From: Planctomycetota bacterium
Lineage (GTDB): Bacteria; Planctomycetota; Planctomycetia; Pirellulales; Pirellulaceae
DNA: 64,000 nucleotides
Reading direction: 5' to 3'
Assembly: GCA_029979005.1 (NCBI GenBank)
Contig: JAPOIJ010000004.1
Location: 1 to 64,000 of the forward strand
Position numbers and translations under genes: made by a program. Position 1 is the stretch's first letter. Every line of letters begins with the position of its first letter. The notes beneath the pieces were generated by a model, which worked only from the letters and a program-made list of their open reading frames with translations, did no database searches and was not told where the DNA came from. Of this stretch, positions 1 through 64,000 are shown in pieces.

Positions 1-930
1 CATTAAGAACGGGACGTCTTCTTTGGACGGCAAATTCACCAATGACTTTTTCCTCAGTTCATCCTGAGCCTGACGATTTCTAATTGCTCGTATTTCTGCC
101 AACCGCTCGCTTTGGGGAAGATCCTGGAGTCCGCTTCGTTCACTCAACTCCAGTTCTATCAACCATTCGTAAAAGCCGTTGAGAGTCGACCGTAACTGCT
201 GGTGATTTTCTCGATTCTGTAGTTCGAAATCAAAATCAGCCAACCGCTTGCGATCAGCTTCCGTCTTTTCCTCAAAGTTTTTAAAGTTCGCTTTTAGAGT
301 TATCTTCTGTTCAACATCCAAGTCCTTCACGTATTCAGCACGTTGAACGGGATCGAGCGGAATTGAGCCAGCAAATTCGTCTTCATATGCGACTTCAATT
401 TCACTTCCATTTTCAACAATCACCGTTGGCTTTTGAAAAAAGTCAATGTTTCCGATGCTTTCCAGGAACGGCAAGTTACAATCGACCGCCTCGTATTTTT
501 TGAAGTTTTCAATCACGCTTAAATTCTCAATTAAGCGGCGATCCGGATCAGCTTGCAAGCGTCTTACAACACCGTAAGCGGTTGCGAAGAAAACGATCGG
601 CAGCAAGAGCATCACTCCGACGCGCCCGAAAAACAACGCCCTTTTGCGTCTATTTTTTGCGGTACTGACAGCGTCGCCGACAATCAACTCCATCGTTGTC
701 TTCGTGAATGAACCACTCGGTTCATGGACAGGCAGGGTATCGAGCAGATCCCATGTTTTTTGCAAGAATTGCATTTCAGCCAGGTACTCTGAGTCCCTGC
801 CCAATCGATCCTCAACCTCTTGAGTCTGCGTTTCATCCAGTTCGCCGTCTAGATAGGCAGTCAATTCATCCAAGCTGGATAGATCGATTTCACCAGACTG
901 TGATTCAGGCTGTTCCGGTTTCGAATTCAT
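1..930 (-). CDS. Anti-sigma-factor-like membrane protein, partial (C-terminus beyond window)
   Basis: This open frame is absent from the ORF track because it runs off the window edge; I translated it by hand. It starts with ATG at 930, overlapping the stop of the ECF sigma gene by 4 nt (ATGA), so the two are translationally coupled. The acidic N-terminus (LDELTAYLDGELDE) resembles the N-terminal helices of membrane anti-sigma factors, but it lacks the HxxxCxxC zinc motif. One hydrophobic segment near residues 100-120 (VGVMLLLPIVFFATAYG) follows a basic stretch (KNRRKRA), which predicts a cytoplasmic N-terminus. The remainder is long, charged and probably periplasmic. The role as regulator of the adjacent sigma factor is inferred from context and layout. 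At least 310 residues are present. Confidence 0.7.
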   Translation of the reverse strand, partial: MNSKPEQPESQSGEIDLSSLDELTAYLDGELDETQTQEVEDRLGRDSEYLAEMQFLQKTWDLLDTLPVHEPSGSFTKTTMELIVGDAVSTAKNRRKRALFFGRVGVMLLLPIVFFATAYGVVRRLQADPDRRLIENLSVIENFKKYEAVDCNLPFLESIGNIDFFQKPTVIVENGSEIEVAYEDEFAGSIPLDPVQRAEYVKDLDVEQKITLKANFKNFEEKTEADRKRLADFDFELQNRENHQQLRSTLNGFYEWLIELELSERSGLQDLPQSERLAEIRAIRNRQAQDELRKKSLVNLPSKEDVPFLM

Positions 931-1622
931 AACGCCCCCCCGTCTTCTCTATCTATTTCACGAGATGACTTTCCAGAGTTTAAATAAGGGGCAAGCATTT
1001 CTTTGAGGTTCCCGCGTGCACGTGAAAGCAATGATTTGACTGCCTGTGTCGTTAGCTCCATCGATTCAGCAATTTCGTTGTAGCTCATACCCTCGTATTT
1101 CGACAGCAACATCGCCATTCGCTGCCGTGGACCAAGCGATTGAATCGCCTCACGAATCACCTTTTCCATCTCTTTCTGATCTGCCAGGCGCGTCGGCATC
1201 AAATTACTCTTGTCCTTCGCCATGGTATCGAGTGGTCGCACAGGCATCGAGCCTGATGGAGACGTGACAAGATTAACCTCCTTGCGCCTTGACGATTTAC
1301 GAATGGAATTGCTCGCGACATTGTGCGTAATCGTGTAAAGCCAGGTGGAAAACTTCGCGGTTGGGACGTATCGCTCGCGAGCCCGATAAACCCTTAAGAA
1401 AACATCTTGCGCAAGATCCTCAGCTTGCGTACGGTCGGAAACTAAATGCTCTAAAACCATTACCAGACGCTTTTGATGCTTTTCAACAAGTGCCTCGAAC
1501 GCTGCAGCGTTTCCATCGCGCACCTGCAACATCAGCCGCACGTCAGGGTCGAGCAACTCGTATTTCGAAGCTTTTTGTAACGATGATTCGCTAACAGACA
1601 AAGGAATTCCAGGTACAGGCAA
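927..1622 (-). CDS. ECF-type RNA polymerase sigma factor (sigma-70 family)
   Basis: The 231-residue protein has the two-domain plan of extracytoplasmic-function sigma factors. Region 2 (about residues 40-110) contains the DLAQDVFLRVYRAR and FSTWLYTITHN blocks typical of the -10-binding region. Region 4 (about 160-215) has LGPRQRMAMLLSKYEGMSYNEIAESM followed by the AVKSLLSRAR recognition helix for the -35 element. The first ATG gives a somewhat long N-terminal extension; internal starts cannot be excluded. The downstream gene overlaps by 4 nt and encodes a one-TM anti-sigma-like protein, so the pair is probably one signal-transduction operon. The inducing signal is unknown. The linker between regions 2 and 4 is rich in Ser/Met/Lys and fairly long, which is not unusual in planctomycete ECF factors. 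Confidence 0.93.
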   Translation of the reverse strand: MPVPGIPLSVSESSLQKASKYELLDPDVRLMLQVRDGNAAAFEALVEKHQKRLVMVLEHLVSDRTQAEDLAQDVFLRVYRARERYVPTAKFSTWLYTITHNVASNSIRKSSRRKEVNLVTSPSGSMPVRPLDTMAKDKSNLMPTRLADQKEMEKVIREAIQSLGPRQRMAMLLSKYEGMSYNEIAESMELTTQAVKSLLSRARGNLKEMLAPYLNSGKSSREIDREDGGAL

Positions 1623-1865
1623 GTTATGAAAGTTCTCATTTTATTCTAGCGTCACTTGGCTCTCTGACGAGACGCACGATCGACAAGAAACCTTATAGAC
1701 CAGGCACACCTATGTTGGCTTTACCCCTCTCATGATGATAAAACCCTGTTTGTCCAACGGAGTTTCTGTGATTTGGGTTAAATTCCGGGATCGACGGAGA
1801 AGCCCCTCAAAAATTGGACTTTCGAGCCCTTTTTCCAACTCAACGCAAACAAGCGGTTACCAACC

Positions 1866-2183
1866 ATGAAACCTGACGATCCGGTGTGCCTCTGTTTTCA
1901 CGTTACTCGACGAAAAGTGGTTAACTTTATCCGAATCGAAAAACCAAGCCGGCCTAGCCAGTTGAGTCAATGTTTTGGCGCCGGAACAGGCTGCGGTTGG
2001 TGCCGTAAATACCTCGAGCGGCTTCTAGAACAGGAGAAATCCCAGCCGCCTAGCTCGGCAAATGTTGACAAAACCGAGACTTCTGAAACTGGCTCGCTGG
2101 AAGTCAGTTTTGAGGAATACGCCCGCCAGCGTGCGAAATACGTCGAAGACGGTCATGGAACTCCGCCCCCAAACGCCGGATGA
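1866..2183 (+). CDS. BFD-like [2Fe-2S]-binding protein
   Basis: The 105-residue protein begins with a bacterioferritin-associated ferredoxin-like domain: a CxC pair (VCLCFHV, residues 8-10) and a CxxC pair (GCGWCRKYL) about 30 residues later, the spacing expected for a BFD [2Fe-2S] cluster. The second half (SANVDKTETSE onward) is polar and low in complexity. BFD proteins interact with bacterioferritin or form domains of larger redox enzymes; as a stand-alone gene its partner is unknown. The gene is divergent from the ECF sigma gene, with about 240 bp between them. The ATG follows AAGCGGTTACCAACC, which has only a weak ribosome-binding site. Confidence 0.75.
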   Translation: MKPDDPVCLCFHVTRRKVVNFIRIEKPSRPSQLSQCFGAGTGCGWCRKYLERLLEQEKSQPPSSANVDKTETSETGSLEVSFEEYARQRAKYVEDGHGTPPPNAG

Positions 2184-2299
2184 CGTGCCAAACAGGGCGA
2201 TAATTTCAGAGCCCAACTATTCATTATCAGGAAAAAACGTTATATTTTTGGCTTCGTTTCGATAACGCATTTCTGCCCAGAATTTAAAGACGGATAAAA

Positions 2300-2737
2300 A
2301 TGGCCAAGAAGAAGGCTAAAGCAACTAAGGCCGCTGTCAAAAAAGCACCGGCCAAGAAAGCCACTACCAAGAAAAAAGCGACTAAAAAGTCCGCTTCTAC
2401 TGCTACAAAAAAGGTCAAAGCTGAGGCTAAAGAAGTAAAGAAAGCCCCAGTCAAGAAAAAACGAAAATCTCGGACCAAAGCGGCTGAAGTTATTCGCAGA
2501 AAGCTGTTTTGGGGGGTTTTCAATCATGCCATGAAGAGAGTCGCTCTTTATGAGTTTAACCAGCGAAAAGCTGCTGAAAAGCGTGCTGCTGAACTTTCTC
2601 CTGAAGGCAAACCACCTCACTTTGTACAAAAAGTGAAAGAGGACATTGTCGAAGAGAAGGAAAAGAAGTTGACGGCTAAGCAGTTAAAAGAACAAGCCGC
2701 CGAAGAGAAGGCTACGAAGAAAAAGAAGGCCAAGTAA
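2300..2737 (+). CDS. Lysine/alanine-rich histone H1-like protein
   Basis: The 145-residue, strongly basic protein has an N-terminal tail of about 60 residues made of AKK/KKA/KAT units (for example KKAPAKKATTKKKATKK), like the C-terminal tail of eukaryotic histone H1 and the bacterial Hc1/AlgP-type DNA-binding proteins. A less repetitive central part (about 65-120, RRKLFWGVFNHAMKRVALYEFNQR) may form a small helical domain, and a lysine-rich end follows. The probable role is non-specific DNA or RNA binding and chromosome compaction. It is a single-gene unit with its own strong terminator 40 nt after the stop. The antisense ORFs at 2240..2629 and 2284..2523 are shadows of the A-rich coding sequence. 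Confidence 0.75.
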   Translation: MAKKKAKATKAAVKKAPAKKATTKKKATKKSASTATKKVKAEAKEVKKAPVKKKRKSRTKAAEVIRRKLFWGVFNHAMKRVALYEFNQRKAAEKRAAELSPEGKPPHFVQKVKEDIVEEKEKKLTAKQLKEQAAEEKATKKKKAK

Positions 2738-2776
2738 GGCCGACTGCAATCGCAAAGTAATTCGACACACAGTAGA

Positions 2777-2807
2777 AAACCGTGCTTCTTTGAGCACGGT
2801 TTTTTTA
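2777..2807 (+). terminator. Rho-independent terminator of the H1-like gene
   Basis: A perfect 10-bp stem AAACCGTGCT / AGCACGGTTT with a 6-nt loop is followed by a run of seven or more T. It lies 40 nt after the H1-like stop codon. Confidence 0.92.
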
Positions 2808-2892
2808 TTAACAATGTAAGAACAGGCACAATTCTCACTGAATCAATGGAGATTCCACTCAACTAGTGCAACTCTCCCGCTGCTACGAGATT

Positions 2893-3330
2893 CTACCTGC
2901 CAGGTAATGTGGTTCCGCTTCTGCGAGGCAACGTCGAACCTGCCGGACGCCAAGGCGTGTAACGACCAGGTAGTGTGGTTCCGCCTCGACCGGGGAGCGT
3001 TGACCAATTTCGACCGGGAAGCGTCGTAAACCCCCGTCCAGGGAGCGTTGACCAATTTCGTCCGGGAAGCGTCGTTCCGCCTCGACCGGGGAGCGTTGAC
3101 CAATTTCGCCCCGGAAGCGTCGAGCCGAAGCGGCCACCTGGCAAACTCGTCCAGTTTCCTCCCTTACCAACCGTTTGCTCGGTGGGCAAGGTCTGATTTC
3201 CCAATGACTTCCGGTTCTGGACCGTTTTGTAACGTCCCTGCCGACAGCCTACGCAGACAGACATCACACAGATCCCAACCGCAACCATTTGCAGGAAAAA
3301 AACCCATCGAACTTGGAAAGTAAGGATCAT
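2893..3330 (-). CDS. Small putative lipoprotein with TLPGR octapeptide repeats
   Basis: The 145-residue protein starts with a basic/hydrophobic signal (VRW then VFFLQMVAVGICVMSVCVGC) ending in a lipobox-like VGC, so Cys29 may be lipidated; -3 is Cys rather than the usual Leu/Val. After a polar linker come seven consecutive octapeptides of the form xxxTLPGR (NWSTLPGR and GGTTLPGR largely alternating, one GFTTLPGR), then two degenerate copies at the C-terminus. Residues 30-60 are polar. Because the repeat unit is a multiple of three, other frames also stay open (2883..3170 minus, 2975..3196 plus). I prefer this frame because only it supplies an export signal. I do not recognise a family; a surface or wall-associated structural role is a guess. 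It converges on the H1-like gene. Confidence 0.6.
   Translation of the reverse strand: MILTFQVRWVFFLQMVAVGICVMSVCVGCRQGRYKTVQNRKSLGNQTLPTEQTVGKGGNWTSLPGGRFGSTLPGRNWSTLPGRGGTTLPGRNWSTLPGRGFTTLPGRNWSTLPGRGGTTLPGRYTPWRPAGSTLPRRSGTTLPGR
2962..3129 (-). repeat. 24-bp coding tandem repeat (7 units, TLPGR octapeptide)
   Basis: Seven in-frame 24-nt units encode FGSTLPGR, NWSTLPGR, GGTTLPGR, NWSTLPGR, GFTTLPGR, NWSTLPGR and GGTTLPGR. The alternation gives a higher-order 48-bp period. It is coding and not a CRISPR array, because there are no unique spacers. Confidence 0.85.
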
Positions 3331-4092
3331 ATATCTATCTATCGTACTTTTGAGGTGTAGTCATCACTCGACTTATCTGACGCTGTTTACCGCCGCAATC
3401 TCCCCATTCGAAATGCTGGCGATAACAACGCTCTTCTTATCTTACTCCAACCCACAATCCAATCAACGTGTATCAACTTGGCTACGACAATTCCAAACGT
3501 CTTTTTATTTGCCCGCTTTGAGCTGCCCCTTTGCTGTCCCTACAAACAGCGGCTGAATTTACGACCGTTATCGAATCACTAGCGGCGGCTTCCATAACCT
3601 ATGAAACAGTCTTAAATGGCCGTGAAAAACAGTCACTCGTCGAATTCCCGAGCCGTTGTGGGCGATACAAAATAATCCAATTCACTAATCGGTAAGGTTT
3701 ACCCAATAATTGACACCGCTTAAACCCGAATTTCAAACCGAAGCGTTACGAAACGGGCATTAATCACCACCTGCATTCGCTTTTCGTTGGTGAAGTAGCC
3801 TGTTTGATAAAGTCGATGACGTCAGTGCAATCTGAACTTGCGCCGAAAATGGCGTAAGTGCAACCGAGATGGTATTTGTCAATCGACCCAATGGATGGGT
3901 CAGACCGCTCGGATGCAACTAGAACCGCTGCTAACTAGCGCGAAAAACCAAGCCTCAACAGCCAACGGGGCTAACCCACTGTCCTGAGTCAATCACTCAG
4001 AACGCGACTTGATCCACGCGGCCAATAATCATTAGCGTTGGGTAGGTTTGGTGGAATAGGTAGCACGGCACAACTCAAGGAGACGAGTCTCG
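3331..4092. other. Long intergenic region, no gene recognised
   Basis: About 760 bp separate the divergent TLPGR and Cys-rich genes. The only ORF (3350..3556) has no recognisable features. Near the downstream gene there is a small inverted repeat, CTGAGT-CAATC-ACTCAG, around 3983-3999. A strong AAGGAG ribosome-binding site lies just before the ATG at 4093, embedded in the palindrome GAGACGAGTCTC that could fold over it. I see no RNA gene. Confidence 0.5.
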
Positions 4093-5211
4093 ATGAAAAT
4101 TAAACTAGCTGCTTTAACGCTTCTATGCGTTGCCATGATCTGCAGCGAAAGCAATGCTGACCTTTTGGGTCGCATGCTTGGAAAAAGTGGATGTGGCGAA
4201 TGTGAAGCCGCTCCAACATGCTGCGAAACTCCCGATCCGTGTTGCGGAAGAGGAATAAGCATCAGCCTCCATATCGGCCTTCCAGGGCGGTTGTTCAACG
4301 GATGCGGATGCAAGCCTGAGTGTGAAGAGCAAGTAGAAGACGTATGCTGCGGTGGCGGACGAATCAAAGCAATGTTCGCTAAAGTATTCAACGGTTGCTG
4401 CCAGGAAGATCCCTGTGCAGAACCTGAGCCAGAATGCGAAGAAGCCGCCGATTGCGGTTGCAAGCTATTCTCTCGCGGAATCTTCTCACGTTGCTGCGAC
4501 AGCGGTTGCGAAGAAGAAGAGCCAGCCTGCGAAGATGCTTGCGGATGCGGCCTAAACTTAGATCTTCGTGGTCGAGTTAGCGGTCTTGTTTCTCGAATCG
4601 GAAGCATGGGTTGTAACTCTTGCGGTTGCGAAGAAGCTCCTGCTGCTGAGCCTGCACCTGCTTGCGAAGACGCTTGCGGATGCGGAATGAACCTTGACCT
4701 TCGCGGAAAAGTTAGTGGTCTTATGGCACGAGTCGGAAGCATGGGATGCAACTCTTGCGGTTGCGAAGAAGCCCCTGCTGCTGAGCCTGCTTGCGAAGAC
4801 GCTTGCGGATGCGGAATGAACCTTGACCTTCGCGGAAAAGTTAGTGGCCTTGTGTCACGAGTCGGAAGCATGGGATGCAACTCTTGCGGTTGCGAAGAAG
4901 CTCCTGCGACTGATTGCGAAAGCGATTGTGGTTGTGGACGACCAGCGATTGTCAAGAACATCGTTGCTCGCATGCCTCGCCCAGGTCAAAACTGCGGTTG
5001 CGAAGAAGCTCCTGCTTGCGACGATCCTTGCAAGGCAAACTTGCTAGATCGCATCCGTCAAGTTGGAAGTCGTTGCAACGATGGCTGCCGAGTTTTCCAG
5101 AACTCTGGGTGCTCTGACTGCGGATCAGCTGACGAAGCGGCTGCTGGTGACGATCACGCTGCCAACGGCATCAAGGTTGATCCAAGCCTATTCATGTCTT
5201 TCCGAGGTTAA
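4093..5211 (+). CDS. Secreted cysteine-rich repeat protein
   Basis: The 372-residue protein has a clear Sec signal peptide (MKIKLAALTLLCVAMICSESNA, cleavage near residue 22). The mature part is extremely Cys-rich and acidic, with CGC, CCG and CGCEE clusters. Three tandem units of 43-45 residues (ACEDACGCGxNLDLRG...GSMGCNSCGCEEAP) occupy about residues 145-273, with related flanking modules. Similar Cys-rich proteins are known from planctomycete envelopes, which are described as rich in disulfide-linked protein, so a cross-linked wall or surface structural role is likely but inferred. The AAGGAG ribosome-binding site and the strong terminator suggest high expression. Antisense ORF 4032..4973 is a repeat-driven shadow. 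Confidence 0.8.
   Translation: MKIKLAALTLLCVAMICSESNADLLGRMLGKSGCGECEAAPTCCETPDPCCGRGISISLHIGLPGRLFNGCGCKPECEEQVEDVCCGGGRIKAMFAKVFNGCCQEDPCAEPEPECEEAADCGCKLFSRGIFSRCCDSGCEEEEPACEDACGCGLNLDLRGRVSGLVSRIGSMGCNSCGCEEAPAAEPAPACEDACGCGMNLDLRGKVSGLMARVGSMGCNSCGCEEAPAAEPACEDACGCGMNLDLRGKVSGLVSRVGSMGCNSCGCEEAPATDCESDCGCGRPAIVKNIVARMPRPGQNCGCEEAPACDDPCKANLLDRIRQVGSRCNDGCRVFQNSGCSDCGSADEAAAGDDHAANGIKVDPSLFMSFRG
4525..4914 (+). repeat. Tandem coding repeat of about 129-135 bp, three units
   Basis: Units begin at about 4525, 4660 and 4789 with GCxTGCGAAGAxGCTTGCGG. The second and third are nearly identical at DNA level, indicating recent duplication or homogenisation. The first unit differs at several codons. 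Confidence 0.85.
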
Positions 5212-5273
5212 TTTTCACTCGCTGAAGTCTTTCGAACTTCAGCGACGAAGCCCTCTAAAGGCATTTAAAAAAC

Positions 5274-5312
5274 AAAGCGGTTTGGCGAGATTTACGTCAA
5301 ACCGCTTTTTTA
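5274..5312 (+). terminator. Rho-independent terminator after the Cys-rich gene (possibly bidirectional)
   Basis: An 11-bp perfect stem AAAGCGGTTTG / CAAACCGCTTT with a 13-nt loop is followed by T6 on the plus strand and preceded by an A-rich run that serves the converging minus-strand gene. A second 8-bp hairpin (GCTGAAGT / ACTTCAGC, 5221-5243) lies just upstream. Confidence 0.9.
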
Positions 5313-5352
5313 TTGCCTGGGAACTTCTGTCTGCGGTCATCAATCCCGCGGC

Positions 5353-6540
5353 TCACTCCGCTTTTAAACAGCAAACGGCATACCCCAAAAGATCATCCGA
5401 AGATCGATAAAAATCTCGCAGTTTCTCAAGCGATTCAGGAGAATCTGCCAATTCGAACGGGGGAGGCGCAATGCCCAGTGATTCATATTTCCCAAGCAAA
5501 CGCTCAGTCAAAAACTCAACCGCTTCCGTCGTCTTACCCAACCTTGCCAGAAACTCAACATACGTCTCTTCTACCACTGGACCCAATTGATCCGCTTCTG
5601 TCGTGACTGTCTTTGCAAGAAAATGCCCGACGGCTTTGTCAACGTCTTTACCCAGCAACGCGTTATAAAAAAGCTGGTGATCGTGATAGGTATCTTCAAA
5701 AGGTGCGTTACCTGGATATTTAAAATCTTCGTGAAGCCGACTCCCATATTCCGCCAGCTCGCTAACCTTTCGCAACGACTCTCGGTTATCAACCGGTCTC
5801 GCGATTCGCATCACTGATGCTAAATGTGTCGTATCGATATGGTGCGCCCCGCCAGCGGTCAAATCTGGATACATCTGCAACCACTCTGCAAGACTGCAAT
5901 TCTCCCCTGAAGAGGACGCTGAAATATTTTCGCTGTTTTCTTCGGCCGACCCGTCCTCTGCATTTTCAATTGAATATTTAACGTTCTCTACCAACTCAAG
6001 ATAGATGTGCTCCAACAACTCCTCGGCCATCTTTTTTTGAATCTCTGCGTCAAACCGATTCGCCTGAGTATCAAAAGTTGTGATCCCGTTGCACGTACCA
6101 TAATTCTTTAACAACAGGCGGTAACCATACACTGGTGCGGCGCCTTGCGAGACAGCCATGTCGATCAAAGCGTCAATCGACTCCTCGTCGGTTTCAATTT
6201 TCCGGATTAGTTTTTCATTCAGTTCCTTATCTCCCACAGGCTGCAAATACATCCAGCCTTCTTGAAACTTCCCCGCTTTAAAGAACAAAATGCCAATTTC
6301 GCGGCAGGCGTCTAACAAACTATCTTCGAGTTGTCTCTGCTGAGCATCATCAAGATTGTCAGGTTTTTTCGAATAAATTAGAGGAAGCCCAAGCTGATAC
6401 CGGCATCGCATTTTCAAAACTTCAAACAGTTTGAAATAATCTTGTTCACGACGAAAATGCTGCTCGAGGAAGTCTAAAGCCGACTCAACACCGGATTCCG
6501 TCACGACGCGCGAAAACTCTTCAAATGGAATAGATGACAT
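5353..6540 (-). CDS. Hypothetical protein, mostly helical, TPR-like appearance
   Basis: I recognise no named domain in this 395-residue protein. It has no signal peptide or membrane segment, and its composition (regular amphipathic helices rich in Leu, Glu, Ala) suggests an alpha-helical solenoid. Residues about 205-225 (ENAEDGSAEENSENISASSSGEN) form an acidic, serine-rich disordered linker between two helical halves. The second half carries a His cluster (GGAHHIDTTHLASVMRIARP, then HEDFKY and YHDHQLFYNALL) that could bind a metal or be structural. The start ATG at 6540 is the first in the frame. It is a monocistronic minus-strand gene, convergent with the Cys-rich gene and divergent from hemDE. 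Confidence 0.7.
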   Translation of the reverse strand: MSSIPFEEFSRVVTESGVESALDFLEQHFRREQDYFKLFEVLKMRCRYQLGLPLIYSKKPDNLDDAQQRQLEDSLLDACREIGILFFKAGKFQEGWMYLQPVGDKELNEKLIRKIETDEESIDALIDMAVSQGAAPVYGYRLLLKNYGTCNGITTFDTQANRFDAEIQKKMAEELLEHIYLELVENVKYSIENAEDGSAEENSENISASSSGENCSLAEWLQMYPDLTAGGAHHIDTTHLASVMRIARPVDNRESLRKVSELAEYGSRLHEDFKYPGNAPFEDTYHDHQLFYNALLGKDVDKAVGHFLAKTVTTEADQLGPVVEETYVEFLARLGKTTEAVEFLTERLLGKYESLGIAPPPFELADSPESLEKLRDFYRSSDDLLGYAVCCLKAE

Positions 6541-6782
6541 TTAATGCTGCACTAGCAAGTGGTTAGTAAACGTAAAACAAGGCAACTGGAAAGAATTCCG
6601 CATTCTCACAGGGATGTTTACCCAGCATTTACGAACTCTCCAACTTGCGCTTCCAAGCTTCTCAATATACCACACGTTTTCATTCAAAGTGATAGTTCAC
6701 CCATCAGGAGCTTGTTGGCCGCTTTCTTAGCAATCGCAGCGCCCGGTCTTGGCAGCACCATATATTCCTCTAGCATTGAGGC

Positions 6783-8696
6783 ATGAAAGATCTCAGACAT
6801 TTCGAAGACTTAATTATCGCGATGATCGGCGAAAGGGATGCTCAAAATTGTGCAGAGATCATTGAGGCAAGCGGTGGAGTAACGCGACCATTTGTATTTA
6901 GCTCAAAACCTGACCCTAATGACCAGTCTAACGATTTCGCGAATCGCATTTTAACGGCTGACATTGATACTGTTATTTTTGTAACGGGCGCTGGGGTTCG
7001 GGCAATTGTTGCGCAAGCATCCAAAAGTGTGGATCACCAACGGTTTCTCGACTGCCTCTCCGATATCAATACCGTCGCCGGATCACAACCCGCCGTCGAT
7101 GCGTTACACCAAATCGAAATCACTCCAAAAATCTCGGTTCATTCTTCAAATTCCTGGCGCGATATTCTGATCGCTCTTGACCGGTCGTTTCCAGTTGTAA
7201 ATCAATCGATCGCTCTCGAAGAATCCGAATCAATTTACAGTCTAATCAGCGGCCTTGAGGCACGCGGGGCAAAAGTCGTTAAGGTGCCTTTATTCACCGA
7301 ACCTTCGAAGAACTGGGCTCCGGTCGCGACGGATTTCTTTGAACAACTTGAAGCGGGTGAATTTCACATAATCCTATTCCCATCTCCGGAAAACGCAGTA
7401 AGATTCTGTACTCTCGCCAAACAATATGGCAGAGCAAAGCTAACCCGTCATTTGCTAGACAACCATCTGGTGTTGGCAATTGGGCAGGGCACCGCGGAAA
7501 TCCTCTCCGATCGAGGATTCACGGTAGACTATTCCACTGAAACAACTGATCCGGTGGAGGGCGTTGCGGAAATAAAAACACAGATTAGCCAAATTACAAA
7601 ACAAAAATCGATTATTAGAGTCAGCATGTCAGGCCCAACCACTCACAACTCCGATCCTAACGCCCCCTGGTACAACAGTCCATTCATGAAGGCTTGCCGT
7701 GGTGAGCCAACCGATGTGACACCAATTTGGATGATGAGGCAGGCCGGTCGATACATGTCCGAATATCGAGAAGTGCGAAGCAAAACTTCATTTTTGGAAC
7801 TCTGTGCCAACCCTCAACTTTGCAGCGAAGTAATGTGCACGGCCGTCAATCGTCTCGGAGTCGACGCAGCGATCATTTTTTCGGATCTACTGCCAATTCT
7901 AGTACCAATGGGCTGTGATCTGGAATTCGTCAAAGGAGACGGACCGGTAATTCACAACCCAGTCCGAACGGCTGCAGATATTGATCGCATCAAGCCTCTC
8001 GAATCGAATGATCCACTCCAGTTCGTGATGGACACCGTCAAGCAGACCCGCGCAGACTTACCAGCGGATATGCCATTGATCGGATTTGCAGGTTCGCCGT
8101 TTACCCTTGCAAGCTACATGATTGAAGGAGGCTCAAGTCGCAACTACGCATTTACTAAAACACTCATGTATGGCGATCACGGTGCCTGGGATCAGCTCAT
8201 GCAACATTTGGCGAATTCAATATCACTTTATCTATTAGGACAAATCGAAGCCGGAGCGCAATGCGTTCAACTCTTCGACTCATGGGCTGGCTGCCTGAGC
8301 TTTGAAGATTACAAAACCTACGCCCACCCTTACGTCAAACGCATCATCGCCAGCCTTCCCTCCGATGTACCCGTGATTAATTTCGCGACTGGAAATCCGT
8401 CACTTCTACCTCTGCTTGCCGATTCGCGGGCAGCCGTAATTGGAATTGATTGGAGAACTCGACTCGATGATGCCTGGAAGACCGTTGGTTATGATCGCGC
8501 CGTCCAGGGAAATCTTGACCCCACGGTACTATTGACCAATCCGACTGAAATAAAAAAGCATGCAAAGTTCGTGCTAGACCAAGCAGCCGGAAGGGCAGGG
8601 CACATTTTTAATCTGGGACACGGCATTCTTCCACAAACTCCTGTCGACAATGCAATTGCTTTAGTGGACGCGGTCCACGAATTTAGCCAGCGATAA
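6783..8696 (+). CDS. hemE: Uroporphyrinogen-III synthase / uroporphyrinogen decarboxylase fusion
   Basis: One 637-residue frame holds two consecutive heme-pathway enzymes. Residues about 1-270 look like a HemD domain (two alpha/beta lobes; VTGAGVRAIV and LFPSPENAVRF blocks), which closes hydroxymethylbilane to uroporphyrinogen III. Residues about 300-637 are a clear HemE: PIWMMRQAGRYMSEYR holds the substrate-binding Arg loop, followed by FSDLLPI, GFAGSPFTLASYMIEGG and the C-terminal FNLGHGILPQT. HemE decarboxylates uroporphyrinogen III to coproporphyrinogen III, so consecutive steps are linked. An internal ATG at 7626 (MSGPTTHN) could give HemE alone. The HemD half is divergent and less certain. 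GAGG sits only 1 nt from the first ATG, so the second ATG (MIGERDAQ) is also possible. Confidence 0.88.
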   Translation: MKDLRHFEDLIIAMIGERDAQNCAEIIEASGGVTRPFVFSSKPDPNDQSNDFANRILTADIDTVIFVTGAGVRAIVAQASKSVDHQRFLDCLSDINTVAGSQPAVDALHQIEITPKISVHSSNSWRDILIALDRSFPVVNQSIALEESESIYSLISGLEARGAKVVKVPLFTEPSKNWAPVATDFFEQLEAGEFHIILFPSPENAVRFCTLAKQYGRAKLTRHLLDNHLVLAIGQGTAEILSDRGFTVDYSTETTDPVEGVAEIKTQISQITKQKSIIRVSMSGPTTHNSDPNAPWYNSPFMKACRGEPTDVTPIWMMRQAGRYMSEYREVRSKTSFLELCANPQLCSEVMCTAVNRLGVDAAIIFSDLLPILVPMGCDLEFVKGDGPVIHNPVRTAADIDRIKPLESNDPLQFVMDTVKQTRADLPADMPLIGFAGSPFTLASYMIEGGSSRNYAFTKTLMYGDHGAWDQLMQHLANSISLYLLGQIEAGAQCVQLFDSWAGCLSFEDYKTYAHPYVKRIIASLPSDVPVINFATGNPSLLPLLADSRAAVIGIDWRTRLDDAWKTVGYDRAVQGNLDPTVLLTNPTEIKKHAKFVLDQAAGRAGHIFNLGHGILPQTPVDNAIALVDAVHEFSQR

Positions 8697-9174
8697 ACAA
8701 GCGGCAACCAAGAACTCCATCGAACGCCCAGCTCTTTGACTGGTTAAAAAAGCTCGCTTGCCACGCCCCTTCCAAGGACTGCCTCAAGAATCATAAAAAA
8801 TCGAGGCTAACTGTGAATTTCTGGTTTGACCACCCAAGGAAAATCAACCGGGGCGATATTCGCCTGCCCCCACCGTTTGATGGTATGCAATAAAAAGTAT
8901 TGGAAATTCATCCTCAAAATGGCAAAATCAAATGAATTAGTTCGCCAATTTTCGGTTTACGCGTCTAATCCAAACAGTCTTAAATCGCAATTCAAGACAT
9001 TGCAACTTCGTTTCAGTAAATCACCCCAACTCGACACATCATTTGGTTCACTAACTCACTCGCAATTTAAAACCGGCTTAAAGATCGGCGACCACCATTT
9101 CAATTGACCACGCTACACCTGTCTCTTTTAAATCAAGACTGCAATTAGCAAGTCAAAAGGCTCGCGATTTACTT
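8697..9174. other. Intergenic region, including the unresolved 5' end of the cyclase gene
   Basis: About 480 bp. ORF 8826..9107 (93 aa) shows no recognisable features and I do not call it. From 9082 onward the squalene-hopene cyclase frame is already open, and its translation (about 9136-9174) looks homologous to cyclase N-termini, so the last 80 bp are probably coding. No terminator or RNA gene is apparent. Confidence 0.5.
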
Positions 9175-11004
9175 TTGCGTGAACAAGTCGCAAATGGTCA
9201 CTGGGAAGGGCAACTCTCTGCGTCGGCACTTTCTACCGCGACCGCAATCAGCGCTCTCTCGTTTTATCAATCGTCTGATGCTTTCGAGACTGAATTGGTC
9301 AAACAAATTGATACCCAAGTTGACGCCGGTCTTGCGTGGCTCAAGTTACAACAAAACGAAGATGGTGGCTGGGGGGATACGGGACTTAACTATTCCAATA
9401 TTTCCACCAGCATGCTCGTCGTCGCCGCGCTGCACGCAAGCAATCGAACGGCGGAATTCAAAGATTCAATTAAAAAAGCGGAATCTTACATCGAATCCGA
9501 GGGAGGTATCGAGGGCCTCCGCAGAAGATATGGGAAGGACAAAACATTTGCCGTCCCAATTCTTGCCAACTGTGCGTTGGCGGGACTCGTTCCCTGGAAA
9601 GAAGTCGCAACACTACCGTTTTTTGCCGCTTGTGTTCCCAGACGTTTTTACAGCATGATCCAACTCCCAGTTGTCAGCTATGCTGTACCTGCGTTAGTTG
9701 CGATTGGTCAAGCCAAATTTATTCTTGACCCACCGCGAAATCCAATCTCTCGAACCATCCTGAAATGCTTTGTGAAACCAAGCCTTAAGGTGCTCGAGAA
9801 AATGCTGCCTGCCAGTGGCGGATTTTTAGAAGCGGTGCCTTTGACCAGTTTTGTTTCCATGGCACTGATTAAAACCGATCGGGCGAGCCACGAAGTGGCC
9901 CAAAAAGGAGTTCAGTTTCTTCTGAATTCTTTCCGGTCCGAAGGGGGAAACTTAGGCAGTTGGCCAATCGATACCAATCTAGCAACCTGGAACACAACCC
10001 TCGCGATTAATGCCCTGGCAAACCATCCGGAATCTTTTGCTGAGGTGTACTCAGCCAATCCTCGGCAATGGACTTCCTGTGTTGACTGGGTGCTCAGTTG
10101 CCAAAACCGGGAAACCCACCCGTTTACGGGTGCTGCACCAGGGGGATGGGGCTGGACTGATTTGAGCGGCGCCGTTCCGGACGCCGACGACTCACCGGGA
10201 GCACTCCTCGCCTTAAAAAAGATCAGACTTTTACGTGCAGTTACAGGAAACGATGAAAACTCTCGAGACTCCGAAGTTCAACGAGCGGCCGAGCTCGGAA
10301 TTGATTGGTTAATCAAATTACAAAACACGGATAAAGGCTGGCCAACATTTTGTCGTGGCTGGTTAAAACTTCCTTTTGACCGAAGCGGAACGGACCTCAC
10401 AGCCCACGTCATCCGAAGTTTTGTTGCATGGCGGGATGAAATCAGCGACTCAAAAAGCCGTAAAACCAAGGTTAGCCGTGCGATTGAAACAGGATTTGAC
10501 TACCTAAAACAGCATCAAGAAAAAGATGGAAGCTGGCTACCACTCTGGTTTGGAAATCAGGACATGCCGGAAGACATCAACCCGTTTTACGGAACCGCTA
10601 AAGTCCTTATGGCTTACCGTGATGCAAATCTATTCGATACCAAAGAAGCTCAATTTGGTTTAAGATGGCTGAGAGATAATCAGAATGATGATGGGGGTTG
10701 GGGCGGAGGCCCTTCAATCAGTTGGCAAAACCCAGTTCTGGGCAAGAGCAGCGTTGAAGAAACGGCACTTTGCACAGAAATCATGCTGGATGACCCAAAT
10801 CCGGAATCTCAGAATGCTGCCCAAAATGGCGTTCGCTGGTTACTCGAAGCAACCGAATCAAATTTAATTACCGAAGCGTGGCCAATTGGATTCTACTTTG
10901 CCAAGCTTTGGTATTTTGAAAAACTGTATCCACTTATTTTTGCAACTTCGACCCTTAATCGCGCTTTGCGGTTTCAAGAAGATAACGAGAGTTCAAAAAC
11001 GTAG
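9175..11004 (+). CDS. shc: Squalene-hopene cyclase family protein
   Basis: At least 609 residues of an (alpha/alpha) barrel terpenoid cyclase. Several QW-type repeats are visible (QNEDGGWGDTG, QNTDKGWPTF, HQEKDGSWLPLWFG, NQNDDGGWGGG). The DxDD motif that protonates the substrate is present as PDADDSPGALLAL near residue 335. The family cyclises squalene to hopene or related triterpenes at the membrane, in line with hopanoids reported from planctomycetes. The track starts at TTG 9175, but cyclase-like sequence (ARDLLLREQ) extends upstream and no ATG, GTG or TTG occurs before the in-frame stop at 9079. ATT at 9097 (reading ISIDHATP) is the best upstream candidate. The next gene, a polyprenyl synthetase, supports an isoprenoid context. 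Confidence 0.88.
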   Translation: MREQVANGHWEGQLSASALSTATAISALSFYQSSDAFETELVKQIDTQVDAGLAWLKLQQNEDGGWGDTGLNYSNISTSMLVVAALHASNRTAEFKDSIKKAESYIESEGGIEGLRRRYGKDKTFAVPILANCALAGLVPWKEVATLPFFAACVPRRFYSMIQLPVVSYAVPALVAIGQAKFILDPPRNPISRTILKCFVKPSLKVLEKMLPASGGFLEAVPLTSFVSMALIKTDRASHEVAQKGVQFLLNSFRSEGGNLGSWPIDTNLATWNTTLAINALANHPESFAEVYSANPRQWTSCVDWVLSCQNRETHPFTGAAPGGWGWTDLSGAVPDADDSPGALLALKKIRLLRAVTGNDENSRDSEVQRAAELGIDWLIKLQNTDKGWPTFCRGWLKLPFDRSGTDLTAHVIRSFVAWRDEISDSKSRKTKVSRAIETGFDYLKQHQEKDGSWLPLWFGNQDMPEDINPFYGTAKVLMAYRDANLFDTKEAQFGLRWLRDNQNDDGGWGGGPSISWQNPVLGKSSVEETALCTEIMLDDPNPESQNAAQNGVRWLLEATESNLITEAWPIGFYFAKLWYFEKLYPLIFATSTLNRALRFQEDNESSKT

Positions 11005-11126
11005 TTTGTACAATACTTATTGTTTAATGACTGAAACGGCGACTACCTATTCGCGAATGAGAATTTGACCAAAGCACATCCCGTCTTAATTTCAATTTGC
11101 GATTTTAATAAGCGTTAGGAATCAAC

Positions 11127-13019
11127 TTGACGACGACCAATATCAACAGCCCCTCTGAAACGGATTCTTCGACTGATCAATCAGTATCCGAGAAACCGGT
11201 TCGGCGCTCGCGCCGGCGAAAAACCGCTCACCTAAAAATGGTCCCTTCTTCAAAGGATCAACGGGAGGCACTCCGCCTTAAATGCCAAGCGGTTGCAGAC
11301 ACGCTCGATCGAAATCTCCCTCCTTCCAAGGATGACCTGGAGGCGTTGTGTCGAAAGCTATTAATTGATGCCGGTGAACCCGAAGGTTACCTTGGCTGGA
11401 TTATGGTTGTTCTTTCTAGCTGTTTCTGGGAAGAACAGATCAAATCCATCCCTCACTCCAGACGCCTTTTCTTATTACCTCACTGCCTCAAACATGCAGA
11501 AGGCTGCCCTGCAGACTACGATGAGTTTGGCCTTGCCTGCAAAACTTGCGGGGCGTGTAGCATCGCTGATTTTCGAGCCTCTGCGGAAGAACTCGGATAC
11601 AAAGTCCTGGTCGCTGAAGGCTCACCGATTGTTCTTAAGATTATCGTTAGCGGGCATGTCGATGCAATCGTAGGTGTTGCCTGCCTCAATGTTCTCGAAA
11701 AAGCAATTGACAAGATCATGCTCGCGGGAATTCCCTGCATGGCCGTTCCTTTGCTCAGCAGTGACTGTCGAAACACCAGTGTCGATGAAGACTGGGTAGA
11801 GCAAATGGTGAGAGTTCCTTTTGAAGAATCGAAACAGGAAACGCGAAGCTACATTCATCTTCTACGCGAATCCTCCAAGCTTTTCGAGCGCGAGCATTTA
11901 GAGCGACTTGTCCCGCGGATTCGGGGTGGAAAGTCACTCGCCGAGGCAAACGGACAAGGCATTGGTGCGCTCGATCCCATCGCCGCAACCGAAGCGATTG
12001 CCTATGATTTCCTGTCCGCAGGTGGAAAACACTCCAGGCCGTTTATCACACTAGCCGTTTACGATGCCGTGAGCGGTGGAGAAGCCACCCTTTCGCATGG
12101 AAACGAAGTCGTGGCGGATTACTCGGATGCCATCCGGCGCACCGCAATGTCGATTGAGACCTTTCACAAAGCCTCTCTGGTCCACGATGACATTGAGGAC
12201 AACGATCAGTTTAGATACGGCGCCGAAACGCTGCATATCAAGTACGGCGTTCCCACTGGAATCAATGTTGGAGATTACCTTGTTGGGATGGGCTATCGTT
12301 TAGTTAGCCGAGACCGACAGGAGCTTGGAGCAGAAACAGCCGCCGACATTCTCGACTACCTCGCCGAATCCCACCAACGTCTCGCCGAGGGACAAGGAGC
12401 CGAACTGATATGGCGGGACAGTAAAAACCGCACACTGAAACCAATTGACGCATTGAAAATTTATGCCTTAAAAACAGCACCTGCATTCGAGGCAGCATTT
12501 TACAGCGGCATTCGCCTAGCCGGTCCGGCCGAAGCGTACCTCAAACCGGTTCGAGCATTCGCGAGAAATCTCGGGGTTGCCTTTCAAATCTTGAACGACT
12601 TGAAAGATTGGGAACAAGACGATGATAACAAGAGGCTTGTCGGTGGTGACCTACTCGGAGGACGCCCCACGGTGCTCCTGGCGCTCGCCCTCGAAAACCT
12701 CAAAGATGACCAACGAGCTGAGTTACTGGATCTTGTAAACGGCCGATCCGATCTTTCTTCAGAGCAAAAGATCTTACGCACCCGGGCGCTTTATTTTGAG
12801 GCGGGGGTATTTAGAAAAGCCTATCAACTGGTCGATAAACACCAGCAGAAAGCCGAGGAAGTCGCCGATGAAATCCAACCGGACGAACTCCGCCGTCTGA
12901 TGTATTACCTCGTCGATACCGTACTCGACCACACGGCGGAGGTAAAACCAACGATCGACATCCAGCACTTGTCCTACAAGGAAGTACTCCCAATTGTCTC
13001 CATTGGCCAATCGTCATAA
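11127..13019 (+). CDS. DUF116 domain fused to polyprenyl synthetase
   Basis: The 630-residue protein has a basic low-complexity N-terminus, then a DUF116-like Cys-rich domain (about 115-215: LPHCLKHAEGCPA, CKTCGACSI, AIVGVACLNVLEKA) and an all-helical isoprenyl diphosphate synthase (about 283-600). The first Asp-rich motif is SLVHDDIEDND (DDxxD, near 354). The second is NDLKDWEQD (near 489), with Asn replacing the first Asp. The synthase would condense IPP with allylic diphosphates to supply chains for quinones or terpenoids. DUF116 has no assigned function; its conserved Cys suggest metal or cluster binding. The TTG start is supported by AGGA 7 nt upstream. It lies 120 bp after the squalene-hopene cyclase, probably in one operon. 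Confidence 0.87.
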   Translation: MTTTNINSPSETDSSTDQSVSEKPVRRSRRRKTAHLKMVPSSKDQREALRLKCQAVADTLDRNLPPSKDDLEALCRKLLIDAGEPEGYLGWIMVVLSSCFWEEQIKSIPHSRRLFLLPHCLKHAEGCPADYDEFGLACKTCGACSIADFRASAEELGYKVLVAEGSPIVLKIIVSGHVDAIVGVACLNVLEKAIDKIMLAGIPCMAVPLLSSDCRNTSVDEDWVEQMVRVPFEESKQETRSYIHLLRESSKLFEREHLERLVPRIRGGKSLAEANGQGIGALDPIAATEAIAYDFLSAGGKHSRPFITLAVYDAVSGGEATLSHGNEVVADYSDAIRRTAMSIETFHKASLVHDDIEDNDQFRYGAETLHIKYGVPTGINVGDYLVGMGYRLVSRDRQELGAETAADILDYLAESHQRLAEGQGAELIWRDSKNRTLKPIDALKIYALKTAPAFEAAFYSGIRLAGPAEAYLKPVRAFARNLGVAFQILNDLKDWEQDDDNKRLVGGDLLGGRPTVLLALALENLKDDQRAELLDLVNGRSDLSSEQKILRTRALYFEAGVFRKAYQLVDKHQQKAEEVADEIQPDELRRLMYYLVDTVLDHTAEVKPTIDIQHLSYKEVLPIVSIGQSS

Positions 13020-13121
13020 TCACACCGGGGTCTTCACCGCTTCACCCACACGCTCCTGATTTTCTTGATTCGCATTTCTTAGACGACACTCTCTCATCCC
13101 GGCAACTCACGATTTTGATCC

Positions 13122-13688
13122 ATGGATAAAACACCACAATCTGCAGATGTCGAACTGGATCAACTGATCAGCTTGTTCTACCAGGATGCAAAGGATCTTG
13201 GTGCATTCCAACAGGTCGAAGCAAATCAACTTTCCACCGTTGGGCGGACCTTACTGGCTCACGACCAGCACATGACAGTCACAGTCGAAAAACGACATCA
13301 GTGCTCGGTTGATGTCGTGGTCATGGAAACCCGCACCGATGAAAATTATTACTCTCGAAAAATACTTCTGACGCGTCAGTCTGATGGCTGTGTGGTTCAA
13401 TTTGGCATCGTGAGAATTAACAAGACTTACCTTACCAAAGAAGTGCAAGACGAAATTGAAAAACTGGAAACGCCACTTGGCCGAATCTTGATCAACCACG
13501 ATGTGCTGCGCACGGTCAAATTGCTGAGCTTACTGGAAATTAAGTGTGGTGAGGAATTGGCCAACATGCTTGGTTTGGAAACCGGATCTTTATGCTACGG
13601 CCGAACAGCTCTTATTTACTGCAACGGGTCTCCAGCCATTGAACTGCTTGAAATTGTCAGCGAGTGCCCTCCCACTCCCTCCCCCTAG
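13122..13688 (+). CDS. Chorismate-lyase-like (UbiC/UTRA fold) protein
   Basis: The 188-residue protein resembles the chorismate pyruvate-lyase fold: an antiparallel sheet segment (VEKRHQCSVDVVVMETR), a central Arg-containing strand (RKILLTRQSDGCVVQFGIVRIN) and the PLGRILINHDVLRTV block like the conserved PLG...L segment of UbiC. UbiC converts chorismate to 4-hydroxybenzoate for ubiquinone, but planctomycetes generally use menaquinone, so the actual product is uncertain. It follows the polyprenyl synthetase by 100 bp and precedes surE by 37 bp. No signal peptide is seen. An alternative is a ligand-binding domain of the same fold without lyase activity. Confidence 0.55.
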   Translation: MDKTPQSADVELDQLISLFYQDAKDLGAFQQVEANQLSTVGRTLLAHDQHMTVTVEKRHQCSVDVVVMETRTDENYYSRKILLTRQSDGCVVQFGIVRINKTYLTKEVQDEIEKLETPLGRILINHDVLRTVKLLSLLEIKCGEELANMLGLETGSLCYGRTALIYCNGSPAIELLEIVSECPPTPSP

Positions 13689-13725
13689 GCCCATGACTTA
13701 CTCACTGCCTCTCGCAAGTTGATTT

Positions 13726-14415
13726 ATGAAAATTCTTCTGACCAATGACGACGGGTGGGGATTTGAGGGACTCCTCGCCTTGGAGGAGGCAGCCCAGCAA
13801 TTTGGTGAAATCTGGATCGTGGCGCCGGAAAAACCGATGTCAGGAATCTCTCACCAATTAACGTTTGAACGCCCCATGCGTTTCCAACAAAAACAAGACC
13901 GCTCTTACTCTCTCGATGGAACACCCGCGGACTGCGTTCGTGTTGCGATGACTCAACTCGACATTCAATTCGACTGGGTGTTCTCAGGTGTCAACAAAGG
14001 GGCGAACCTGGGCGCTGACACCTGTGTTTCTGGAACGGTTGCCGCGGCAAGAGAAGCCAGCCTATTCGGCTGTCCTGCGATCGCATTGTCGCAACACCTT
14101 CGAAAATTTAAACAACCATTTGATTGGTCGAAGACCATTCGGATGGCGAACAACATCCTGCCTCAGATAATGGAACAACCCTCTCCGCCACGCCGTTGGA
14201 TAAATGTCAATTTCCCGGACGTCAATCCCGATAACCTTGGATCGGTGAAGCTTGTAGAGACGCGGCTAGACCCGGCTCCTTTGCCAGCCGAGTACACAAA
14301 ACTGGCGGACGGACGGCTACTCTACTGCGGTGTTTACAATGATCGCCCGCGCCAACCCAACCACGACGCTGACGTCTGTTTTTCAGGAAACATCTCGATT
14401 ACGTATCACGATTGA
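13726..14415 (+). CDS. surE: 5'/3'-nucleotidase SurE
   Basis: The 229-residue protein has the diagnostic N-terminus MKILLTNDDGWGFEGL, with the NDD metal-binding motif, then VAPEKPMSGISHQLT, LDGTPADCVRVA and FSGVNKGANLGADTCVSGTVAAAREA. These match SurE, a divalent-metal-dependent nucleoside monophosphate phosphatase. The C-terminus is slightly short, but the catalytic core is complete. The gene is on the same strand as the isoprenoid genes, and the spacing suggests co-transcription. Confidence 0.95.
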   Translation: MKILLTNDDGWGFEGLLALEEAAQQFGEIWIVAPEKPMSGISHQLTFERPMRFQQKQDRSYSLDGTPADCVRVAMTQLDIQFDWVFSGVNKGANLGADTCVSGTVAAAREASLFGCPAIALSQHLRKFKQPFDWSKTIRMANNILPQIMEQPSPPRRWINVNFPDVNPDNLGSVKLVETRLDPAPLPAEYTKLADGRLLYCGVYNDRPRQPNHDADVCFSGNISITYHD

Positions 14416-14603
14416 CGCCAGTCCAAATTGTGTCAAAAAACTTCTTGAAAAACCATCGTTTTCAATCCGAGATTTGAAAACAGACTCCAAACATTCGCTA
14501 ATTTTGGATTCTACATTTTCGGCAAGTTGGGTGCTATTTCCACAAACTATCGTGGTTTAAACTAATCCGATGTGCTGATCCTCCCTTTAAACCGGACACG
14601 ACA

Positions 14604-14834
14604 ATGAGATTAGTAATTATTTTGATGGTGCTAAGTCTGTTGTTTCTTCATCAAGATTTTTGGAACTGGACCCGGGAAGAGCTTACCTTGGGATTCCTGC
14701 CAATAGGCCTCACCTATCACATCGGCATTTCGATAGGCGCAGCGTTCGTGTGGTGGTTTGCATGTACATTCGCGTGGCCGTCTGAACTCGACACCGCGGA
14801 TGATCCAGCCTCTGAATCGGGGGAGCAATCATGA
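14604..14834 (+). CDS. Small membrane protein, DUF3311-like, partner of symporter
   Basis: This 76-residue protein has two predicted membrane segments (IILMVLSLLFLHQ and LTYHIGISIGAAFVWWFACTFA) with an intervening GFLPIGL motif, the layout of DUF3311 proteins commonly encoded before sodium/solute symporters. The acidic C-terminal tail is cytoplasmic by prediction. It overlaps the symporter start by 4 nt (ATGA), so the two are coupled. The family assignment is from pattern only. Confidence 0.75.
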   Translation: MRLVIILMVLSLLFLHQDFWNWTREELTLGFLPIGLTYHIGISIGAAFVWWFACTFAWPSELDTADDPASESGEQS

Positions 14835-16378
14835 GCTATTTACTCGCAATGAATGACGGTCAAATTCGTTTTTCGATTATCTTAGTCTATCTCGGCCTTC
14901 TTCTCGGATTGGGATTTTTCGCGAGCCGACTTTTTCGCGGCACAAAAAACGACTACCTGCTTGCCAGTCACTCCATCGGTCCATTCTTATTATTGATGAG
15001 CATGTTCGGAACCACCATGACCGCCTTTGCATTGGTCGGCTCGTCTGGAGAAGCATTTAAAAAGGGAATTGGCGTATACGGCATGCTCGCATCGAGCAGT
15101 GGCATCATCCACTCCCTTTGCTTTTTTCTTATTGGGGTAAAAATTTACCGCTTCGGTAGGAAACATGGTTATTCAACTCAAATTCAGTTTTTCCGTGATC
15201 GTCTCGAAAGTGATTTGATCGGCCTGATCCTCTTTCCAATACTCGTAGGCCTGATCATCCCCTACCTTCTAATTGGTGTCATGGCAGGTGGTGGCGTGAT
15301 TGCTGTTCTAACTGAAGGTGCGTTTCCCAATCTTGGTCTTTCAGAAAACGGCTCCATCCCATCTCACTACGGTTCGCTTTTGATCTGCGGAGTCGTTTTG
15401 ATTTACGTGTTTTTCGGCGGGATGCGCGGAACTGCCTGGGCAAACGCGTTCCAGACCACGGTTTTCATGGGACTGGGTGTCGTGACCTTTGTGATGCTTG
15501 CCAACCGTTTAGGGGAAGGGCAAACCTTTCTCGAAAGCTTAAAAAATGTCACTGCCAAAGTCCCGCCTTCGAAGCTAACACGCGTGGGAATGAGTCAGAC
15601 ACTTTTTTTGAGCTACATGTGTATCCCTCTTTCAGTTGCCATGTTTCCACATCTGTTTCAACATTGGCTAACGGCCAAGAGCTCTGCAAGTTTCAAAGCG
15701 CCCGTAATCTGCCATCCAATTTTTATCATGATCGTTTGGGTTCCATGTGTGTTGATTGGAGTTTGGGGAACAACGCTTGACCTTCCCGACATCCGACCCA
15801 ACGACGTCCTTCCCTACATGGTAAATAATGAAATCGGAGCCTTCATGGGCGGGTTGCTCTCTGCCGGAATTTTAGCTGCGATTATGTCGTCACTCGACAG
15901 CCAATTCCTATGCATCGGCTCAATTTTCACGAACGACATCGTTCTTCATTATCTCGATGAGTCGAAGATATCTGAAAAACGGCAAGTTTGGATTGCACGA
16001 CTCTTTGTCATTCTCGTTGTGGGAATTACTTATGTACTGAGTCTTCAAGGCTACCGCAGCGTCTTTACGATGGCGGTTTGGTGCTTTAGCGGGTTTGCAG
16101 GACTATTCCCGATTGTCTTTGCCGCGCTTTATTGGAAACGATTCACCGCCGCCGGGGCGCTCTCGGGAACATTAGCGATGGTAGGAAGCTGGATCTACTT
16201 ATTCCAGCAATCCGGTTACGGAGCGAATACCGAATTCGCACTTTACCCTTTTGGCAGTGAGTACCCTCTCATGCCAGTCGTTGCCATTATTCTCAGCTCA
16301 ACCTTAGCCATGGTCGTTACGTCATTTATCACGCCGCCTCCCTCTCAAAAGACACTGGATAAGTTCTTTCGTTCTTAA
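14831..16378 (+). CDS. Sodium/solute symporter (SSS family)
   Basis: The 515-residue integral membrane protein has about 13 hydrophobic segments. After TM1 it reads RLFRGTKNDYLLASHSIGPF and then MFGTTMTAFALVGSSGEAFKKG, the SSS pattern in the first helices of the LeuT-like core. AGILAAIMSSLDSQFLCIGSIFTNDI matches the conserved sodium-site helix of the family. The substrate cannot be read from sequence; carboxylates or amino acids are typical. It is translationally coupled to the small DUF3311-like protein. Confidence 0.9.
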   Translation: MSYLLAMNDGQIRFSIILVYLGLLLGLGFFASRLFRGTKNDYLLASHSIGPFLLLMSMFGTTMTAFALVGSSGEAFKKGIGVYGMLASSSGIIHSLCFFLIGVKIYRFGRKHGYSTQIQFFRDRLESDLIGLILFPILVGLIIPYLLIGVMAGGGVIAVLTEGAFPNLGLSENGSIPSHYGSLLICGVVLIYVFFGGMRGTAWANAFQTTVFMGLGVVTFVMLANRLGEGQTFLESLKNVTAKVPPSKLTRVGMSQTLFLSYMCIPLSVAMFPHLFQHWLTAKSSASFKAPVICHPIFIMIVWVPCVLIGVWGTTLDLPDIRPNDVLPYMVNNEIGAFMGGLLSAGILAAIMSSLDSQFLCIGSIFTNDIVLHYLDESKISEKRQVWIARLFVILVVGITYVLSLQGYRSVFTMAVWCFSGFAGLFPIVFAALYWKRFTAAGALSGTLAMVGSWIYLFQQSGYGANTEFALYPFGSEYPLMPVVAIILSSTLAMVVTSFITPPPSQKTLDKFFRS

Positions 16379-16425
16379 ACCTGGGTAACGAAAGCCTGAA
16401 ACAACTTGAAAGCCCTCTGTCACCT

Positions 16426-18342
16426 ATGTCATCTCGAAGACGACTTAAATCCATATCTGCTGAACCTGAAAAACACTTTGTTAACATGGCAGAATGGCTC
16501 GCCATGGAATCAACGGCTGAAATCAAGAGAATGGAGGAGCGACGTCGAATTCAAAACACCGGCGACGCGGAAAAATCCGGAGAAACCATCCTCGACGTCG
16601 TTGTCACCGATGAAGCAAGAGGACTTGGTGGGCACCAACTCGTTACCTTTAAGCGACGCAATGAAACGCTACGGATGCCCTGGCACCGACTTCGGGTTGG
16701 CGCCCCGGTGGTAGTGTCACCGTTTCAGCGAGATGGAAAATCAGAAACCGGCGTGGTCAGTCGCAAGCGAAACGACTCAATTCAAATTGCCCTCAATCGA
16801 ATTCCTCGCGGCGAGGTATTCCGCGTTGACCTTACTGCAGACGAAGTAACGCGTCAGCGACAGCTTGCTGCCATTATGACCGCGAAAGATTCACGAGGTC
16901 GCTTGGGGCATCTTCGCTCGATTTTAATGGGAGAGAAACAGCCGCGATTCACAGACAAGCCGCTCGACATTGATTTTAAAAGCGAATTGAACGAATCACA
17001 AAAAGCGGCCGTCAAATTTGCACTGTCCGCCGAAGATCTGGCAATCATTCACGGGCCGCCAGGTACCGGGAAAACAACCACGGTCGCTGAACTTATCCTT
17101 CAAGCTATTCACCGATCAGAAAAAGTGCTGGCCTGTGCACCCAGTAATACTGCCGTCGACAACCTGCTAGACCGACTCGTTCGCGTCGGTGCACGGGTGG
17201 TTAGAATTGGCCACCCCGCACGAATTACAGAGCGTCTTCGCAACTACTCACTTGATGGGCTCGTCGAACAACACGAAAACACCGATGTCATCAAAGATAT
17301 GATTCGTGAAGCGGAAGCACTCTTTCGCCAATCGGAAAAATGGACTCGTGCGAAACCCCAGCGAGGTGCTCGCGAAAGCATGAAACGGGAAGCGAAACGA
17401 TTGATGGCCGACGCCAAACGGCTAGAACGACAAGCGATCAGCTCAATACTTGATCAAGCCGATGTGATTTGTGCCACAACAACGTTCAATCCGGAGACCT
17501 TGGCTGACCGTTGGTTCGAACTCGCTGTGATCGATGAAGCCTGCCAAAGTACCGAACCAGGTTGCTGGGTTCCACTCTTACGATCGGAAAAGGTCGTGTT
17601 TGCTGGTGATCACCAGCAATTACCTCCAACGGTTCTCTCCAGTGAAGCTGCACAGCAGGGTTTCGCGAAAAGCATGATGGAACGGCAAATAGAACTCTAT
17701 GGTGAGAACGTTGCCAAAATGCTGACGGTCCAATACCGGATGCACCATCAGATTATGAATTTTTCGTCATCGCAGTTCTACGACAATGAACTTAAAGCCC
17801 ACCCTTCGGTCGCAGACCACACACTCCATGAAATTGATGGAATTGAACCTTCCAAGCTCCCCGGTCAAATCATGAGCTTCATCGATACTGCAGGTGCAGG
17901 GTGGGATGAAGAATTGGAACCAAATGGGCTGAGTAAAAGAAACCCGAACGAAGCCAAACTAGTTGTCAAAAAAGTCCAGGCATTACTGGATGCCGGCCTG
18001 CCTAAGAAAGACATTGCCGTGATCGCCCCCTATGCCGCACAGGTTCGATTGCTTCGCGATCTATTCGCAGGCGGGGGCCCAGAGGTCGACACCGTCGATG
18101 GGTTTCAGGGCCGGGAAAAAGAAGCCGTCGTTATTTCACTGGTGAGAAGCAATTCGCAAAACGAAATTGGTTTTCTCGCAGATCGCCGGCGGATGAACGT
18201 CGCTTTAACCCGGGCACGTCGAAAACTAATCGTGATCGGCGACAGTTCCACGCTCGGCATTGATGAGTTTTATCGAGAATTCTTCGAGTACATCGAGTCC
18301 ATTTCCGGCTATTTGACAGTGTGGACCGAAAACGAGGACTGA
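16426..18342 (+). CDS. UPF1/IGHMBP2-like superfamily 1 helicase
   Basis: This 638-residue SF1B helicase has an N-terminal beta-barrel-like region (about 55-130), then Q-motif LNESQKAAVKFAL, Walker A GPPGTGKTTT (about 210), ACAPSNTAVDNLLDRL (Ia), VIDEACQSTEPGCW (II), AGDHQQLPPTV (III), VQYRMHHQIMNF (IV), VDTVDGFQGREKEAVVISLVRS (V) and RRMNVALTRARRKLIVIGD (VI). All motifs are intact, so it is likely an active 5'-3' nucleic-acid helicase. Bacterial members are poorly characterised. It ends 33 bp from the converging TRAP permease gene. Confidence 0.93.
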   Translation: MSSRRRLKSISAEPEKHFVNMAEWLAMESTAEIKRMEERRRIQNTGDAEKSGETILDVVVTDEARGLGGHQLVTFKRRNETLRMPWHRLRVGAPVVVSPFQRDGKSETGVVSRKRNDSIQIALNRIPRGEVFRVDLTADEVTRQRQLAAIMTAKDSRGRLGHLRSILMGEKQPRFTDKPLDIDFKSELNESQKAAVKFALSAEDLAIIHGPPGTGKTTTVAELILQAIHRSEKVLACAPSNTAVDNLLDRLVRVGARVVRIGHPARITERLRNYSLDGLVEQHENTDVIKDMIREAEALFRQSEKWTRAKPQRGARESMKREAKRLMADAKRLERQAISSILDQADVICATTTFNPETLADRWFELAVIDEACQSTEPGCWVPLLRSEKVVFAGDHQQLPPTVLSSEAAQQGFAKSMMERQIELYGENVAKMLTVQYRMHHQIMNFSSSQFYDNELKAHPSVADHTLHEIDGIEPSKLPGQIMSFIDTAGAGWDEELEPNGLSKRNPNEAKLVVKKVQALLDAGLPKKDIAVIAPYAAQVRLLRDLFAGGGPEVDTVDGFQGREKEAVVISLVRSNSQNEIGFLADRRRMNVALTRARRKLIVIGDSSTLGIDEFYREFFEYIESISGYLTVWTENED

Positions 18343-18375
18343 CCAAGGCTTAGCGATTAAAAAGTAACTGTTTGT

Positions 18376-20316
18376 TTACAAACGGTTCGATCTCGCAAGC
18401 GAATAATTGATTGCCATCAGGACTATGATCATCGCTACCGCGACCAACTGAATCGTGATCTGCCATTCCTGCCACCGGGTAAAGAAGACTAACAGGCTGA
18501 GACCAAGTAAAACACTTCTCGATGCGGAAGACATCGCCTGAAAGGCGTAGCCGGCAATCGATGCCGCAAGGCCAAGAATACCGATCAAAGTAATACTCAC
18601 CATTATCACGACCATCAACGGCGAAGCCGCTTCATTATCGATCGTCAGCATCAGCAATTCGGGCTTGAGTACAAAAGCGAAGGGAAGTGCGAACCCGACC
18701 AGGGCAAACCGAAACGCGGAAAACGCAGCCTTCATCACGTCAGCCTTCGCAATGGCCGCCGCCGCATAAGCCGCCAGAGCGACGGGAGGAGTAACCATGG
18801 ACATCATTCCAAAGTAAAAAATAAACAAATGAGCCGCGAGCGGGGGCGTTTTTAACGTCGTCAACACCGACCCCACCAAGATTGCCATCAGGAGATAACA
18901 GACAGCAGAGGGCAAACCCATCCCCAGAACAATCGTAGAAACCATCAATAACAACAGGGCTAAGATTGCACTATCATTGGCAAAAGCCTGAATCTTGGCT
19001 GGCAAAGATGCTCCCAGACCAGTCAAATCGACCACGCCTAAAATAATTCCGACGCAGGATGCTGCAACGATTAATGCCATCCCTCCTTTTGCTGCACCGA
19101 CCAAGGCCTGAATGACTTTAGGAAAACTCAAGCGAGTCAAATCGCTAAACTGACTTAAAACCAAAATCCCGGCTAGGCTCACGCTAACCGACCGAAACGG
19201 CGTAAAACCTCGCAAAAGCATTGCTATTAGTATTACGAAAGCTCCAAAGAACACGAATCCCTGATACGCAGACATCGGTGCCTCTGACTCCGCTCCAAGC
19301 TTGCTCTCCGCTTCGGCACCAATTCGCTTGGAATGAAAATGCACGGTCAACAGCAAAGCCGTGTAATACAAAATCGCTGGAATAAGTGCGGCCTTAATAA
19401 TTTCGACATACGTCACCGCTGGCTCAACCAACTCGAGCATCATGTAAGCACCGGCTCCCATGATCGGAGGCATCAAAGCCCCGCCCGAACTTGCGGCCGC
19501 CTCCACTCCCGCAGCGGACTCTGAATCAAAACCGGAGCTTTTCATCAATGGAATCGTAAAAGTACCGGTCGTTGCCGTGTTCGCAACTGCACTTCCGGAA
19601 AGTGAGCCCATTAACCCACTGCTAACAACAGCTACTTTCGCCGGCCCGCCAGAGCTATTCTTAAATAGGCTTCGAGCAAGTTTAATGACGTAAGCAGTCG
19701 CCCCTGTCTGTTCCAGTAATGTCCCAAACAAAACAAACAAGAAGACATAATTAAACATTACTTTGAGCGCTACGCCGAATACACCACCCGACTGCAAAAA
19801 TGACTTTTGAGCGATTTGCCCCCAAGAAGAACCGCGATGCGGGAACAACCAGTCCGGCATACTGGCTCCAAAAATCGCGTAGGCAATAAAGAAGCTACAG
19901 AGAATTGGCAGCGTCCACCCGATTGCTCTTCGTGTTGCCTCCAAAATCAAAACAAGCCCGGTTCCGGCTATGTAAAAATCAATCGGTTTTTCACTTCCCG
20001 CACGATCTCCCAACAGGATACCATCCACCCAAAACCTTTTCAGATTCTGCTCACTCTGCACAAAGATATAGCCAAAAACGACAACCGTTAACAGCATCAA
20101 AACAAGATCGATCACGCGACCAAAGAGCCAGTCCGGTTTCTCCTTGGCCAAAGGTCGGCTAAGAAACACAAGTAACAAACCCAACATCCCAAACATGGCA
20201 AGGTTGGGCTGTGGATCAAAAACGTTCGAGTTAGTGGCGGCCAGCACGAATAACGACAACAGAACCGCCAACACGCAATAGACAAAATTCTTGCTGGATT
20301 CGAAGCGATCAGTCAT
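18376..20316 (-). CDS. TRAP transporter permease, 4TM/12TM fusion (DctMQ-type)
   Basis: The protein (about 646 residues) combines the small and large TRAP membrane subunits, as in TAXI-type systems. There are about 17 hydrophobic segments. The large-subunit part contains SSGGALMPPIMGAGAYMMLELV and GMGLPSAVCYLLMAILVGS. The track starts at TTG 20328; the ATG at 20316 (MTDRFESSK) is more likely. It works with the solute receptor encoded just upstream to import an organic acid or amino acid using an ion gradient. The gap to the receptor gene is about 85 bp. Confidence 0.93.
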   Translation of the reverse strand: MTDRFESSKNFVYCVLAVLLSLFVLAATNSNVFDPQPNLAMFGMLGLLLVFLSRPLAKEKPDWLFGRVIDLVLMLLTVVVFGYIFVQSEQNLKRFWVDGILLGDRAGSEKPIDFYIAGTGLVLILEATRRAIGWTLPILCSFFIAYAIFGASMPDWLFPHRGSSWGQIAQKSFLQSGGVFGVALKVMFNYVFLFVLFGTLLEQTGATAYVIKLARSLFKNSSGGPAKVAVVSSGLMGSLSGSAVANTATTGTFTIPLMKSSGFDSESAAGVEAAASSGGALMPPIMGAGAYMMLELVEPAVTYVEIIKAALIPAILYYTALLLTVHFHSKRIGAEAESKLGAESEAPMSAYQGFVFFGAFVILIAMLLRGFTPFRSVSVSLAGILVLSQFSDLTRLSFPKVIQALVGAAKGGMALIVAASCVGIILGVVDLTGLGASLPAKIQAFANDSAILALLLLMVSTIVLGMGLPSAVCYLLMAILVGSVLTTLKTPPLAAHLFIFYFGMMSMVTPPVALAAYAAAAIAKADVMKAAFSAFRFALVGFALPFAFVLKPELLMLTIDNEAASPLMVVIMVSITLIGILGLAASIAGYAFQAMSSASRSVLLGLSLLVFFTRWQEWQITIQLVAVAMIIVLMAINYSLARSNRL

Positions 20317-20402
20317 GAAATAAATCAATTGGTTGATTGTGTTTTCAATACGCCATCAGTAAAAAACTGACGGAGTTTTGCCGGTCAAAAAAGCGACGGC
20401 CA

Positions 20403-21428
20403 TCATTCAGCACTCGGCCAGATACCGATCTCTTTGTAGAACTTGATTGCTCCGGGATGAAAAGGAACGCCAGTATCTCTCGTGGCATTTTTTGGGTTAA
20501 GCGCCTTCCCGGCAGGGTGCTTTTCAGCGATCTTTGCGCGGTTTTCGTACATCAATTTCGTCAGTTGGTAAACGACGTCTTCATCTACTTTTTCGTGCGT
20601 AATCAATTGCATATTTCCAACATTCAATCCCACCATATCTTGATCGAGATCACTATAAGCCTCTGCTTTTACGGGCACAGGAAAATAGAACGGATACTCC
20701 TTTAATTTTTCCGGGGCATCCTCATCGAGCTCAATAAATACAACATCCTGAGACGCACACAATTGAGTAACGGCAGGAATTGGAATTGCACCACCCATGA
20801 ATGCTGCATCTGCCTTCCCATCGGACAACATCTCTGCAGCGGCAAGATAATTTCCGGGAATCACATCTCCCAAATCCTCGTAAGCAACACCGTGCGCTTC
20901 AAGCAATGGCTTTAAGAAATAATCGAATCCGGCACCGGCAGGTCCCAGCACTACGCGTTTGCCCTTTAGATCCGAGATCTTCTCAATTCCCGATCCTTTG
21001 GTGGTCACAAAAATACCGACATTCGGTGCTAAAGTCGCAACTGTCCGAACCGCATGAGGGGTTTTCCAAGCTCCCTCTCCCAGATTCGCAAAGTAAGCAA
21101 TCGCAGCATTGGCCATGCCGAATTCGATATCTCCCGATTCCAATTTTCGGATATTCTCCTGTGTTCCTTTGGTGCCCTGGCTAGTAATCACCCAGTTGAG
21201 GTCACCTTTATTGGCTTCAACAACGCTCGAAATCGCATTGCCTACGGGAGCAAACGCGCCACCAGCAGGAGCGGTTCCAACCGTGATGAACTGACGACCT
21301 GTATCGCCAGAGCCTCCACCAGCGACGCCTTCCTTCTTCTCACATCCAGTCAACGTCAACAAACAGATTGCCAGGATGACAATCGCACCGTTGGACAAAC
21401 TCGAAAACCATTCACGTCGTTGAGACAT
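20403..21428 (-). CDS. TAXI family TRAP transporter solute-binding lipoprotein
   Basis: The protein has a lipoprotein signal (AIVILAICLLTLTGCEKKEG, lipobox LTGC) and the TAXI receptor core: FITVGTAPAGGAFAPVGNAIS at the start of the mature domain, WVITSQGTKGTQENIRKL, then GVGIF-like and LGPAGAGFDYFLKPLLEAHG. The family binds carboxylate or amino-acid ligands in the periplasm. The track begins at 21437, but AAGGG lies 9 nt before the second ATG (21428) and only overlaps the first, so 21428 is preferred. It is upstream of and co-oriented with the TRAP permease. Confidence 0.93.
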   Translation of the reverse strand: MSQRREWFSSLSNGAIVILAICLLTLTGCEKKEGVAGGGSGDTGRQFITVGTAPAGGAFAPVGNAISSVVEANKGDLNWVITSQGTKGTQENIRKLESGDIEFGMANAAIAYFANLGEGAWKTPHAVRTVATLAPNVGIFVTTKGSGIEKISDLKGKRVVLGPAGAGFDYFLKPLLEAHGVAYEDLGDVIPGNYLAAAEMLSDGKADAAFMGGAIPIPAVTQLCASQDVVFIELDEDAPEKLKEYPFYFPVPVKAEAYSDLDQDMVGLNVGNMQLITHEKVDEDVVYQLTKLMYENRAKIAEKHPAGKALNPKNATRDTGVPFHPGAIKFYKEIGIWPSAE

Positions 21429-21456
21429 CTTCGTCATCCCTTTTAAAGTTCGTTAA

Positions 21457-21490
21457 TTGAGTCGTTGGCGACCTTGAGTCGTTGGCGACC
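21457..21490. repeat. 17-bp tandem duplication upstream of the TAXI receptor gene
   Basis: TTGAGTCGTTGGCGACC occurs twice head to tail immediately upstream of the receptor gene's ribosome-binding region. It may be a simple duplication or a paired operator. Confidence 0.75.
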
Positions 21491-21630
21491 CCGTCTCCAT
21501 TTATGATAACACCCCCCCGATCGCCTCTCTATAGGGCAGTTCATGACGAGAGCTTCAAGTAAAAACACTAAGCACCCACGTCCCGACCTAGAGAGAACAG
21601 GCAGCACTTCAATCAATTACTGTGATTTTT

Positions 21631-21678
21631 ATCACTGAGTTTCTTTATCACTGAGTTTCTTTAACATTGAGCTTCTTT
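21631..21678. repeat. 16-bp triplication across the DUF1080 stop codon
   Basis: ATCACTGAGTTTCTTT occurs twice, followed by a third, diverged copy AACATTGAGCTTCTTT. The minus-strand stop codon of the DUF1080 gene lies in the middle copy, so expansion would not change the protein much. Confidence 0.75.
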
Positions 21679-22556
21679 AACTCAATTTTACGAAACTGAG
21701 TCGGGTGGCTTTCAGACTGAAGAGAAATGGTGCCACTTTCGAGCATCAAATTTCCATCGACGATTAGCGGGCGAGCCTCAGCATCGCGTTCGTCCAATTG
21801 CGGTTTGGTATATTCCAATACTACTTTACCGTCTACCCAGTGGCGTATTACCTCATTACCGCGAACCTCGATCTCGACCGTCACCCACTGGTCACCGCGA
21901 AATGACGGCGAATTACTACTTGTGCAATGGCGTTTAATTAACTTCCCATCCATCACAACGTTCGTGCCGGGCGTGCACAAATTGAGCGTTGATCGTTCGC
22001 CGGTTTCACCGGCTCCCAGTAATTGAACTTCAATCGATACGGGAAACTTTTGGTTGAGTCCCATCTTCGCAGGGTCCTGACCATGTAACATTAGACCATT
22101 GTTACGAAACGCCCACCCCGGACCGTTCTCAACTTGATCGCCAGTGAATCGGTATTCGACTCTCAACAAATAGTGAGAGAATGAATCTTTGTAAAACAGG
22201 TGGCCAAATTTTTCCCAGTCTTTACGATCCTTACCATCCATGCTCAAAAAGTCTTCCGGTTTGTACTGATCATAAGAGACCGTCAACAATCCGTCTTGAA
22301 CGCGAAAGGTGTCGCCATAATTGACTCCTAATTCGTGCCCGCGAATCTTTGGCGTCCAGCCGGTGAGATCCTTTCCATTGAACAGCTGAATCCATTCTCC
22401 GGTTTCAGAATCGTCATTCTTTGATTGTTCTAGGGCTTCAATCGAGATTTTCGTCCCGACAAACACCTCGTGCGGCTCGGGTGCGGCACATTCCTGAGCG
22501 TCAGCGGACGCGACAAAACTGGCGAAAATGACAGTTAACAGCATGAATTTGATCAT
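21648..22556 (-). CDS. Secreted DUF1080 (3-keto-disaccharide hydrolase-like) protein
   Basis: The protein (about 302 residues) has a signal peptide MIKFMLLTVIFASFVASADAQE. The DUF1080 domain is seen in WIQLFNGKDLTGWTPK, LLTVSYDQY, FSHYLLRVEYRFTGD, NNGLMLHGQDP and the C-terminal GTISLQSESHPTQFRKIELK. The domain has a concanavalin-like jelly-roll fold and is greatly expanded in planctomycetes; some members cleave 3-keto-glycosides. The track start at 22658 adds 34 residues before the signal sequence, so I choose the ATG at 22556. The gene is alone on the minus strand, divergent from rpsR. A short triplication crosses its stop codon. Confidence 0.88.
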   Translation of the reverse strand: MIKFMLLTVIFASFVASADAQECAAPEPHEVFVGTKISIEALEQSKNDDSETGEWIQLFNGKDLTGWTPKIRGHELGVNYGDTFRVQDGLLTVSYDQYKPEDFLSMDGKDRKDWEKFGHLFYKDSFSHYLLRVEYRFTGDQVENGPGWAFRNNGLMLHGQDPAKMGLNQKFPVSIEVQLLGAGETGERSTLNLCTPGTNVVMDGKLIKRHCTSSNSPSFRGDQWVTVEIEVRGNEVIRHWVDGKVVLEYTKPQLDERDAEARPLIVDGNLMLESGTISLQSESHPTQFRKIELKKLNVKETQ

Positions 22557-22667
22557 AAAAACACTCACTCGTTTCTCTGAAATATTACGTCGGACCCCGA
22601 AAAGCACAGTATAACGAGTAAAATTGAACAAAACCTCCGGTCTCTCACAAAGACTCAAAATAACGTC

Positions 22668-22695
22668 TTGCGATAATCCGCCAAATTTGCATAAT
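22668..22695 (+). promoter_or_regulatory. Candidate sigma-70-type promoter of rpsR
   Basis: TTGCGA (22668-22673) and CATAAT (22690-22695) are separated by 16 bp, four of six and five of six matches to consensus. The predicted start of transcription is near 22702. Confidence 0.5.
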
Positions 22696-22706
22696 AGCCG
22701 AGCTAC

Positions 22707-22740
22707 GGACGGTTTCGCATTTCGAACCCGTCCAATTTTT
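22707..22740 (+). promoter_or_regulatory. Hairpin plus T-run in the rpsR leader (attenuator-like)
   Basis: GGACGG-T-TTCG / CGAA-C-CCGTCC forms a 10-bp stem with one internal mismatch and a 5-nt loop, followed by AATTTTT. It lies between the predicted promoter and the rpsR start, where there is no upstream same-strand gene to terminate. It could attenuate bS18 expression or be a binding site for autoregulation. Confidence 0.5.
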
Positions 22741-22783
22741 GTTGGAAATAGATTTAGACGAGGCTATTGGTCAATTGGCGAAA

Positions 22784-23044
22784 ATGCGAAGAAAAACCAC
22801 ACGTCGTAAGGTTAAGGCGAAAACCCGAACAGCGCGAAGAGATCCGCTGTACGTAGATGGTGAACGTCCGCGTCCAATGTACGTCGATTACAAGGACGTT
22901 GAACTATTTAAAAAATTGATCAACCGCCACGGTCGAATTGTTGGCCGCCGCAAAACCGGTTGCACCGCAATTAGCCAACATGCCGTTACCGAATCGATCA
23001 AGCGTGCCCGCTTCATGGCTTTATTACCCTTCAAAGGCGATTAG
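22784..23044 (+). CDS. rpsR: Small ribosomal subunit protein bS18
   Basis: The 86-residue basic protein carries the bS18 core YVDYKDVELFKKLINRHGRIVGRRKTGCTAISQHAVTESIKRARFMALLPF. bS18 binds with bS6 on the platform of the 30S subunit. The track begins at TTG 22739; I choose ATG 22784 (MRRKTTRRK), which gives the usual length and a basic N-terminus. Unlike the common rpsF-ssb-rpsR-rplI operon, it stands alone here, with its own promoter-like sequence, structured leader and terminator. Confidence 0.93.
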   Translation: MRRKTTRRKVKAKTRTARRDPLYVDGERPRPMYVDYKDVELFKKLINRHGRIVGRRKTGCTAISQHAVTESIKRARFMALLPFKGD

Positions 23045-23107
23045 TCAATGCGGAAGTGCTCGGTCCCTCCGCCAGGCATCGAACGCCACTGAACAATTAG
23101 AATAGTC

Positions 23108-23141
23108 AAACCTGCCGCTCATTACTGGCAGGTTTTTTTTT
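23108..23141 (+). terminator. Rho-independent terminator of rpsR
   Basis: A 9-bp stem AAACCTGCC / GGCAGGTTT with a 10-nt loop is followed by a T-rich run. It lies 64 nt after the rpsR stop. Confidence 0.92.
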
Positions 23142-23187
23142 GAGTTTCCAGTTGAGTGACCCAACCGCCCTTAAACCCGAGGCCAGC

Positions 23188-23613
23188 ATGTCGGAAGTGT
23201 TTAAAACGAAACGGAGAGTAGAGTTTCGCGAAACCGACATGGCGGGCATTGTGCACTTTTCTAATTTTTTTGCCTACATGGAACAGGCAGAGCACGCATT
23301 GCTTCGCAGCCTCGATCTGGGGGTCATGTGCAACATCGACGGTCGTGACATTAGCTTTCCCCGTGTAAGCGCGACCTGTGACTATCGAGTCTCTATCCGC
23401 TTCGAAGAAGTGATTGACATTGAGGTTGTCGTCAAGAATATCGGAACCAAGAGTATTACCTACGGATTTCGTTTTCTTCGTGATGAAACGCCGGTCGCAG
23501 ACGGTTCCATCACCGTCGTTTGCTGTTTAATGAAACACGGAGAACGTCCCCAGTCGGTCGAGACCCCCGTAGAATTCATCAACGCAATCAAACCATTTCT
23601 TGAAGCCCCCTAA
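23188..23613 (+). CDS. Acyl-CoA thioesterase, hotdog fold (YbgC/4HBT-like)
   Basis: The 141-residue hotdog protein has the YbgC/4-hydroxybenzoyl-CoA thioesterase signature: RRVEFRETDMAGIVHFSNFFAYMEQAEHALLRSL, with the catalytic Asp in ETDMAGIVH, then ISFPRVSATCDYRVSIRFEEVIDIEVVV. It likely hydrolyses short or aromatic acyl-CoA. The track start (TTG 23140) falls in the rpsR terminator T-run; ATG 23188 has GAGG 5 nt upstream and matches the family length. The prenyltransferase-fold gene follows in 50 bp. Confidence 0.9.
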   Translation: MSEVFKTKRRVEFRETDMAGIVHFSNFFAYMEQAEHALLRSLDLGVMCNIDGRDISFPRVSATCDYRVSIRFEEVIDIEVVVKNIGTKSITYGFRFLRDETPVADGSITVVCCLMKHGERPQSVETPVEFINAIKPFLEAP

Positions 23614-23664
23614 TCTTGAAGCTCCTAACAGTCCCTGATTTTTGTTAAAAGAGACTTAATTTTC

Positions 23665-24603
23665 ATGTCAGTCTATTTGCAAAACCTGACGGTTCGACTG
23701 GCTCAGGGCGTTGGTAAACTCTCACCAGAGACCCGGGAACTCCATAAAAATTACTTTCTCGCCGCGCAACAACCCGATGGTGGGTTTGCTGGCAGGGAAG
23801 GGGGAAGCGATCTTTATTACACAACATTTGCAATGCGAGGCCTTTCAATTCTCGGCGAACTCTACGGGGACGTTGCGGATCGCATCGAAGCCTATCTCAA
23901 ACCGCAGCTTTCATCTCGCCAAACAATCGTCGACTTTTTCTCACTTTTTTACGCCGCTAATCTTCTAAAAGTCTCATCAGGCAAAGATATTTTCAGCGAC
24001 GCAGACCCAAGCTGGCGGACCCAAGTGGCGACCTTTCTTGAAACTCTGCGACGCGATGATGGAGGCTACGCAAAAGCTCCCGAAGGGAACGCGGGAAGTA
24101 CCTACCACACCTTTCTCGTCCTATTGGTATTGCAACTAATCGAGTGCCCGATCCCTAACCCAGAAAAGGCCATTGAATTCCTCGATTCTAGACGTGACGC
24201 CGAAGGTGGTTGGCACGAGATTCGAGTCAGCAAACGCCCGGGAACCAATCCAACCGCAGCAGCCGTTGCCAGCCTGCTCATCCTCGATGCAATCGACGAA
24301 TCCAAAGATCCTGAATTGGTTGCGACCACTCTCGATTTTCTGGTTGAGATGCAAACTGACGAGGGGGGATTACGTGCGAATACCCGGATTCCAATCGCGG
24401 ATCTTCTGAGCTCTTTTACGGGAGCTCTAACTTTGATTGACCTCGATGCGTTTGAGGAAATAGACATTGCCTCATATCGCCGATTCGTGGAATCAATGCA
24501 ACGGCCCGAAGGCGGTTTTCAGGCGGCAGCCTGGGACACGGCTCACGATGTCGAATACTCATTTTACGGCTTGGGGTGTATGGCTCTTCTTGAGAACCAT
24601 TAG
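23665..24603 (+). CDS. Prenyltransferase/squalene-oxidase-repeat protein
   Basis: The 312-residue protein is an alpha/alpha toroid with five or six repeats of the GGF/GGW type: QPDGGFAGREGGSDLYYTTFAMRGL, RRDDGGYAKAPEGNAGSTYHTFLVL, DAEGGWHEIRVSKRPGTNPTAAAVASL, TDEGGLRANTRIP and RPEGGFQAAAWDTAHDVEYSFYGL. The arrangement is closest to protein prenyltransferase beta subunits. The candidate zinc ligands of such subunits are not all evident, and no alpha subunit lies next to it, so substrate and activity are open. It is upstream of the ABC exporter genes and probably co-directional with them. Confidence 0.8.
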   Translation: MSVYLQNLTVRLAQGVGKLSPETRELHKNYFLAAQQPDGGFAGREGGSDLYYTTFAMRGLSILGELYGDVADRIEAYLKPQLSSRQTIVDFFSLFYAANLLKVSSGKDIFSDADPSWRTQVATFLETLRRDDGGYAKAPEGNAGSTYHTFLVLLVLQLIECPIPNPEKAIEFLDSRRDAEGGWHEIRVSKRPGTNPTAAAVASLLILDAIDESKDPELVATTLDFLVEMQTDEGGLRANTRIPIADLLSSFTGALTLIDLDAFEEIDIASYRRFVESMQRPEGGFQAAAWDTAHDVEYSFYGLGCMALLENH

Positions 24604-24765
24604 AATTTAGGGAACTGCAACTTCTGTTTAGTTGACAAACTTCTACGACCATGGGCTCAACGAAATCAACCGTACAACCTTTCTTTGACAGGTGATCCTC
24701 AGGACGCAGTGGAACGCTAAGACCAATAATCAAAAACCGGTAAACCCATTCAATGGAGGGCATCC

Positions 24766-25440
24766 ATGCCCGATTTTGTTGCCAACGCAGTGACCAAAGA
24801 ATTCGAAACCCCAACGGGACCTCTAAGAATCCTCGACGGAATTTCCGCCGAACTTGATCGGGGGCAAAACATGGCGGTCATTGGTGATAGCGGGAGCGGC
24901 AAAAGTACGTTCCTGCATATCGCCGGCACACTTGATTCGCCAAGCTCTGGCATCGTTAGTCTAATCGGAAGCAATCTTACTGAACTCGATGAGAATCAAC
25001 TTGCCCGGTTTCGGAATGAAAACATTGGATTCATCTTCCAGGAACACCACTTGCTTCCACAATTGACTGCCCTCGAGAACGTTCTCCTACCGATGGTCGC
25101 CACAGGCGCAACGGATCAAAAATCAATTCAACGCGGAAAAGATCTGCTTGATTCGGTCGGTCTATCCGATCGGATCGATCACCGACCTGCGGCCATGTCC
25201 GGCGGTGAGCGTCAACGAGTTGCCGTGGCCCGGGCACTAATTCAAGAACCTATTTTATTACTAGCCGATGAACCGACTGGCAGCCTTGATCAAGCGAACG
25301 CCGAAAAAACAGGCCAACTCTTGCTCGAACTCCAAGACCAACACAACATGATTCTTATTTGTGTTACTCACTCCTCAAAACTAGCGTCTATTTTCCAAAA
25401 TCAAACGCGACTGATCAACGGGAGGTTTGAAACCGTATGA
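24766..25440 (+). CDS. ABC transporter ATP-binding protein, LolD/MacB type
   Basis: The 224-residue ATPase has Walker A GDSGSGKST, Q-loop IFQEHHLLPQLTALENVLLP, signature MSGGERQRVAVARAL, Walker B ILLLADEPTGSLD and H-loop CVTHS. The spacing and FQ..LL-LT--ENV block place it in the LolD/MacB/FtsE group, which powers lipoprotein or peptide movement without substrate passing through the membrane. GGAGG lies 6 nt before the ATG. Its stop overlaps the permease start by 4 nt. Confidence 0.95.
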   Translation: MPDFVANAVTKEFETPTGPLRILDGISAELDRGQNMAVIGDSGSGKSTFLHIAGTLDSPSSGIVSLIGSNLTELDENQLARFRNENIGFIFQEHHLLPQLTALENVLLPMVATGATDQKSIQRGKDLLDSVGLSDRIDHRPAAMSGGERQRVAVARALIQEPILLLADEPTGSLDQANAEKTGQLLLELQDQHNMILICVTHSSKLASIFQNQTRLINGRFETV

Positions 25441-28400
25441 ATCGTTGGCAAATCGCAACCAAGAGCCTGTTCTTCTTTCGTCGTAACAATCTGGCAATTG
25501 CACTGGGGGTCGCTGCCGCAACAGCAGTTCTCACCGGTGCTCTCATTGTTGGCGATAGTATGCGGCACAGCCTGCGTGAGCTTACCCTCGAACGCTTAGG
25601 CAAGATCGACGAGATGATACTATCCGATGGCTTCTTCGATCAATCGCTTGCTGAAACGTTGAGTCAGACCACTGCGTTTAAACAAACTTACACACAGGCA
25701 AGTCCCGCGATCTTTTTTCCCGGTGGAACCGTACAAAACGCGACCAACTCCCAACACCGAGCAGGCCAAGTTACCGTGCTCGGAATCACGCCCGAGTTTT
25801 GGCAGTTTGAACAGGACGGCGAAATCGCCCCAAAAAAACTTGATGAAAATAGCATCATCATCAATCAAGCGGTAGCAGACGACCTCCAAATTAGTAATTC
25901 CGATGTTGATTCGGGTAATGCCAAAATCACCATCCGGATTCCCAAACGAAACCAACTTCCAGCAGACAGCGCTCTCGGTAAAAAGAATGATTTGATCGAG
26001 AGCATCGTCGATTTGGAAGTTATCCAAATTATTCCAATGTCAGGACTTGGTCGGTTTGGGATGTTCCCCTCCCAGGCCGACCCCTACAACGTATTTGTAT
26101 CAATTCAATTGCTGCAGGATTCGCTTTCTCGCTCTGTTCTCCGGCATAAATCAGATCCCGCTCAAGCAAACCTTATTCTGATTAGTGGAAAAGAAAACAC
26201 GCTACCCACTGAAATTGAATCGAAGCAACTCCGACAGGCCCTTCGGCCTTCGCTCGAAGACTATGGCTTATCTCTTAAACGTGTGACTCAGGCTTCTCCA
26301 GGAGAAGAAAATGATGAGACTGTATTCGATTATTGGAGCCTATCATCTGACCGTCTCGTCCTGAGTGAAGAAGTGGCAAAATCTACTGTTGCAGCGTTTC
26401 CAACCGCGATGCCCATTTTCACCTACCTCGCCAACGATATCCGAAAATCTGAAGCAGATTCTGGAATTCCATTCTCAATGGTGGCGGCCGTTGATTTCGA
26501 CAGCACCTTCGAACCAATATCGGCGCTCACTGGAGACCCTATCTCTCCAATTAAGGCTAATGAAATCGTCTTAAATCAGTGGGCAGCGGATGATCTTGAG
26601 GCGACCAAAGGCGACTCGGTTGTCGTTACTTTCTTCGAGCCCGAAACAACTCACGGAACTCAAACAGAAGAATCGGTGGAGCTTACCGTCGTCGACATTG
26701 CAGAACTAACCGAACCAGATAGAGCATTTCGAGTCTCTCGTCGCGGCCAGGTCAGTCCTGCAGAATTCAAACAACGCCCGACCCTTGCCAACGATCCCAA
26801 CTTGACTCCCGAAGTCCCCGGAGTAACTGATGCGCGATCAATCGAAAACTGGGATCTCCCCTTCGATACAGCTGGCAAAATCAGGCCTCAGGATGACGAC
26901 TACTGGGGCAACCACAGAACAACACCCAAGGCGTTTGTTTCACTCGCAAGAGGGCAAGAACTCTGGGATAGTCGGTTTGGAAACATCACGAGTTTTCGCA
27001 TTCCAATTACCGCCGGATCCAAACAGGAAGTCTCAGAGCACCTGCAAACTCAATTTATCGAGGACGATGCAGAACTAGGGCTTCATTTAGTCCAAATTAA
27101 ACGGCATGGAATTGATGCCTCCTCGGGTTCGACGCCGTTTGACTTCTTGTTCCTTGCATTAAGTATGTTCGTAATTGGCGCGGCCTTAATTTTGGTGTCC
27201 TTACTATTCCGTCTCGGATTACAACAACGTGCCAGTGAACTTGGCTTGTTGAAGGCAATCGGATTCCCACATCACCAGATTCGCCGAATTTGTCTTTACG
27301 AAATGGCATCCGTCTCCTGCCTTGGAGCCATCATCGGTATATCGCTGGGAATGGGATATGCATGGCTCATGATCTTTGGCCTAAAAACATGGTGGGTGGG
27401 CGCAATAGCCCGACCGTTTCTGACCATTCACATTTCGCCATTGAGCCTCGGCATCGGTTTTTTGAGTGGCTTAATCATCTGCGTTCTAACAATTGCGTGG
27501 GCTCTGCGAAGAACTCGTAATCAACCTGTTCATTCTCTTATCAGTGGTCAACTAGAATCACCAGCAAATCAAATTTCCAAGACTCGTAAATCAAGCTTTA
27601 AAATCATTGGGCTACTCGTATTCACCGCGATTGGTCTTACCGCCGCCGCGACACAACTGGCAGGAGAAGCGCAGGCTGGAGCTTTTTTAGGCGCAGGGTT
27701 TTTAATCCTTGCCTCCCTTCTGATGTCGGTCTATCGAACCTTTAGAAAATCCGAACAAGGTCATTCTTCCGGGCGATTAGACCTCTCTCGCTTGGCAATC
27801 ATGAGCTTCCAAAGAAATCCTCTTCGCAGCACGCTAACGATTGGATTAGTCGCGGTTGCTTGTTTTTTAATTGCCGCGGTGAGTTCATTCCGCTTAACAC
27901 CCTCGGAACGTGGTACCGCTGGATTCGAATGGGTCGCCCAAAGTAGCCAGCCTATCTATTACGATTTAAACACCGCGGAAGGGCAGGCACTGGCACTCGG
28001 AGCCGAAAACAAACTCCAAAAGGGAACTGAGATTTCTGCGTTGAGACTCAAACCGGGTGAGGACGCAAGCTGCAACAATTTATACCAATCAACGCAGCCC
28101 CGCATCCTCGGAGTAAACCCGCAGTTCATTCAAGAGTTTGACAAGGCCGAAGCAGGTCGTTTTGCATGGAGCGCATCGCTTGCCTCAACAGAACTGGAAA
28201 AGGAAAACCCGTGGCGGCTACTTGAATCCCCGCACCCCCATTTAGGGACCGAAGAAGATCCGATCCCAGTCGTAATTGATAAAAACACAGCTAACTACAG
28301 TTTGAAGATCTATATCCTTAATACCGTCAAGCAAATTAAATATGATTCCGGAGAGTCAATTTACATTCGGGTGGTAGGCTTTTTGGAAAATACACTTCTC

Positions 28401-28985
28401 CAAGGTAGTCTCATTATTTCGGAACAAGATTTTGAGAAAGCGTTTCCGACGATTGGCGGTTACCAGTATTTTTTAATACGCGAATCCGTAACTGCTGGGC
28501 AGTCGGGGGAATCAGACATTGCCTTATTGGAAGAAAGGCTCAGTGACCAGGGATTTGACGCTCGCTCCGCCGAGGTTCTACTGAGCAACTTCATGTCGGT
28601 TCAAAACACTTACATCAGTACTTTTCAAACACTGGGGGCACTTGGTTTATTGCTGGGAACTTTCGGCCTTGCCGCTGTTCAAATTCGCAGTGTTTTGGAA
28701 CGCAAAAAAGAGCTCGGACTAATGCGAGCTGTTGGATTCCGACGCAGTACCTTGGCTAAGATGATTGTCTTGGAAAACGCCTGGCTTTTGATGATTGGAC
28801 TAAGCATTGGTATTTTTTCAGCCCTATTTACGACCATTCCCCACTGGCTCGTAGGAACGGCAACCGCCCCTTGGCTTGAACTGAGCCTGATGTTCAGTCT
28901 GATCATTGCCGTTGGTTTACTTGTCGGTTTTTATGCGTCCCGGATTATCTCGAAAACACCCCTGCTCGAATCTTTACGAACCTAG
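25437..28985 (+). CDS. ABC transporter permease with two FtsX-type domains
   Basis: The 1182-residue protein has one N-terminal TM (about 17-38) and a large extracytoplasmic domain (about 40-560). A first FtsX three/four-TM bundle follows (about 567-690; LGLLKAIGFPHHQIRRICLYE), with TMs near 715-765 and 785-805. A second extracytoplasmic domain (about 810-1060) and a second FtsX bundle end the protein (about 1065-1175; LGLMRAVGFRRSTLAKMIVLE). It carries both FtsX halves in one chain, so it could act with a dimer of the preceding LolD-like ATPase. Such systems move lipoproteins or peptides or transmit force. The ATG overlaps the ATPase stop by 4 nt. Confidence 0.93.
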   Translation: MNRWQIATKSLFFFRRNNLAIALGVAAATAVLTGALIVGDSMRHSLRELTLERLGKIDEMILSDGFFDQSLAETLSQTTAFKQTYTQASPAIFFPGGTVQNATNSQHRAGQVTVLGITPEFWQFEQDGEIAPKKLDENSIIINQAVADDLQISNSDVDSGNAKITIRIPKRNQLPADSALGKKNDLIESIVDLEVIQIIPMSGLGRFGMFPSQADPYNVFVSIQLLQDSLSRSVLRHKSDPAQANLILISGKENTLPTEIESKQLRQALRPSLEDYGLSLKRVTQASPGEENDETVFDYWSLSSDRLVLSEEVAKSTVAAFPTAMPIFTYLANDIRKSEADSGIPFSMVAAVDFDSTFEPISALTGDPISPIKANEIVLNQWAADDLEATKGDSVVVTFFEPETTHGTQTEESVELTVVDIAELTEPDRAFRVSRRGQVSPAEFKQRPTLANDPNLTPEVPGVTDARSIENWDLPFDTAGKIRPQDDDYWGNHRTTPKAFVSLARGQELWDSRFGNITSFRIPITAGSKQEVSEHLQTQFIEDDAELGLHLVQIKRHGIDASSGSTPFDFLFLALSMFVIGAALILVSLLFRLGLQQRASELGLLKAIGFPHHQIRRICLYEMASVSCLGAIIGISLGMGYAWLMIFGLKTWWVGAIARPFLTIHISPLSLGIGFLSGLIICVLTIAWALRRTRNQPVHSLISGQLESPANQISKTRKSSFKIIGLLVFTAIGLTAAATQLAGEAQAGAFLGAGFLILASLLMSVYRTFRKSEQGHSSGRLDLSRLAIMSFQRNPLRSTLTIGLVAVACFLIAAVSSFRLTPSERGTAGFEWVAQSSQPIYYDLNTAEGQALALGAENKLQKGTEISALRLKPGEDASCNNLYQSTQPRILGVNPQFIQEFDKAEAGRFAWSASLASTELEKENPWRLLESPHPHLGTEEDPIPVVIDKNTANYSLKIYILNTVKQIKYDSGESIYIRVVGFLENTLLQGSLIISEQDFEKAFPTIGGYQYFLIRESVTAGQSGESDIALLEERLSDQGFDARSAEVLLSNFMSVQNTYISTFQTLGALGLLLGTFGLAAVQIRSVLERKKELGLMRAVGFRRSTLAKMIVLENAWLLMIGLSIGIFSALFTTIPHWLVGTATAPWLELSLMFSLIIAVGLLVGFYASRIISKTPLLESLRT

Positions 28986-29040
28986 GGGTGATTTTTTCTC
29001 CACGTTTGGTTTCAAAATCAACCGGGAACCAAGTTAGGAC

Positions 29041-29070
29041 TTGTCGATAAGGCTTGATTTTGTTTACAAT
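29041..29070 (+). promoter_or_regulatory. Candidate promoter of tRNA-Leu
   Basis: TTGTCG (29041-29046) and TACAAT (29065-29070) are separated by 18 bp, 22 bp before the tRNA 5' end. Confidence 0.5.
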
Positions 29071-29092
29071 TTCGAGCCTGCTAATTGAGTAT

Positions 29093-29176
29093 GCCGGTGT
29101 GGCGGAATTGGCAGACGCGATGGATTCAAAATCCATTGGGGGCAACCCCGTGGAGGTTCAAGTCCTCTCACCGGTA
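29093..29176 (+). tRNA. tRNA-Leu, anticodon CAA
   Basis: The 84-nt gene folds as a class II tRNA. The acceptor is GCCGGTG / CACCGGT with a G-T first pair, and the discriminator is A. The anticodon arm is ATGGA-TTCAAAA-TCCAT, giving anticodon CAA, which reads UUG. The variable arm is TGGGGGCAACCCCG. The T-arm GAGGTTCAAGTCCTC is intact. CCA is not encoded. Confidence 0.97.
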
Positions 29177-29180
29177 CTGA

Positions 29181-29216
29181 AAAGCCAGCGACCTCTGTGG
29201 GTTGCTGGCTTTTTTA
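29181..29216 (+). terminator. Rho-independent terminator after tRNA-Leu
   Basis: A 9-bp stem AAAGCCAGC / GCTGGCTTT, extended inside by CC/GG pairing, is followed by T-rich sequence. It begins 5 nt after the tRNA. Confidence 0.9.
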
Positions 29217-29673
29217 TTTATTTCTCAAAAAATGCCTATCTATTGATTTTTTGACTAACAAATCAGACCAGTTCAGCGTCTCTCAAACAGTGAAACGATT
29301 CATTGCCAAGAACTGTTGACTGGAAAGTAAAATGTTTCTGCGATCGCGGCAACAACTCCCCACAAGTATTGATTTCATGCCCCACGGTCACTCGCGAATG
29401 CGCCCGGCCGATTGGAATGACATGGATTCGACCGACAAAGACCATTTTTGGGGATTCTGTGAAAAGAATGCGCTTCGAATTGACCAAGCTGAAATTTCCC
29501 GCATTGACGAATCACTCCAGAAAGGACAAAAAGTCTGCCTTCGCTTTCAGCATAATTTTTCCCCCACTAAAAGACCTTGCTCCCATACGGCGAATTAGTA
29601 CTTCTGCTACGATTACGCTCATCTGCAGTGAATACGGTTTGACCAAAGCGAAAACTCCACTTCCCAGCCTCAG
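29217..29673. other. Intergenic region without a supported gene
   Basis: About 450 bp between the tRNA terminator and the converging symporter gene. Overlapping small ORFs occur on both strands (29303..29755, 29332..29598, 29263..29487 minus), none with a signal peptide, ribosome-binding site or recognisable domain. A decayed gene is possible, but I cannot show it. Confidence 0.5.
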
Positions 29674-31872
29674 TTATTCCTTCCAGCCCAACACATCTCG
29701 CAGGATGCACCAACGCGGCGTTGGCAAAGAGCTATCGATTCCAAGAATCCAGTAATCGTACAATCGCTTGTAGGTTCCATCCGCTTTCTTTAACGCCAGC
29801 CAGTTTTGCAAAAACTTCTCAAATGCAAAATCGCTCGCCGTCAAATAATAAATCGGAATCTGGACTTCACCTTGAAGCGGATTGGTAACCGCAAAATGCG
29901 GTCTCATCATTGTCCAAGCTGAACCGGACTCTGCACTAATCACAAGGCCACCGACTTCCGCATAGCGACCGTCAAAATATTCACTGGCCGAATTTAACTG
30001 GACGATCTCAAACTCAGTCGGAACCAAGCGTTCTACCCGGTCCGCAAAAAAACTATCTTCGATTACGGCTAATTTTAAATCTGGAATCTTTAAGATGGCC
30101 TCTTTCGAGCGGAATTCGCTTTTTCTGTGATCAGGCACGACGACGGCAAGAGTGACATCCATATACGGCAGGCTGGCCGGCATTTTAATCGCTTGCTCAA
30201 TCGTTCCCTCAAGGGCAGACATCGCAATGTCGATTTTACCGGTGTCTAGCTGCAACTGTAATTCACCCTTCTTTATCGGGACAAATTCGAGATTAACCTT
30301 GAGATCGTCGGCGAGGTAATGAGCCATGTCGATATCGAAACCGACGAGCGAACCGTCGGCATTAGCATAAGCGAATGGCATCTTCCCCGGCTCAAAACCA
30401 ATGCGCAATGAACCGCGTGCCTGGATAATTTCCAATCGACGCTTTCCAATCGAATCGATATCCGTCACCCCACTCGCAACCGCAGTGATCTGCGAACTGA
30501 CACCTGAATCTACCCTGTCATTGAAAAAGACGAGTTGCCGTTCCGACACCAAGTCCCCGCGAGAATAATGTTCTTTAAAACTCACATCGAGATAGCTTCT
30601 AATAAGAACTGCATTCAACGTCAGTAAAAGGCAAGAAACCACCGTCGCCATTACCAGCTTGCGAAAATCCCAACGCACACTCCCATTAATCCAGCAACCA
30701 ACAATCACGGTGAACGCAACCAGATGAGTTGCTTTCATCAGATCACCAAATCTCGCGGCAATCACCCCCGATGCCAAAAATAAATTAAAAATATCACTTG
30801 GGAGTTCTGCCACATCCAGCAGTAAGGGAATTGTGATCACCGGCTTGCCAAATGAGCCAAGTAGACCAACTCCGGCAAGCATTGGATAACGATCCAGATC
30901 AATCGAACTTCCGTAAAACCAGGCGGCAAATGGAATAAAAACCAATCCTAAGATGCGGCCGACATCTGGGAATGGATAAGCCAAAGGGACGAGATATTCG
31001 GGTTGCGAGCTCGAAAGGGCATCCAAGGTATCCGATCGGCTGTCTTGCAGTTTCTTCACCGCTTCGACAATCATCGGCAACACTACAAACGAGTTTCCAA
31101 TGACGAATGCGGCAATCAGCGGATCCCGCAATGCAGTTATCAACTCACCAAACCGATAAGGCGTAACTGCCGCAATCAAAAGAGGAAGAACTACAAAACA
31201 GAGAACAACCGAAGCTCCCGCGTAAGTGAAAATATAACCTTGTATTAAACTAAGTTGGTCCAAGTTGATAGTGCCAGCGGTATAAGCAACGATTGCAAAC
31301 ATTCCGACAGGCGTCATCCTTACCACCAACTTGTTTAGCCTCCCTAAAGCATCAACGGCAACGTCCAATGGATCCAATAACAGAGACTTATTTGGTAACG
31401 CCATGATCGCCACCCCAAGCCCTAGAGAAAAAACAACCACGGCAGGAATTGCGTTGTTAGCAAGCGAACTGAATGGGTTTGAGGGAATAAACAACTCAAG
31501 CCAGTCCTGGGAAGGCGGCGCTTCATTAAAACTACTACTATAAAACGACCCTGTTTCCCACATTGGAAATGCTTGAACCGAAATGGCCAGTGCAATGAGA
31601 CTAACCATCCATAACGCACACAGCACGGCCGACGAAATACGTAATAACTTCCACCCCGTTTCAGCAGATAAGCGGCCGACATTTACAATCAATGAGGCGG
31701 CGACGAAAGGCAATACTGCCATCTGCAACAATCCAACAAATGCATCCCCCACCCATTTAATCCACTCAATAGATTCCCCAAAAAACAATCCGCAAATTAA
31801 ACCAAGCAACAATGAAATCACAATCTTTGTTGTGAACCCCACCGATCCACGCTGCTTCGCATTCTCAATCAT
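29674..31872 (-). CDS. SDF-family symporter fused to a periplasmic solute-binding domain
   Basis: The protein (about 732 residues) joins two transport modules. The first 420 residues are a dicarboxylate/amino-acid:cation symporter (SDF/GltP fold): GLLQMAVLPFVAASLIVNVG, NPFSSLANNAIPAVVVFSLGLG, MTPVGMFAIVAYTAGT and the hairpin region SFGKPVITIPLLLD. After a last TM (about 395-420) and a linker comes a family-3 solute-binding domain (about 490-705: LRIGFEPGKMPFAYANADGSLVGFDIDMAHYLADDL, KIDIAMSALEGT, FLQNWLALKKADGTYKRLYDYWI). The receptor may feed substrate directly to the symporter. I prefer the ATG at 31872 (MIENAKQRG, with AAGG upstream) over the track start at 31938. No ABC subunits are nearby. 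Confidence 0.9.
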   Translation of the reverse strand: MIENAKQRGSVGFTTKIVISLLLGLICGLFFGESIEWIKWVGDAFVGLLQMAVLPFVAASLIVNVGRLSAETGWKLLRISSAVLCALWMVSLIALAISVQAFPMWETGSFYSSSFNEAPPSQDWLELFIPSNPFSSLANNAIPAVVVFSLGLGVAIMALPNKSLLLDPLDVAVDALGRLNKLVVRMTPVGMFAIVAYTAGTINLDQLSLIQGYIFTYAGASVVLCFVVLPLLIAAVTPYRFGELITALRDPLIAAFVIGNSFVVLPMIVEAVKKLQDSRSDTLDALSSSQPEYLVPLAYPFPDVGRILGLVFIPFAAWFYGSSIDLDRYPMLAGVGLLGSFGKPVITIPLLLDVAELPSDIFNLFLASGVIAARFGDLMKATHLVAFTVIVGCWINGSVRWDFRKLVMATVVSCLLLTLNAVLIRSYLDVSFKEHYSRGDLVSERQLVFFNDRVDSGVSSQITAVASGVTDIDSIGKRRLEIIQARGSLRIGFEPGKMPFAYANADGSLVGFDIDMAHYLADDLKVNLEFVPIKKGELQLQLDTGKIDIAMSALEGTIEQAIKMPASLPYMDVTLAVVVPDHRKSEFRSKEAILKIPDLKLAVIEDSFFADRVERLVPTEFEIVQLNSASEYFDGRYAEVGGLVISAESGSAWTMMRPHFAVTNPLQGEVQIPIYYLTASDFAFEKFLQNWLALKKADGTYKRLYDYWILGIDSSLPTPRWCILRDVLGWKE

Positions 31873-32106
31873 GAAGAATTTACCTTTTGAAAACTCATCG
31901 ACGCGGCTTGGCGATTGATTACTAACAACAATAGCCAACGTCGGCTATTCCCAAGTGTCGTCCAAGGCACAATTCCTGACAACTCTAAGTTGTTTTTTAA
32001 CCTGAAAAACCATGATTCGATTTACTCATGACACATGGACTTGAAATATTAGTTAGAATTGGGCATCCGTTCGGCAAGTTATTTTTGATATCTACGGAAC
32101 TTCTTA

Positions 32107-33627
32107 ATGCAATTCAATATCCAATCCCGTCTCGTTTTTGCTCTGATTTTCTGTGCGTTCCCTTTGGGCAAGGTCGCAATGGCTCAGCAAAATACGCCGC
32201 CTAATATTGTTTTCATTCTTGCCGACGACCTCGGCTATGGTGAACTTGGCTGCTATGGTCAAGAAAAAATCAAAACACCTAACATAGACCAATTAGCTTC
32301 CGAGGGAGCTCGATTCACACAGCATTACACAGGCGCTCCAGTTTGCGCCCCCGCACGCTGCACACTACTGACTGGCCAGAATTTGGCTCATGCCGAAATC
32401 CGAGGCAACAGAGACTCCGGTAACGGGAGGATATTCCCCGGCCAATTCCCGATCACGGACGAAATCGTAACGATTGCCGAAGTCCTCAAATCAGTTGGCT
32501 ATACCAATGGCGCTTTTGGAAAATGGGGCCTTGGCCCCTCCAATACATCGGGTTCGCCAATGAAGCAGGGCTTTGACCGCTACTACGGTTACAACTGTCA
32601 GCGAAATGCCCATAGCTATTATCCACCATTTCTCGATAGTGACGAAAAAGAAGTGAGGATAAATAATTTCCCCATTCCGGGGCACCTTAAATTACCTTCG
32701 GGTGAAGTGAGCGCGGATGACTACCGTGCAGAAAACTATGCCCCCGATCTCATTCTCGATGAAGCCGTCAAGTTTATAGAAAAAAATAAAAACAAGCCCT
32801 TCTTCCTTTATTTGCCATTCGTCGAACCTCACGTCGCCATGCAACCACCACAAGAATGGATCGATCAGTATCCGACCGAATGGGACGAGGAAAACGGTGT
32901 TTACCGTGGGCAAAATGGATATCTCCCTCACCCGCGCCCACGGGCCGGATACGCGGCCATGATTTCAGATTTAGACGAACACGTAGGAACCATTTTACAA
33001 AACCTGAAGAAATACGACCTTGATAAAAACACCATTGTTATTTTCACATCCGATAACGGGCCAACCCACGGTTCACGCGACCCTCGATTCCACGTCGGTG
33101 GTGCAGCATCCACTTTCTTTAATTCGACCGGAGGCCTTAAGGGATTCAAAGGGAGTTGTTATGAAGGTGGCATTCGAGTGCCATGCGTCGTTCGCTGGCC
33201 TGGCAACGTTAAACCTGGATCGGAGATAACTACGCCGTCCTACTTTCCCGATTGGTTCCCAACGCTCGCCAAAATTGCAGATGCCCCTGTTAAAACAAAA
33301 CAAAATCTTGACGGCATCGATCTTACTAGTGCGATGGTCGGGGGAGCCGCTCCTAAACGTGAGCAACCAATGACCTGGGAGTTCAACGGCTACGGTGGAA
33401 TCGTCGCCATCCGAGACGGGAATTGGAAAGCGGTTCGAAGAAATCTGAAAAAAGGAAAACAGCCTCTCGCCTGGGAACTTTACAACCTAGAGACGGATCC
33501 TGCTGAAACGAATGATGTAGCTAGCAAGCATCCTGAAATCGTTGCCAAAATTGAAATCGAATTTTTAGAAAACCGAACGGTAGAGCCGGATTTCCCAGTT
33601 CCGTTTCTGGACAAACTGGCGAATTAA
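32107..33627 (+). CDS. Secreted sulfatase (arylsulfatase A-like)
   Basis: The 506-residue protein has a signal peptide (MQFNIQSRLVFALIFCAFPLGKVAMA). The sulfatase N-terminal signature is complete: NIVFILADDLGYGELGCYG holds the metal-binding Asp pair, and VCAPARCTLLTGQ holds the CxPxR motif whose Cys is converted to formylglycine. Later FTSDNGPTHGSRD, KGFKGSCYEGGIRVPCVVRWPG and the C-terminal LYNLETDPAETNDVA block are typical. It probably removes sulfate from extracellular polysaccharides, as is common in marine planctomycetes. No glycosidase is adjacent, and the maturation enzyme is not in the window. Confidence 0.96.
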   Translation: MQFNIQSRLVFALIFCAFPLGKVAMAQQNTPPNIVFILADDLGYGELGCYGQEKIKTPNIDQLASEGARFTQHYTGAPVCAPARCTLLTGQNLAHAEIRGNRDSGNGRIFPGQFPITDEIVTIAEVLKSVGYTNGAFGKWGLGPSNTSGSPMKQGFDRYYGYNCQRNAHSYYPPFLDSDEKEVRINNFPIPGHLKLPSGEVSADDYRAENYAPDLILDEAVKFIEKNKNKPFFLYLPFVEPHVAMQPPQEWIDQYPTEWDEENGVYRGQNGYLPHPRPRAGYAAMISDLDEHVGTILQNLKKYDLDKNTIVIFTSDNGPTHGSRDPRFHVGGAASTFFNSTGGLKGFKGSCYEGGIRVPCVVRWPGNVKPGSEITTPSYFPDWFPTLAKIADAPVKTKQNLDGIDLTSAMVGGAAPKREQPMTWEFNGYGGIVAIRDGNWKAVRRNLKKGKQPLAWELYNLETDPAETNDVASKHPEIVAKIEIEFLENRTVEPDFPVPFLDKLAN

Positions 33628-33928
33628 GGTCATTGCAGTCAATTTTCGAAATGCGATTATCGAGTGTCGATCTCTTTGTTGAAAAACAATGAGAAGCTAA
33701 GCATGCCCCGCTTGCTAGTGCGGCATGCCAGCACAGGCATTCCTTCGGAACTTTTCACTACGACGTGTTTGGTAGCACACGACTACTCTGAATACGAGTT
33801 GATCTGAGTTCATTATCGACCAACGAGTGCTTCCCCCACCAACATCGCCTTTGGTCTTGTTATAACCGCCACGCCAATCTAGACTTCTGCACCTTTTTTC
33901 GAATCGATGTCGATCGCGGTGGCTCAGC
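33628..33928. other. Intergenic region with an inverted repeat
   Basis: About 300 bp between the sulfatase and the coiled-coil gene. GCATGCC (33701-33707) and GGCATGC (33722-33728) form an inverted repeat that extends partly inward (CGC/GTG-like pairing). No T-run follows, so it is not a classical terminator. I see no small gene. Confidence 0.5.
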
Positions 33929-35986
33929 GTGCAGTTTAAAAAAACCACTTACAGCCTATTATTGGTTTTGCTCTCGATATTGTGCGGCACCACAACTTGC
34001 ATAATACCATCGGACGCACTCGGCCAAAATCCCGACGAAAAAGTCAGGCTATTGCTGCCAATGGGGCCGCACCAAGACGCAGGCACGAGTTCCTCCAATG
34101 AACGAACTTCCGCCCCTCCTTCAATCGCGTTGGAACTGAATTCTACGAACTATTTTCAGATTCCAATTGAAACTGTGCTCCCCCACGTTCTCCCGCTAGG
34201 TCAACCGTTCATCAATTCAAAATTCGACTCCCGACCGAGTGCTTACCCGCTGAATCCGTCAGCAACCTACGTTTTTCCAATGACCGCCGAGCATCCGTTG
34301 AAAGAGATTCCCAAACGGGACGTACCTCATGGCACTTTGAAAATTAGCAATCTAGGTCATTTGCAGCCAAGGCTTCCCATCAAAGATCCCAATCTTAAAG
34401 TTGCAAGTTTTCAGGAGCCTGCCGAAAAATCAAAACAAGAGACATCGAACAAGAAAGACGAATCGCCTCAACTGGTTGCCACCGAACCTTCACTTGGCGA
34501 ATTAGCGGAACGAATCCAGGGACGCATTGAGCTCATCAATTCCAATGACACTCTCGATGCCGCAGCCAAAGAAGAAGAACTCACTCAACTGAATCTTGCC
34601 AATCAAATTGTGAAAGAAGCCTTGGCGATTCAAAAAGAGATCACGGATGAAGAAAAACGCAAAGAAACTTTCTCTCTCGATCTTAAGAAACTACAAGAAC
34701 AACTCAGTAAGAGTCCCGCACTAAATCCCCCTGGCTCAGATCTCAACTCAAAACAAATTGAAACCGTTTTAAAACAAAAAAAACAAAAGCGAGATGAGCT
34801 CAAATCGAAACAATCGATTATTGAGGACAAAATTGACGAATTGGCTACTCAAATGGCTACCAATCCGACGCTGAAAACAGAGATCCTCAAGGAATTAAAA
34901 GAAACAAAAGAGAAGTTCCTAGAAAGCCAGGCTACCGCGAATAACGAAGATGCTCGCCTAATTTTTGATGCCAAAAAATTAAAATCAAACAAACAGCTAG
35001 TCAAAATCGGCCTCGACACAATCAAGCAAGAACAATTAGGCGTACTTTTCCCTATTCAAAAACAGATCATTCAACGCGACATTAAAAACCTTGAATCAGA
35101 AATTTCATTATGGCAAACGAAGTTTAACCAACTTCAGAGTTTAGAAATCTCGCTTCAACAAGCACAGGCAAAACAAGCAAGCGTTCAAGCAATTCAAACT
35201 GACAAAACACTTGCCAAAATTGCTGAAGAAAACCAAAAAATCACACAACTAAGAAGCAACATTGCATTAGACATCGAAGAGTGCAATGAAAAATTCACCG
35301 CCGCGGATCAAGAATACGAAGAAATCAACACGGACCTCGAAAGCATCAAAGATAAAATTGAGATGCCAGGTGGCAACCGGCAAGATCGGGGAATCGAGCT
35401 TGTTAAGCTAAGCCGGAATCTCATGCATACTTTTGAGAGCCAAACCAGAATTGATTTAATTAATGAGGAATTACGAAACTGTCAGCTTAATGAACTAAAC
35501 CTAAAAGCCAAGCTTCGCGTACTCGCCAAACGAGAGTCACAAATCAATCGCCTCTTAGACGAGCGTGCAAAGTCCGGAGAGAATGGAAGCGATAGTTTAT
35601 CAACTGCTGAATTTACAAGCCTTGCAAATGAACTCCTAGACAAACAGCACAAGTATTCATCCGACCTACTACTTGATTACCAAAAATTACGGAACGGTCT
35701 TGTTCATGAGCGCGAACGGTTAATCCAACTAATCAACAAGGTCAATGAAGCCAGAGAGTACTCAGCGAAAAATGCATTATGGGTTCGCAGTGCAAATCCA
35801 ATGTCATTTTCAGATTTCAAAAGCGCTTGGACATCGGTTCAATTATTTTTTTCACCCCAACAGTGGCTTGATCTGGGCACCATTGTTTCCACTAACATTA
35901 AAAAGAGACCATACGGAACTCTGTTTGCCGGTTTTTTGATATTGTGTGCCTTTGTATTTTCGAGGCGATTGCGAGGTGATGTGTGA
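33929..35986 (+). CDS. MscK/MscM-like periplasmic coiled-coil subunit (N-terminal half of split channel)
   Basis: The 685-residue protein has an export signal (YSLLLVLLSILCGTTTCIIPSDALG), a polar region to about 165 and a long coiled coil (about 185-610) rich in Gln, Lys, Glu and Leu, like the MscS_porin domain of large MscS-family channels. The end (WVRSANPMSFSDFKSAWTSVQLFFSPQQWLDLG, then KKRPYGTLFAGFLILCAFVFSRRLR) resembles the segment before and including the first inner-membrane helix of MscK/MscM. The protein stops at that point, and the next gene supplies the rest of the channel, overlapping by 4 nt (GTGA). The start is GTG 33929. This looks like a channel encoded by two genes. Confidence 0.75.
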   Translation: MQFKKTTYSLLLVLLSILCGTTTCIIPSDALGQNPDEKVRLLLPMGPHQDAGTSSSNERTSAPPSIALELNSTNYFQIPIETVLPHVLPLGQPFINSKFDSRPSAYPLNPSATYVFPMTAEHPLKEIPKRDVPHGTLKISNLGHLQPRLPIKDPNLKVASFQEPAEKSKQETSNKKDESPQLVATEPSLGELAERIQGRIELINSNDTLDAAAKEEELTQLNLANQIVKEALAIQKEITDEEKRKETFSLDLKKLQEQLSKSPALNPPGSDLNSKQIETVLKQKKQKRDELKSKQSIIEDKIDELATQMATNPTLKTEILKELKETKEKFLESQATANNEDARLIFDAKKLKSNKQLVKIGLDTIKQEQLGVLFPIQKQIIQRDIKNLESEISLWQTKFNQLQSLEISLQQAQAKQASVQAIQTDKTLAKIAEENQKITQLRSNIALDIEECNEKFTAADQEYEEINTDLESIKDKIEMPGGNRQDRGIELVKLSRNLMHTFESQTRIDLINEELRNCQLNELNLKAKLRVLAKRESQINRLLDERAKSGENGSDSLSTAEFTSLANELLDKQHKYSSDLLLDYQKLRNGLVHERERLIQLINKVNEAREYSAKNALWVRSANPMSFSDFKSAWTSVQLFFSPQQWLDLGTIVSTNIKKRPYGTLFAGFLILCAFVFSRRLRGDV

Positions 35987-37860
35987 ACCCACCTCTACCG
36001 CATAACCCTCAGACCGATGACGACAACGATCTCCCCACCCAGGACGAACTCGTGGATCAGTTGCAACGATCCGACGATAACAAAACGGGGCCGGACAAGG
36101 CACTTCGGGAGAACATTGAAAAATTTTCCCGCTACAGTCCGGTTTACAAGGCAGTCACTGCCACAATCCTCCGCGCGACCATCGCACCGGCGATTGTCGT
36201 ATTCCTTGCTTATCAACTTAGTCCAAGCGAAGAAATCACCTCATTAGCCGGATCCGTTTCTCGAAGTCTTTGGATTCTCTGCCCGCCCCTCTTCGCCTGC
36301 ATGATTCTCGTCCAAGCCCTGCGAACCGAAGGCCTCGCCGAGCGCTGCTTTGGGTGGTCGACCGAGCTTTGCCACGGGCTTTACTGCTTAGTCAAGACAA
36401 TCATCTTTGGATGGCTCCCGCTTAGATTCCTCTACACCAGCTTGGAGACGTTTGATGGTTCACCGATGGTTGCCTCGCCCACTCCGGGAATTTGGAGCGA
36501 CTCGCTGGGAAGATTGTTGTTCGTGGCTTCGATGATCATTTTCACAATCGGACTGCGGACAACGTCGAAAAAGCTGAGACACTGGTCCGCTTCTCGCGTG
36601 ATATCGAAAAATTGGTTGCACGATATTCGCCAACTCAATTATAGGTGCCTTCCACTCATCCCAATTGGTCTAGCTCTTCTTTCAATAATTGGCTTTCAGT
36701 TTACAGCCATTCAGATGAGTTGGCGGATGCTGTGGACAGCAATCTTCATCATTGGAATATCGATCGTCGGCGGACTTTTTAGTCATCTGATGCTGATAGC
36801 GCAATTCAGAATTAAGCTACGCCAATTAAGCCGGGATGAGCAAGGAGAAATTAACAGCGGCGAGTCAATTGATATCACGGAAATTTCAACGCAGGTCAAC
36901 CGGCTTTTAAGGGCAACTGCTACCGTGGCCATGATCTTAATTGGTTGGCACTTTTTCGCTGACGTCCTCCCGGTCATTGACTATCTAGACGATTGGCAGT
37001 TGCCCTGGGCCTCGACTGACGCCGACGGCGTAAAAGAATCCGTCACGCTGCGGCACGCTTTAATCGCATTCGGATTGGCAATCATTACTTTAATTTTAAG
37101 CCGAAATTTACCAGGGCTTTTAGAAATCACACTTCTCGATCGCCTCCCACTGGATCGGGGCGGGCGGTACGCGATTTCTTTTATCTTGCGATATTTTGTA
37201 GGTGTCGTGGGGTTGATCACAGCTTGCCAAATCATCGGCTTCAATTGGTCAAGCGTGCAATGGCTGGCGGCAGGTTTGACGGTTGGCCTCGGATTCGGCT
37301 TACAAGAAATATTTTCCAACGTAATTTCAGGAATTATTATCCTGATTGAACGACCGATTCGCTTAGGTGACGTGGTAACCGTGAACGGAGTGACCGGTAC
37401 GGTAACTCGCATCCAACTGCGAGCAACAACAATCAAAGATTTTGATTTTCGTGAACTTATCGTTCCTAATAAACGATTCATCACAGACGACATTATGAAC
37501 TGGACGCTTACAGACCGAAGGTCCCGAATCGTCTTGAGAGTAGGCGTCGCGTATGGCTCTGACACCCAACTGGTCCACGACACCCTACTAACCGTGGCGA
37601 GGCGGCACCCACTTGTCCAAACGGAACCATCACCCGACGTGTTTTTTAAAGAATTTGGAGATAGTACGCTGAACTTTGATCTTCGAGTATTCATTCCCTC
37701 CCGCGACATTTTCGCGCAGGTGCAACATGAACTCAATGTTGCGATCGAAGCAGAATTCAAGCGAAAACAAATTGAAATCGCATTCCCGCAACGAGACATC
37801 TACATCAAGAACCTAAGCGATCAACAGGTCTTAACGCCTGACGAAAAGAAATCTGCTTAG
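35983..37860 (+). CDS. MscS-family mechanosensitive channel (C-terminal half of MscK/MscM-like protein)
   Basis: The 625-residue protein starts at GTG, overlapping the previous stop. A polar leader of about 60 residues is followed by about 9-11 TMs. GLAERCFGWS after an early TM is a landmark of the MscK/MscM group. The pore and beta domain are clear: WLAAGLTVGLGFGLQEIFSNVISGIIILIERPIRLGDVVTVNGVTGTV, RATTIKDFDFRELIVPNKRF, then the alpha/beta C-terminal domain to about 610. It releases solutes when membrane tension rises. Alone, the protein lacks the periplasmic coiled coil, which the upstream gene provides. The 272-aa antisense ORF at 36981..37799 is a shadow. Confidence 0.92.
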   Translation: MNPPLPHNPQTDDDNDLPTQDELVDQLQRSDDNKTGPDKALRENIEKFSRYSPVYKAVTATILRATIAPAIVVFLAYQLSPSEEITSLAGSVSRSLWILCPPLFACMILVQALRTEGLAERCFGWSTELCHGLYCLVKTIIFGWLPLRFLYTSLETFDGSPMVASPTPGIWSDSLGRLLFVASMIIFTIGLRTTSKKLRHWSASRVISKNWLHDIRQLNYRCLPLIPIGLALLSIIGFQFTAIQMSWRMLWTAIFIIGISIVGGLFSHLMLIAQFRIKLRQLSRDEQGEINSGESIDITEISTQVNRLLRATATVAMILIGWHFFADVLPVIDYLDDWQLPWASTDADGVKESVTLRHALIAFGLAIITLILSRNLPGLLEITLLDRLPLDRGGRYAISFILRYFVGVVGLITACQIIGFNWSSVQWLAAGLTVGLGFGLQEIFSNVISGIIILIERPIRLGDVVTVNGVTGTVTRIQLRATTIKDFDFRELIVPNKRFITDDIMNWTLTDRRSRIVLRVGVAYGSDTQLVHDTLLTVARRHPLVQTEPSPDVFFKEFGDSTLNFDLRVFIPSRDIFAQVQHELNVAIEAEFKRKQIEIAFPQRDIYIKNLSDQQVLTPDEKKSA

Positions 37861-37909
37861 AATTCCTCAAACAAAGCTTTCCGTTCCGGCTAAGAATATC
37901 AAGACGAAC

Positions 37910-39754
37910 TTAACTGTCCTTGTATTCTTCATGGTCGTCGAGTTTTCGATATAGCGTAGCGCGGCTAATTCCCAACAACTCCGCAGCTTGAGGAATATTC
38001 CCTCCCGTTCGCTTAAGTGCGTCCCGGATCAAACGCTTTTCCCAATCCGCAATATTGAGCGTGCCCAACTCATCACTATTCGGCTCACGAATTCCAAGGT
38101 CGCTTAACTGAATTTCATTTCCATCAGCCATCACGATCGAACTATCAATGACGTTCCTGAGTTGCCGCACATTTCCAGGCCAGTGATACGCCAGCAATCG
38201 AGAGTTGGCTTTTTTTGACAACTTCATTTTTGGATGGCCATGTTGACTTCGAAAATGTTCGAGGAAGAAATCAATCAGACGTTGAATATCACTGCCTCGC
38301 TCCCGAAGTGGCGGGATCATCAGTTCGTAAACGCTCAGACGGTAAAATAAATCTTCACGGAACTGTTTCTCTGCGACGAATTCTTTTAAGTCACGATTCG
38401 TCGCACAAATAACACGCACATCGACTTTGACCTCTTTCGTCCCGCCTACGGGAAGAAAAGGATGACCTTCCAACGTTCGGAGAAGTTTAGCCTGGCCTTC
38501 AAGCGATAATTCGCCAATTTCATCTAGAAAAAGCGTTCCACGATCCGCTTGTTCAAACCAACCGATGTGATCTCGATCGGCACTTGTGAAGGCGCCTTTT
38601 TTGTGTCCAAAGAGTTGACTTTCGATCAAGTCTTTAGGAATCGCCGCACAGTTCACACTCAGCATCGGTCGATCCGCGCGAGGGCTTGACCGATGAATTG
38701 CCCTTGCAACCAGTTCCTTTCCGGAACCACTTTCACCTCGCACCAAAACACATCCCGAAGCTTTCGACACTCGCCCGATTTTTGACTTCAGCGACTTCAT
38801 CGCCTCGCTCTCACCCAGCATTTCATCAAACGCCGCATGCTTTTCAACCAACCGGGAATGCGAGGCCGCGAGAGTTGAGTGACGATTTGCCCGAGTTAAA
38901 GAACGAACCATAATATTCGATAACGCACAGGCTAATTGAAAATGTGAATCCCGAAATGGGTCGTCGTTACGATACAAATGAATCGCACCCTTCACCTCGT
39001 CTTCAACAATCAATGGCACACAGATCGAATCAGCTCGCTTTTGGGAATCCGCCCCGTCATGTTCAATCCGAATCGCTCTTTTTTCTTTGACAACCTTTCG
39101 GGTTAGGTCAGTGTCCAACTGTAGTTTCTCAGCGGACTCAGCCGGAATCACTGATTTCGGCGCTAACATCCCATCGTCTGACAACCACAGAATCCCCACC
39201 ACCGATGCGTCGGTTCGCTCCAGTAAACGATCCATGCAAACCTTTGCAACCGCTTCGGGATCATCAACGGAGAGCAATTTAACGCTCAATTGAAACAAAA
39301 AGAAAAAGTCCTGCCCCCAATTATGACCTTTGAGAAAATCGAGAGTGTATTGCCCTGTTTCCCTTGGATTCATCGATCGATCGAGCACAATCGTGAGATT
39401 GCCGGTAGAACACCGTTCTGACTCAGGCTCTTCAGAAAGCGTTTTGGCAACATTTTGTTGACTGGCCTCCGAAAAGATGAAACTACTGGAACCAATTCGA
39501 ACTTCAGTTCCCTCCATCAATCTCGCGTGGTCAACCGACTGACCATTAACATAGGTCCCATTACTGCTCTTATTGTCCCGAAGCCACCAACCGTCTTCAT
39601 CCTGAAACACCGCGGCGTGCACACGTGAGCATTGCGGATCATTCAAGACAATCCGACACTCCCAATCTCGCCCGAGTAAGTTTTCCTCAAGCACAGATAA
39701 TTCAAAACGGGCACCTGCATTGGCCCCGGCATTCATAACAAGGAAGGCTGGCAC
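37910..39754 (-). CDS. FHA-GAF-AAA-Fis transcriptional activator, sigma-54 type with GAFTSA loop
   Basis: This 614-residue regulator contains an FHA domain (about 10-95; LGRDWECRIVLNDPQCSRVHA and DNKSSNGTYVNG, a phosphothreonine-binding fold), a GAF domain (about 155-300), an AAA+ domain (about 310-545) and a Fis-type HTH (about 575-612; NIPQAAELLGISRATLYRKL). The ATPase has Walker A GESGSGKE and Walker B GTLFLDEIGELS. The sigma-54 contact loop reads GAFTSA instead of GAFTGA. It probably couples a Ser/Thr-kinase signal, read by FHA, to sigma-54 promoters. Whether it still activates sigma-54 with the altered loop is uncertain. No kinase is adjacent. Confidence 0.92.
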   Translation of the reverse strand: MPAFLVMNAGANAGARFELSVLEENLLGRDWECRIVLNDPQCSRVHAAVFQDEDGWWLRDNKSSNGTYVNGQSVDHARLMEGTEVRIGSSSFIFSEASQQNVAKTLSEEPESERCSTGNLTIVLDRSMNPRETGQYTLDFLKGHNWGQDFFFLFQLSVKLLSVDDPEAVAKVCMDRLLERTDASVVGILWLSDDGMLAPKSVIPAESAEKLQLDTDLTRKVVKEKRAIRIEHDGADSQKRADSICVPLIVEDEVKGAIHLYRNDDPFRDSHFQLACALSNIMVRSLTRANRHSTLAASHSRLVEKHAAFDEMLGESEAMKSLKSKIGRVSKASGCVLVRGESGSGKELVARAIHRSSPRADRPMLSVNCAAIPKDLIESQLFGHKKGAFTSADRDHIGWFEQADRGTLFLDEIGELSLEGQAKLLRTLEGHPFLPVGGTKEVKVDVRVICATNRDLKEFVAEKQFREDLFYRLSVYELMIPPLRERGSDIQRLIDFFLEHFRSQHGHPKMKLSKKANSRLLAYHWPGNVRQLRNVIDSSIVMADGNEIQLSDLGIREPNSDELGTLNIADWEKRLIRDALKRTGGNIPQAAELLGISRATLYRKLDDHEEYKDS

Positions 39755-40291
39755 GAGAGTATTTTTCTTAACAGTCGTTGGAAGTGGATGGAGGGCTGTG
39801 ACCTAAATCGAATCACTTCCAACCATTGTAAAGACAAGTTATCGCCAAGTCGACCAATTCAATACCGAGAATAACGCGTTTTAATTAGACGTTGCTTAAT
39901 CTCACCAAATCAGGCTCTCCAATCTGGAATTCAGCTTCAACCTCGATACAAAACTAACGTTTTTACGAAGCAGCACTGCACGGTCATTAGCATCAAATTT
40001 CCTAAATTGAAGAATTCAGGGTATATTTCTTTGAATCAAGGCTTTTAGAAAACAGACCCAACGATTAGTTCACAGCAAATTAAACATTTTTTTTGTGAGG
40101 TACCACCAAGATTGCTCGGTAAAAGTCTCAGGTGTATTCGAAAGCGATTTAATCATAAAAAATGCTGCCGATGAACCACGTACTGCTAGATCACTCTTGC
40201 TTGCAAACGAACCAATCCCTACGATTCTCGTACCGACTAGTATGATAAAATACGAAGGCTAAGTTGTCTTATAAACAACCAACAGGAATTC
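39755..40291. other. AT-rich intergenic region between divergent genes
   Basis: About 540 bp separate the divergent FHA-AAA regulator and protease genes. Both promoters should lie here. A TATGATAAAAT sequence near 40241 could be a -10 element for the protease, but no good -35 is placed correctly. I see no RNA gene. Confidence 0.45.
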
Positions 40292-42427
40292 ATGATGCTT
40301 TCTTTCAGACCAACAACCATAAATAAGCGGTTCTCTGTCCTTGCTATCGCTATAACTTGCTTCGCAGTGACGATTTCACATGCACAAGATTCAGCGACAA
40401 CGACCCAGTCATCCAGCGACAAACTGATTTCCAAAACGGTTTCTCGCATCGTGGCTAAACTGATGCAGGACGATCACCTTTCTAAACGAAAGCTGGATGA
40501 CACCATGTCGAACCGAGCGTTCGATATGTTCATTAAAAATCTGGATCCAACCAAATCGTATTTCCTACAATCAGATATCGACGAGTTTTCCAAATGGAAA
40601 ACTGAACTTGATGATCAGATGTTGAAAGGTGAATTCCTTGCAGCTTTCGAAGTCTTCGATCGATTCCTCCAAAGAGTGGATGAGCGAACCGATCTTGCGG
40701 CCGAACTGATTGACGAAGATCACGACTTTACAATTGATGAAGAAATGATCACTGATCCTGATCTACTCAGTTTTGCCAAGAATGAAGCCGAGGCACGCGA
40801 TAATTGGAGAAAGCGCATTAAATATAGTTTGCTCGTGCTTCGAGGAGATGCCAACGACGAAAAGGCTGACGGCGACGCCGACAAAACCGCCAAACCGAAA
40901 GACGATCCGAAAGAACGCCTCCGCAAGCGGTACTCATCATTCGCGCGACGAATGCATCAGATTGACGCCGAAGACATTGTTGAGCGATACATCACGGCAA
41001 TCACCACCAGCTTTGACCCACACACAACTTACCTTAGCAAAGGAACATTCGAGAACTTTCTAATCCAAATGGGGCTGGAACTCGAAGGCATCGGTGCCAC
41101 CCTTTCTTTAATGGATGAAGGCTACACGGTCATCAAAGCCATTGTTCCCGGCGGCGCCGCCTACACTCAGGGCGGTCTCAAAGTCGAAGATAAAATCGTC
41201 GCTGTCGGGCAAGGCAAGGAAGACGGCTCTCTCGCTTACGACAAACTATTCAAAGAACACGGCAGTGGATTTGTAGAATGCACAGGCATGAAGCTAGACG
41301 ACGTCGTGGGCATGATTCGCGGCAAGGCAGGAACTGTTGTCCGGCTTCAGGTAATGTCCGAAAATGAAACCGAATTGCATACGGTTGAAATCGTTCGAGA
41401 AAAAATCAAGCTAGAAGACAGCGCTGCTCACGGCGAAGTTTTTGAAGAAGGCGATCAGAAAATTGGTGTGATTGAACTTCCAAGCTTCTACGCAAACATG
41501 GGAGGCGGCGGCGGACGCAGCACCACCACAGACGTAAAGAAAATCCTTGATGAATTCAATTCCAAAGACGTCGACGCACTTGTTCTTGATCTGCGCATGA
41601 ACGGGGGAGGCAGCCTACGTGAAGCAATCGACTGCACCGGCTTGTTCATCGACATTGGACCGGTCGTTCAAGTCAAAGATCCCTACGGCCGAATTGAAAA
41701 GCTCAACGATGAGAACAGCGGAACCGCTTGGGATAAACCCATGGTTGTTTTAACCAGCAAATTCAGTGCCAGTGCCAGTGAGATCCTTGCAGGCGCTATC
41801 CAGGATTATGGACGTGGCCTAGTAATTGGTGACACAACGACTCACGGGAAGGGAACCGTTCAGAGTCTCGTTAACTTAAACCAGATCTTATTCAGTCGGA
41901 TCAAAAACCCTCCGAATGAATTTGGCGCGTTGAAGATTACGACACAACAGTTTTATCGCCCCAATGGAGACAGCACGCAAAAGCGCGGAGTTCTCTCTGA
42001 CTTGGTCCTTCCTTCGATTTCCGACAATATGGATAACATCGGAGAAGCCGACTTAGATTACCCCGTGAAATTTGATCGCGTTCCTGAGGCTGCATTCGAA
42101 AAGTTGAAAATGAATCGCCAAGATATCACCTCAGCACTTCGAACCAAGTCCAAAGAGAGAATCGATTCGTCCGACGAATTCCAAAAAGAAATCAGCAAGA
42201 TCAACAAATATATCGAACTGAAAAACGAGAAATCAGTCTCGCTTAACGAAGCGAAATTCATTGCTCGCCGCAAAGAACTTAATGCGGAAAAGGAAGACGA
42301 AAAGACAATTGAAAAACAGATGCTTCCAAGCAAAGAAATCGAACGCAACTTTTACCTTGATGAAGTTCTGAGAATCACTGCCGACTATGTGAAAATGCTA
42401 AACCAAAAGCAACTCAGTCTTCGTTAA
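40292..42427 (+). CDS. prc: Carboxy-terminal processing protease, Prc/Tsp type (S41)
   Basis: The 711-residue protein has a signal peptide (FSVLAIAITCFAVTISHA). An N-terminal helical domain (about 45-220) is of the Prc type (LSKRKLDDTMSNRAFDMFIKNLDPTKSYFLQSDI). A PDZ domain follows (about 255-360; GIGATLSLMDEGYTVIKAIVPGGAA). The S41 catalytic core has Ser in KFSASASEILAGA and Lys in TTHGKGTVQ, the expected Ser-Lys dyad. The C-terminal helical region (about 600-705) matches the DUF3340 tail of Prc. It degrades or trims periplasmic proteins from their C-termini. AGGA precedes the ATG, and a strong terminator follows. Confidence 0.94.
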   Translation: MMLSFRPTTINKRFSVLAIAITCFAVTISHAQDSATTTQSSSDKLISKTVSRIVAKLMQDDHLSKRKLDDTMSNRAFDMFIKNLDPTKSYFLQSDIDEFSKWKTELDDQMLKGEFLAAFEVFDRFLQRVDERTDLAAELIDEDHDFTIDEEMITDPDLLSFAKNEAEARDNWRKRIKYSLLVLRGDANDEKADGDADKTAKPKDDPKERLRKRYSSFARRMHQIDAEDIVERYITAITTSFDPHTTYLSKGTFENFLIQMGLELEGIGATLSLMDEGYTVIKAIVPGGAAYTQGGLKVEDKIVAVGQGKEDGSLAYDKLFKEHGSGFVECTGMKLDDVVGMIRGKAGTVVRLQVMSENETELHTVEIVREKIKLEDSAAHGEVFEEGDQKIGVIELPSFYANMGGGGGRSTTTDVKKILDEFNSKDVDALVLDLRMNGGGSLREAIDCTGLFIDIGPVVQVKDPYGRIEKLNDENSGTAWDKPMVVLTSKFSASASEILAGAIQDYGRGLVIGDTTTHGKGTVQSLVNLNQILFSRIKNPPNEFGALKITTQQFYRPNGDSTQKRGVLSDLVLPSISDNMDNIGEADLDYPVKFDRVPEAAFEKLKMNRQDITSALRTKSKERIDSSDEFQKEISKINKYIELKNEKSVSLNEAKFIARRKELNAEKEDEKTIEKQMLPSKEIERNFYLDEVLRITADYVKMLNQKQLSLR

Positions 42428-42449
42428 ACAAGAAACTGGAATTCCTGGT

Positions 42450-42486
42450 CAACGCCCACACAATTCTTGATTGCGTGGGCGTTTTT
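42450..42486 (+). terminator. Rho-independent terminator of prc
   Basis: An inverted repeat AACGCCCACxCAAT / ATTGxGTGGGCGTT with a short loop is followed by T5. It lies 23 nt after the prc stop and may also serve the converging minus-strand gene. Confidence 0.88.
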
Positions 42487-42509
42487 CATGCGCAGCTAGA
42501 TACCACTGA

Positions 42510-43316
42510 TTAAGTCAATTCGACCTGCAGTCCATCATAGCCAACTGCAATTCCGGATGGCAAAACCGAGTTTACCGATTCGTAATCCAATCGGCACGCA
42601 CAGTGTGTAAAGTAGGTTTGCCTTACCTTTAGCCTCTGCGCCACCTCAACAGCCTCGGCGATACTAAAGTGGGTTGGATGAGGATCCTCACGCAAGGCGT
42701 CGAGGACGAGCGTATCGAGTCCCTGCAGTAAATCCCAACTGGAATCTGGAATTTCGCTAACATCAGTACAGTAGGCAACATTCCCAATTCGGAATCCAAG
42801 AACATCAAACCTGGGGCCGTGTTTCAGTGGAATTGGAATTATTTCTGCTCCAAGAATCCGAACTGGCTCAGATTGAATTGAAGTCAAATCCACTGACGGC
42901 GCAGCTCCAGCATGCGTTTGAGCTTCATCACTGAAAGCATAATCAAACGCCATCTTTAATCTTTTCTCTACTCTGGCATTGCAGTAAACCGGAACGGAAT
43001 GGCCTAAGTAAAACTGAAACAGTCGCAGGTCATCAAACCCCATGATGTGATCTGTATGTTCATGGGTGTAAATGACAGAGTGTACAATTCCGATTTGCTC
43101 GCGCAGTAATTGAGTACGTAAATCAGGAGAGGTATCTATCAAAAGATTGCCCTCGGGTAATCCAACAATCGCACTTGCTCTTGTCCTTTGATTACGCGGA
43201 TGCCCCCCCTGACAAACATCACAACTACATCCAATCGCCGGGACGCCTACCGAAGTACCAGTGCCCAGTAAAATCATCTTGCCTTCAATGTCAGTTGTCT
43301 TCACTTGCTTCTTCAC
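42510..43316 (-). CDS. PhnP-like metallo-beta-lactamase-fold phosphodiesterase
   Basis: The 268-residue protein has ILLGTGTSVGVPAIGCSCDVC at its start, with the Cys cluster that binds a structural zinc in PhnP-type enzymes, then the metal motif THEHTDHIMGFDDLR (HxHxDH). HGPRFDVLGFRIG and CTDVSEIPD supply further ligands. Near the end, THCACRLDYESVNSVLPSGI aligns with a segment where related proteins usually have more His, so one active-site residue may be replaced. The likely substrate class is cyclic or linear phosphodiesters; no phn genes are near. The start may be GTG 43316 or ATG 43277, which has AAGG 4 nt upstream and starts at the conserved MILLGTGTS. Confidence 0.88.
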   Translation of the reverse strand: MKKQVKTTDIEGKMILLGTGTSVGVPAIGCSCDVCQGGHPRNQRTRASAIVGLPEGNLLIDTSPDLRTQLLREQIGIVHSVIYTHEHTDHIMGFDDLRLFQFYLGHSVPVYCNARVEKRLKMAFDYAFSDEAQTHAGAAPSVDLTSIQSEPVRILGAEIIPIPLKHGPRFDVLGFRIGNVAYCTDVSEIPDSSWDLLQGLDTLVLDALREDPHPTHFSIAEAVEVAQRLKVRQTYFTHCACRLDYESVNSVLPSGIAVGYDGLQVELT

Positions 43317-43948
43317 TTAACCACCTAAAACCGATGCCGCTACAAATTACACGCTAACAACAGCAAGCCTCTTCCTATCTCCGCAGGTCACTTTACCCCA
43401 TTTTGTTGATTTAAGTCGATGGAGGGCCGCCGTTAGAATCTCGCTCACCAGCCCTGACCAGAGATTTCGTAATCGTTCAATCCGCTCAAACAAACTCACT
43501 GATCCGGTACAAAACCACAGGCGCGAAGTGCCACGATCGGAATCACCTTGCCGGGGTTTGCATCAATTTAGCCCCGTAGAAGTGGCCGGTAACGAATGCG
43601 ATCAGCCAATCTTGGCACATGAATTGCATCTTTTGAGGTGCTCGCCGCTTGGCAGGCTCGATCACCTGCCAAAAAAGCTGCAATTAATAGGGATTTCGAG
43701 ACAATTCCGCTGTCTCAATCTCCGTTGACCAGCATCGGCAGTCCCGATAATCTGTTACTATTAGTGAATTTACGTAAAACCCGAAGCAAATAACTGCTGA
43801 CGAGGACGCTGTGCGCCTCCAACGATGATCAAAACGCCGGACTGACATAATTTCCGGTTGGTGATTTTTTAAATCAGCGAACACCTACAAACCAACAAAA
43901 AATTTTGATTCCGAACTGTTTTTTTTTCGGAAAATGTGGAAATAAGCC
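43317..43948. other. Intergenic region with a candidate secA promoter
   Basis: About 630 bp. TTGACC (43725-43730) and TAATCT (43748-43753), 17 bp apart, form a weak candidate promoter with a leader of about 190 nt before secA. TTGGCAGG / CCTGCCAA (around 43650-43674) is an inverted repeat followed by A, not T, so it is not a plus-strand terminator. ORFs 43528..43728 and 43684..43884 (minus) are unsupported. Confidence 0.4.
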
Positions 43949-46900
43949 ATGGAACAACTGGAACGATATTGGGACGCCACCACTCACTTTTTTGGTGGAC
44001 TTGTTTCCGGATTTGAAAAAGCAGTTACCGGTGTTTTTGGTTCTTCCAATGCGCGATATGTAAAAAAACTGGAATCAAAAGTCGACGCGATCAATGCGCT
44101 CGAATCCAACTACTCATCGCTTTCTGACGATGAATTACGTGAGGTGACAGAGCAGTTCAAGCAACGCCTCCGAAATGGCGAAACCACCGACGACATCATG
44201 ATCGAAGCGTTTGCCGTTTGCCGAGAAGGAGGCAAACGATTCCTTGGCATGCGGCACTACGATGTCCAGTTGATTGGTGGCATGGTTCTGCATTCAGGTG
44301 CCGTCGCAGAAATGGTGACAGGTGAGGGAAAGACTCTCGTTGCGACACTTCCCTCTTACCTCAATGCACTGGAATGCAGGGGCGTTCATGTCGTAACCGT
44401 CAACGACTACCTCGCACGGCGAGATATGGAATGGATGGCTCCCCTTTACATGGGACTCGGCCTAACAGTAGGTGCTATCCAAAGCAACATGCCGGTTAAA
44501 GAGCGGCAGGAGGCTTACGAGCGAGACATTACTTATGGAACAAATAACGAATTTGGATTTGATTACCTCCGCGACAACATGCGTCCAGCAGCTCGCGGTG
44601 ACGAAAGATTTTCAAAACGTTATCAACAGTCTCAAGGACCACTCGCTTTTGCAATCGTCGATGAAGTCGACAACATCCTCATTGATGAGGCGAGAACTCC
44701 ACTGATCATCTCCGGACCTGCCCATCAAAACCCTGCGAGATATGCCGAAGCAAACCGAATTGCCACGCAACTCTCTCGCGAAATTCACTACAAGGTCAAC
44801 GAAAAAGATCACACGGCTACACTGACTGATGAAGGTGTTAGGCACGCCGAAAAACTTGCTGGTGTCGAAAGTTTCTATACCGCGGGCAATATGGATTGGC
44901 CGCACATGATTGACAATGCTCTAAAGGCACATGGGCTCTACAAGAAAGATGTCAACTACGTTGTGAAGGAAGGCGAAATCATCATTGTCGATGAGTTCAC
45001 CGGTCGCCTCATGGAAGGCCGACAGTGGAGCGATGGTTTGCACCAAGCTGTCGAAGCCAAAGAGGGTGTCAAGATTAAGGAGGAAACTCAAACACTCGCG
45101 ACGATCACCCTGCAAAACTATTTCAAGTTGTACGAAAAAGTCTGCGGAATGACTGGTACAGCGATGACCGAGGCAGAGGAGTTTTACAAAATCTACAACT
45201 TGAACGTTGTTGCAATCCCAACGAATCGGGAGCTTCAGCGAATCCCTCACCCGGACGTAATCTTCAGTAGCGAAAAATTCAAATGGTCCGCAATCGCTGA
45301 GGAAATCGAACAATACCACAAATGGGATTTCGTTCGACTGAAAAATGATGATCTTTACGTGGGGCGTATCAAGAACGATTCCGCTGAGGAAGTCGTTATC
45401 GCTGACCAGGATGACGGGAAAGAAGTCCGAATTCCACGCAATAAAATCGAAACCGTGAATTACCGGGGACGCCCAATCCTGGTAGGTACGGTTTCCATCG
45501 AAAAAAGCGAAGTGCTATCCGGCCTATTGGATCGCCGAGGTATCAAACACGAAGTTTTGAACGCGAAAAATCACAAACGGGAAGCCGAAATCGTCGCGCA
45601 GGCAGGGCGACTGGGAGCGGTAACAATCGCAACCAACATGGCCGGACGTGGTACCGACATTATCCTTGGAGGAAACCCCGAGAACATGGCTTGGGCGCGA
45701 CTTCAAGAAAAATACGCAACCCGACTAGATGTGCCGCGCGAAGAATGGGATGAATTGGTTGAATCCATCGACAAAGAACACCGCATGGCAGAAATGGGAG
45801 AGGAAGTCAAAGAAATTGGCGGTCTCCATGTGATTGGGACTGAGCGGCACGATGCCAGACGAATTGACCTTCAGCTACGTGGACGCTGCGGTCGCCAGGG
45901 TGACCCCGGAAGTAGTCGTTTCTATCTCAGTCTCGACGACGATTTGATGAGAATTTTTGCTGGCCCGTTCGTGAAACGAATGCTGGAAATGGGCGGCTTC
46001 AAAGATGATCATCCAATCACCAGTCGCATGGTCTCTCGCAGAATCGATGCCGCTCAAAAGAAACGAGAAGAATACAACTTCGAAATTCGAAAAAGCCTGT
46101 TGGAATATGACGAAGTCATGGACGAACAACGCAAGCGAATCTATCGCTTCCGACAGCAGATTCTCGACGGAGTTAGCTGTCGAGAAATTGTTCAGGATAT
46201 GATTCGGGCGCAAGTCGACACCAATCTCAACACTTGCCTGGCTGACGATTTTGGCAGAGAGTCGTTTGCTGGTTTTGCAGGAAAACAACTATCGATTTCT
46301 CTCGATCCAAGACTGTTTCGTAAGACGTCTCCCGACGAAGCGATTCAAATCTGTCTAGATGAAGCTGAACGTAACGCAGAAACAGATATTCTGGCTCAAA
46401 TCGACGTATGCCTTGCAGAAGGCGAAGACGAATCTGAATGGAACTGGGGAGCCTTAGCTCACTTCTGCAATACGCGTTGGAACCTGGGTGTCCGCGACCG
46501 AGACATGAAAAGTGCCGGGCGCGATCGCGTTGACGAGCTGCTGATTAATAAAGCAAGAGCCGCAATTCGAAAAATCAAAATCGAAGGTGCTGAGCAGATG
46601 CTCGACGAGGACTACGGTATTAAAACCGCAGCCAGCTGGTGTCTCGCAAAATTCGGCATCGAACCCGATTTAGATCAAGTTCGAGACCTTACAATCGATG
46701 AAACCATCGACATAATCGTCGAGCAGGCAATCCAAAAATACGACGAAAAAGAAGCCGTCTACCCAGTCATGGCCGGCCTTTACCAGTTCGTCATGCCAGC
46801 CTCGGGCGGGGCCCAGGGCAGAATCGACCGCGAGGGTCTGGTCCAGTGGGCTAGTCGTCGATTCGACACTCCCCTCACACTGGAAGATTTGAAAAACAAA

Positions 46901-47647
46901 CAGCGCGATGAAATTCACTCGCTACTACTGGAAAAGAGTCGTGAATCTCAAAAGCTTGCCCAAGTAAAAATCGAAGCGCTACACGGACAAATTGAATCCC
47001 TTGCCGACCGTGGGGGAGTACCGCTCAACAATGCAAACGGCGAAGCCGCCAAACTAAGCGACTGGTTCAATGAAACGATTAACCACGAACTCTCGATTGA
47101 GCGAGTTGAGTCTCTCGACAGGGAAGAACTTCTACAATCGCTAGAAGCGATTGTGGAAGACCATTATCATCCTGAATTCCGCCGCATGGAAAGAATGGTT
47201 CTACTCGAGATTGTTGATTCGGCATGGAAAGACCATCTTCTCGCAATGGATTATCTGCGCAGTGCCGTCGGCCAACGCGGAATGGCTCAACTTGACCCAA
47301 AAGTTGAATATAAGCGTGAAGGCATGCGTATGTTTGACGGGCTTTGGGTCTCGATCGGGGAGCGTGTAACCGACCTTGTGTTCCGCATGGAACAAATGAA
47401 CGAGGATTTCGTTAGTAACACGCTGGTTGAAACCAGTGCTCGTCACGACGATGCCTCCACAACTGGCGTCACGCCACAACAATCCGAAATGTCACAAGAG
47501 CAATCCGAGGCAATCGACCGAAGTGGTAAAAGCCAGCAAACCGTGGAGACAATTCGGAACCGTGACGACAAAGTAGGACGTAACGATCCTTGTCCCTGTG
47601 GCAGCGGGAAAAAATACAAATCTTGCTGCCTTAGAAAGCGAGCTTAA
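43949..47647 (+). CDS. secA: Protein translocase ATPase SecA, long form with insertions
   Basis: At 1232 residues this is much longer than the usual SecA of roughly 850-950. The DEAD motor is intact (Walker A MVTGEGKTLVATLP, FAIVDEVDNILIDEARTPLIISG, GRGTDIILGGNP, LRGRCGRQGDPGSSRFYLSLDD), as is the C-terminal SEC-C zinc motif (CPCGSGKKYKSCC). Two insertions stand out. About 50 residues (about 455-505; VRLKNDDLYVGRIKND...VRIPRNKIETV) lie between the two nucleotide-binding folds and look like a small beta-barrel. An expanded helical wing/scaffold region occupies about 745-1020. It drives post-translational Sec export. The ATG at 43949 is the only good start, though no strong ribosome-binding site is seen. 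Confidence 0.97.
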   Translation: MEQLERYWDATTHFFGGLVSGFEKAVTGVFGSSNARYVKKLESKVDAINALESNYSSLSDDELREVTEQFKQRLRNGETTDDIMIEAFAVCREGGKRFLGMRHYDVQLIGGMVLHSGAVAEMVTGEGKTLVATLPSYLNALECRGVHVVTVNDYLARRDMEWMAPLYMGLGLTVGAIQSNMPVKERQEAYERDITYGTNNEFGFDYLRDNMRPAARGDERFSKRYQQSQGPLAFAIVDEVDNILIDEARTPLIISGPAHQNPARYAEANRIATQLSREIHYKVNEKDHTATLTDEGVRHAEKLAGVESFYTAGNMDWPHMIDNALKAHGLYKKDVNYVVKEGEIIIVDEFTGRLMEGRQWSDGLHQAVEAKEGVKIKEETQTLATITLQNYFKLYEKVCGMTGTAMTEAEEFYKIYNLNVVAIPTNRELQRIPHPDVIFSSEKFKWSAIAEEIEQYHKWDFVRLKNDDLYVGRIKNDSAEEVVIADQDDGKEVRIPRNKIETVNYRGRPILVGTVSIEKSEVLSGLLDRRGIKHEVLNAKNHKREAEIVAQAGRLGAVTIATNMAGRGTDIILGGNPENMAWARLQEKYATRLDVPREEWDELVESIDKEHRMAEMGEEVKEIGGLHVIGTERHDARRIDLQLRGRCGRQGDPGSSRFYLSLDDDLMRIFAGPFVKRMLEMGGFKDDHPITSRMVSRRIDAAQKKREEYNFEIRKSLLEYDEVMDEQRKRIYRFRQQILDGVSCREIVQDMIRAQVDTNLNTCLADDFGRESFAGFAGKQLSISLDPRLFRKTSPDEAIQICLDEAERNAETDILAQIDVCLAEGEDESEWNWGALAHFCNTRWNLGVRDRDMKSAGRDRVDELLINKARAAIRKIKIEGAEQMLDEDYGIKTAASWCLAKFGIEPDLDQVRDLTIDETIDIIVEQAIQKYDEKEAVYPVMAGLYQFVMPASGGAQGRIDREGLVQWASRRFDTPLTLEDLKNKQRDEIHSLLLEKSRESQKLAQVKIEALHGQIESLADRGGVPLNNANGEAAKLSDWFNETINHELSIERVESLDREELLQSLEAIVEDHYHPEFRRMERMVLLEIVDSAWKDHLLAMDYLRSAVGQRGMAQLDPKVEYKREGMRMFDGLWVSIGERVTDLVFRMEQMNEDFVSNTLVETSARHDDASTTGVTPQQSEMSQEQSEAIDRSGKSQQTVETIRNRDDKVGRNDPCPCGSGKKYKSCCLRKRA

Positions 47648-47719
47648 AAAGCTTCTCAAAGATACTAATAAAACTCATGTTTTTACAATCTGAGAACACC
47701 CGCCATTGAAAGGACTCCA

Positions 47720-49120
47720 TTGGTCGGATTGCTGCTCAACATAAATTACACAGTGTTTCTGTTGGTGGCGTCACCTTGGTTAATTTGGCGCTATTTCGCT
47801 AAAGGAAAGAACAAAAGGGGCTGGCACCATAAACTCTGGGGGCGTGTTCGACCGCGACAGTCTCAATCAAACTGTATCTGGCTCCACGCCGTTAGCGTTG
47901 GCGAAGTCAATCTCCTCGTGCCGGTCATGAGAGAACTCAAGCGGCAAAATTCTGAAATCGAATTTGTTATTTCAACGACGACTGAGACAGGCTTTGATCT
48001 CGCCCAAAAACGATTCCCTGACACCTACACATTTTTTTGCCCCTTCGATTTAACGTGGGCGATAAAAAATACCATCTCGCGGCTCCGCCCCAATATGCTT
48101 GTTCTTGCTGAACTGGAAGTTTGGCCCAATCTGGTCAAAATCTGCCAGAAAAAAGAAATTCCGGTAGTCGTAATCAATGGTCGACTGAGTGAGAAAAGTT
48201 TTCGTGGCTATCAAAAATTGCGATGGCTCATTCAGGGAACCTTTCAACGTATTGCCATGATCGGTGCTCAGAACGAGACTTACCGAGATCGATTTATTGA
48301 CCTCGGCTGCAATCCGGAACAGGTCACGGTAACCGGCAATGTAAAATTCGATGGTCTTCAAATGGTCCGAGACAACCCAGCGACCAAAAATCTATCGCGT
48401 TTAATTGATCTGAATCCAGACTCTCCAGTATTTATTGCGGGCAGTACTCAGCTTGAAGAAGATCTTCTCGCTGTCAGCGCGTTTCAAAAATTAGCCGCTG
48501 ACTTTCCCGAATTGAGATTGATATTAGTGCCGCGTCATCCCGAACGTTGCGCTGCTCTCGCAAAACAAATAGACCAACTTGGCCTACCATACATTCTTAG
48601 AAGCGAACTTCCTGCGGAAACTAATTTATCCGACGCATCTCCCGCTCAATCACAGTTTAAGCTCCGCCCGATTCAGCGGAGCGGCACGCTTCGTAAATGT
48701 CATCCAATTCTAATCGTCGACGTTATTGGCGAGCTTGGGGCATGGTGGGGGTGTGCCGCGGTAGCTTACGTCGGTGGCAGCCTGGGAAAACGGGGTGGGC
48801 AAAATATGATGGAGCCAGCGGCTTTCGGCATCCCAGTCTCATTCGGGCCCAATACGATAAACTTTAAGGATATCGTACAGGAGTTGTTAGCCAATGATGC
48901 GGCGAGGGTAATCGAAGACGAAGTTGGCCTGAGACAATTTGTTGGACAGGTATTAAACCAATCCAATTGGGCGAACAACCTCGGTCAACGAGCTAAAAAC
49001 ACTGTCATCCACCACCAAGGTGCCTCGCAACGTACTTCTACCCTCCTTTACGTGGTGCTAAAAAAACACTTCGCCACCCTAGCGAACTGCTCCCCTCAAG
49101 AGCCCAATCAGGCTGCCTGA
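47720..49120 (+). CDS. waaA: 3-deoxy-D-manno-octulosonic acid (Kdo) transferase
   Basis: This 466-residue protein is a GT-B glycosyltransferase of the KdtA family. It has an N-terminal membrane anchor (LLLNINYTVFLLVASPWLIWRY), then IWLHAVSVGEVNLLVPV (with the conserved acid Glu), VISTTTETGFDLAQKRFP, LAELEVWPNLV, VVINGRLSEKSFRGY and TGNVKFDG. The C-terminal domain has FIAGSTQLEEDLL, LVPRHPER, DVIGELGAWWGCAAVAYVGGSL and GGQNMMEPAAFGIPV. It adds Kdo to lipid A precursors, implying an LPS-type outer membrane. The TTG start is supported by AAAGGA 5 nt upstream. It follows secA by 72 bp. Confidence 0.95.
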   Translation: MVGLLLNINYTVFLLVASPWLIWRYFAKGKNKRGWHHKLWGRVRPRQSQSNCIWLHAVSVGEVNLLVPVMRELKRQNSEIEFVISTTTETGFDLAQKRFPDTYTFFCPFDLTWAIKNTISRLRPNMLVLAELEVWPNLVKICQKKEIPVVVINGRLSEKSFRGYQKLRWLIQGTFQRIAMIGAQNETYRDRFIDLGCNPEQVTVTGNVKFDGLQMVRDNPATKNLSRLIDLNPDSPVFIAGSTQLEEDLLAVSAFQKLAADFPELRLILVPRHPERCAALAKQIDQLGLPYILRSELPAETNLSDASPAQSQFKLRPIQRSGTLRKCHPILIVDVIGELGAWWGCAAVAYVGGSLGKRGGQNMMEPAAFGIPVSFGPNTINFKDIVQELLANDAARVIEDEVGLRQFVGQVLNQSNWANNLGQRAKNTVIHHQGASQRTSTLLYVVLKKHFATLANCSPQEPNQAA

Positions 49121-49246
49121 CGGTTTGACCTTCAACGCCCCGTTGAACGCTTAAAATTTGGGGAGAAGATGTACAAAACTATTGGAATCTCCACGTCATA
49201 TCCAAGTAGCAAAATACTTAATTTTCCGATCCCTACGGTAACTCAG

Positions 49247-49275
49247 TTGAGCATTTCTCCAAGGTCGGCTATAAT
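49247..49275 (+). promoter_or_regulatory. Sigma-70-type promoter of metK
   Basis: TTGAGC (49247-49252) and a perfect TATAAT (49270-49275) are separated by 17 bp. The predicted transcript has a leader of about 85 nt before metK. I see no SAM riboswitch in the leader. Confidence 0.7.
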
Positions 49276-49367
49276 TTTCCGTTCAAGATTAGTTACCTTA
49301 AAACTGATTTTTCGAAACGCGGCCAACCGGCCATCACCCATTGTTGTTTGAAAGCTAGGAGAGCGAA

Positions 49368-50528
49368 GTGGCCTCTGAAAAGTACCTGTTTACAAGTGAA
49401 TCCGTCAGTATGGGACACCCCGATAAACTGGCCGACCAAATTTCTGACAGTATTCTCGATGCCATGCTGGCTCAGGATCCAACAAGTCGTGTAGCCTGTG
49501 AGACAATGGTCACCACAGGCCTCGCTGTCGTTGCCGGTGAGATCACCTCCAAAGCCGAAGTTGATATCGAAAAAATTGTCCGCGATGTAATTCGCGAGGT
49601 TGGTTACACGTCCGATGAGATCGGAATTGGCGCAGACAGTTGCGAAGTAATGGTTAAGCTTGACCAACAAAGCCCCGATATCGCCCAGGGCGTTGACCGA
49701 GACGGTGCTGGCGATCAGGGACTGATGTTCGGATTTGCCTGTGATGATACGGAAGAATTAATGCCGCTTCCAATCGCACTCTCCCACAAAATTCTTGCCC
49801 GTCTCAACAAAGCTCGATTCGATGGCGAAGTCAACTGGCTTCGCCCGGATAGTAAAAGCCAAGTTACTGTCGAGTACGATGGTTTTACGCCAATTCGCAT
49901 CGACACGGTTGTTGTTTCAACTCAGCACAGCCCTGATGTGACCAACGAAGAAATCCAAAAGTTTATTAAAGAAGAAATCGTTAATCCATTACTGCCTGCT
50001 GAACTCAACAAGGGCGATGTGACCTATCATATCAACCCAACTGGCAAGTTCGTCATCGGTGGCCCCCACGGTGATTGCGGCTTGACTGGACGTAAAATCA
50101 TTGTTGATACGTACGGTGGTTGGGGACGCCACGGCGGTGGCGCATTTAGCGGCAAAGACTCAACCAAAGTCGATCGCAGTGCGGCCTACATGTCGCGACA
50201 CGTCGCTAAAAACATCGTGGCCGCGGGACTAGCGAAACGTTGCGAGGTTCAACTCGCCTACGCGATTGGTGTCGCCGATCCGGTCAGCGTCAACGTTGAC
50301 ACTCAAGGCACCGGCACCATCCCCGATGAAACAATTTGTGAAATCGTTCGAGAAGTATTCCCGCTTTCGACGCAAGGTATTATCAAATACCTTGAGCTTC
50401 AACGGCCAATTTTCCGAAAAACTGCGGAAGGGGGCCACTTCGGTCGAAATGATGCAGACTTTACTTGGGAAAGTACTGCTGCGGCCGAAAAAATTACAGA
50501 AAAAGTCGCGGCAGCATCGGCCTCATAA
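49368..50528 (+). CDS. metK: S-adenosylmethionine synthetase
   Basis: The 386-residue protein matches MetK from end to end: [27 protein letters not shown] with the ATP/Mg-binding His-Pro-Asp-Lys, [41 protein letters not shown] and [19 protein letters not shown]. It makes SAM from methionine and ATP. The start is GTG with TAGGAG upstream. A strong promoter precedes it and a terminator follows, so it is a single-gene unit. MetH in the same window supplies methionine. Confidence 0.98.
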
Positions 50529-50601
50529 GCCAGTTTCCTTTACTTTTCTGTTTCCTGATTCGACATTGCCATTTGTCAATCAGACCAATTAATCTACGCT
50601 T

Positions 50602-50627
50602 AGGGCAACGGAAGTTGCCCTTTTTTT
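50602..50627 (+). terminator. Rho-independent terminator of metK
   Basis: A perfect 8-bp stem AGGGCAAC-GGAA-GTTGCCCT with a tetraloop is followed by T6-7. Confidence 0.93.
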
Positions 50628-51095
50628 ATGCCCTTTAAAAAAGACCAAGGCGAGGAATCCAAGGTAGGATTCAATTCTCCCCAAGCTACACCATCGAAAA
50701 TCATGACTGACGAAGTAATCAATAACTTGATCGAAATCGATGGGGACAACTCCATAGATAGCGAGATCGCTCTCCAACAGATTCTCGAGACGCCTGGCCT
50801 ATTCCAACATGTCACCCGCAGCGATCACGAGGGCCTGGAGACAGTTGTTGGTTACTTTCGCGTTGATTTCGAACCCAACAGTCAACGGCATATCCTTCAC
50901 GTCCCATTTTCACCACCTTTCAAAACGCTTCCACAAGTCGACACCAATACGCTTGGGGAACAAGATGCTCGGATTCGCATTACCGACGTACAAAAATTTG
51001 GCTTGAGGATGGAAGTTATTCTTCCCCAAATGACGAATTCGAGTCAGCATATGATTATCGAAACGATTGCATCGGAAACAACCGATTCGCAATAA
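50628..51095 (+). CDS. Hypothetical protein
   Basis: I do not recognise this 155-residue protein. It has no signal peptide or TM. The middle part (HEGLETVVGYFRVDFEPNSQRHILHVPFSPPFKTLPQV) looks like a beta-rich domain. The first ATG lies in the T-run of the metK terminator, so the real start is more likely ATG 50703 (MTDEVINNLIE). Its position between metK and the uridylyltransferase on the same strand, and its balanced composition, favour a real gene. Confidence 0.6.
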   Translation: MPFKKDQGEESKVGFNSPQATPSKIMTDEVINNLIEIDGDNSIDSEIALQQILETPGLFQHVTRSDHEGLETVVGYFRVDFEPNSQRHILHVPFSPPFKTLPQVDTNTLGEQDARIRITDVQKFGLRMEVILPQMTNSSQHMIIETIASETTDSQ

Positions 51096-51244
51096 TCATC
51101 TTCAAATGATGGCTGTCGATTTAATCGCATTGAAACACCACTCAGTTATATTAGAGCTGTTAGGGGGGAATCCCAAAGCAGTGGCGTTACGTCTGTTTGT
51201 GATTTCCAACGCTCCAAAAATGGTCATTCGAGTCGAAACACATC

Positions 51245-52654
51245 ATGCAGTTTGAGAACATTGAAAACCCAAACCTGGTTAAACAGCTACAAGATTTTAA
51301 CCAGTCACATGTGTTACAGTTTTGGAATGAACTGGCACCCACTCAGAGAAAACAGCTAATAAATCAGCTGGAAACCTTCGACTTCCAGTTGATCGACAGC
51401 CTCACTCAACTCGCTTCCGCTGAATCACTGTGGGAAAAAATTGCTCAAGCGGCAGAAGTCCCACCAGCGATTACTCTTGCTCAACAGTCCCCAGACGAAC
51501 CTCACTATCAACACGCCAGAGCAACTGGAACTGAAGCGTTGGCGGCGGGCAAGGTTGGCATGATTCTCGTTGCCGGAGGGCAGGGGACGCGACTTGGATT
51601 TGACCACCCCAAAGGAATGTTTCCAATTGGACCTATCAGTAACCGAACTCTTTACCAGATTCACTTTGAGCAAGTTCTCGGACGATCTCGCCAATTCGGA
51701 GTCCGAATCCCTCTTTATGTGATGACCAGTCCGCCGACCCATGATGAGACGACACAATTTTTAACTGACCATCAATTTTTTGGAATGGATCCCGCTGACG
51801 TAAAGATATTCTGCCAAGGGGTGATGCCTGCGGTCGACAAAGACGGGAAATTACTTCTAGAAACAAAATCAAGCGTTTTTGTCAGCCCCGACGGGCATGG
51901 CGGAACCCTCGAGGCGCTCGCGCGAAGTGGATGTCTCCAAGATGCGAAAACAAGAGGAATTGAACATCTCTTTTACGGGCAAGTTGATAACCCCTTAATT
52001 CAAACATGCGATCCAGCATTAGTTGGATATCACTTGAATTCCGGATCAGAGATGACCTCACAGGTCGTGAGAAAAACAGACTGGTCTCAAAAAGTTGGAA
52101 ATGTCGTATCGATCGATGGTAAAGTTCAGATCATTGAGTACAGCGACCTGCCGGAACAATATGCGAAGCAAACAAATCCCGACGGTTCGCTCAAACTTTG
52201 GGCAGGAAGCATTGCAGTTCACCTTTTCAAACTTGACTTCCTTGAGCGTTCATTAACTCAAGCAGATTCGCTACCATTCCATCTTGCTAATAAGAAGGTC
52301 CCATTCCTCGATGCATCAGGAACACGGGTTGTACCAGATCAACCCAATGCCATTAAGTTTGAGCGATTCATTTTTGACCTCCTTCCACTCGCCGAAAATG
52401 CGATCGTCTGCGAAGTCAAAGCGGAAGATGGATTCTGCGCTGTAAAAAATGCTCCTCCAGCCAATTCTGAAACGCCAGAACATGTCAAAAATGCGATCTC
52501 CGACCTTCACGGTCGCTGGCTTCAGGCAGTTGGAGTCGAGTTAGCTTCTGGAATAACCGTCGAAATCAATCCTACATTTGCTGCAGATGTCGAGTCATTG
52601 AAAGGCAAGATACCAACAGGCACCAAAATCGTCGAAAGCACCTATTTCAAGTAG
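51245..52654 (+). CDS. UDPGP-family uridylyltransferase (UDP-GlcNAc/UDP-sugar pyrophosphorylase, eukaryotic-like)
   Basis: The 469-residue protein has the UAP/UGP layout: N-terminal helices, then ILVAGGQGTRLGFDHPKGMFPIG (nucleotide-binding loop and pyrophosphate site), SPDGHGGTLEAL, LFYGQVDNPLIQTCDPALVGYH and VVRKTDWSQKVGNVVSIDGKVQIIEYSDLPEQ. These blocks resemble eukaryotic UDP-N-acetylglucosamine pyrophosphorylase (UAP1) more than bacterial GlmU or GalU. It likely makes UDP-GlcNAc or a related UDP-sugar from sugar-1-phosphate and UTP. A second nucleotidyltransferase gene follows 78 bp later. The exact sugar is uncertain. Confidence 0.88.
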   Translation: MQFENIENPNLVKQLQDFNQSHVLQFWNELAPTQRKQLINQLETFDFQLIDSLTQLASAESLWEKIAQAAEVPPAITLAQQSPDEPHYQHARATGTEALAAGKVGMILVAGGQGTRLGFDHPKGMFPIGPISNRTLYQIHFEQVLGRSRQFGVRIPLYVMTSPPTHDETTQFLTDHQFFGMDPADVKIFCQGVMPAVDKDGKLLLETKSSVFVSPDGHGGTLEALARSGCLQDAKTRGIEHLFYGQVDNPLIQTCDPALVGYHLNSGSEMTSQVVRKTDWSQKVGNVVSIDGKVQIIEYSDLPEQYAKQTNPDGSLKLWAGSIAVHLFKLDFLERSLTQADSLPFHLANKKVPFLDASGTRVVPDQPNAIKFERFIFDLLPLAENAIVCEVKAEDGFCAVKNAPPANSETPEHVKNAISDLHGRWLQAVGVELASGITVEINPTFAADVESLKGKIPTGTKIVESTYFK

Positions 52655-52732
52655 TTGATTGGAACGAAATCGTCACAGGCACCATCCACACGATCCTTCA
52701 AAATATAAATTAAAAAATCTAGTAGGAATGCA

Positions 52733-53812
52733 ATGTTGCACGCAATGATAATGGCCGGTGGCTCGGGTACGCGTTTTTGGCCCGCCAGTCGAAAATTGAA
52801 TCCCAAACAACTTCTCAATTTAACTGGGCAGCGATCCATGATTCAATCCACGGCTGACAGGTTAAGCGGCCTTTGCCCGTTGGAAAACCTATTGATCGTC
52901 ACCAATCAATCTCTCGTTGAGCCAATTGCAAAACAACTGCCAGAGGTGCCACGTGAGTCAATTATTGGCGAACCCGCCAAACGGGACACCGCTCCCTGCG
53001 TCGGACTCGCCGCCGCCTTAATTGCCGCTCGCGATCCCGAAGCTACGATGGTCGTTATGCCCGCTGACCATGTCATTGGCCCTGACGATGTATTTCAGGA
53101 CGCGTTAAACCATGCCGCCGAATTGGTAGAAGAGGACCCTTCACGTATCGTCACCTTTGGTATTAAGCCAAGTTATCCAGCCGAAGCTTTTGGCTATATT
53201 GAACGGGACGGTGAAGCACTCGCACAAAAACGGCTACCAAGTTTCTCAGTCAATCGTTTTCGAGAAAAGCCAGATCTCGAAACAGCGAAAAAGTTCTTGG
53301 AGGCGGGATCCTTTTATTGGAATTCAGGAATTTTTGTTTGGAAGGTAAAAACCATCCTCACTGCATTGCAGGAATTTCAACCGGCAATGTCAGCTCACAT
53401 CGATACGATCGCCAGTACGATTGATACACCCCAATTTGCCGATACCTTGCAAAGAGAGTTCACTGCCATCGAGGGTACGTCGATTGACTATGCCGTAATG
53501 GAAAAACATGAAAACGTCATGGTCGTTGAAGCCCCTTTTCAATGGGATGATCTGGGGAACTGGTCTGCCATCCCAAGACTCCAAGGGGTGGACGAATCGG
53601 GAAACACGATCGACGGTGACCACATAGGCATCGACACTGAAAACTCACTCGTCCGCACCGAGAACGGGCACCTAATTGTCACGATTGGAATGAAAGACTG
53701 CATTGTCGTCCATACTCCCACAGCCACCTTGGTTGCCGACAAAAACCAGGAACAGGCTATCAAACAAGTCGTTGCTGAACTTGAAAATCGCGGACTGGAT
53801 CAATATCTATAG
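52733..53812 (+). CDS. manC: Mannose-1-phosphate guanylyltransferase
   Basis: The 359-residue protein begins MLHAMIMAGGSGTRFWPASRKLNPKQLLNL, the GGxGTRxWPxSR-PKQ signature of GDP-mannose pyrophosphorylases. It continues with PADHVIGPDDVFQ, FGIKPSYPAEAFGYIERDG, FREKPDLETAKKFL, FYWNSGIFVWK and EAPFQWDDLGNWSA. It makes GDP-mannose from mannose-1-phosphate and GTP for surface glycans. It lacks the C-terminal isomerase domain found in bifunctional ManC enzymes. AGGA lies 6 nt before the ATG. Confidence 0.93.
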   Translation: MLHAMIMAGGSGTRFWPASRKLNPKQLLNLTGQRSMIQSTADRLSGLCPLENLLIVTNQSLVEPIAKQLPEVPRESIIGEPAKRDTAPCVGLAAALIAARDPEATMVVMPADHVIGPDDVFQDALNHAAELVEEDPSRIVTFGIKPSYPAEAFGYIERDGEALAQKRLPSFSVNRFREKPDLETAKKFLEAGSFYWNSGIFVWKVKTILTALQEFQPAMSAHIDTIASTIDTPQFADTLQREFTAIEGTSIDYAVMEKHENVMVVEAPFQWDDLGNWSAIPRLQGVDESGNTIDGDHIGIDTENSLVRTENGHLIVTIGMKDCIVVHTPTATLVADKNQEQAIKQVVAELENRGLDQYL

Positions 53813-53839
53813 AGCTACACCTTACTTCCGGGGTATTAT

Positions 53840-54868
53840 GTGAAAACCATTTTTTCCACCATCACACTCGCTCTCCTAGGCGCCTGTGTACTGCCAACGT
53901 TAGCGTTTGCTCAAGCCGATCCACTCAAAACCAACGATGATTCGGCTACACAAGAATCGCCCCTGCGGCAGAACTGGGAACTCAAGACGCTTGGTGGAAT
54001 GCAGTTTTGGACGGATGTTAAACATCTTAGCGGTTGGCGAATCCAGCAAAACTCAGAAACGGGGCATTTTCGACTAATCGACCCGTCTGCAGTCCGATTC
54101 GCTTTTGGAAGCTGCCAACAATGTGAGGCAGCATTCTCGGAAATTGCCACGAAAAAGAAAATTCGCCCGTTAAAAGGAAAGGTGGTAATTCTACTTCACG
54201 GACTCATGAGAACGAGCGCATCAATGGCACCGCTCGGAGAGTTTCTGAAAACAAAGGGCAAATTTGAAATCGTGAATTTTCAGTATGCAAGTACGCGAAA
54301 ACAAGTCCAAGACCACGCCAGTGCTTTGGAACAAGTAATCGACAGCCTTGGTAGTGATGTGACCGAAATAAATTTCGTTGGCCACTCGCTTGGGAACATT
54401 GTCGTCCGTCGTTACCTTGGCAACCAAGCCGCAGCCAAGAAGCCAATTGACCCACGAATCAAACGCATGGTTATGCTCGGACCGCCTAATCAAGGCTCTC
54501 GCATGGCCCGCTTACTACGCTCCAGTTTTTCGTTTAAGGTCATCGCTGGAGTAAGCGGAGCTGAACTCTCCAACTCCTGGCAACAGTTAGAACCAACTCT
54601 GGCCACTCCAGAATTCCAGTTTGGTATCATAGCCGGCGGACAGGTAGGTCAAAACAAATTGAATAATCTACTGTTAACTGGAAAAGATGACTTTACAGTG
54701 AGCGTCGAAGAAACAAAATTAAGCGGCGCATACGATTTCCAAATTAGACCGCTAATCCACACCACAATGATGAAAGATAAAGAGGTCCTTCAAGATACGC
54801 TCTGTTTTTTCGAAAATGGATATTTCAAGTCAGAGTCAGCACGCCGACCTTTGACAAGTCTCAAGTAA
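53840..54868 (+). CDS. Secreted alpha/beta hydrolase, lipase-like
   Basis: The 342-residue protein has a signal peptide ([29 protein letters not shown] start). The mature part has an N-terminal extension with a CxxC (FGSCQQCEAAF) and then an alpha/beta hydrolase core: VVILLHGLMRTSASMAPL (oxyanion region), the nucleophile elbow VGHSLGNIVVRR (GHSLG), a probable Asp region near GKDDFTVSVEE and a late His in PLIHTTMMKD. It resembles PGAP1-like and lipase family members. A periplasmic esterase or lipase role is likely; the substrate is unknown. Confidence 0.85.
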   Translation: MKTIFSTITLALLGACVLPTLAFAQADPLKTNDDSATQESPLRQNWELKTLGGMQFWTDVKHLSGWRIQQNSETGHFRLIDPSAVRFAFGSCQQCEAAFSEIATKKKIRPLKGKVVILLHGLMRTSASMAPLGEFLKTKGKFEIVNFQYASTRKQVQDHASALEQVIDSLGSDVTEINFVGHSLGNIVVRRYLGNQAAAKKPIDPRIKRMVMLGPPNQGSRMARLLRSSFSFKVIAGVSGAELSNSWQQLEPTLATPEFQFGIIAGGQVGQNKLNNLLLTGKDDFTVSVEETKLSGAYDFQIRPLIHTTMMKDKEVLQDTLCFFENGYFKSESARRPLTSLK

Positions 54869-54889
54869 CTTACAAGGTCTTGGTTAACA

Positions 54890-55396
54890 ATGATTCCTCC
54901 CACCACACCCCAGGGCAAAGAAGAGCCTCATTCGCGGCGAGCACTCCCCACGCAAGGCCGATTGCTTGGCATTGACTACGGAACCGTCAGAGTCGGGATT
55001 GCTATCAGCGACCCGTCTCAGACCATTGCCAGTCCACTTGAGACCTATAATCGCCGAAACACCAAACTTGATGCGAATTACTTTATCGATCTAGTAAAGC
55101 TTGAAAAGATTGTCGGCTTAGTCGTTGGACTTCCGGTTCACATGTCCGGCGACGAAAGTGAAAAATCTCGCGAAGCAGTTAAGTTTGGAAAATGGCTTCA
55201 ACAATTGACAGAACGACCGGTGATCTGGGTCGACGAGCGGTACACCACCTCGATGGCAAGAGAAATGCTCAGCCATTCGCCGCTCTCAGGAAAAAAAAGA
55301 AAAGCGCAGCTAGACAAACTGGCTGCTCAAATTTTGCTGGCTACCTATCTCGAGTCGGGTGCAGAAGCCAATATAGAAGACTTGAACCAGGGCTGA
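54890..55396 (+). CDS. ruvX: Putative pre-16S rRNA nuclease / Holliday junction resolvase-like RuvX (YqgF)
   Basis: The 168-residue protein has the RNase-H-like YqgF core: LLGIDYGTVRVGIAISDP (first catalytic Asp), VVGLPVHMSGDESEKSREAVKFG, WVDERYTTSMARE (Glu) and KLDKLAAQILLATYLES (last Asp). It is thought to process the 5' end of 16S rRNA. About 18 extra N-terminal residues precede the core. It is transcribed with the hydrolase gene 21 bp upstream. Confidence 0.95.
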   Translation: MIPPTTPQGKEEPHSRRALPTQGRLLGIDYGTVRVGIAISDPSQTIASPLETYNRRNTKLDANYFIDLVKLEKIVGLVVGLPVHMSGDESEKSREAVKFGKWLQQLTERPVIWVDERYTTSMAREMLSHSPLSGKKRKAQLDKLAAQILLATYLESGAEANIEDLNQG

Positions 55397-55467
55397 AACG
55401 TCCGCCGGTGATGCGGAAACCGAACGAGCATAAACCGTGGAATCAAGGGAAGGCGTTTGATTCGTTT

Positions 55468-55758
55468 TTATTTTTCAAAAAAATAACGGAGCAAGCTGAA
55501 CAAGAGGAAACCAATCCAAATCAACCAACCATAGCCATTTTTCTCGCCAGAATGGGCAACCATTTCCACGCTATTTTCGGTTTTCATACCGATGGAAGTA
55601 ACGAAAGCGACCGCATCACCTTCCTCCCAACCGCTATCGACCAACTGTCCAATAATTTGGCCCGGATCCACCCCTTCATCCAAATTCTCAGAGATCATCT
55701 CGGCCAGTTCCCCGATCTCATCTTCATCTTGCCCCGGAGGCAGTACGTACTCCGACAT
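55468..55758 (-). CDS. Small C-terminally anchored hypothetical protein
   Basis: The 96-residue protein has an acidic helical N-terminus (DEDEIGELAEMISENLDEGVDPGQIIGQLVDSGWEEGDAVAFV), which resembles a small three-helix bundle. A short polar linker and a single C-terminal TM (YGWLIWIGFLLFSLLRYFFEK) follow, so it is likely tail-anchored with the acidic part in the cytoplasm. It lies 59 bp downstream of metH on the same strand and may be co-transcribed. I do not recognise a family. Confidence 0.7.
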   Translation of the reverse strand: MSEYVLPPGQDEDEIGELAEMISENLDEGVDPGQIIGQLVDSGWEEGDAVAFVTSIGMKTENSVEMVAHSGEKNGYGWLIWIGFLLFSLLRYFFEK

Positions 55759-55817
55759 GACTCAATCCCGTTATCTCAAATTATCATCGGTAAAATACTG
55801 ATTCTCTCAATCACATC

Positions 55818-58800
55818 TCAATAACCCAGCACTGGTGACAACCAACGTTCAATTTCTTCGATCGGCTGCCCCTTTAACTTAGCATAATGCTCCGCTTGAT
55901 CCTTGGTAATTTTGTTGATCGAAAAGTAACGCGATTCTGGATGAGCAAAATACAGACCACTCACTGCAGCACCGGGCCACATTGCGTATGACTCAGTCAA
56001 CTTAATTCCTGTAATTGGCTCGACATCCATCAAGTCCCAAAGTGTTTGTTTTTCCGTATGATCAGGGCAAGCGGGATACCCTGCGGCGGGCCGGATTCCG
56101 CGATACTTCTCTTTGATTAATTGCTCCTCGGAAAGATTCTCTTCCGCACCAAATCCCCAATCCACTCTCGCCCGATAATGCAACATTTCGGCGAACGCTT
56201 CCGCCAATCGATCGGCCAACGCAGCTACCATGATGGCGTTGTAATCATCGAGATCCTCACGGTATTGCTGTGCCAGTTCATCACAACCATGGCCTGTGGT
56301 AACCGCAAAACCACCAACATAGTCTACGCGGCCACTCTCAATCGGTGCGACATAATCAGCAAGAGAACGAAAACAGTCGATCCCTTTGCGTTGCCATTGC
56401 TGCCGCAACATCGGAAATCTAGCAATTTCCTTTTCACGCGACTCATTCTCATAAAGAACAACCGTATCTCCATCGCTATTAGCGGGCCAAAATCCATAGA
56501 GTCCACGCGCTGACAGTAAACTTTCATCGATAATTTTCTTCAGCATCACCTGAGCGTCTCCAAACAATCGAGTCGCTTCTTCTCCAACAATTTCATCGTC
56601 GAGTATCTTGGGATATTTTCCATGCAACTCCCACGACATGAAAAAGGGAGTCCAATCAATGAACTTCACTATTTCCTCGAGTTTTATTTCCTCGTGCCCA
56701 TTTGGAGCATCGACGAAACTCTGGCCTTTTGTAGCCGTCCCCAAAGACCGTGTTCCGGTGAACGCAGGCTTTGCCAGATCCGCCGTATCCCACTCCGTTT
56801 GAAATCGCTTTGCATACGCTTCTTCGTAGGGAACTAAGGTCATTTGACGTTCTTCGTATCCGGCAACCAGCTTCGACTGCAATGTAGAATTTTCCTCCAT
56901 GAATTGAGGCTTCAAATCTTTATTGATCAGCCGATCCACCACTCCAACGCTTCGGGAAGCATCCAGCACATGAATAACGCCCGGTTCGTATTCCGGAGCA
57001 ATTCTAACGGCGGTGTGCTTGTCACTGGTCGTCGCTCCTCCAATCAACAGCGGGATCGTCATATTCAGCCGCGTCATCTCTTTTGCGACGTAAACCATTT
57101 CATCAAGACTCGGAGTGATCAAGCCAGACAGCCCTATCAAGTCCACGTCGTGCTGAACGGCAGCCTCGAGAATTTTTTCGCAAGACACCATCACACCAAG
57201 GTCAACTACCTCGTAGTTATTACATCCGAGAACAACGCCGACGATATTTTTTCCAATATCGTGAACGTCCCCTTTAACCGTTGCCAACAAAATTTTTCCA
57301 CGATAACTCTGGCTCTCAAGGCCCGACGCAATCTTTTCCTCCTCCATGTAAGGCAGCAAATGAGCGACCGCTTTTTTCATAACGCGGGCCGACTTGACCA
57401 CTTGAGGAAGGAACATCTTTCCACTGCCGAACAGATCCCCGACAGTCGACATCCCATCCATCATGGGCCCCTCGATAATGCTCAGACAACGGTCGTAGGC
57501 CAACCTTGCTTCCTCAGTATCCTCAACAATGAACTTATCAATTCCTTTGACTAAAGCGTGTGACAGACGCTCTTCTACTGACAAACCCCGCCATTCCAAA
57601 TTCTCGGTTTTTGACTTTTTCCCTTTTTGATCTTTTACTGTTTCAGAAAACTCAAGCAATCGATCCGTTGCATCGGACCGACGATTTAGCAACACGTCCT
57701 CTACACGTTCTAGTAAATCTTTTGGAATTTCTTCGTAAATCTCTAATTGGCCGGCATTTACGATCCCCATGTCCAATCCTGCTTCAATGGCATGAAACAG
57801 AAACGCAGAATTGATCGCTTCCCGAACGACACCGTTTCCGCGAAAACTAAAACTAACATTCGAAACACCACCTGATATCTTTGCGCGTGGGCACTCTACT
57901 TTGATTCTTCGGGTTGCATCGAAAAAGTTAACGGCATAGTTATCGTGCTCTTCCATCCCGGTCGCGATTGTCAAGATATTTGGGTCAAAAATGATATCTT
58001 CCGGTGGAAAATCCAATTCTTGCGTCAACAAATCATAAGCGCGTTTACAAATTCGAACCTTGTCGTCCGTCTCCACAGCCTGACCCTGCTCGTCAAACGC
58101 CATCACCACCGCCGCTGCACCGTAGCGCCGAACCAATTTAGCTCGCTCAAGAAATTCAGCTTCACCCTCTTTCAAGCTAATCGAGTTAACGATCGCTTTC
58201 CCCTGAACTGCACGCAGGCCAGCCTCGATGACCGACCACTTGGAGCTATCGATCATGACAGGAACCGCGCTGATGTCCGACTCGCCGGCAATGAGCCTGA
58301 GAAAGGTCGTCATAGCCTGTTCGCCATCAAGCAAGGCGTCGTCCATATTGATATCGATCACCGCTGCACCGCCCTCGACCTGGTCCCGCGCGACTTCAAT
58401 AGCCTCTTCGAACTTTTCGTCCCGAATTAATCTTGCGAATTTTCGTGAACCGGTAACGTTGGTTCTTTCTCCGACCATTAAGAAATTTGCATCGTCTCGC
58501 AAGTTCAAGGGCCTTGAGCCCGACAGTCGGGTCAACGGCTCGATTTGATTCGGGCGGTGAGGCTGGCAGCCACGAACAGCTTGACTAATTGCGGCAATGT
58601 GGGCCGGAGTCGTACCACAACACCCTCCAACAATGTTCAGCCAACCACTCTCGGCCCATTCCTTAATCGTTTCCGCCATTTGATCTGGGCCGAGGTCAAA
58701 CTCTCCCATTTCATTAGGAGTTCCGGCGTTGGGATGGCAACTGATGAAACGGTTCGAAACTTTAGAAAGTTCTTCGATGTGCGATCTCATAATGTCCGGA

Positions 58801-59567
58801 CCGAGCGCACAGTTCATTCCAACACTAACCATTGGGAAATGCGAAATAGAATTCCAAAACGCTTCAACCAACTGTCCCGAAACAAACGTCGCCCCGGATT
58901 CAGCAAAGGTCCCTGAAACCATTACCGGAATTACATTCCCCGACTCTTCGAAATATCTGGAGATTGCAAATAAGCAGGCCTTCAAATTCAAAGTGTCGAT
59001 TACCGTTTCCGGAAATAAGATATCTACTCCGGCCTCTACCAGTGCCTGTACCTGAATAAAATATGACGCCTCCATTTCCTCGAAAGACGTATTTCGATAG
59101 GCGGGATCCTCAACCTTAGTACTGATTGCCGTCTGTTTGGAAGTTGGTCCGATCGAACCGGCGACGAAACGCGGTTGGTCAGGTGTCTTCGCTGTATATT
59201 CATCCGCTGCCCGTCTGGCGTTCGCTACTCCGGCAAAATTAATTTCCCGAACAATCTCTTCCGGAAAATCAAAATCACTCAATCCAACCAAACTCGCTTG
59301 AAACGTGTTGGTTTCAATAATGTCTGCGCCGGCCTCCAAATACTGACGATGCAAATCGGTAATCTTCTCTGGGTGAGTTAGCCCGAAAACATCCGTGCAA
59401 TTTTTGAGATCGTGCGGCCATTCTTGAAATCGCTCGCCACGGACTTCAGCCTCGGTCAAGCCGAGGCCAAAAATCATCGATCCCATCGCTCCATCAAGCA
59501 CCAAAATCTCTTTTTCAAGCCGATTAAGAAATAAATCAGTTTTACTTTTTTGGTTAACAACAGACAC
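55818..59567 (-). CDS. metH: Cobalamin-dependent methionine synthase
   Basis: The protein (about 1249 residues) has all four MetH modules. They are the homocysteine domain (about 20-340; [20 protein letters not shown], zinc-ligand GGCCGT), the methyltetrahydrofolate domain (about 360-630; [24 protein letters not shown]), the cobalamin domain (about 660-900; [17 protein letters not shown] with the cobalt-binding His) and the SAM-dependent reactivation domain (about 920-1250; [12 protein letters not shown]). It regenerates methionine from homocysteine. The track start is TTG 59591; GTG 59567 (MSVVNQKSK) with AAGGGA upstream is an equal or better choice. I see no cobalamin riboswitch upstream. 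Confidence 0.97.
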
Positions 59568-59758
59568 TTTTGGTTGTTCCCTTCGTCGCAAAATCCATTG
59601 CGATGTTAATTCAGGTCAGGTAGGCAAAAAGGCAGCATATGACAGCACTTATTTTAGTTCAGAAACGATTTCTCCGAAACCGAAGGCTCAAGACAATCTC
59701 AGGGTAGGCCGATGAGTAAGAAGTGCACCAATCTGCCAACTCGCCACCAGGTCTTGTG

Positions 59759-61264
59759 ATGAATCCAACGATTATTGTTCAGCAAAACTACGACTTCTCC
59801 GATCTCGTTTTACCCGTAAATCAACGGTCCGCTCAACCGCCTTCGGCAAACTCAAAAGCCGCCGTGATCCGCCCCGTCGCAATGCAAAACGTGCACCCCA
59901 ACGATCAGACTCTTGGCAATCCGCAAGACAGACAGACCAGTCACACCACTTCTCTTTCAGAAAACAGTCAATTGGGCAGCCAGACTCCACTGTCACCCCA
60001 ATCAATTCCAGTTGAAATCCGTCCAGTTTCCGAGCAACAATTCAATACACCTTCTGAACCATCTGCAACAGATTCTGAAGCTCAATACCACACCAGCGTA
60101 AATACGCATGCCCTGCCTGACGAACAACGCTTAGACCTACTGGCCACCCTTAGCCCTAATGAAACACGTGCATTGGATATGCCGGAATTTGCTTCGACGC
60201 AGGCTCACAGTCCACGTGTCATTCCTAACTTTGAAGAACTAACCAAAGGCATTGGGGCAACACCTCGTGTTGCGCTATCACCGAACGGGCAACCTTACCG
60301 CACATCGATCGGAGCTGACCGCGTTGATCAACTGCTGGCTCAAAACGAAAGAGAAAAATCAGCAATCGAAATTGACAAGCATTTCCAAGCGACGGTCAAA
60401 GCGAGGATTGATGCCGAGGAGCTATCACGCAATTCAGAGCGGCCAACAATTAAAAACACGAACGAAACTCGTTCAGATCATGCTGACATCGAACGACTCG
60501 CCCAAACGAGCAGTCATTCTCGAGAAGCAATTCAAGCGGAAGCCGAAAAAGTTACTCGGGAGTTTCTTCATGGCAGCGATCATGAAATCCCAAGCAGTGT
60601 TGCAGCCTGGGACGTTGAGGATTTTCGTTGGCCGGAAACAACCAACCAGATGATTGATTCAGGTGGGCCGTCTCTGGACTACCTTCACCAAAGCCTCCTT
60701 GCTCTTATGCACCCAGAACAGGCAAGAATCCTCATTGGTGGTGTTGGACGAGGCGAAGGCACCACATCAATTGCAATAAGCTTAGCCCGCTGGGTTGCAG
60801 GTTTAGGAAAGAAGGTTCTCCTGGTTGACGGCGATCTCTCAAGTGCAGACATGAGTCGCCAAGCGGGGATGGCAAAGAACATTTCATGGATGAATTCAAT
60901 TAGCTACACAATCCCCAACGCTGAACTAACAGTACGATCTCAAAAATCAAACCTGTGCTTGTTACCATTAAACTCAATGGATTCGAGAAGCCAGTGGCCA
61001 AGATTCATTTACGACGAATTGGGAAAGATAATCGATCAGGCTCAGCACGATTTTGATCTGGTCATTACGGATGTTGGGCCAGTTGAGCAAATAATGGCTG
61101 AATTAAGCAGACCTAGCTGCATCGCTGATGCTACCGTACTGGTTCACGATGGAGTACAATCAGGCCCACTAAAAACAGCCCAGAAACGAATGAAGATGTT
61201 CGGGTTCAGCAACCTGGTCATTGCTCAAAACCGGGCAACATTACCAACGCAAAACGCCGCCTAA
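59759..61264 (+). CDS. CpsD/CapB-like P-loop ATPase without the Walker A lysine
   Basis: The protein (about 501 residues) has a long disordered, Ser/Gln/Pro-rich N-terminus (about 1-290). A ParA/CpsD-type ATPase domain follows: LIGGVGRGEGTTSIAISLARWVAGLGKKVLLVDGDLSSADMSRQAG, then VITDVGPVEQ. Walker A reads GRGEGTTS, with Thr where BY-kinases and MinD/ParA proteins have Lys. The tail lacks a Tyr cluster, so classic autophosphorylation is not supported. The ATG at 59759 has AGG 8 nt upstream and is preferred to GTG 59723. The next gene encodes a membrane glycosyltransferase, so a role in exopolysaccharide synthesis control is likely. Confidence 0.82.
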   Translation: MNPTIIVQQNYDFSDLVLPVNQRSAQPPSANSKAAVIRPVAMQNVHPNDQTLGNPQDRQTSHTTSLSENSQLGSQTPLSPQSIPVEIRPVSEQQFNTPSEPSATDSEAQYHTSVNTHALPDEQRLDLLATLSPNETRALDMPEFASTQAHSPRVIPNFEELTKGIGATPRVALSPNGQPYRTSIGADRVDQLLAQNEREKSAIEIDKHFQATVKARIDAEELSRNSERPTIKNTNETRSDHADIERLAQTSSHSREAIQAEAEKVTREFLHGSDHEIPSSVAAWDVEDFRWPETTNQMIDSGGPSLDYLHQSLLALMHPEQARILIGGVGRGEGTTSIAISLARWVAGLGKKVLLVDGDLSSADMSRQAGMAKNISWMNSISYTIPNAELTVRSQKSNLCLLPLNSMDSRSQWPRFIYDELGKIIDQAQHDFDLVITDVGPVEQIMAELSRPSCIADATVLVHDGVQSGPLKTAQKRMKMFGFSNLVIAQNRATLPTQNAA

Positions 61265-61304
61265 ACCCAAGGGAATGCGGGCCGCGTGCTGACTTGAGAG
61301 TTAA

Positions 61305-62906
61305 GTGAAGTTAACCCGCCCACCGTGGATCACCATTGCCGCCTTCGCGTTCATTGTAGCTGCTGGAGGTTGGTTGCGTTTTCAGGTTGCCAGTCATGAT
61401 TTGTTGTGGCTGGATGAACTGCACACTGGATGGGTTGTCGACGCCTCCGGATTCAGTGACATCACGTCGCGTGCATCAGATGGCAACCAAACTCCATTTT
61501 TTTTCTGGATCACTTACCTGTTGATCCAACTACCAATCCAGCCCGAACTGGCGCTTCGTCTCGGGTCCCTTTTGGCCGGGATTGCCCTAAACGTGATCGC
61601 CCCGATCTGGGTGTGGCGTTGGTTTGGCAGTCGCCTCGGTGCTTTACTAACTGCTGCGCTGATCGCGTCTAACTTGGATTTCATTTACTACAGTACCGAA
61701 GCTCGCCCTTACGCGTTAATCCAGCTTCTGGGCTTGTTGCAGTTCGGTCTTTTCTTCCGCCTGTTGTGGCCAGCTTTCTCAAAATCGTCTGCCGATGAAT
61801 CCGCAAATCTTCCATCAAACATTAAGCCTCAAATTTTATTCGCACTTCTTTCTTTAGTCATGCTGTACACCCACCTAACCTCGGCTTGGCTGTTGGTAAC
61901 AGAAGCATTGGCTTTGGCAGTCTGCCTATTCCAAACGCCACGACTCATGCGGCGCATTCAACTCTGGCTCCCCGCAATCATGATAATCTGCGGGGGATTT
62001 CTACCTTTTGCTTTGGTTACTCACAGCATTTACTCCAGACGTAACAATTGGGAATTAGTCTCATCGATTCCCAATCTCATTACAAACAACCTTCCTGAAC
62101 TCTTGATTGTCATTCTTGCGCCCGCGCTTCTATTAATATGTCATGCAATTTTCATAAAACAGCAACCACAATTCGGCGCACGAAAACGAAAGCAACTCGG
62201 CCTGATTCTGCTGTGGGCACTCATCCCATTTATTTGCGTCGTCGGGCTCACCCTTACGGATGTCGCACCGTTAGCGCTACGTCGGTACACATTAATTGGC
62301 GCTGCCGCGATCCCGATCTTTGCTGGGTGCTGTACAGCATACTTCCCCTCGATTTGGCAACGAATCCTTCTCGCAACTCTGTTGTTCTCTAGCTTAATTT
62401 TCACTGGCTACTCCCTTAGCCCCATTGTGATGAACCCGTTTAACCAGAGTGGTTCATTACCGCATTTTCGCTCGGAGAATTGGCAAACTGTCATCGAAAA
62501 AATTAACTCTGAATCGGGAAATCAGGAGTCCCCCGTTTTTTTATTCGCCAATATTATTGAAGATGCAGAAGCAATGGAGTCCGACGATCTGCGCTTCCAG
62601 AACTACTTATTGTTCCCTCTCTCTTGGCCCTATTCGCTTAAACGCACCTACCCGACCGTCTCAGCCGGGCCAACGTTAACAGCTCCCCATTTTCGGCCAT
62701 CTCAAATCCGAAAAACGCTCGAAAACGAAGGCTGTTGGGTCATTGTTCGCGGAAATAAAGACCTTGCAGAACGAATTGGTTTTGAACTTGAAATGAGAGT
62801 TAACAACAAAATGGCAGAAAATCCGGCAACCTCCCCGCCCCCCATTCAAACCCAATTCTACGAAACGGCAGACAGTCCCGTTTATTTAATTTCGCTGACC
62901 TGGTGA
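61305..62906 (+). CDS. GT-C membrane glycosyltransferase (ArnT/PMT-like, GT39/GT83)
   Basis: The 533-residue protein has about 11 hydrophobic segments. The first extracytoplasmic loop contains HDLLWLDELHTG, in which the DE pair matches the catalytic acid position of GT-C enzymes such as ArnT and PMT. STEARPYALIQLLGL after the third or fourth TM is another family landmark. The C-terminal part (about 390-533) is a soluble extracytoplasmic domain. It would transfer a sugar from a polyprenyl-phosphate donor. The start is GTG 61305, 40 bp after the CpsD-like gene. Its 3' end overlaps the converging oxidase gene by 25 bp. Confidence 0.85.
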   Translation: MKLTRPPWITIAAFAFIVAAGGWLRFQVASHDLLWLDELHTGWVVDASGFSDITSRASDGNQTPFFFWITYLLIQLPIQPELALRLGSLLAGIALNVIAPIWVWRWFGSRLGALLTAALIASNLDFIYYSTEARPYALIQLLGLLQFGLFFRLLWPAFSKSSADESANLPSNIKPQILFALLSLVMLYTHLTSAWLLVTEALALAVCLFQTPRLMRRIQLWLPAIMIICGGFLPFALVTHSIYSRRNNWELVSSIPNLITNNLPELLIVILAPALLLICHAIFIKQQPQFGARKRKQLGLILLWALIPFICVVGLTLTDVAPLALRRYTLIGAAAIPIFAGCCTAYFPSIWQRILLATLLFSSLIFTGYSLSPIVMNPFNQSGSLPHFRSENWQTVIEKINSESGNQESPVFLFANIIEDAEAMESDDLRFQNYLLFPLSWPYSLKRTYPTVSAGPTLTAPHFRPSQIRKTLENEGCWVIVRGNKDLAERIGFELEMRVNNKMAENPATSPPPIQTQFYETADSPVYLISLTW

Positions 62907-64000
62907 CAGGTAACGCGGGCAGGGGAGAAAGGCCGAAGGTCAACCGTCAATTCTTTGCCTTCCGCCAGATCAGCCAGAGTGACTGCAGTACCAGTCGACA
63001 AATGCAACCCTCCTTTGAAATGCCCGGTCGCGACAAAGGCGGTCCCAGAATGACCAAGCTCACCTAAATAGGGAAAGCCGTCATAGGTCGCTGGGCGAAG
63101 CCCGGCCCAAGATCGCACGAAAGTAGCATCCCCTAAAATTCCCCCCAGACTTTCAGCCCAATTTCTTAACTCTTCCACTTCCGAGGCGGTGGTTCGACAG
63201 TCAAACCCTACTTCTTCAATGGTAGCCCCGGCGAGTACGTGCCCGTCCACCCGAGGAACGAGATAGCGAGTGCCGTCATTGACAACAGGTAAGTCAAGCC
63301 CCGACGTTAATTCATCGACCTTATATAACGCAATCTGTCCTCGCACCGGCTGCATCGGCAGTGCGACTCCGAGCGGTTGAACCAGTTTCTCCGTCCAAGG
63401 GCCTGCCGTGAAAAAATACTGGTCACCAACATACTTATCGTCTCCAACGCTGATTCCTACCACGCTTCCATCTTCAACCTGCACCTGACACTTTCCAGCA
63501 TGCTCATGCAACATCACACCCAAGCTTTGACAAGCACTTATTAACGCGGCGATATGGGCTGGGTTTGAAAATTGCGATTCACTAGGAACCCAAAGAGCTT
63601 TAGTAATGGCTGGCTCAATCTCGTCAACCAATGCATTTTCACCGGAATTTAGAAATGCTAATCGCTCCTCCGCTTCTTGAGAATTTAACTCCTCCACGGG
63701 AATACCACGACTTTCCCACTCAAATTGCATTCCAATCAGCGCCGCCACTTCACCGGCGCTCCTCGCAATATAAAGCCCACCGCACTTCCGAAAACCATTA
63801 TCAATTCCAGTCAAATCCCTAAGCTCTTCTGCCCAATGTTCATGAAGCTCGCTACTGATGGCTTCCAGAAATTCCATTGGGTGAATAGCGGTTGTCCGAC
63901 AGGTCGGCGGGAGAATCCCGGCGCCAGCCCAGGATGCTTTTTCACCAAATCCTTCTTGCTCAAGTAACACAACGGCATGCTTACGTTTTGCCAATTCATA
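62882..64000 (-). CDS. thiO: Glycine oxidase ThiO-like FAD oxidoreductase, partial (N-terminus beyond window)
   Basis: The reading frame continues past the window edge (YELAKRKHAVVLLEQ), so the N-terminal GxGxxG nucleotide-binding motif lies outside and the track's TTG start at 63994 is not real. What remains (about 372 residues) is a DAO-type oxidase: SWAGAGILPP, CGGLYIARSAGEV, GPWTEKLVQPLGV, PVRGQIALYK, RYLVPRVDGHVLAGATIEEVGFD, WAGLRPATYDGFPYLG and the C-terminal ATGHFKGGLHLSTGTAVTLADLAEG. ThiO oxidises glycine to the imine used for the thiazole of thiamine; no other thi gene is visible. A sarcosine or D-amino acid oxidase is the alternative. Confidence 0.88.
   Translation of the reverse strand, partial: YELAKRKHAVVLLEQEGFGEKASWAGAGILPPTCRTTAIHPMEFLEAISSELHEHWAEELRDLTGIDNGFRKCGGLYIARSAGEVAALIGMQFEWESRGIPVEELNSQEAEERLAFLNSGENALVDEIEPAITKALWVPSESQFSNPAHIAALISACQSLGVMLHEHAGKCQVQVEDGSVVGISVGDDKYVGDQYFFTAGPWTEKLVQPLGVALPMQPVRGQIALYKVDELTSGLDLPVVNDGTRYLVPRVDGHVLAGATIEEVGFDCRTTASEVEELRNWAESLGGILGDATFVRSWAGLRPATYDGFPYLGELGHSGTAFVATGHFKGGLHLSTGTAVTLADLAEGKELTVDLRPFSPARVTCHQVSEIK

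Follow-up and report, generated by a model that had tools for sequence, protein, structure and literature searches.

A planctomycete protein family joining an SDF-type membrane domain to a family-3 solute-binding domain: a possible binding-protein-dependent transporter

The fusion gene, its topology and its surroundings

The window, a 64,000-nucleotide stretch of a Pirellulaceae contig (JAPOIJ010000004.1, positions 1 to 64,000), contains on its minus strand an uninterrupted open reading frame (29674–31872) that starts with an ATG at 31872, ends with a stop codon at 29674–29676 and has no internal stops. Pfam analyses of the 732-residue product identified an SDF domain at residues 14–391 (PF00375; E-value 9.4e-45, 153.7–156 bits, cut-off 27.9), with the match spanning positions 2–384 of 387 and hence nearly the whole length of the profile, and an SBP_bac_3 domain at residues 489–709 (PF00497; E-value 1.3e-21, 77.2 bits, cut-off 26.4). 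These were the sole Pfam matches of the protein; TRAP, TTT, TAXI and GltS domains were not found, and no cytoplasmic output domain was matched. The best solved relatives of the first half were SDF aspartate/glutamate carriers and those of the receptor half were ancestral or modern cyclohexadienyl dehydratases (CDT) and family-3 solute-binding proteins (SBPs). A sequence-only reading of this DNA had proposed that a symporter-like part and a receptor form one chain, and this was borne out by the single frame and both Pfam domains, at exact coordinates.

Pfam, profile alignment to canonical SDF proteins and hydropathy together delimited an SDF-fold membrane domain at residues 12–397 (30682–31839; this and all other parts of the gene are on the minus strand), comprising TM1–TM8 with HP1 and HP2. 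Family-averaged hydropathy and counts of lysine and arginine residues in 39 members followed the SDF pattern through TM8. Classical SDF chains terminate in the cytoplasm after TM8, as established for GltPh, and the canonical SDF paralogue encoded in the same genome stops 25 residues past the TM8 aspartate. The fusions, in contrast, had a further strong hydrophobic segment at approximately residues 408–425, following a K/R-rich loop, which we interpreted as an extra ninth membrane helix (TM9; residues 406–428, 30589–30657) that is predicted to lead the chain outside. Residues 429–732, including the receptor, would then most likely be extracytoplasmic, as the sequence-only reading had supposed, and a cytoplasmic receptor is not favoured because TM9 comes after TM8. 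An AlphaFold2 model built with five close sequences, too shallow an alignment, had a mean pLDDT of only 33 and was discarded.

The remainder of the chain consists of a fast-evolving linker (residues 429–478, 30439–30588), which was recognized from dN/dS and segment conservation, the SBP_bac_3 receptor domain (residues 479–710, 29743–30438), as delimited by Pfam and the solved relatives, and a C-terminal tail (residues 711–732, 29677–29742). The tail, identified by dN/dS comparison and segment conservation, contains a conserved RWxxxRxVLxW-type motif past the Pfam domain that was present in nearly all members, including the homologue in Halioglobus.

None of the genes neighboring the fusion was conserved across lineages. 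Based on this, the fusion chain looks like a complete unit, with no separate output protein apparent. In the window the adjoining gene, transcribed divergently from the fusion, encodes a sulfatase (PF00884; 32107–33627, plus strand), and the same neighbor was seen in three close relatives. In several other lineages, too, a sulfatase gene lies no more than three genes from the fusion; as most of these genomes have tens of sulfatases, this association is uninformative and perhaps due to chance. In two distant lineages the fusion adjoins a gene for a Porin_O_P outer-membrane porin (L071:5080-6930 and L081:6365-7957), a weak hint that the cargo of the fusion may be anionic. Also in the window, at 33929–37860 on the plus strand, a gene for a large coiled-coil-like protein with no Pfam match overlaps by four bases a gene for an MscS-type mechanosensitive channel (MscS_TM domain). 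This pair looks like an MscK/MscM-type channel split in two.

Distribution and linkage of the two halves

Full-length homologues of the fusion in one frame were identified at 95, 85, 82, 80, 63, 60, 57, 56, 46, 40, 39, 34 and 34% identity, the nearest named contigs being those of Mariniblastus sp. and Pirellulaceae metagenome-assembled genomes. The same full-length frame was open in four single-contig genomes (G065, G066, G476 and G335). In an evenly drawn sample of 392 planctomycete genomes the fusion was present in 23, which represent 9 of the 267 genera. Its distribution outside the Planctomycetota rests on two gammaproteobacterial records of a plasmid collection: a full-length homologue from Halioglobus pacificus (38.5% identity) and another, also full length (32% identity), on a replicon of Pseudoalteromonas xiamenensis, where it is annotated as one CDS. 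Both have the SDF and SBP_bac_3 domains by Pfam. No relatives of the fusion were found in the viral contigs searched.

The sequence-only reading had raised the concern that a sequencing error might have joined two genes. As independent genomes share the open frame, at identities as low as approximately 34%, and the Pseudoalteromonas homologue is annotated as a single CDS, a frameshift or assembly join was ruled out.

Within its genus the fusion is patchy, with around eleven of 28 genomes having the gene and one more (L017; G018:C176:221-643) having a broken remnant, with only residues 1–142 left and an in-frame stop codon. This decayed remnant indicates that some species can do without the gene. 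One of the single-contig genomes, G476, has two fusion paralogues of different subgroups (one at L060, G476:C1:912316-914466), which may correspond to two substrates.

Each half of the fusion was given its own profile (A3, membrane; A4, receptor), and the same 392 planctomycete genomes were scanned with both at E-values up to 1e-25. The two profiles matched the same 23 genomes, with the halves adjacent in one frame except at contig ends, and neither a free membrane half nor a free receptor half was found in these searches. Canonical SDF proteins scored at most 68 bits with the A3 profile versus at least 388 bits for every fusion, so that, for close relatives, the lack of free halves is not an effect of the threshold. 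Most supported clades were common to the trees of the two halves, the deep order of which was blurred by long branches. Comparisons with four relatives gave dN/dS values of 0.06–0.09 for residues 1–430 and of 0.08–0.11 for the receptor, with the linker evolving faster. Both halves of the fusion are under purifying selection.

Altered residues in the membrane core and the receptor

Profile–profile alignment of the 39 fusions to canonical SDF proteins (probability 99.7%, 332 columns) confirmed that the membrane half is related to this family, and paired the three characteristic motifs of canonical carriers with different sequences in the fusions. In the HP1 tip (residues 259–266, 31075–31098) the serine-rich ASSSATLP of canonical proteins (SSS...LP) is replaced by GNSFVVLP. 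The TM7 motif NMDGT aligned with PDVGR, within PFPDVGR (residues 300–306, 30955–30975), and the TM8 motif DMMRTL with DLMKAT, within RFGDLMKATHL (residues 374–384, 30721–30753), the TM8 register being that of the profile alignment plus an extension by a few residues. Residue counts showed that none of the 39 members has an Asn or Asp at the positions equivalent to GltPh N310, D312, N401 or D405. In TM7, P302 and G305 are invariant (39/39) and position 306, which corresponds to T314, is R or K in 35 of 39. In TM8, the D394 equivalent is retained as D in 33 of 39 and the R397 equivalent is K or R in 23 of 39; the N401 position has become L, I or F and the D405 position T, A, S or V in every member.

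The Na1, Na2 and Na3 sites of GltPh and its substrate come together at the NMD motif (PMC12668577). The genome of the window also has one canonical SDF protein, which scores 408 bits to the Pfam profile compared to the 153.7–156 bits of the fusion, and which retains both NMDGT and the TM8 D..R...N...D motif. From these replacements we infer that GltPh-type sodium coupling has been lost in the fusion, and since the residues concerned are absent in 39/39 members, cation symport cannot be deduced from the family name. The sequence-only reading had called this part a GltP-like symporter; the relationship to SDF proteins held up, but the label itself is not supported, the sodium and substrate residues of GltPh-type carriers being missing.

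The altered core is itself strongly conserved. TM7 is the most conserved segment of the fusion protein (mean pairwise identity 0.62), and the family has its own invariant residues (F312, F315, W318, G321, F341, P349 and P358) and a conserved new core, PFPxxG[R/K] and FIPFAAWFxG. This conservation of TM7 indicates that the residues of the membrane half have been replaced, rather than decayed, and that this part is being maintained. A degenerate pseudo-transporter is not favoured given this conservation and the low dN/dS.

Changes were also found in the ligand pocket of the receptor. In HisJ, GlnH and other family-3 binding proteins, the alpha-carboxylate of the amino acid is bound by an Arg and its alpha-amino group by an Asp. 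The Arg position is R in 23 of 39 members and Q in the protein of the window. At S646-A647-E648 (29929–29937), counts in the 39 members and alignment to the solved relatives showed that the usual ligand Asp is replaced by Ser in the window's protein and by S, T or A in all members, and that the Glu two residues on, E648, is invariant. This combination of a variable Arg position, an S/T/A at the Asp position and an invariant Glu makes an ordinary alpha-amino acid a doubtful ligand. Our guess is that the ligand may be an organic anion.

A candidate receptor-dependent transporter and its alternatives

SDF carriers, such as GltPh and the human EAATs, are textbook elevator transporters that work without a binding protein. 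The sequence-only reading had remarked that binding-protein dependence is unusual for such carriers, and in agreement with this the SDF elevator fold is absent from the SBP-dependent secondary families described in the open literature searched, which are TRAP, TTT and, since 2025, TAXI-GltS (PMC12344293). Elevator-type secondary transporters are the known partners of SBPs, and TAXI-GltS (Bordetella BP0403/GltS and the Lachnospiraceae TAXI-GltS fusions), for which glutamate binding has been measured, is the nearest precedent for the SBP–carrier chain described here (PMC12344293). Both have an SBP and an elevator-type secondary carrier in one chain, outside TRAP and TTT. They differ in that TAXI-GltS has a GltS carrier with an N-terminal TAXI receptor, whereas the fusion has an SDF carrier with a C-terminal SBP_bac_3 receptor. 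Binding-protein-dependent secondary transport would be the principle shared with TRAP and TTT systems, although the fusion has no TRAP or TTT domain. Relative to the SDF/DAACS carriers (GltPh, GltTk, GltP and DctA; PF00375, TC 2.A.23), the membrane fold is homologous, but NMDGT, the HP1 serines and the N401/D405 equivalents are lost, HP2 is shortened, and TM9 and a covalent receptor are added. Similarly, the receptor has by sequence the same fold as the family-3 SBPs of ABC importers (HisJ, GlnH, AncCDT-1), but differs from them in the replacement of the ligand Asp by S/T/A, the invariant E648, the extra conserved tail and its attachment to a carrier, with no ABC importer.

Based on these data, we consider the odds to be somewhat in favor of the fusion being a self-contained binding-protein-dependent secondary transporter, in which the receptor would capture a solute and hand it over to a rebuilt elevator core. 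The membrane half would be an elevator carrier of diverged SDF (DAACS) type, presumably a trimer, with TM9 carrying the chain to the periplasm and one tethered Venus-flytrap receptor per protomer. On catching its small solute, which is probably an organic anion, the receptor would close and pass it to the elevator domain. If affinity and selectivity come from the receptor, the carrier could dispense with its classical sites for substrate and Na+, and the family-specific core, namely PFPxxG[R/K] and FIPFAAWFxG in TM7 and R..D in TM8, could take their place. GltPh-like Na+ coupling would not be expected, and proton coupling or facilitated flux appears more likely. The conserved fusion, the constant pairing of its halves in 392 genomes, the dN/dS values, the conservation of the TM7 core, TM9 and the lack of conserved neighbors tip the balance slightly toward this reading, to which the TAXI-GltS fusions are a direct analogue (PMC12344293). 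The patchy distribution and the degraded remnant within the genus count against it. In addition, every substrate or sodium residue of canonical carriers that was examined is altered, so transport is not to be assumed.

That same loss of classical transport residues would suit a sensor or "transceptor", in which the receptor binds its ligand outside and the SDF-like part, rather than transporting, controls a leak of ions or relays a signal to a cytoplasmic partner. BvgS-type kinases and ligand-gated channels do use family-3 binding domains as sensors. However, there is neither a Pfam-detectable cytoplasmic output domain nor a conserved neighboring gene, and the whole elevator core has been kept, with TM7 its best conserved segment; we regard a sensor as unlikely, though it is the foremost of the alternatives. 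Somewhat less probable still is a transporter that is merely regulated by its receptor, with the receptor gating the carrier and the cargo binding directly to the rebuilt core instead of being delivered. The altered core has highly conserved residues of its own, among them the R or K that occupies the position of T314 in 35 of 39 members, and may be able to bind cargo alone, but the sequence holds nothing that separates gating from delivery.

Automatic annotation would make the fusion an ordinary Na+- or H+-coupled dicarboxylate/glutamate symporter of the GltP/DctA type with an accessory receptor. This agrees with the Pfam SDF match and with the RefSeq name of the Pseudoalteromonas homologue, "cation:dicarboxylase symporter family transporter", but we think it very improbable as NMDGT and the counterparts of N401 and D405 are absent from all 39 members, while the canonical SDF protein of the same genome keeps them. 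Lastly, the CDT sequences among the best solved relatives could suggest that the receptor half is a membrane-anchored, cyclohexadienyl-dehydratase-like enzyme. AncCDT-1, its best solved match, is a reconstructed binder of amino acids rather than an enzyme, and the invariant E648 lies, in an ungapped stretch, one column off the Glu of AncCDT-5, which would be the catalytic Glu of PheC-type enzymes. Anchoring an enzyme would moreover not call for an SDF domain of eight helices, and we give this reading almost no credence.

Returning to the favored receptor-dependent transporter, we found no description of a fusion of an SDF domain to a family-3 SBP in the open-access literature searched. The RefSeq-named homologue shows that such sequences are already in databases, with their architecture passing without comment. 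By descent the fusion belongs to the SDF superfamily; it lacks the residues by which classical carriers are recognized, and its mode of action may be SBP dependent. Conservation of the pairing across many planctomycetes points to a type of receptor-dependent transporter that is undescribed in the literature searched. We put at a little short of an even chance that the family is an undescribed class of secondary transporter, SBP dependent and based on the SDF elevator fold, in which a covalent receptor has supplanted the substrate and sodium sites of the carrier.

This family also provides an SDF core that is still strongly conserved although NMDGT and two TM8 residues of the sodium sites, an Asn and an Asp, have been lost. 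The TAXI-GltS authors suggested that the elevator mechanism may permit partnership with binding proteins and that more classes are needed as a test (PMC12344293). If truly SBP dependent, the fusion family would provide a test of that partnership in the best-understood elevator fold.
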